Shown: piece after piece, positions 1 to 17,333 of the stretch | Layout: every line of letters starts with the position of its first letter | Position numbering within the stretch: position 1 is the stretch's first letter | NCBI GenBank assembly: GCA_944372315.1 | Contig: CALVYX010000035.1 | Span: 1 to 17,333, forward strand | Source of the DNA: an uncultured Bacilli bacterium | GTDB taxonomy: Bacteria > Bacillota_I > Bacilli_A > RF39 > UBA660 | Direction of reading: 5' to 3' | DNA length: 17,333 nt | Program-made: the position numbers and the translations under genes | Notes under the pieces: generated by a model | Seen by the model: only the letters and a program-made list of their open reading frames with translations | The model's database searches: none | Told to the model about the DNA's origin: nothing

Positions 1-383
<383 letters not shown>

Positions 384-451
384 TAATTTGTTAATTTGAT
401 TAGATCAATCACATTATCTAAGTTTTCAGAGAATTATTTCTCAATATTTTT
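384..451 (+). other. 23S-5S intergenic spacer
   Basis: This is an AT-rich spacer inside the rRNA operon. It contains a small hairpin, GAGAA (429-433) with TTCTC (438-442), that could serve in rRNA processing. No tRNA is present. Confidence 0.6.
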
Positions 452-556
452 ATTGGTGATTATGACTGAGGTGGTACACCTGTTCCCATCCCGAACACAG
501 AAGTTAAGCCCTCAAGTGCCGACGATAGTTATTGCGAAAATAGGTCATTGCCAATA
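452..556 (+). rRNA. 5S ribosomal RNA
   Basis: The conserved 5S core is visible: CCTGTTCCCATCCCGAACAC followed by AGAAGTTAAG. The ends ATTGG (452-456) and CCAAT (551-555) pair as the terminal stem. The molecule is only about 105 nt; the helix IV/loop E region (about 522-545) is shorter than in Bacillus and resembles the short 5S of Mollicutes. It follows the 23S gene by about 68 bp and is followed by a T-rich tract. The exact ends are inferred from the terminal stem. Confidence 0.93.
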
Positions 557-602
557 ATTTTTTTTTTTGTAATTTTTTCCACATTATTGTGTTTTTTTTT
601 AT
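557..602 (+). terminator. Probable rRNA operon terminator region
   Basis: The 5S terminal stem runs straight into a long T tract (from about 558), followed by a weak 4-bp hairpin CACA/TGTG (580-591) and a second T run (592-600). The arrangement suggests transcription ends here, but neither hairpin is strong by itself. Confidence 0.5.
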
Positions 603-636
603 TTGTCAACATTTGGCACAAAAGTTTTAAAATATA

Positions 637-666
637 TTGAATAATATATTTTTTTTTTGCTATAAT
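637..666 (+). promoter_or_regulatory. Promoter of the tsaEB-rimI-tsaD operon
   Basis: A -35 box TTGAAT (637-642) is separated by 18 bp from a consensus -10 TATAAT (661-666) carrying the extended TGC element (658-660). The predicted start site, near 673, falls at the ribosome site GGTGAT (673-678), giving a leader of about 10 nt. This rules out the in-frame ATG codons at 665 and probably 671 as starts. Confidence 0.75.
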
Positions 667-682
667 GGTAATGGTGATTGAA

Positions 683-1135
683 ATGGATTATAAAATAACA
701 ACGCGAAATGAAACAGAAACTGTTGAAATCGCACAAAATTTAGAATCAGAAAAATTTTCTAACATGGTAATTTGTCTATATGGAGATCTAGGTAGTGGAA
801 AGACGGTTTTTTCTAAAGGATTTGCTCAAGCACTAGGTATAGATGAACCAGTAACTTCTCCTACTTTTAATATAATTAAAGAATATACAAGTGGAGAAAT
901 GCCTCTTTATCATATGGATGTATATAGATTAGATGGTAAAGTGGATGATTTAGGACTAGAAGATTATTTTCACAAGAATGGAGTAGTAATAATTGAATGG
1001 GCCGATACTATTAAGGATTATTTGCCTAATGATAGATTGGATATTAAGTTTAAAATAATAGATGAAGATTCTAGAACTTTAGTATTTATACCTCATGGTA
1101 GAGAGTATGAAGATATATGTGAGGCGATATTATGA
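683..1135 (+). CDS. tsaE: tRNA t6A biosynthesis ATPase TsaE
   Basis: TsaE is the P-loop ATPase that supports the TsaB-TsaD complex making N6-threonylcarbamoyladenosine at position 37 of ANN-decoding tRNAs in the cytoplasm. The 150-residue protein has the family size. The P-loop GDLGSGKT is at residues 34-41, the SPTF motif at 59-62, and an HMDVYR segment at 77-82. I chose the ATG at 683 because GGTGAT lies 4 bp upstream, the protein then starts like other TsaE proteins, and the -10 box overlaps the longer frame's ATG at 665. The gene opens the operon and its TGA overlaps the tsaB ATG by 4 bp, so translation is likely coupled. Identity is firm. Confidence 0.95.
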   Translation: MDYKITTRNETETVEIAQNLESEKFSNMVICLYGDLGSGKTVFSKGFAQALGIDEPVTSPTFNIIKEYTSGEMPLYHMDVYRLDGKVDDLGLEDYFHKNGVVIIEWADTIKDYLPNDRLDIKFKIIDEDSRTLVFIPHGREYEDICEAIL

Positions 1136-1764
1136 AAATATTATATCTAGATACTTCATCTAGTTTTTTATATTGCGCTATTGTAAAAAATGATGAATGT
1201 ATTGGTGAAATAAAATTAAAACTGGAAAAAGATTTGTCAGCATTAGCTTTAGGCGAGATAAGTAATTTATTTTTAGTTACTAGTACTAAACCAGATGATA
1301 TTGATAAAATATTAGTAGTAAATGGCCCAGGATCTTTTACTGGTATTAGAGTAGGACTAACTATTGCTAAAACTTTTGCTTGGGGACTAAACAAAAAAAT
1401 ATCCACTTTATCTAGTTTAGATGCTATGGCTATTTCATGTAAGGAAGATTATGATTACTTTATTCCAGTAATTGATGCTAGACGTGGATATGTTTATAGT
1501 GGTATTTATGATAAAGATAATAATATAGTATTAAAGAATCAATATATCAGCTTAGAAGTATTGAAAGCTACCTTAGATAATTTACCAGGAAGATATGTTT
1601 TTGTCACTAACGATGACATTGATGGAATTAATCCTGTTACAAAATATGATCCTGATTTTTTATCTATCATTATTAAATTCAAAGACAATGAAGAAATTAA
1701 TCCGCATGGAATAGATGCGCTATATTTAAAGTTAACAGAGGCTGAGGAAAAACTGAATGCTTAA
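1132..1764 (+). CDS. tsaB: tRNA t6A biosynthesis protein TsaB
   Basis: TsaB is the catalytically inactive ASKHA-fold partner that dimerises with TsaD for tRNA t6A37 synthesis. The 210-residue protein begins with the LYLDTSS strand of the actin-like fold, and the family signature GPGSFTGIRVGL is at residues 65-76. The length is slightly below the roughly 230 residues common in Bacillota. The start ATG overlaps the tsaE stop (ATGA), and the end overlaps the following acetyltransferase gene by 8 bp. The order tsaE-tsaB-rimI-tsaD is the standard one in Bacillota, which strengthens the call. Confidence 0.95.
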   Translation: MKILYLDTSSSFLYCAIVKNDECIGEIKLKLEKDLSALALGEISNLFLVTSTKPDDIDKILVVNGPGSFTGIRVGLTIAKTFAWGLNKKISTLSSLDAMAISCKEDYDYFIPVIDARRGYVYSGIYDKDNNIVLKNQYISLEVLKATLDNLPGRYVFVTNDDIDGINPVTKYDPDFLSIIIKFKDNEEINPHGIDALYLKLTEAEEKLNA

Positions 1765-2188
1765 TCAATTAAATATTGACAATATTAATAGTATAAAAAA
1801 AGTACAAAGTATATTTAGTGATGTATTCAAACAAAAAGACGAACTTATCAATACTTTGACAGCTAATCCTTATGTAAAGTTATGCACATATTCTGTGGAT
1901 AAAAAAATAGTAGCGTTTATTCAATATGAAGATATTTATGATCGTTATGAATTAGATAATATATTTGTTCTAGAAGAATATCGTAATATGGGACTAGCTT
2001 CATGCTTAATTCAATATATGATTGATGAAGGTAGAAAGAACAATATTAAAAATATTACTTTAGAAGTAAGAAGTGATAATTTTAAAGCTATTAGTTTATA
2101 TAAAAAATATGGATTTATAGAAAAAGCGATTCGTCATAATTATTATGGAAATTGTGATGGAATTTTAATGGAAAAAGAGATGATGTAA
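1757..2188 (+). CDS. rimI: GNAT N-acetyltransferase, RimI-like
   Basis: This is a 143-residue GNAT-fold acetyltransferase. The acetyl-CoA pyrophosphate loop is visible as R76-N-M-G79-L-A81 after the strand LDNIFVLEEY, and the C-terminal family motif NFKAISLYKKYGF is at about 108-120. In this operon position it is normally annotated as RimI, the ribosomal protein S18 N-terminal alanine acetyltransferase. The substrate cannot be read from the sequence, and RimI-like proteins can acetylate other N termini. The gene overlaps tsaB by 8 bp and abuts tsaD with no gap (TAA at 2186-2188, ATG at 2189), so it is co-translated with the t6A genes. Confidence 0.88.
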   Translation: MLNQLNIDNINSIKKVQSIFSDVFKQKDELINTLTANPYVKLCTYSVDKKIVAFIQYEDIYDRYELDNIFVLEEYRNMGLASCLIQYMIDEGRKNNIKNITLEVRSDNFKAISLYKKYGFIEKAIRHNYYGNCDGILMEKEMM

Positions 2189-3193
2189 ATGAAAGATATA
2201 TATATTTTAGGAATAGAAAGTAGTTGTGATGAAACTAGTGCCTCTATCATTAGAAATGGTACGGATGAAATTGCAACAGTAATATTATCACAAATTGATA
2301 TTCATACTAACTTTGGTGGCGTAGTACCAGAAATTGCTAGTAGACATCATGTTAAAAATATAACTATGGTTATAGAAGACTGTCTTAATAAAGCTAATAT
2401 GAGGATGAACGAAAGAGATGCCATTGCTGTTACTTATGGTCCAGGATTAATTGGTTCCTTATTAGTAGGTTTAGAATCAGCTAAAACATTATCATTTATT
2501 TATAATAAACCTTTAATACCGGTTCATCATATTGCTGGACACATTTATGCTAATAATTTAGTTAAAACAATGAAATTTCCATTAATTGCCCTAGTTGTTA
2601 GTGGTGGACATACTGATCTTGTATACATGGAAGATGAATACAAATTTAAAAGATTAGGTGGAACCTTGGATGATGCTGTAGGAGAATGTTATGACAAAGT
2701 AGCAAGGGTAATAGGTGTAGGTTACCCTGGTGGACCAGTAATAGATAAAATGGCAACATTAGGTAGTCATACTTACAATTTGCCTATTCCACTGGATGAT
2801 AATAGTTATAATTTCAGTTTTAGTGGACTAAAAAGTGCAATTATTAATTTAGTACATAATGAAGAACAACGTGGCAATGAAATTAACAAAGAAGATTTGG
2901 CAACATCATTTCAGGAAGTTGTGGTAGATATAATTACTAAGAAAACATTGAAAGCTCTAAAAGATTTTAATGTCAAAAATTTAGTTTTAGCTGGAGGAGT
3001 TGCTGCTAATAAAGGATTACGTGATAAGTTTTCTCAAATATGTGAAGAAAATGATATTGATTACACTTTCCCGCCAATAAAGTATTGCACTGATAATGCT
3101 GCAATGATAGCAACAGCAGGGTACTTCTTATATAAAGAAGGAAGATTTAGTGACCTACAATTAAATGCAAAATCAAGTGTTGAATTACAATAA
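2189..3193 (+). CDS. tsaD: tRNA N6-adenosine threonylcarbamoyltransferase TsaD
   Basis: TsaD (Kae1/YgjD family) transfers the threonylcarbamoyl group from threonylcarbamoyl-AMP to A37 of tRNA. The 334 residues match the family length. Visible motifs are LGIESSCDETS near the N terminus, the metal-binding HHIAGH at 113-118 (His114 and His118), VSGGHTDL, the YPGG nucleotide loop, FSFSGLK, AGGVAANKGLRD, and the distal TDNAAMIA that supplies the third metal ligand. The gene ends the operon. No terminator directly follows its stop; the next one is in the helD leader about 75 bp on. The separate enzyme making threonylcarbamoyl-AMP (TsaC/YwlC) is not in the window. Confidence 0.97.
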   Translation: MKDIYILGIESSCDETSASIIRNGTDEIATVILSQIDIHTNFGGVVPEIASRHHVKNITMVIEDCLNKANMRMNERDAIAVTYGPGLIGSLLVGLESAKTLSFIYNKPLIPVHHIAGHIYANNLVKTMKFPLIALVVSGGHTDLVYMEDEYKFKRLGGTLDDAVGECYDKVARVIGVGYPGGPVIDKMATLGSHTYNLPIPLDDNSYNFSFSGLKSAIINLVHNEEQRGNEINKEDLATSFQEVVVDIITKKTLKALKDFNVKNLVLAGGVAANKGLRDKFSQICEENDIDYTFPPIKYCTDNAAMIATAGYFLYKEGRFSDLQLNAKSSVELQ

Positions 3194-3198
3194 AGTAC

Positions 3199-3227
3199 TA
3201 GACAAAATTATATATTTACTGTATAGT
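3199..3227 (+). promoter_or_regulatory. Candidate helD promoter
   Basis: TAGACA (3199-3204) is separated by 17 bp from TATAGT (3222-3227). Transcription would start near 3234. This leaves a leader of about 87 nt that includes the terminator hairpin at 3268-3297 before the helD ribosome site at 3309-3317. Confidence 0.55.
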
Positions 3228-3267
3228 TAAAAGCACGTGAAGATTTATACCAACTTGTAAAAAACAA

Positions 3268-3301
3268 AACGACCCCCTACATTGGTAGAGGTTCGTTTTT
3301 T
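3268..3301 (+). terminator. Intrinsic terminator between tsaD and helD
   Basis: The left arm 3268-3280 pairs with 3285-3297 around the 4-nt loop ATTG: 13 positions with two mismatches, closed by AACGA/TCGTT. The run of T at 3296-3301 follows. It ends only 8 bp before the helD ribosome site, so it either ends the tsa operon with readthrough or acts as an attenuator in the helD leader. Confidence 0.8.
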
Positions 3302-3320
3302 GGCGTTTAAAGGAGGTACT

Positions 3321-5363
3321 ATGAATTTAACTAAAGAAGAATTACAAAAAGAAGAAAACTATTTAGAAGAGGTAACTAAAGTAGTAAGAAGTAAGATATC
3401 AGAGTTAGGACAGCAATTGTATGATCGAGAAGAAAAAGTACAAGAGTTTCAAAAATTTATTTGGGAGTCTAGACATGAGATGGATCCTACTGAAATGCGT
3501 TCTATGATGTCCAGTAATGATTTAGAAATCATGATGATGCAAAATAAGGGTAAATATTTTCAAAAGTTATTTCGTATTCAAAATAATCCATATTTTGGAG
3601 CAATTACCTTTGATGAAGGAGACAATCTTAAGAAAATCTATATTGGAATTACTCATGTGGAAGATGAAGAAAATGATAATTATTTAGTTCACGATTGGCG
3701 TGCTCCTATTTGTTCTATGTTTTATGACTATGAAGTAGGACCAGCTAGTTATAAAGCTCCAGCTGGAATCATTAATGGAAGTATTACTAATAAACGACAA
3801 TTTAAAATAGAAGACGCAAAATTAAAAAGAGTTTTTGATAACAATTTAAATATTGATGACGAATTATTACAAGAAGTTTTGGCAACAGAATCTAGTGATA
3901 AAATGAAAAACATAGTTAATACGATTCAACAAGAACAAAATGCTATCATTCGTAATGTTGAAGATAAAAATTTAATTGTTCAAGGAATAGCAGGTAGTGG
4001 TAAAACATCAGTTGCACTTCATAGAATAGCTTTCCTTTTATATAAAATAGAAAACTTATCTTCGAATAATGTTCTTATTTTTTCTCCTAATCAAGTATTT
4101 TCAGAGTATATTTCTAATGTTCTACCAGAACTTGGAGAAGATAATACCATGCAAACTACTTTCCATGATTTTTTAAAATTTCAATTACCAGAGTTTAGTC
4201 AGGTAGAATCTTTTACTGATTTTGTAGCAAGATATTATCAATATAAAGAGAAAAACATATCTTTAGTAAAATATAAACAAAGTGACAAGATGATTACATG
4301 TATTGATAATTATGTTCGAAAAGTTACTAATGAGACTAAATTTTTAAATGATTATATTTGTCATGATTTTACTATTAGTAAAGATGAATTAAACGATTTA
4401 TTGAAAGATCGATACAGTAAATTGTTGCTATTTGATCGTATTACACATATTGCTGAGTATTATGCAAGAAAATATTATAATTGTAGTAAGTCTAAACAAA
4501 AAAGTATCGAATCAAATCTTTATAAAATACTAAATATCAAAAAGAATTATAAAACAATATATAAAGATTTTCTACATAGTGTAGAGTTTAATAACGAATA
4601 TGAGGGGACTAGTACTGAAAAAGAAATAAATGATGTTGTCTCTCATAAATATATTAAATATGAAGATGCGTGTTTATTAGTATATTTAAAAGGATGTTTA
4701 GAAGGTTTTGATTATAAACCATTAATAAAGCAAGTAGTAATTGATGAAGCTCAAGATTATAGTAAATTACAGTATATCATTATCAGTAAAATATTTAAAC
4801 GAAGCAGTTTTACTATTTTAGGAGATATTAATCAAACAATTAATCCATATTATAAGTATGCATCATTGCAAGAATTAGAATCTATTTTTAAAGATAGTAA
4901 GTATTTAGAATTAACTAAAACCTATCGTTCTAGTCCTGAAATTATTGAGCATACTAATAAAATTTTAGGATTAAAATATGTATCAGCTATAAGACATAAA
5001 AATAATCGTCCAGTATTATTTAGAAAAGAAGAGGATTTAAAGAAACAATTAATAAATGATATTAACTATTTAAGAAAGGCTAATAAATCAATCGCTATAA
5101 TCACAAAAACAGATGAAGAAAGTGAAGAGTTATATGAATTATTAAAAGAGGATATAAAAGAAATAAATGTACTAAAAGCAAATACTAAAGAATTTAATAA
5201 AAATTTAGTAATTCTTCCATCTTATATTGCGAAAGGATTAGAATTTGATTCTACAATTATTTATACTAAACCAAACAATATTTACAAAAATAGTGAACAA
5301 TATTTATATTACGTAGCTTGTACAAGAAGTCAGCATCAATTAATTATATATAATAATCAATAA
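3321..5363 (+). CDS. helD: HelD-type RNA polymerase recycling helicase-like ATPase
   Basis: HelD is a superfamily-1 UvrD-like ATPase that binds RNA polymerase and frees it from stalled or terminated complexes. Visible parts are an N-terminal charged helical region (about 1-70), Walker A GIAGSGKT at 222-229 in the HelD-type context before HRIAFLLY, Walker B IDEAQD (D475, E476), motif III LGDINQTI, motif IV TYRSSPEI, motif V GLEFD, and C-terminal motif VI YVACTRSQHQ. The product is 680 residues, shorter than the roughly 770 of Bacillus subtilis HelD. I chose the ATG at 3321 because AAAGGAGGT lies 3 bp upstream; the longer frame from 3282 begins inside the terminator hairpin. PcrA/UvrD is excluded as a separate paralogue lies at 11571. 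Confidence 0.88.
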   Translation: MNLTKEELQKEENYLEEVTKVVRSKISELGQQLYDREEKVQEFQKFIWESRHEMDPTEMRSMMSSNDLEIMMMQNKGKYFQKLFRIQNNPYFGAITFDEGDNLKKIYIGITHVEDEENDNYLVHDWRAPICSMFYDYEVGPASYKAPAGIINGSITNKRQFKIEDAKLKRVFDNNLNIDDELLQEVLATESSDKMKNIVNTIQQEQNAIIRNVEDKNLIVQGIAGSGKTSVALHRIAFLLYKIENLSSNNVLIFSPNQVFSEYISNVLPELGEDNTMQTTFHDFLKFQLPEFSQVESFTDFVARYYQYKEKNISLVKYKQSDKMITCIDNYVRKVTNETKFLNDYICHDFTISKDELNDLLKDRYSKLLLFDRITHIAEYYARKYYNCSKSKQKSIESNLYKILNIKKNYKTIYKDFLHSVEFNNEYEGTSTEKEINDVVSHKYIKYEDACLLVYLKGCLEGFDYKPLIKQVVIDEAQDYSKLQYIIISKIFKRSSFTILGDINQTINPYYKYASLQELESIFKDSKYLELTKTYRSSPEIIEHTNKILGLKYVSAIRHKNNRPVLFRKEEDLKKQLINDINYLRKANKSIAIITKTDEESEELYELLKEDIKEINVLKANTKEFNKNLVILPSYIAKGLEFDSTIIYTKPNNIYKNSEQYLYYVACTRSQHQLIIYNNQ

Positions 5364-5396
5364 AAAAATATATAACGCAATTGTTATATATTTTTT
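5363..5396. terminator. Bidirectional intrinsic terminator between helD and the ABC operon
   Basis: A perfect 14-bp inverted repeat, 5363-5376 with 5383-5396, encloses the loop GCAATT. A tracts and T tracts flank it, so it can stop both the plus-strand helD transcript and the minus-strand ABC permease transcript. Confidence 0.88.
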
Positions 5397-5405
5397 ATAT
5401 TAAAT

Positions 5406-6197
5406 TTATTTCATTAATTTCTTTTCAATAAGAGAGATGACATAATACATCAAATAAGAAACTATTCCTAGAATAACAACTGAAGTAATAACTAAATTAA
5501 TATTAAATACTTGTGATCCATACATAATTAAATATCCTAATCCCATTTTAGATACTAATAATTCACCCATAATAACACCAATTAGAGACATACTGATATT
5601 GATTTTTAAAGCATTAATTATAGTTAGTTTATTACTTGGTAAAATGACTTTCATAAAAATTTGAGATTTACTAGCTTTAAAGGTTTTTAATAGTTTAATA
5701 AAGCTTTCGTTTGTTGAAATAAATCCATTATATATGTTTATTATACTTATGATTAATGAAATCATTAAAGCCATAGCAATAATGGAGTTAGTACTTGCTC
5801 CAACCCAAATAATAATAAGTGGTCCTAATGCTACTTTAGGAAGAGAATTAATAACTGTTAAATATGGATCCATTACTTTTGATATAAATTTGTTCCACCA
5901 TAATAAAGTAGCGACTACAATACCAAACACTGAGGCTATAGTGAAACTTAAAATGGTTTCATAAACAGTAATCCAAATATGACCTAATAAATTATTATCG
6001 TTATATAAATTAATTAAAGTAGTTACTACTCTAGAAGGTGAGGAATATAAAAAAGTATTTATCATTTCATATTTTGCTAATAATTCCCAAACTATTAGAA
6101 AAATTACGATGATGCTTATTTGCGTTAATTTAACTAATATTCTTTCTCTTTTTCTTTTCTTTAGAAAAAATTTATGATCATCACTGTATGTGGACAT
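5406..6197 (-). CDS. ABC transporter permease, NitT/TauT (SsuC-like) family
   Basis: This is the membrane subunit of a nitrate/sulfonate/taurine-type ABC importer. The 263-residue protein has hydrophobic segments at about 24-42, 82-100, 120-152, 198-216 and 235-256. An EAA-like cytoplasmic loop, which docks on the ATPase, lies at about 171-190 (KTFKASKSQIFMKVILPSNK). The ATG at 6197 follows a GGAGGG ribosome site by 6 bp and overlaps the end of the ATPase gene by 17 bp. It is the last gene of the minus-strand operon. The substrate is not readable; members of this family carry sulfonates, pyrimidine or thiamine precursors, riboflavin or other small molecules. Confidence 0.88.
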   Translation of the reverse strand: MSTYSDDHKFFLKKRKRERILVKLTQISIIVIFLIVWELLAKYEMINTFLYSSPSRVVTTLINLYNDNNLLGHIWITVYETILSFTIASVFGIVVATLLWWNKFISKVMDPYLTVINSLPKVALGPLIIIWVGASTNSIIAMALMISLIISIINIYNGFISTNESFIKLLKTFKASKSQIFMKVILPSNKLTIINALKINISMSLIGVIMGELLVSKMGLGYLIMYGSQVFNINLVITSVVILGIVSYLMYYVISLIEKKLMK

Positions 6198-6936
6198 CTA
6201 AATCCCTCCAAATCATATCATAGTATGTACTAAATTCTTTAGCTTTTCTGTTATTAATAGGAGTAGATTTATTAGATAAATTAATATGATATATATTTTT
6301 TACTTCAGCAGGTCTTTTGGTTAGGACTACTATTCGATCAGATAGGCTAATAGCTTCAGCTAGATCGTGTGTAACCATAATAACAGTTTTACCTTCGTTT
6401 TTAATTATTTTATAAACATCATCAGATAAAGCTAATCTAGTCTGGTAATCAAGTGCTGAGAACGGTTCGTCTAACAGAAGAATATCAGGATCCGTTGCTA
6501 ATGTTCTAATTAATGCTACACGCTGCCTCATTCCTCCTGATAATGATCCAGGATATTTGTCGATAAAATCGCCTAATCCATATGTTTTTAGTAATCGAAT
6601 CACCTTATTTTTATTATCATCATTTAATTCATGTGTTATTTCTAATCCAATAAGACAATTATCTAGTATGGTTCTCCATGGAAATAACGAATCGTTTTGC
6701 AACATATAACCAATTTTAATATTATTGTGGCCAAACTTGATATTACCACTAGTTGCTTTTTCTAGGCTAGATAGGATCGATAGTAATGATGATTTACCAC
6801 ATCCACTAGGTCCTACAATCGATAGGAATTCCTTATCATAAATATCTAAATCTATATCTTTTATCGCTTCAATTTCTCCGTTTTGATCATGATAGAATTT
6901 TTTTAAATGTTCGATTTTTAAAACGGATTTTTCCAT
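6181..6936 (-). CDS. ABC transporter ATP-binding protein, NitT/TauT (SsuB-like) family
   Basis: This is the cytoplasmic ATPase driving the importer. In 251 residues it shows Walker A GPSGCGKS (42-49), the Q-loop MLQND (Gln80), signature LSGGM (132-136), Walker B ILLLDE (152-157), the D-loop SALD, and the switch histidine in VTHD (His190). All catalytic residues are intact. The ATG is 1 bp after the stop of the binding-protein gene, with AAAGGAT as ribosome site inside that gene's end, so it was built for translation coupled to the binding protein. Because the binding-protein gene is interrupted upstream, its normal promoter at about 11092 is now roughly 4 kb away and beyond oppositely directed genes. 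Confidence 0.92.
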   Translation of the reverse strand: MEKSVLKIEHLKKFYHDQNGEIEAIKDIDLDIYDKEFLSIVGPSGCGKSSLLSILSSLEKATSGNIKFGHNNIKIGYMLQNDSLFPWRTILDNCLIGLEITHELNDDNKNKVIRLLKTYGLGDFIDKYPGSLSGGMRQRVALIRTLATDPDILLLDEPFSALDYQTRLALSDDVYKIIKNEGKTVIMVTHDLAEAISLSDRIVVLTKRPAEVKNIYHINLSNKSTPINNRKAKEFSTYYDMIWRDLDVHIQ

Positions 6937-6937
6937 T

Positions 6938-7713
6938 TTAATCCTTTGTATAAATTAATGAATTATAATCAACTGGTTCATCGATAGCACCATAAGTTAT
7001 CATAATTTTTTGTAAGTGATCAAATGATTCTTTAGTAAACTGAGTAGTTTTAGGCCAAGTATCTTGAGCTTTATATCGTTCCACTACATTAGTTGTATCA
7101 TTTAATGAAGTATCAGGGAAAAAGCTTAAAATAGTCTCTGCTATTGTTTCACTGTCATTTTCATGAACGAAATCTAATCCTTTTTGAATAGCTTTAGTAA
7201 AGTTATCTATTAGTTCAGGATTATCTTCGATGTAACTAATTCTAGCACTATAAGAAGTATAAGGTACAATACCACCTAATTCCCCAATAGATGCTACTAC
7301 ATAACCATATCCTTGTTGTTCCATTTCTAATGCAGTAGGTTCAAATAATGTTACAAAATCACCAATACCACTAATAAAAGCTCCACCCATAGAAGCAAAC
7401 TCAATACTAGTGTCAATTGTTAAATCATTTTTAGGATCAATACCTGCTTCTCTTAGAGCCCATTCAAATGTCATTTCAGGCATTCCAGCAGCACGCCCTC
7501 CAATTACATATTTTCCACGTAGATCATCTAGAGTAAAATCTTCAATTTTTTCTCTAGAAACTAGAAAACTTCCATCTTTTTGTGTTAATTGAGCAAAAGT
7601 TTTTAAATAATCCTTTTCTCCTCCATTGTAAACATATATTGTTGCTTCACTACCACAGAAAGCAATATCCATATCTCCTGATAGTATAGCTGCTGTAACT
7701 TTATCAGCACCTG
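6938..7713 (-). pseudogene. ABC substrate-binding protein, C-terminal fragment of an interrupted gene
   Basis: This is the distal part of an NMT1/SsuA-like periplasmic-binding-type protein (NitT/TauT family). Read on the minus strand from the core at 7713, the frame gives GADKVTAAILSGDMDIAF and continues open to the TAA at 6938-6940. It covers residues 74-330 of the rebuilt protein, including GRAAGMPEM, GDFVTLFEP and EELG-like segments typical of the family. The N-terminal 75 residues are at 10822-11064, across the inserted element. An internal ATG at 7672 preceded by AGGAGAT could restart translation, but the product would lack the export segment and part of lobe 1. The frame has no other damage, so the gene is interrupted rather than decayed. 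Confidence 0.9.
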
Positions 7714-7734
7714 CTACTAATGCAAAAAGATAGC
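7706..7734. repeat. Left element junction (attL-type): core plus inverted arm
   Basis: The core AGCACCTG is at 7706-7713 and also at 10840-10847. The element-side arm 7712-7734 is the inverted copy of 10821-10843, with 21 of 23 positions matching. The likely crossover dinucleotide is the CC at 7710-7711. The other side of the core is binding-protein coding sequence. Confidence 0.88.
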
Positions 7735-7751
7735 AAATAATGATAACAACG

Positions 7752-7760
7752 TGCTATAAT
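7752..7760 (+). promoter_or_regulatory. Extended -10 promoter for the plsC-like gene
   Basis: TGC immediately before a consensus TATAAT (7755-7760) forms an extended -10. No good -35 is seen 17 bp upstream, which is common with this type. It lies 31 bp before the GTG start, inside the element. Confidence 0.65.
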
Positions 7761-7791
7761 ATAACTAGAGTAATTTAATAGAGGTGTACTT

Positions 7792-8406
7792 GTGAAAAAA
7801 GAAGATGCAATATTATATAGAATTTTAAGACCAATTATAAATTTTCTGTTTCGACTATTATATCGTCCTACTATTATAGGTGATAATAACATACCAAAAG
7901 AAGGATCAGTTGTTATATGTGGAAATCATACTAGCATGTTTGATATTCCTTTATTATTTTGTACTACTAAAAGAACAATCCACTTTTTAGCTAAAGATGA
8001 ATTGTTTAAAGGATTAGGTAAACCATTCTTTAAAGCTATGGCATGTATTCCTGTTAATAGAAGAAAAAAAGATCATGAGGCCTTAGAAAAGGCAATAAAA
8101 GTATTGGAAGATAAAAAATTAATTGGAATTTTTCCAGAAGGTACGTTCAATAGAACTAATGATATAATAATGCCTTTTAAATTTGGTGCAGTATCAATGT
8201 CATCTAAGACTAATAGCACTATAGTACCATTTTCTATTACTGGTGAATATAAAATTTTTAGAAAAAATAGAATTACTATTTGTTTTGGTAAACCCTATAA
8301 AATTAAAACTTCTAATTTAGAAGAAGCTAATAGTGAATTAATGGAAAAAGTAAAAAAATTAATTATAGAGAATCGTAAAGAAAAGAGTGTGAAAGATGAA
8401 AAATAA
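7792..8406 (+). CDS. 1-acyl-sn-glycerol-3-phosphate acyltransferase family protein (PlsC-like)
   Basis: PlsC-type enzymes transfer an acyl chain to lysophosphatidate at the inner face of the membrane, in phospholipid synthesis. The 204-residue protein has the catalytic HX4D box NHTSMFD at 45-51 (His46, Asp51) and the acceptor-binding FPEGT at 114-118, plus a hydrophobic stretch at about 11-24 that can associate with the membrane. The start is GTG at 7792 with AGAGGTG 5 bp upstream. It is the first gene in the inserted element and overlaps the next gene by 11 bp. Whether it is the housekeeping PlsC or a second copy cannot be told from the window; acyltransferases of this fold can also act on other lysolipids. 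Confidence 0.87.
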   Translation: MKKEDAILYRILRPIINFLFRLLYRPTIIGDNNIPKEGSVVICGNHTSMFDIPLLFCTTKRTIHFLAKDELFKGLGKPFFKAMACIPVNRRKKDHEALEKAIKVLEDKKLIGIFPEGTFNRTNDIIMPFKFGAVSMSSKTNSTIVPFSITGEYKIFRKNRITICFGKPYKIKTSNLEEANSELMEKVKKLIIENRKEKSVKDEK

Positions 8407-9271
8407 ATGGTTAGATTTAATATCTAAAATAGCTAGTTTGTGTTTATGTTTTGTATTATTTGTAATGATTTCTATGTATATTGGTTTATTAGTTGCACCA
8501 AAATTGATTACTAAAGATAATGTAACTACAATAATTAATGATATAGATATGCAAGAAGTGTTAAGTGCCAATGAATCTAATAGTCTAAATCAACTTTATG
8601 AAATTGCTGATAATAATAACATAGATCGAGAAATAGTTAATGGAGTAATTAATTCTAATGAATTTAAAACTTTGATTAGTAATTACTATGGGGATGTTAC
8701 TGAATATTTATTAACTGGTGAAGAAGGAGATATTATTACTTCTAATCAAATTATTGATATTTTTAATAGTATTTTAGATAGAACTTCTAATGAATTGGGT
8801 ATCGCTCTTACGGAAGAACAAAGGGATAGTATTTTAACACAAGTAGAAGAAAAAGCACCAGAGATTGTTGAAGTTTTTCCAACATATGAAGAAATATCTA
8901 GTGAGATTAGTGAGGATGATATGAATGTTGTTCGGGTTTTACTTGGCAATAGTTCAAAAACAGTATTATTAATTATGATTATCATAGTTATTTTAATAAT
9001 AGCTGTAATTAGATGGTCAATATTTAGATTTGCTATATGGACGGGAGTAACCACAGTGTTAGCAGGGGGAGTTTTTATCGCTATAGGTGGACTTGGAAAT
9101 ATTGCGATGGACCTATTATTAGAAGAATATTCAACAGCAATTATAGAACTATTAAAGAACGATATTTTTGGTATATTTATAAATTATGGTTTTATGACTT
9201 TAGTAATAGGTGTTGTTCAAATAATTTATTATTTTGTAATACGCAATAGATTTAATCAAAAAGAAACTTAA
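8396..9271 (+). CDS. Membrane protein of unknown function, four predicted helices
   Basis: I do not recognise this family. The 291-residue product has one N-terminal hydrophobic segment (about 13-35), a soluble acidic and helical stretch of about 150 residues (36-188), then three hydrophobic segments (about 189-206, 210-233 and 257-283) and a short basic tail. The layout suggests an extracytoplasmic domain held between membrane anchors. No catalytic motif is evident. The ATG at 8396 overlaps the plsC-like gene by 11 bp and has no strong ribosome site, which suggests coupled translation and a shared role at the membrane. A strong terminator follows the stop. It is cargo of the inserted element. 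Confidence 0.8.
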   Translation: MKNKWLDLISKIASLCLCFVLFVMISMYIGLLVAPKLITKDNVTTIINDIDMQEVLSANESNSLNQLYEIADNNNIDREIVNGVINSNEFKTLISNYYGDVTEYLLTGEEGDIITSNQIIDIFNSILDRTSNELGIALTEEQRDSILTQVEEKAPEIVEVFPTYEEISSEISEDDMNVVRVLLGNSSKTVLLIMIIIVILIIAVIRWSIFRFAIWTGVTTVLAGGVFIAIGGLGNIAMDLLLEEYSTAIIELLKNDIFGIFINYGFMTLVIGVVQIIYYFVIRNRFNQKET

Positions 9272-9302
9272 TATTATTAGAAATTCTAATAATATTTTTT
9301 TT
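9270..9302 (+). terminator. Terminator of the plsC-membrane protein unit
   Basis: The 11-bp perfect stem 9270-9280 with 9286-9296 has the loop AAATT and is followed by T residues through 9302. It overlaps the stop codon of the membrane-protein gene and separates the cargo unit from the recombinase unit. Confidence 0.88.
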
Positions 9303-9327
9303 GCATATTTTTTATTGAGTTGATGAT

Positions 9328-9423
9328 ATGAAAGAGTATGTAATAATAGAAGAATATGGTGATATAGATATATTAAAAATAATTAAGGAATATTTACAAG
9401 AACGTGATCAAGATGAAATATAA
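9328..9423 (+). CDS. Small acidic ORF (31 aa) overlapping the recombinase start
   Basis: The frame begins MKEYVIIEEYGDIDILKI and ends QERDQDEI, rich in Glu and Asp. It starts 26 bp after the terminator of the cargo unit and its TAA overlaps the recombinase ATG (9413) by 11 bp. The recombinase ATG lacks a clear ribosome site, so this ORF could serve to couple translation. Its own ribosome site is weak (GAG at about 9317). A small protein paired with a serine integrase could be a directionality factor, but no homology supports that here. It could also be an untranslated leader that is open by chance. Confidence 0.4.
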   Translation: MKEYVIIEEYGDIDILKIIKEYLQERDQDEI

Positions 9424-10819
9424 CGAATTTTTTAAAGTAGGTATCTATATTAGGTTATCTAAAGAAGATCTGTTAAAAGATGAAAATAGTGAAAGTGAGA
9501 GCGTCAAAAATCAAAGAAAATTAATTTATAAATATTTAAAAGAAAATAATTTGAATATAGAAAAAGAATATATAGATGATGGTTACTCTGGGACAACTTT
9601 TAATAGACCCGCTTTTAATAACTTATTAAAAGATATAAAAAATAATAAAATAAATATGGTTATAACTAAAGATCTATCAAGACTTGGTAGAGATTACATT
9701 AAAACTGGTTATTATGTAGAAAATTATTTTCCTACTTATAAAATAAGATATGTTTCTATTCTAGATGGAATCGATACTTATTATGATAGTACCAATAATG
9801 AAATAGCACCATTTAAAGCTTTATTTAATGATATGGTATCAAAAGATACTTCTAAAAAGATTAAGTCTATTTTAAAAAACAAGAAAGAACAAGGATTGTT
9901 TTTAGGAAGCAAAGCACCATATGGATATAAAAAGGATCCTAATAATAAAAATAAATTAATTATAGATAATGTAGAAAGTAAAATAGTAAAAAAGATATTT
10001 TCGTTATCATTAAATGGAAATAATAATAGAGATATTGCAGCGTACTTAAATAAAAAACAAATACTATCTCCTAGCAATCAAAGATGGACTTCTTCTAGTG
10101 TATATAACATCTTAAATAACAAAGAATATACAGGATGTTTGATTAGTAATGTATGGACTAATATTAGTTATAAAAACAAAACACGTATAAAAAGAAATTG
10201 TAATGAATGGATAGTGATTAAAAATACTCATGAAAAAATAATTGATGAAAAGATTTTTAATATTATTCAAAGTAGGAAGAAAAATAAAAGTAATTCTAAA
10301 GTAACTAGAAATAAATTATTATTAGAAGGACTAGTTTTTTGTGAAGAATGTAATAGTCTATTGGGAATATGTTATTTAAAGAAGAGAAAACATTATGTGA
10401 TGACTTGCAATAAGTATAGAAATAATTCTAATAACTGTACATCTCACTATATAAATTATAAAAAATTAGAAGATCTTGTTTTAATAAAAATAAATAATAT
10501 TTTAAATAAGTTTACTAAAACATATGGAGTTGTTTTAAATGAAAAAAAAGATAATAAAAAGATCCAAATAATTAATAATAAATTAAAATATTTATATGAA
10601 GATAGACTGAATGAAATCATAGATTTAAATACATATTTGAATAAAAGTAAAGAATTAAAAGAAGAGTTAAGAAAAATAGAGAATTATTCTAAATTGCTAT
10701 CCCATAATGATAATGTTAAAATAGAAATAACAAGAGAATTATTATTTAGGTTAGTTAAGAAAATAACTATTAATAATGGTAAACAAATAAAAATAATGTA
10801 TAATTTTTCCAAATTTTGA
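9413..10819 (+). CDS. Large serine recombinase (site-specific integrase)
   Basis: Large serine recombinases cut both att sites with a serine nucleophile and exchange strands about a 2-bp crossover. The 468-residue protein (ATG at 9413; GTG at 9404 is an alternative adding three residues) has the resolvase domain at about 1-150 with GIYIRLSKED (catalytic Ser16), YSGTTFNRP, and the DLSRLGRD arginine motif. The recombinase domain follows at about 160-290, then a zinc ribbon CEEC...C...C at about 309-345, and a Lys/Glu-rich coiled-coil-like tail. The organisation resembles the TnpX/TndX and SpoIVCA groups. All key residues appear intact. Its TGA lies 1 bp before the right att arm, as is typical of phage and element integrases. 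Lys and Asn content is higher than in its neighbours. Confidence 0.95.
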   Translation: MKYNEFFKVGIYIRLSKEDLLKDENSESESVKNQRKLIYKYLKENNLNIEKEYIDDGYSGTTFNRPAFNNLLKDIKNNKINMVITKDLSRLGRDYIKTGYYVENYFPTYKIRYVSILDGIDTYYDSTNNEIAPFKALFNDMVSKDTSKKIKSILKNKKEQGLFLGSKAPYGYKKDPNNKNKLIIDNVESKIVKKIFSLSLNGNNNRDIAAYLNKKQILSPSNQRWTSSSVYNILNNKEYTGCLISNVWTNISYKNKTRIKRNCNEWIVIKNTHEKIIDEKIFNIIQSRKKNKSNSKVTRNKLLLEGLVFCEECNSLLGICYLKKRKHYVMTCNKYRNNSNNCTSHYINYKKLEDLVLIKINNILNKFTKTYGVVLNEKKDNKKIQIINNKLKYLYEDRLNEIIDLNTYLNKSKELKEELRKIENYSKLLSHNDNVKIEITRELLFRLVKKITINNGKQIKIMYNFSKF

Positions 10820-10820
10820 T

Positions 10821-10847
10821 GCTATCTTTTTAAATTAGTAGCACCTG
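10821..10847. repeat. Right element junction (attR-type): inverted arm plus core
   Basis: The arm 10821-10843 mirrors 7712-7734 and runs into the core AGCACCTG (10840-10847) with the central CC at 10844-10845. The bases beyond are binding-protein coding sequence. The arm supplies the five extra codons (Thr-Asn-Leu-Lys-Arg) and stop that now end the N-terminal fragment. Confidence 0.88.
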
Positions 10848-11064
10848 GTATCAGACTTAATTCAATATCAATTCCATAATCTTCAAAATATCCTAAAGCA
10901 ATAGCAGCATATTGTGGTGCATAGAAAATACTGTGGGTTACTTCTGCTACTCTTACTTTAGTTAAACCGTTATCTTCTTCTTTCTTAAAAGCATTAAATA
11001 ATACTGCAGAAGCTAAAACAAAAATAATTAAAATTGCTACAATAGTAATTATTTTTCTTCTCAT
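10822..11064 (-). pseudogene. ABC substrate-binding protein, N-terminal fragment of an interrupted gene
   Basis: This is the first 75 residues of the NitT/TauT-type binding protein, followed by five codons and a stop contributed by the element. The start is ATG at 11064 with a strong AGGAGG ribosome site (11070-11075). Residues 1-3 are basic and about 5-26 are hydrophobic, forming an export or anchor segment. No lipobox cysteine is seen, so it may be a signal anchor or cleaved peptide rather than a lipoprotein. The mature start KVRVAEVTHSIFYAPQYAAI and GYFEDYGIDIEL match the NMT1/SsuA-like lobe-1 strand. The missing part continues in frame at 7713 going down to 6938. As it stands the gene cannot make a functional binding protein. 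Confidence 0.88.
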
Positions 11065-11091
11065 AAAATCCTCCTTTAATAATTACAATGT

Positions 11092-11097
11092 ATTATA
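11092..11097 (-). promoter_or_regulatory. Candidate -10 of the ABC operon promoter
   Basis: TATAAT is read on the minus strand 17 bp before the AGGAGG of the binding-protein gene. The -35 region is poor. It sits back to back with the plus-strand -10 at 11104-11109, forming a divergent promoter region. Confidence 0.45.
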
Positions 11098-11103
11098 CGT
11101 GAT

Positions 11104-11109
11104 TATAAT
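11104..11109 (+). promoter_or_regulatory. Candidate -10 for the unknown small protein gene
   Basis: TATAAT lies at 11104-11109, with TTACAA (11083-11088) as a possible -35 at a short 15-bp spacing. It is 50 bp before the ATG at 11160 and overlaps the divergent ABC promoter region. Confidence 0.45.
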
Positions 11110-11159
11110 AATAATGTGAGTAAGGAATTAGAAAATATAATTGGAAAGGCGGTATAAAT

Positions 11160-11507
11160 ATGTATAATTTTAAAATAATGGATGGTGAAGAAATAATTTT
11201 AATTTCAGATAATTCATTATTAAAAAAAGATGAAGATATAGTAGAAATATCTACTATATTATCTAATAAAAGAATGATACTATTAGATTTTCCTAGTAAA
11301 GATAATAATTACGAAGAAGCTTTAAGAACTAGTAGAGGAGTAGATTATTTTAAAATGAAGGAGGTAATATTAGAAATAAATTTGCAGGATATCAAAGATT
11401 TAATACCAGAAAAAGAATTTGATCAATACATATTAACTAATGGAAATTATTTTTATTTAAAAGATGAAGAAATAAAAAAAGAAGTTAAGAAGTTATTATC
11501 ACTATAG
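11160..11507 (+). CDS. Hypothetical protein (115 aa)
   Basis: I do not recognise this protein. It is small, soluble and charged, with alternating predicted strands (YNFKIMDGEEIILISDN, KRMILLDFP) and a C-terminal Lys/Glu-rich helix (DEEIKKEVKKLLSL). No cysteines, membrane segments or catalytic motifs are visible. AAAGGCGG 7 bp before the ATG supports expression, and the frame is open with normal codon use. It stands alone between the divergent ABC promoter region and pcrA, which has its own promoter. The strand-rich start loosely recalls small PH-like domains, but that is only an impression. Confidence 0.75.
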   Translation: MYNFKIMDGEEIILISDNSLLKKDEDIVEISTILSNKRMILLDFPSKDNNYEEALRTSRGVDYFKMKEVILEINLQDIKDLIPEKEFDQYILTNGNYFYLKDEEIKKEVKKLLSL

Positions 11508-11530
11508 TAATAATTTCTTTTTTTTATTAT
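11493..11530 (+). terminator. Weak intrinsic terminator before pcrA
   Basis: TTATTA (11493-11498) pairs with TAATAA (11508-11513), and a T-rich run interrupted by one C follows. The stem is AT-only and overlaps the stop codon, so it is a weak candidate. Confidence 0.4.
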
Positions 11531-11540
11531 TAAAATACGG

Positions 11541-11546
11541 TATAAT
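11541..11546 (+). promoter_or_regulatory. Candidate -10 of the pcrA promoter
   Basis: A consensus TATAAT lies 24 bp before the pcrA ATG. The -35 region is only T-rich. A start near 11553 gives a short leader containing the ribosome site AAAGTAGGT (11556-11564). Confidence 0.5.
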
Positions 11547-11570
11547 GGATATAAGAAAGTAGGTATAAGC

Positions 11571-13664
11571 ATGAAGATAGATGATTTAAACAAAGAACAG
11601 CAAGAAGCGGTTTTACAAACAGATGGACCTATTTTAATATTAGCGGGAGCAGGAAGTGGTAAAACTAGAGTTTTAACTACTAAAATAGCGTATTTAATCC
11701 AAGATATAGGTATAAGTCCATATAATGTTTTAGCAATAACTTTTACTAATAAAGCGGCTAAAGAGATGAGTGATAGACTATATCATATGATAGGTGAAGT
11801 ATCAAAAAAAGTACAAGTATCTACCTTTCACTCTTTTGGGTTAAAAATATTAAGAGAAAACTGTGAAGCTTTAGGATATAAATCTAATTTTGTCATCATG
11901 GATAGTGAAGATACTCTTACAGTGATAAAGAAAATACTGAAAGGATTAGATTTGGATCCTAAACAATATAATCCAAGTGCCATTAGAAATAAAATAAGTG
12001 GATGTAAAAATGAACTTATGTCTCCTAATGAATATGAAAAATATGCTATTAGTGAATTTGAAGAAGTAGTATTAAAAGTATATCGCAAATATCAAGAGAC
12101 TTTATTTAAAAATAATTCTATTGATTTTGATGATCTTTTAATTTTACCAATTAAATTATTTAGAGAATTTCCAAGTGTGTTACAAAAATATCAAGAAAGA
12201 TTTCAGTATATATTAATTGATGAGTCTCAAGATACAAATGAGGCTCAATATATTTTAACTAAAATGATTAGTGCTAAATATAAAAACATTTGTTGTGTTG
12301 GAGATAATGATCAATCCATATATAGCTTTAGAGGAGCCAATTATCGTAATATTCTAAACTTTGAGAAAGATTATAAAGATGCTAAAGTCATTAAATTAGA
12401 ACAAAATTATCGATCAACCACTAATATATTAGATGCTGCTAATGAGGTAATAAAAAATAATCGTGAACGAAAAGATAAAAACTTATGGTCTGATAAAGGA
12501 GAAGGAGAAAAAATTTCTTATTTTAGGGCTTTTAATGAACGAGATGAGGCTTTCTATGTGGTAAGAGAAATCAAAAAACTTTTGAACCAAGGAATTAATT
12601 ATCAAGATATTGCTGTCTTATATAGAACTAATGCTCAATCTAGAAATATGGAAGAAGAATTATTAAGAGAAAATATTCCGTACCGAGTTGTTGGAAGTTT
12701 TTATTTCTATAGTAGAAAAGAAATTAAAGATTTAATTGCATATTTAAGATTAATTCATAATACAGATGATAATGTAAGCTTACTTCGAGTAATTAATACT
12801 CCAAAAAGAGGAATTGGATTAAAAACTATTGATAATTTAACTGTGAAAGCTGATAGTATGGAGATAAGTTTATTTGATGCTATTGATAGTGGTAAAGAAC
12901 TAGAATTTAAAAAATTAATTAATGATTTAAAAGAACTTAGTGCTGATTTGACTTTAACTGAGTTGGTTGATAAAATTTTAGATGTAACAGGAATAAGAAA
13001 AGAATATGAGGATGAGAAAACATTAGAAGCTGACATTAGAATTGAAAACTTAGAAGAATTTAAATCTATTACTAAATCTTTCGAAGAACGTGAAGGAGTG
13101 ATATCCTTAGAAGATTTCTTACTTGAAATCAGTCTAGTAAGTGATGTTAATGAATATAGGGATGATAAGAATCGAATAAGTTTAATGACTGTTCATTCGG
13201 TTAAAGGATTAGAGTTTGATTATGTCTTTATCATTGGTTTAGAAGAAGGAATATTTCCACATATAAATTCATTAATGGATAATTCAGAATTAGAAGAAGA
13301 GCGAAGACTATGTTATGTAGCACTTACTAGAGCAAGAAAGAAACTATATTTAGTTAATGCTAGAACTAGAACTATTTATGGTAAAGAATCTAGTAATCCA
13401 GCAAGTAGATTTATAGGAGAAATCAATGAAGACTTAATTAGCAAAGAATTCAAAGATGATCAAGAAAATACACCTAAAGTAAATAAAGAAGAATTCTTCT
13501 ATGAAGAAGATGTTGATTATAAAGTAGGGGACTTTGTATATCATGAAGTCTTTGGCCAAGGAAAAGTAGTAGAAGTTACTAATACATTAATTAGTATTGC
13601 TTTTAAACATCCATATGGAATAAAAAAATTAATGAAAAATCATAAAAGTATAAAGAAAATATAA
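11571..13664 (+). CDS. pcrA: ATP-dependent DNA helicase PcrA (UvrD family)
   Basis: PcrA is a 3'-5' superfamily-1 helicase used in nucleotide excision repair, in replication-transcription conflict resolution and in rolling-circle plasmid replication. The 697 residues (usual 720-740) show the Q motif LNKEQQEAV, Walker A AGAGSGKT (25-32), motif Ia TFTNKAAKEM, STFHSFG, Walker B LIDESQD, motif III VGDNDQSIYSFRGA, motif IV EQNYRST, motif V TVHSVKGLEFD and motif VI YVALTRARKK. The C-terminal Tudor-like domain that contacts RNA polymerase is present (YKVGDFVYHEVFGQGKVVEV). It has its own promoter and leads into the nucleotidyltransferase gene 10 bp downstream. It is clearly distinct from HelD at 3321. 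Confidence 0.96.
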   Translation: MKIDDLNKEQQEAVLQTDGPILILAGAGSGKTRVLTTKIAYLIQDIGISPYNVLAITFTNKAAKEMSDRLYHMIGEVSKKVQVSTFHSFGLKILRENCEALGYKSNFVIMDSEDTLTVIKKILKGLDLDPKQYNPSAIRNKISGCKNELMSPNEYEKYAISEFEEVVLKVYRKYQETLFKNNSIDFDDLLILPIKLFREFPSVLQKYQERFQYILIDESQDTNEAQYILTKMISAKYKNICCVGDNDQSIYSFRGANYRNILNFEKDYKDAKVIKLEQNYRSTTNILDAANEVIKNNRERKDKNLWSDKGEGEKISYFRAFNERDEAFYVVREIKKLLNQGINYQDIAVLYRTNAQSRNMEEELLRENIPYRVVGSFYFYSRKEIKDLIAYLRLIHNTDDNVSLLRVINTPKRGIGLKTIDNLTVKADSMEISLFDAIDSGKELEFKKLINDLKELSADLTLTELVDKILDVTGIRKEYEDEKTLEADIRIENLEEFKSITKSFEEREGVISLEDFLLEISLVSDVNEYRDDKNRISLMTVHSVKGLEFDYVFIIGLEEGIFPHINSLMDNSELEEERRLCYVALTRARKKLYLVNARTRTIYGKESSNPASRFIGEINEDLISKEFKDDQENTPKVNKEEFFYEEDVDYKVGDFVYHEVFGQGKVVEVTNTLISIAFKHPYGIKKLMKNHKSIKKI

Positions 13665-13674
13665 GGAGGATTTT

Positions 13675-14587
13675 ATGAACAAAAACAAAACATTAGTAAT
13701 TATGGCTGCCGGTATGGGTAGTAGATTTGGAGGATTAAAACAAATTGAACCAATAGGACCAAATGGTGAATTTATTATTGATTATTCAATATATGATGCT
13801 ATAAAAGCAGGGTTCGATAGAGTAGTATTTATTATTAAAGAAGAAAACTTTGATATCTTTAAAGAGACTGTTGGAAATAGAATAGCTAATCATATTAAAG
13901 TTGATTATGTATTCCAAAGAATAGAAGATATACCAAGTGGTTTTACTGTACCAGAGGGAAGAGTAAAACCATGGGGAACCTCTCATGCTATTATGGCATG
14001 TTGTGGAGTAGTTAATGAAGATTTTATCGTTATTAACTCAGATGATTTTTATGGAAAAGATGCTTTTGTAAAAGCTTATCAATTCTTAGAAGAAAGAGAA
14101 AAAAATAATTTAAAAGAATATGCTATTATTGGTTATAAAGTGGCCAATACTCTAACTGAAAATGGTTCCGTAAAAAGAGGAGTATGCGAGTTAGATGGGG
14201 ATTATTTATCTGCTATTATTGAAAGTAAAGTAGAAAAAGAAGAAGGAATTATTAAAGCTTCACCATTAGACGGAAGTGATTCCTTTGTTGTAGATCCTAA
14301 TTCTTGTGTATCTATGAATTTCTTTGCTTTTACTCCTGATATATTAGATTACTTAAAAAATAATTTTGCTAAGTTCTTAGAAAACAACAAAGATAATATG
14401 GATAAATGTGAATATTTATTACCAGAATCAGTCTTTAATAAAATAAGGGAAGAAGATATGAAAGTAAGAGTAGTACCTACTACAGCGAAATGGTATGGAG
14501 TTACTTATAAAGAAGATAAGGAAAGCGTAGTAAATGCTATCAAGAATATGATTGATAGTGGAAAATATCCACAAGACTTGTGGAAAT

Positions 14588-14589
<2 letters not shown>
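13675..14589 (+). CDS. Sugar-phosphate-type nucleotidyltransferase
   Basis: Proteins of this fold transfer a nucleotide from an NTP to a sugar or choline phosphate, releasing pyrophosphate. The 304-residue protein opens with the NTP-binding signature AAGMGSRFGGLKQ at 11-23, and later has VINSDDFYG, the metal-binding aspartate region, with KPWGTSHAI for base and substrate contacts. The acceptor is not identifiable. AAGGAGGA overlaps the pcrA stop (13662-13664) and lies 4 bp before the ATG, so the gene is co-transcribed with pcrA. A terminator follows. Its position between pcrA and ligA is unusual, as those two are often adjacent in Bacillota. Confidence 0.85.
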
Positions 14590-16643
<2,054 letters not shown>

Positions 16644-16655
16644 ATTAATGGATAA

Positions 16656-16667
16656 CCTAATATTAGG
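16656..16667. repeat. 12-bp perfect palindrome after ligA
   Basis: CCTAATATTAGG is a perfect palindrome just before the ribosome site of the 30-codon ORF. The half ACCTAATAT recurs at about 16789. It might be an operator-like site or chance in AT-rich DNA. Confidence 0.35.
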
Positions 16668-16675
16668 TGATTACA

Positions 16676-16768
16676 ATGAATAAAAAACAAAAAATAATAA
16701 GAAAAGGTTATTGCTTGGGAAAGAAGTATTATAAAAATTTGTTAGTTCATTCTAAAGAAAATAATTAA
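16676..16768 (+). CDS. Small basic ORF (30 aa), hypothetical
   Basis: The frame starts MNKKQKIIRKGYCLGKKYYK and ends KENN, and is rich in Lys. A good ribosome site, AGGTGA (16665-16670), lies 5 bp before the ATG. It sits 32 bp after ligA without a terminator between, so it may share the ligA transcript. No family is recognised, and a length of 30 codons makes chance possible. Confidence 0.4.
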   Translation: MNKKQKIIRKGYCLGKKYYKNLLVHSKENN

Positions 16769-16837
16769 TTTTTAGGCCATTCAAATATACCTAATATCTA
16801 TATGTGAATATCATAAGACTAGATAGGAGGAAAATAA

Positions 16838-17107
16838 ATGTTTGGTGGATGTTGTCGTGATAGACAAAATGAATTTAATCAAAATTTTGTAGGTGATAAT
16901 GATATCACTATGGATATCGATGTTAACATGAGTGGAGGAAATATGATGATGGCACAACAAGGTGGTGCTCCAATGATGGGGTCTGTACAATCACCAATTG
17001 TAGAACCATTACAAGAACGCGTTGTTCATAGGACAATAATGCATGAAGTGCCTCAGGATTGCCAATTTATGTTATACACAAAATATGGAATGAATTTGCA
17101 CACATAA
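16838..17107 (+). CDS. Small CotD-like protein (89 aa), Met- and Gly-rich
   Basis: The protein starts MFGGCCRDRQ, has a Met/Gly/Gln-rich middle (residues about 31-50, including NMMMAQQGGAPMMG), and then SPIVEPLQERVVHRTIMHEVPQDC. The latter segment resembles the PIVxPT...HEVPHxCP pattern of CotD-family inner spore coat proteins. The match is short and recalled by pattern only. The tail after DC lacks the usual His-rich end, so it may be shortened or diverged. AGGAGG lies 7 bp before the ATG, which supports real expression. A good terminator follows. Alternatives are an unrelated surface or metal-binding small protein. Confidence 0.6.
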   Translation: MFGGCCRDRQNEFNQNFVGDNDITMDIDVNMSGGNMMMAQQGGAPMMGSVQSPIVEPLQERVVHRTIMHEVPQDCQFMLYTKYGMNLHT

Positions 17108-17118
17108 TAGTTAAAAAT

Positions 17119-17150
17119 AGTCTTATAATATAGGTAATTGTAAGACTTTT
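17119..17150 (+). terminator. Intrinsic terminator after the CotD-like gene
   Basis: AGTCTTA (17119-17125) pairs with TAAGACT (17141-17147). The stem can be extended inward to about 11 bp with one G-U pair, and T residues follow. Confidence 0.75.
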
Positions 17151-17173
17151 TATATAAACTAAAGTTTTTACGA

Positions 17174-17179
17174 TATAAT
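17174..17179 (+). promoter_or_regulatory. Candidate -10 of the metallophosphoesterase gene
   Basis: A consensus TATAAT sits 20 bp before the ATG at 17200, right after the preceding terminator. The ribosome site GGTGGTGA is at 17187-17194. No clear -35 is seen. Confidence 0.5.
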
Positions 17180-17199
17180 GTTATTGGTGGTGATAGTAA

Positions 17200-17333
17200 A
17201 TGATTTATATTACAGGTGATAAACATGCTGATTTTAGAGAAGTTTTTTATTTTTGTTATGCTAATAATACAACTATAGAAGATATATTAATTGTTTTAGG
17301 AGATGCTGGAATAAATTATTATTCTAATGAGAA
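17200..17333 (+). CDS. Metallophosphoesterase family protein, N-terminal part
   Basis: Only the first 44 codons are present; the window edge cuts the gene. The start MIYITGDKHADF matches the GDxH metal-binding motif of calcineurin-like phosphoesterases (Asp and His ligands), and ILIVLGDAGINYY matches the second GD motif. This N-terminal form, with GDAGINYY, is typical of a small Bacillota metallophosphatase group of unknown substrate. The ribosome site GGTGGTGA supports the ATG at 17200. Confidence 0.75.
   Translation, partial: MIYITGDKHADFREVFYFCYANNTTIEDILIVLGDAGINYYSNE

Follow-up and report, generated by a model that had tools for sequence, protein, structure and literature searches.

A 3.1-kb serine recombinase element splits a putative mother-cell transporter gene in frame in a family of uncultured Bacilli

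Introduction

Sporulation gene-intervening elements are an already known kind of element, and the sporulation inserts described in the parts of the literature available to us are separate cases in cultured species of the Bacillus, Geobacillus and Clostridium type. As the available portions of the respective reports describe them, the skin element of Clostridioides difficile interrupts the mother-cell gene sigK, which can be precisely reconstituted, and its 19 genes, prophage-like in character, include a large serine recombinase (LSR) with PF00239, PF07508 and PF13408 domains and a small recombination directionality factor (72 aa, pI 5.5; PMC5025042). The gin element of B. cereus is a non-phage insert of 28.6 kb in the late mother-cell gene gerE, with three recombinases, serine recombinase among them, a 9-bp core and excision that has been shown (PMC5595907). 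The yin element of Clostridium botulinum, in the spore gene yabG, is prophage-like and has the same three LSR domains, a small putative directionality factor, ends with direct and inverted repeats, and a circle and excision that have been shown (PMC10747680). Heterocyst-forming cyanobacteria have interruption elements that bear recombinases, start at about 1 kb and lie mostly in genes for the differentiated cell (101 elements in 22 orthologues and 38 genomes; PMC4874684).

Here we analyse a stretch of 17,333 nt from an uncultured Bacilli bacterium (hereafter the window), in which a substrate-binding protein (SBP) gene is interrupted exactly in frame by an element of 3,134 bp. We take the family formed by this bacterium and its relatives to belong to RF39. 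The element shares its three LSR domains with skin and yin and its repeat-bearing ends with yin. By contrast with skin, it has four ORFs in 3.1 kb, a ytlA-like target, no phage genes seen and a 31-aa ORF as its only directionality factor candidate; it has one recombinase where gin has three, and it is known from its sequence, with excision deduced rather than shown as for gin and yin. The heterocyst elements belong to another phylum and another cell type, and the likeness drawn here is one of description.

Results

The SBP gene lies on the minus strand in two parts, a C-terminal one of about 256 codons (6938..7710, with an NMT1 match) and an N-terminal one of about 74 codons (10842..11064). 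The original prediction that an integrative element precisely splits an ABC binding-protein gene was borne out. The predicted 8-bp core, AGCACCTG, is found, with no strand assigned, at the C-terminal junction (7706..7713), where identity to the related genomes G001 and G002 shifts, and at the N-terminal junction (10840..10847), where identity to G001 shifts and before which G002 stops. These two copies, 3,134 bp apart, are the only ones in the window, and fusing the flanks at the core yields, also as predicted, a single open NMT1/SsuA-type SBP of 330 aa with zero bases gained or lost. A short core at both ends and a possible precise in-frame reconstitution are features of elements of the skin, gin and yin kind. 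The element ends, overlooked at first, form a 24-bp imperfect inverted repeat matching at 22 of 24 positions (left arm 7712..7735, plus strand; right arm 10820..10843, minus strand). Each arm is an attP half-site, and joined they give a 50-bp attP (24+CC+24) with CC at its center.

Four ORFs, all on the plus strand, make up the content of the element. The LSR (471 aa; 9404..10819, with an alternative ATG start at 9413) matches PF00239, PF07508 and PF13408 (Resolvase, Recombinase and Zn ribbon), so that the element carries its own serine recombinase as skin, gin and yin do. The cargo consists of a PlsC-type acyltransferase (204 aa; 7792..8406; PF01553, 8.1e-29) and an overlapping membrane protein (291 aa; 8396..9271), which has no Pfam or NCBIfam match and whose gene is paired with plsC on the chromosome in the relatives G003 and G005. 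In addition to the recombinase and two cargo genes that had been predicted, we found an acidic 31-aa ORF (9328..9423) overlapping the LSR start. Similar small ORFs precede the LSR in 4 of 4 elements at site A, 13 of 13 at site B and 10 of 11 at site C, a recurrence that suggests the 31-aa ORF as a candidate directionality factor. Upstream of the LSR or the small ORF of the window, no sigma-E/K-type promoter pattern was present; before the LSRs of other elements, sigma-E-like patterns match five times among those at site B and once at site C.

Pfam and NCBIfam profiles revealed no transfer, mobilisation, replication or phage genes among the element ORFs, in agreement with the predicted lack of transfer and replication genes. 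Tn4451/Tn5397-type LSR transposons are defined by transfer or mobilisation genes, and neither these nor the structural genes of a prophage are found among the four ORFs. A phage origin was also rejected for the LSR, whose relatives in 414 phage records are every one below 60% identity. The original prediction had set the element apart from the larger Tn4451/Tn5397 and prophage elements. It rightly described a cargo-bearing LSR element inserted precisely and site-specifically, but that comparison was incomplete, and elements of the skin, gin and yin kind fit better.

The split SBP gene is the first of a three-gene ABC operon that continues on the minus strand with an ATPase gene (6181..6936; PF00005) and a permease gene (5406..6197; PF00528). 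Its sigma-K-type (mother-cell) promoter, AC-N16-CGTATAATA (11091..11117, minus strand), is the only match to this motif on either strand of the window. One sigma-K promoter of C. difficile is reported, in the available text, with CATATAAT at -10 and AC at -35 (PMC3789822). The motif occurs in 62 of 104 SBP upstream regions, versus 65 of 20,000 random windows; 95 of the 104 regions align, with C at position -18 in 84% of these 95 and AC-N16 in 60. With SBP, ATPase and permease genes together behind such a promoter, the operon matches the plan of ytlA-ytlC-ytlD, an operon under sigma-K in B. subtilis; the likeness is one of gene order, families and promoter. The available text of one paper counts ytlA, ytlC and ytlD among the core sporulation genes of sigma-K (PMC3416734), and ytlC of C. 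difficile is controlled by sigma-K. The split transporter gene is probably turned on only late in spore formation. No riboswitch was detected before the operon at Rfam gathering thresholds in nine sources.

Across this family of uncultured gut Bacilli, the SBP gene is in pieces in 34 of the 111 genomes that have it, at four recurrent sites; with further sites in the ATPase and permease genes, the operon has at least seven. In 32 genomes of other families, none has the SBP gene in pieces (G228 matches only partly). Thirty SBP inserts could be read from end to end within a single contig. Every one of them encodes one LSR, and an open in-frame join is possible for 29. The size of 3.1 kb, singled out in the original prediction, was confirmed but is not singular, since 11 of the 30 are smaller than 4 kb. 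The LSRs cluster by target site in a tree, in which the LSR of the window falls in the site-A clade, and G001 has three inserts within its ytlA-like gene. Several contigs terminate exactly at att sites, as might be expected if the pieces were an artefact of assembling metagenome bins. However, the thirty inserts lie whole on single contigs, and the control gene LigA, which 137 of 145 genomes possess, shows no case of two pieces sharing a contig (pieces on two contigs in two genomes, partial only in three more). We therefore regard such an artefact as very improbable.

The original prediction called for an uninterrupted binding-protein gene in relatives and would have been refuted had they shown neither such a gene nor empty-site junctions. 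Two genomes of the same genus avert that refutation, both with the site empty: in G003 the gene is whole, and in G005 the site is uninterrupted, the contig stopping further into the gene. G001 and G004 have an element at the same site as the window, with both junctions on one contig, and G002 has one that is present up to the contig end. In a protein search, no intact allele exceeded 89% identity to the window gene; the one sequence that comes close (97%) has 253 aa and lacks the N-terminal part. Between the window and G002, dS is 0.06 for the C-terminal part of SBP and 0.10 for HelD, both outside the element, versus 1.11 for PlsC inside it. Because the flanks are near-identical and the step in divergence coincides with the junction, these sequences suggest turnover of elements at one site. 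Simple vertical inheritance of the element was unsupported, its dS exceeding those of SBP and HelD; dS of the ATPase and permease genes also varies, which qualifies this test. SBP dN/dS is 0.06-0.19 among the window, G001 and G004, values that cannot be assigned to the interrupted state because elements turn over. The chromosomal locus that houses the plsC-membrane gene pair in G003 and G005 lacks it in the carriers G001 and G002, so losing the element may be difficult for them.

Turnover is also what we would expect if a conserved but dispensable gene merely served as an LSR landing site, its disruption tolerated and excision rare and unregulated. The B elements of G001 and G068, which belong to two genera, have 100% identical LSRs and share a 4.8-kb stretch at 99.3%, and one insertion site can hold wholly different cargo; both observations agree with such docking. 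The 29 in-frame joins and the low dN/dS of SBP speak against it, although recent insertion could explain both too.

Inserts of the same kind occur within the family in spoVD, spoIVA and sigK, which are not obviously dispensable targets in a spore-former, and on balance we consider selfish docking unlikely. Among 58 genomes, spoVD is in pieces in 20 (judged by reading), SpoIVA is matched in 50, with spoIVA in pieces in 6 of these, and the sigK model is matched in 52, only 22 of them above the curated cut-off. An LSR lies between the halves in all five spoVD or sigK stretches that contain both halves, and adjoins a spoIVA piece in the four genomes inspected. In G001, spoVD and spoIVA pieces both adjoin LSRs; beside a spoVD half in G084, no LSR was present within the 4.5 kb read. 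SBP is present in 44 of the 52 genomes with a sigK-type match and in none of the 6 without, and in 43 of the 50 genomes with SpoIVA; the exceptions are the 7 SpoIVA-positive genomes that lack SBP and 1 of the 8 SpoIVA-negative genomes, which has it.

G001 possibly has a split amidase gene, whose N-terminal fragment weakly matches CwlD and whose other fragment matches LysM-type proteins. The flanks of another G001 LSR (C9:22 kb) gave a manganese-catalase match only. The window ORF at 16838-17107, guessed to encode a coat protein, had no NCBIfam match.

A family losing sporulation might gather insertions in spore genes on their way to pseudogenes. The 8 genomes without a SpoIVA match fit this, as does a survey reporting, in its available text, that several spore genes, including spoVD, are reduced or absent in RF39 (PMC10868615). 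Nevertheless, the same survey predicts RF39 to be able to form spores, SpoIVA and sigK-type matches persist in most genomes, and the insertions are exact, LSR-bearing and recurrent in site, with nearly all split SBP genes joining without a stop. Decay therefore appears quite improbable.

Discussion

We consider it likely that the element represents a miniature form of the skin, gin and yin kind of gene-intervening element and would be excised in the terminal mother cell. At the sequence level, this reading draws on site-specific insertion, empty sites, turnover, the promoter and the family-wide pattern. The sporulation context fits better than the alternatives because of the sigma-K-type promoter, the co-occurrence of SBP with sigK and spoIVA, and the inserts in spoVD, spoIVA and sigK. 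Speaking against this reading are the absence of a sigma-E/K-type pattern before the LSR and small ORF of the window, the missing chromosomal plsC-membrane gene pair in G001 and G002, the genomes in which SBP and SpoIVA do not go together, the modest number of sigK matches above the curated cut-off, the lack of a closely similar intact allele, and the spoVD half in G084 with no LSR nearby.

The model that follows infers that the element is excised and when, that the small ORF acts in this step and that the host forms spores. The LSR would have integrated a circle bearing the 50-bp attP into an attB at conserved Gly-Ala codons of the ytlA-like gene. Growing cells and the forespore would retain the element, the gene being off or useless there. 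In the mother cell, the LSR and the small directionality factor would recombine attL with attR at the central dinucleotide, rejoining the SBP gene in frame. The excised circle would be lost together with the terminal mother cell, so the element would pay nothing.

A broader proposal, to which we give about an even chance, is that the family genome is divided into germline and somatic states. Sporulation genes would often be broken by LSR elements, and a spore would arise only once the mother cell, itself doomed, had cut out a set of them one by one. The minimal form would be elements below 4 kb that carry a single cargo gene or two, some holding a plsC-membrane gene pair missing elsewhere, and late genes would be refuges in which elements collect.

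Our literature search found no report of such a scale, of the miniature form, of a ytlA-like operon as target or of three inserts in one gene. The family also supplies a collection of compact LSRs whose att sites can be deduced. It also affects spore prediction from metagenomes, as spoVD, reduced or absent in RF39 according to the available text of the survey (PMC10868615), is here often present in pieces. These elements would be the spore-former counterpart of heterocyst interruption elements and would test why elements accumulate in genes of terminal cells. Bacteria of this family may have to excise several pieces of DNA to finish a spore.

Structure of the element and empty sites

The 3,134-bp element lies within a minus-strand gene for an NMT1/SsuA-type substrate-binding protein (SBP) in the 17.3-kb window, interrupting it after about codon 74. 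The original prediction that this gene is split was borne out: AGCACCTG, the 8-bp core, has just two copies across the whole window (at 7706 and at 10840), with the insert between them. The element ends form an inverted repeat (7712-7735 versus 10820-10843, 22 of 24 positions identical); placed end to end, both arms give a 50-bp attP (24+CC+24), a layout, with its central dinucleotide, in keeping with a large serine recombinase (LSR). The 471-aa LSR combines Resolvase, Recombinase and zinc-ribbon domains. As cargo the element carries a PlsC-type acyltransferase together with a membrane protein of no known family, and a 31-aa acidic open reading frame (ORF; 9328-9423) overlaps the LSR start. 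Elsewhere in the window, positions 1-556 hold the 3' end of the 23S rRNA gene and then a 5S rRNA gene.

An uninterrupted SBP gene in relatives, proposed as a check, was found: the gene is whole in G003, a genome of the same genus, and its site is uninterrupted in the relative G005. An element occupies the window's site in G001 (the closest genome to the window), in G004 and in G002, where it could be followed as far as the contig end. A protein search with the joined SBP returned, among the best 120 of 7,998 scored candidates, full-length relatives of up to 88% identity; the sole close relative (97%) was a 253-aa protein without the N-terminal part.

Outside the element, the window hardly differs from G002 at the SBP C-terminal part (dS 0.06) and HelD (dS 0.10), with the ATPase (0.42) and permease (0.52) more diverged; inside it, dS reached 1.11 for PlsC and 0.74 for the membrane gene. 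Identity to the window shifts at one junction for G002 and at both for G001. This step, together with the higher dS inside, indicates that the same kind of element persists at the site, with the resident copy either exchanged or diverging between genomes.

Recurrent insertion in the SBP operon

We surveyed 145 genomes, nearly one per genus, of the family, which belongs to RF39; these are uncultured Bacilli, with Candidatus Onthousia among the related loci. SBP was present in 111 of the 145 and in pieces in 34 of those 111, with 38 insertions by hand tally and, in some of these genomes, pieces on two separate contigs. A thirty-fifth case, G122, has the N-terminal 208 SBP residues near an LSR. 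The insertions fall at four recurrent residues, about 75 (A), 100 (A'), 147 (B) and 197 (C), and G001 carries three distinct LSR elements within one SBP gene. Thirty insertions were complete on a single contig (26 genomes plus the window); each contained a single LSR, 300 aa or longer and running antisense to SBP, and 11 were smaller than 4 kb. An open in-frame join was obtained for 29 of the 30, the exception being the C insert of G091. Cores measured 6-8 bp at site A and often just 2 bp at B and C, where the frame is weaker evidence because the join was then chosen by best fit.

Among 32 genomes of the class outside the family that had SBP, all showed it in one piece except G228, which matched only 90-327; the difference in SBP found in pieces (34/111 in the family versus 0/32 in other families) was significant (p = 8e-5). 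The control gene LigA was found in 137 of 145 genomes and in no case lay split in two within a single contig. The family genomes contained 492 PF07508 matches (in 115 of 145), for which random placement predicts 0.4 insertions per 1-kb gene.

The other genes of the operon are also cut. Across 80 named loci, both ATPase halves flanking a cut near residue 141 were present in four, all with an LSR between them, and the match stops near that residue in about a dozen more; one locus had both halves of a cut near residue 195, with no LSR detected between. The recurrent att site at about residue 141 also coincides with a contig end in G003, G019 and G027 (loci L057, L059 and L050), which may reflect mixed populations or assembly forks. 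Permease matches ended at residues 205-209 in 15 of 108 genomes, and two further genomes had only the piece from about residue 200 onward; G065 and G091 are probable additional cases. An LSR separated the permease halves in all three stretches examined.

Promoter and sporulation context

We aligned 95 of 104 SBP upstream regions, some from closely related loci, on ATANNNTA, leaving out nine. Position -18 was C in 84% of the 95 (background 11%), and in 60 a gap of exactly 16 nt separated AC from the -10. The motif AC-N15..17-[CA][AG]TATAATA preceded 62 of the 104 SBP genes versus 65 of 20,000 random windows. Of the 906 long ORFs across the 80 named loci, 51 had it upstream, and a hand count assigned 45 of these to SBP and two to its ATPase; its single match on both strands of the window precedes the split SBP gene. 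A C. difficile sigma-K promoter is described as combining a -10 of CATATAAT with a -35 AC (PMC3789822), whereas B. subtilis sigma-K promoters are reported to have longer boxes with an optimal spacing of 15 plus or minus 1 bp (PMC517825). In B. subtilis, ytlA, ytlC and ytlD, putative ABC transporter parts, are listed as sigma-K core sporulation genes (PMC3416734), and YtlA is tabulated as the SBP (PMC11466899). Sigma-K also controls ytlC in C. difficile.

Of the 50 SpoIVA-positive genomes, 43 had SBP, compared with 1 of 8 SpoIVA-negative ones (p = 8e-5). By sigK-type match, SBP was present in 44 of 52 genomes that had one and in 0 of 6 that had none; the sigK match exceeded the curated cut-off in only 22 of the 58. 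LigA showed no comparable association with SpoIVA. The promoter motif, the ytlA/C/D parallel and the co-occurrence with SpoIVA and sigK together most probably place the split SBP gene among the mother-cell genes.

Other split sporulation genes

A SpoIVA match was obtained for 50 of 58 genomes; six had the gene fragmented and a few others gave partial matches. An LSR adjoined the spoIVA piece in all four genomes examined (G001, G026, G074 and G080; loci L224 and L240-L242). SpoVD was full-length above cut-off in 29 of 58 genomes, present only as pieces in 20 (ending near 297, 306, 348 or 412, as read by eye) and found in neither form in nine. Its longer penicillin-binding paralogue showed no such pieces among the matches listed. 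All four stretches with both spoVD halves had an LSR between them (L243, L244, L245 and L246); a G084 stretch with one half only had none within 4.5 kb. The one sigK case, in G076 (L247), likewise had an LSR between the halves. Fragments were named partly by NCBIfam and otherwise by SpoIVA, SpoVD or sigK match positions. In G001 (L223), an amidase-like N-terminal fragment (2883-3917) and a LysM-protein fragment (16166-16453) flank an LSR island and are possibly another split spore gene.

In a FastTree phylogeny of 45 LSRs (midpoint root, clades given without support values), each site (A, A', B, C and spoIVA-122) corresponded to one clade across genera.

Cargo diversity and exchange

Cargo varies widely between elements at one site. 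At site B, the G007 element (L043, 8309-12925) encodes arginine deiminase, carbamoyltransferase, an amino-acid kinase and a carrier, likely an arginine-deiminase pathway. The G013 element (L041, 14233-17743) encodes a carbamoyltransferase and a PF04371 enzyme of agmatine-deiminase type, judged by eye to be agmatine deiminase, along with transporter-like genes, also recognized by eye. The G102 element (L147, 4969-6863) has defence-like cargo, consisting of a cytosine methylase plus a macro-domain protein. The G091 B element has a macro-like ORF whose start resembles, by eye, that of G102. In the B elements of G001 and G068, which belong to two genera, the LSRs are 100% identical and a 4.8-kb stretch matches at 99.3%; their middle portions differ.

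Relatives of the window element's plsC-membrane gene pair stand beside ileS- and dnaD-like genes (named by eye) in G003 and G005, whose site A is empty (L205, 6360-7831; L206, 2131-3583). The pair is absent from that place in the carriers G001 and G002; it was not found there in G004, where contigs break. This distribution points to cargo capture or exchange.

Proposed excision in the mother cell

Known sporulation inserts of this kind are skin, vfbin, vrin, SPbeta/spsM, gin and yin. In a literature search covering mainly open-access papers, we met neither an insert in ytlA/C/D, nor several inserts in one sporulation gene, nor sporulation inserts on such a scale. In C. difficile, a 72-aa directionality factor present only in the mother cell confines skin excision to the terminal cell (PMC5025042). 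A small ORF closely precedes the LSR or overlaps it in all four A elements (30-33 aa), all 13 B elements (34-39 aa) and one of two A' elements (91 aa), and C elements have their own family of such ORFs in 10 of 11 (29-65 aa). We found no sporulation promoter before the window's LSR.

We propose that excision in the mother cell restores SBP. Integration requires the LSR, attP and attB, and excision the LSR plus a directionality factor, which we propose is the small ORF beside the LSR. Since the mother cell is doomed, leaving its chromosome would cost the element nothing, and the transporter would be restored when sigma-K calls for it. Such cost-free excision would account for elements lying in late genes, piling up in one operon and leaving the gene open.
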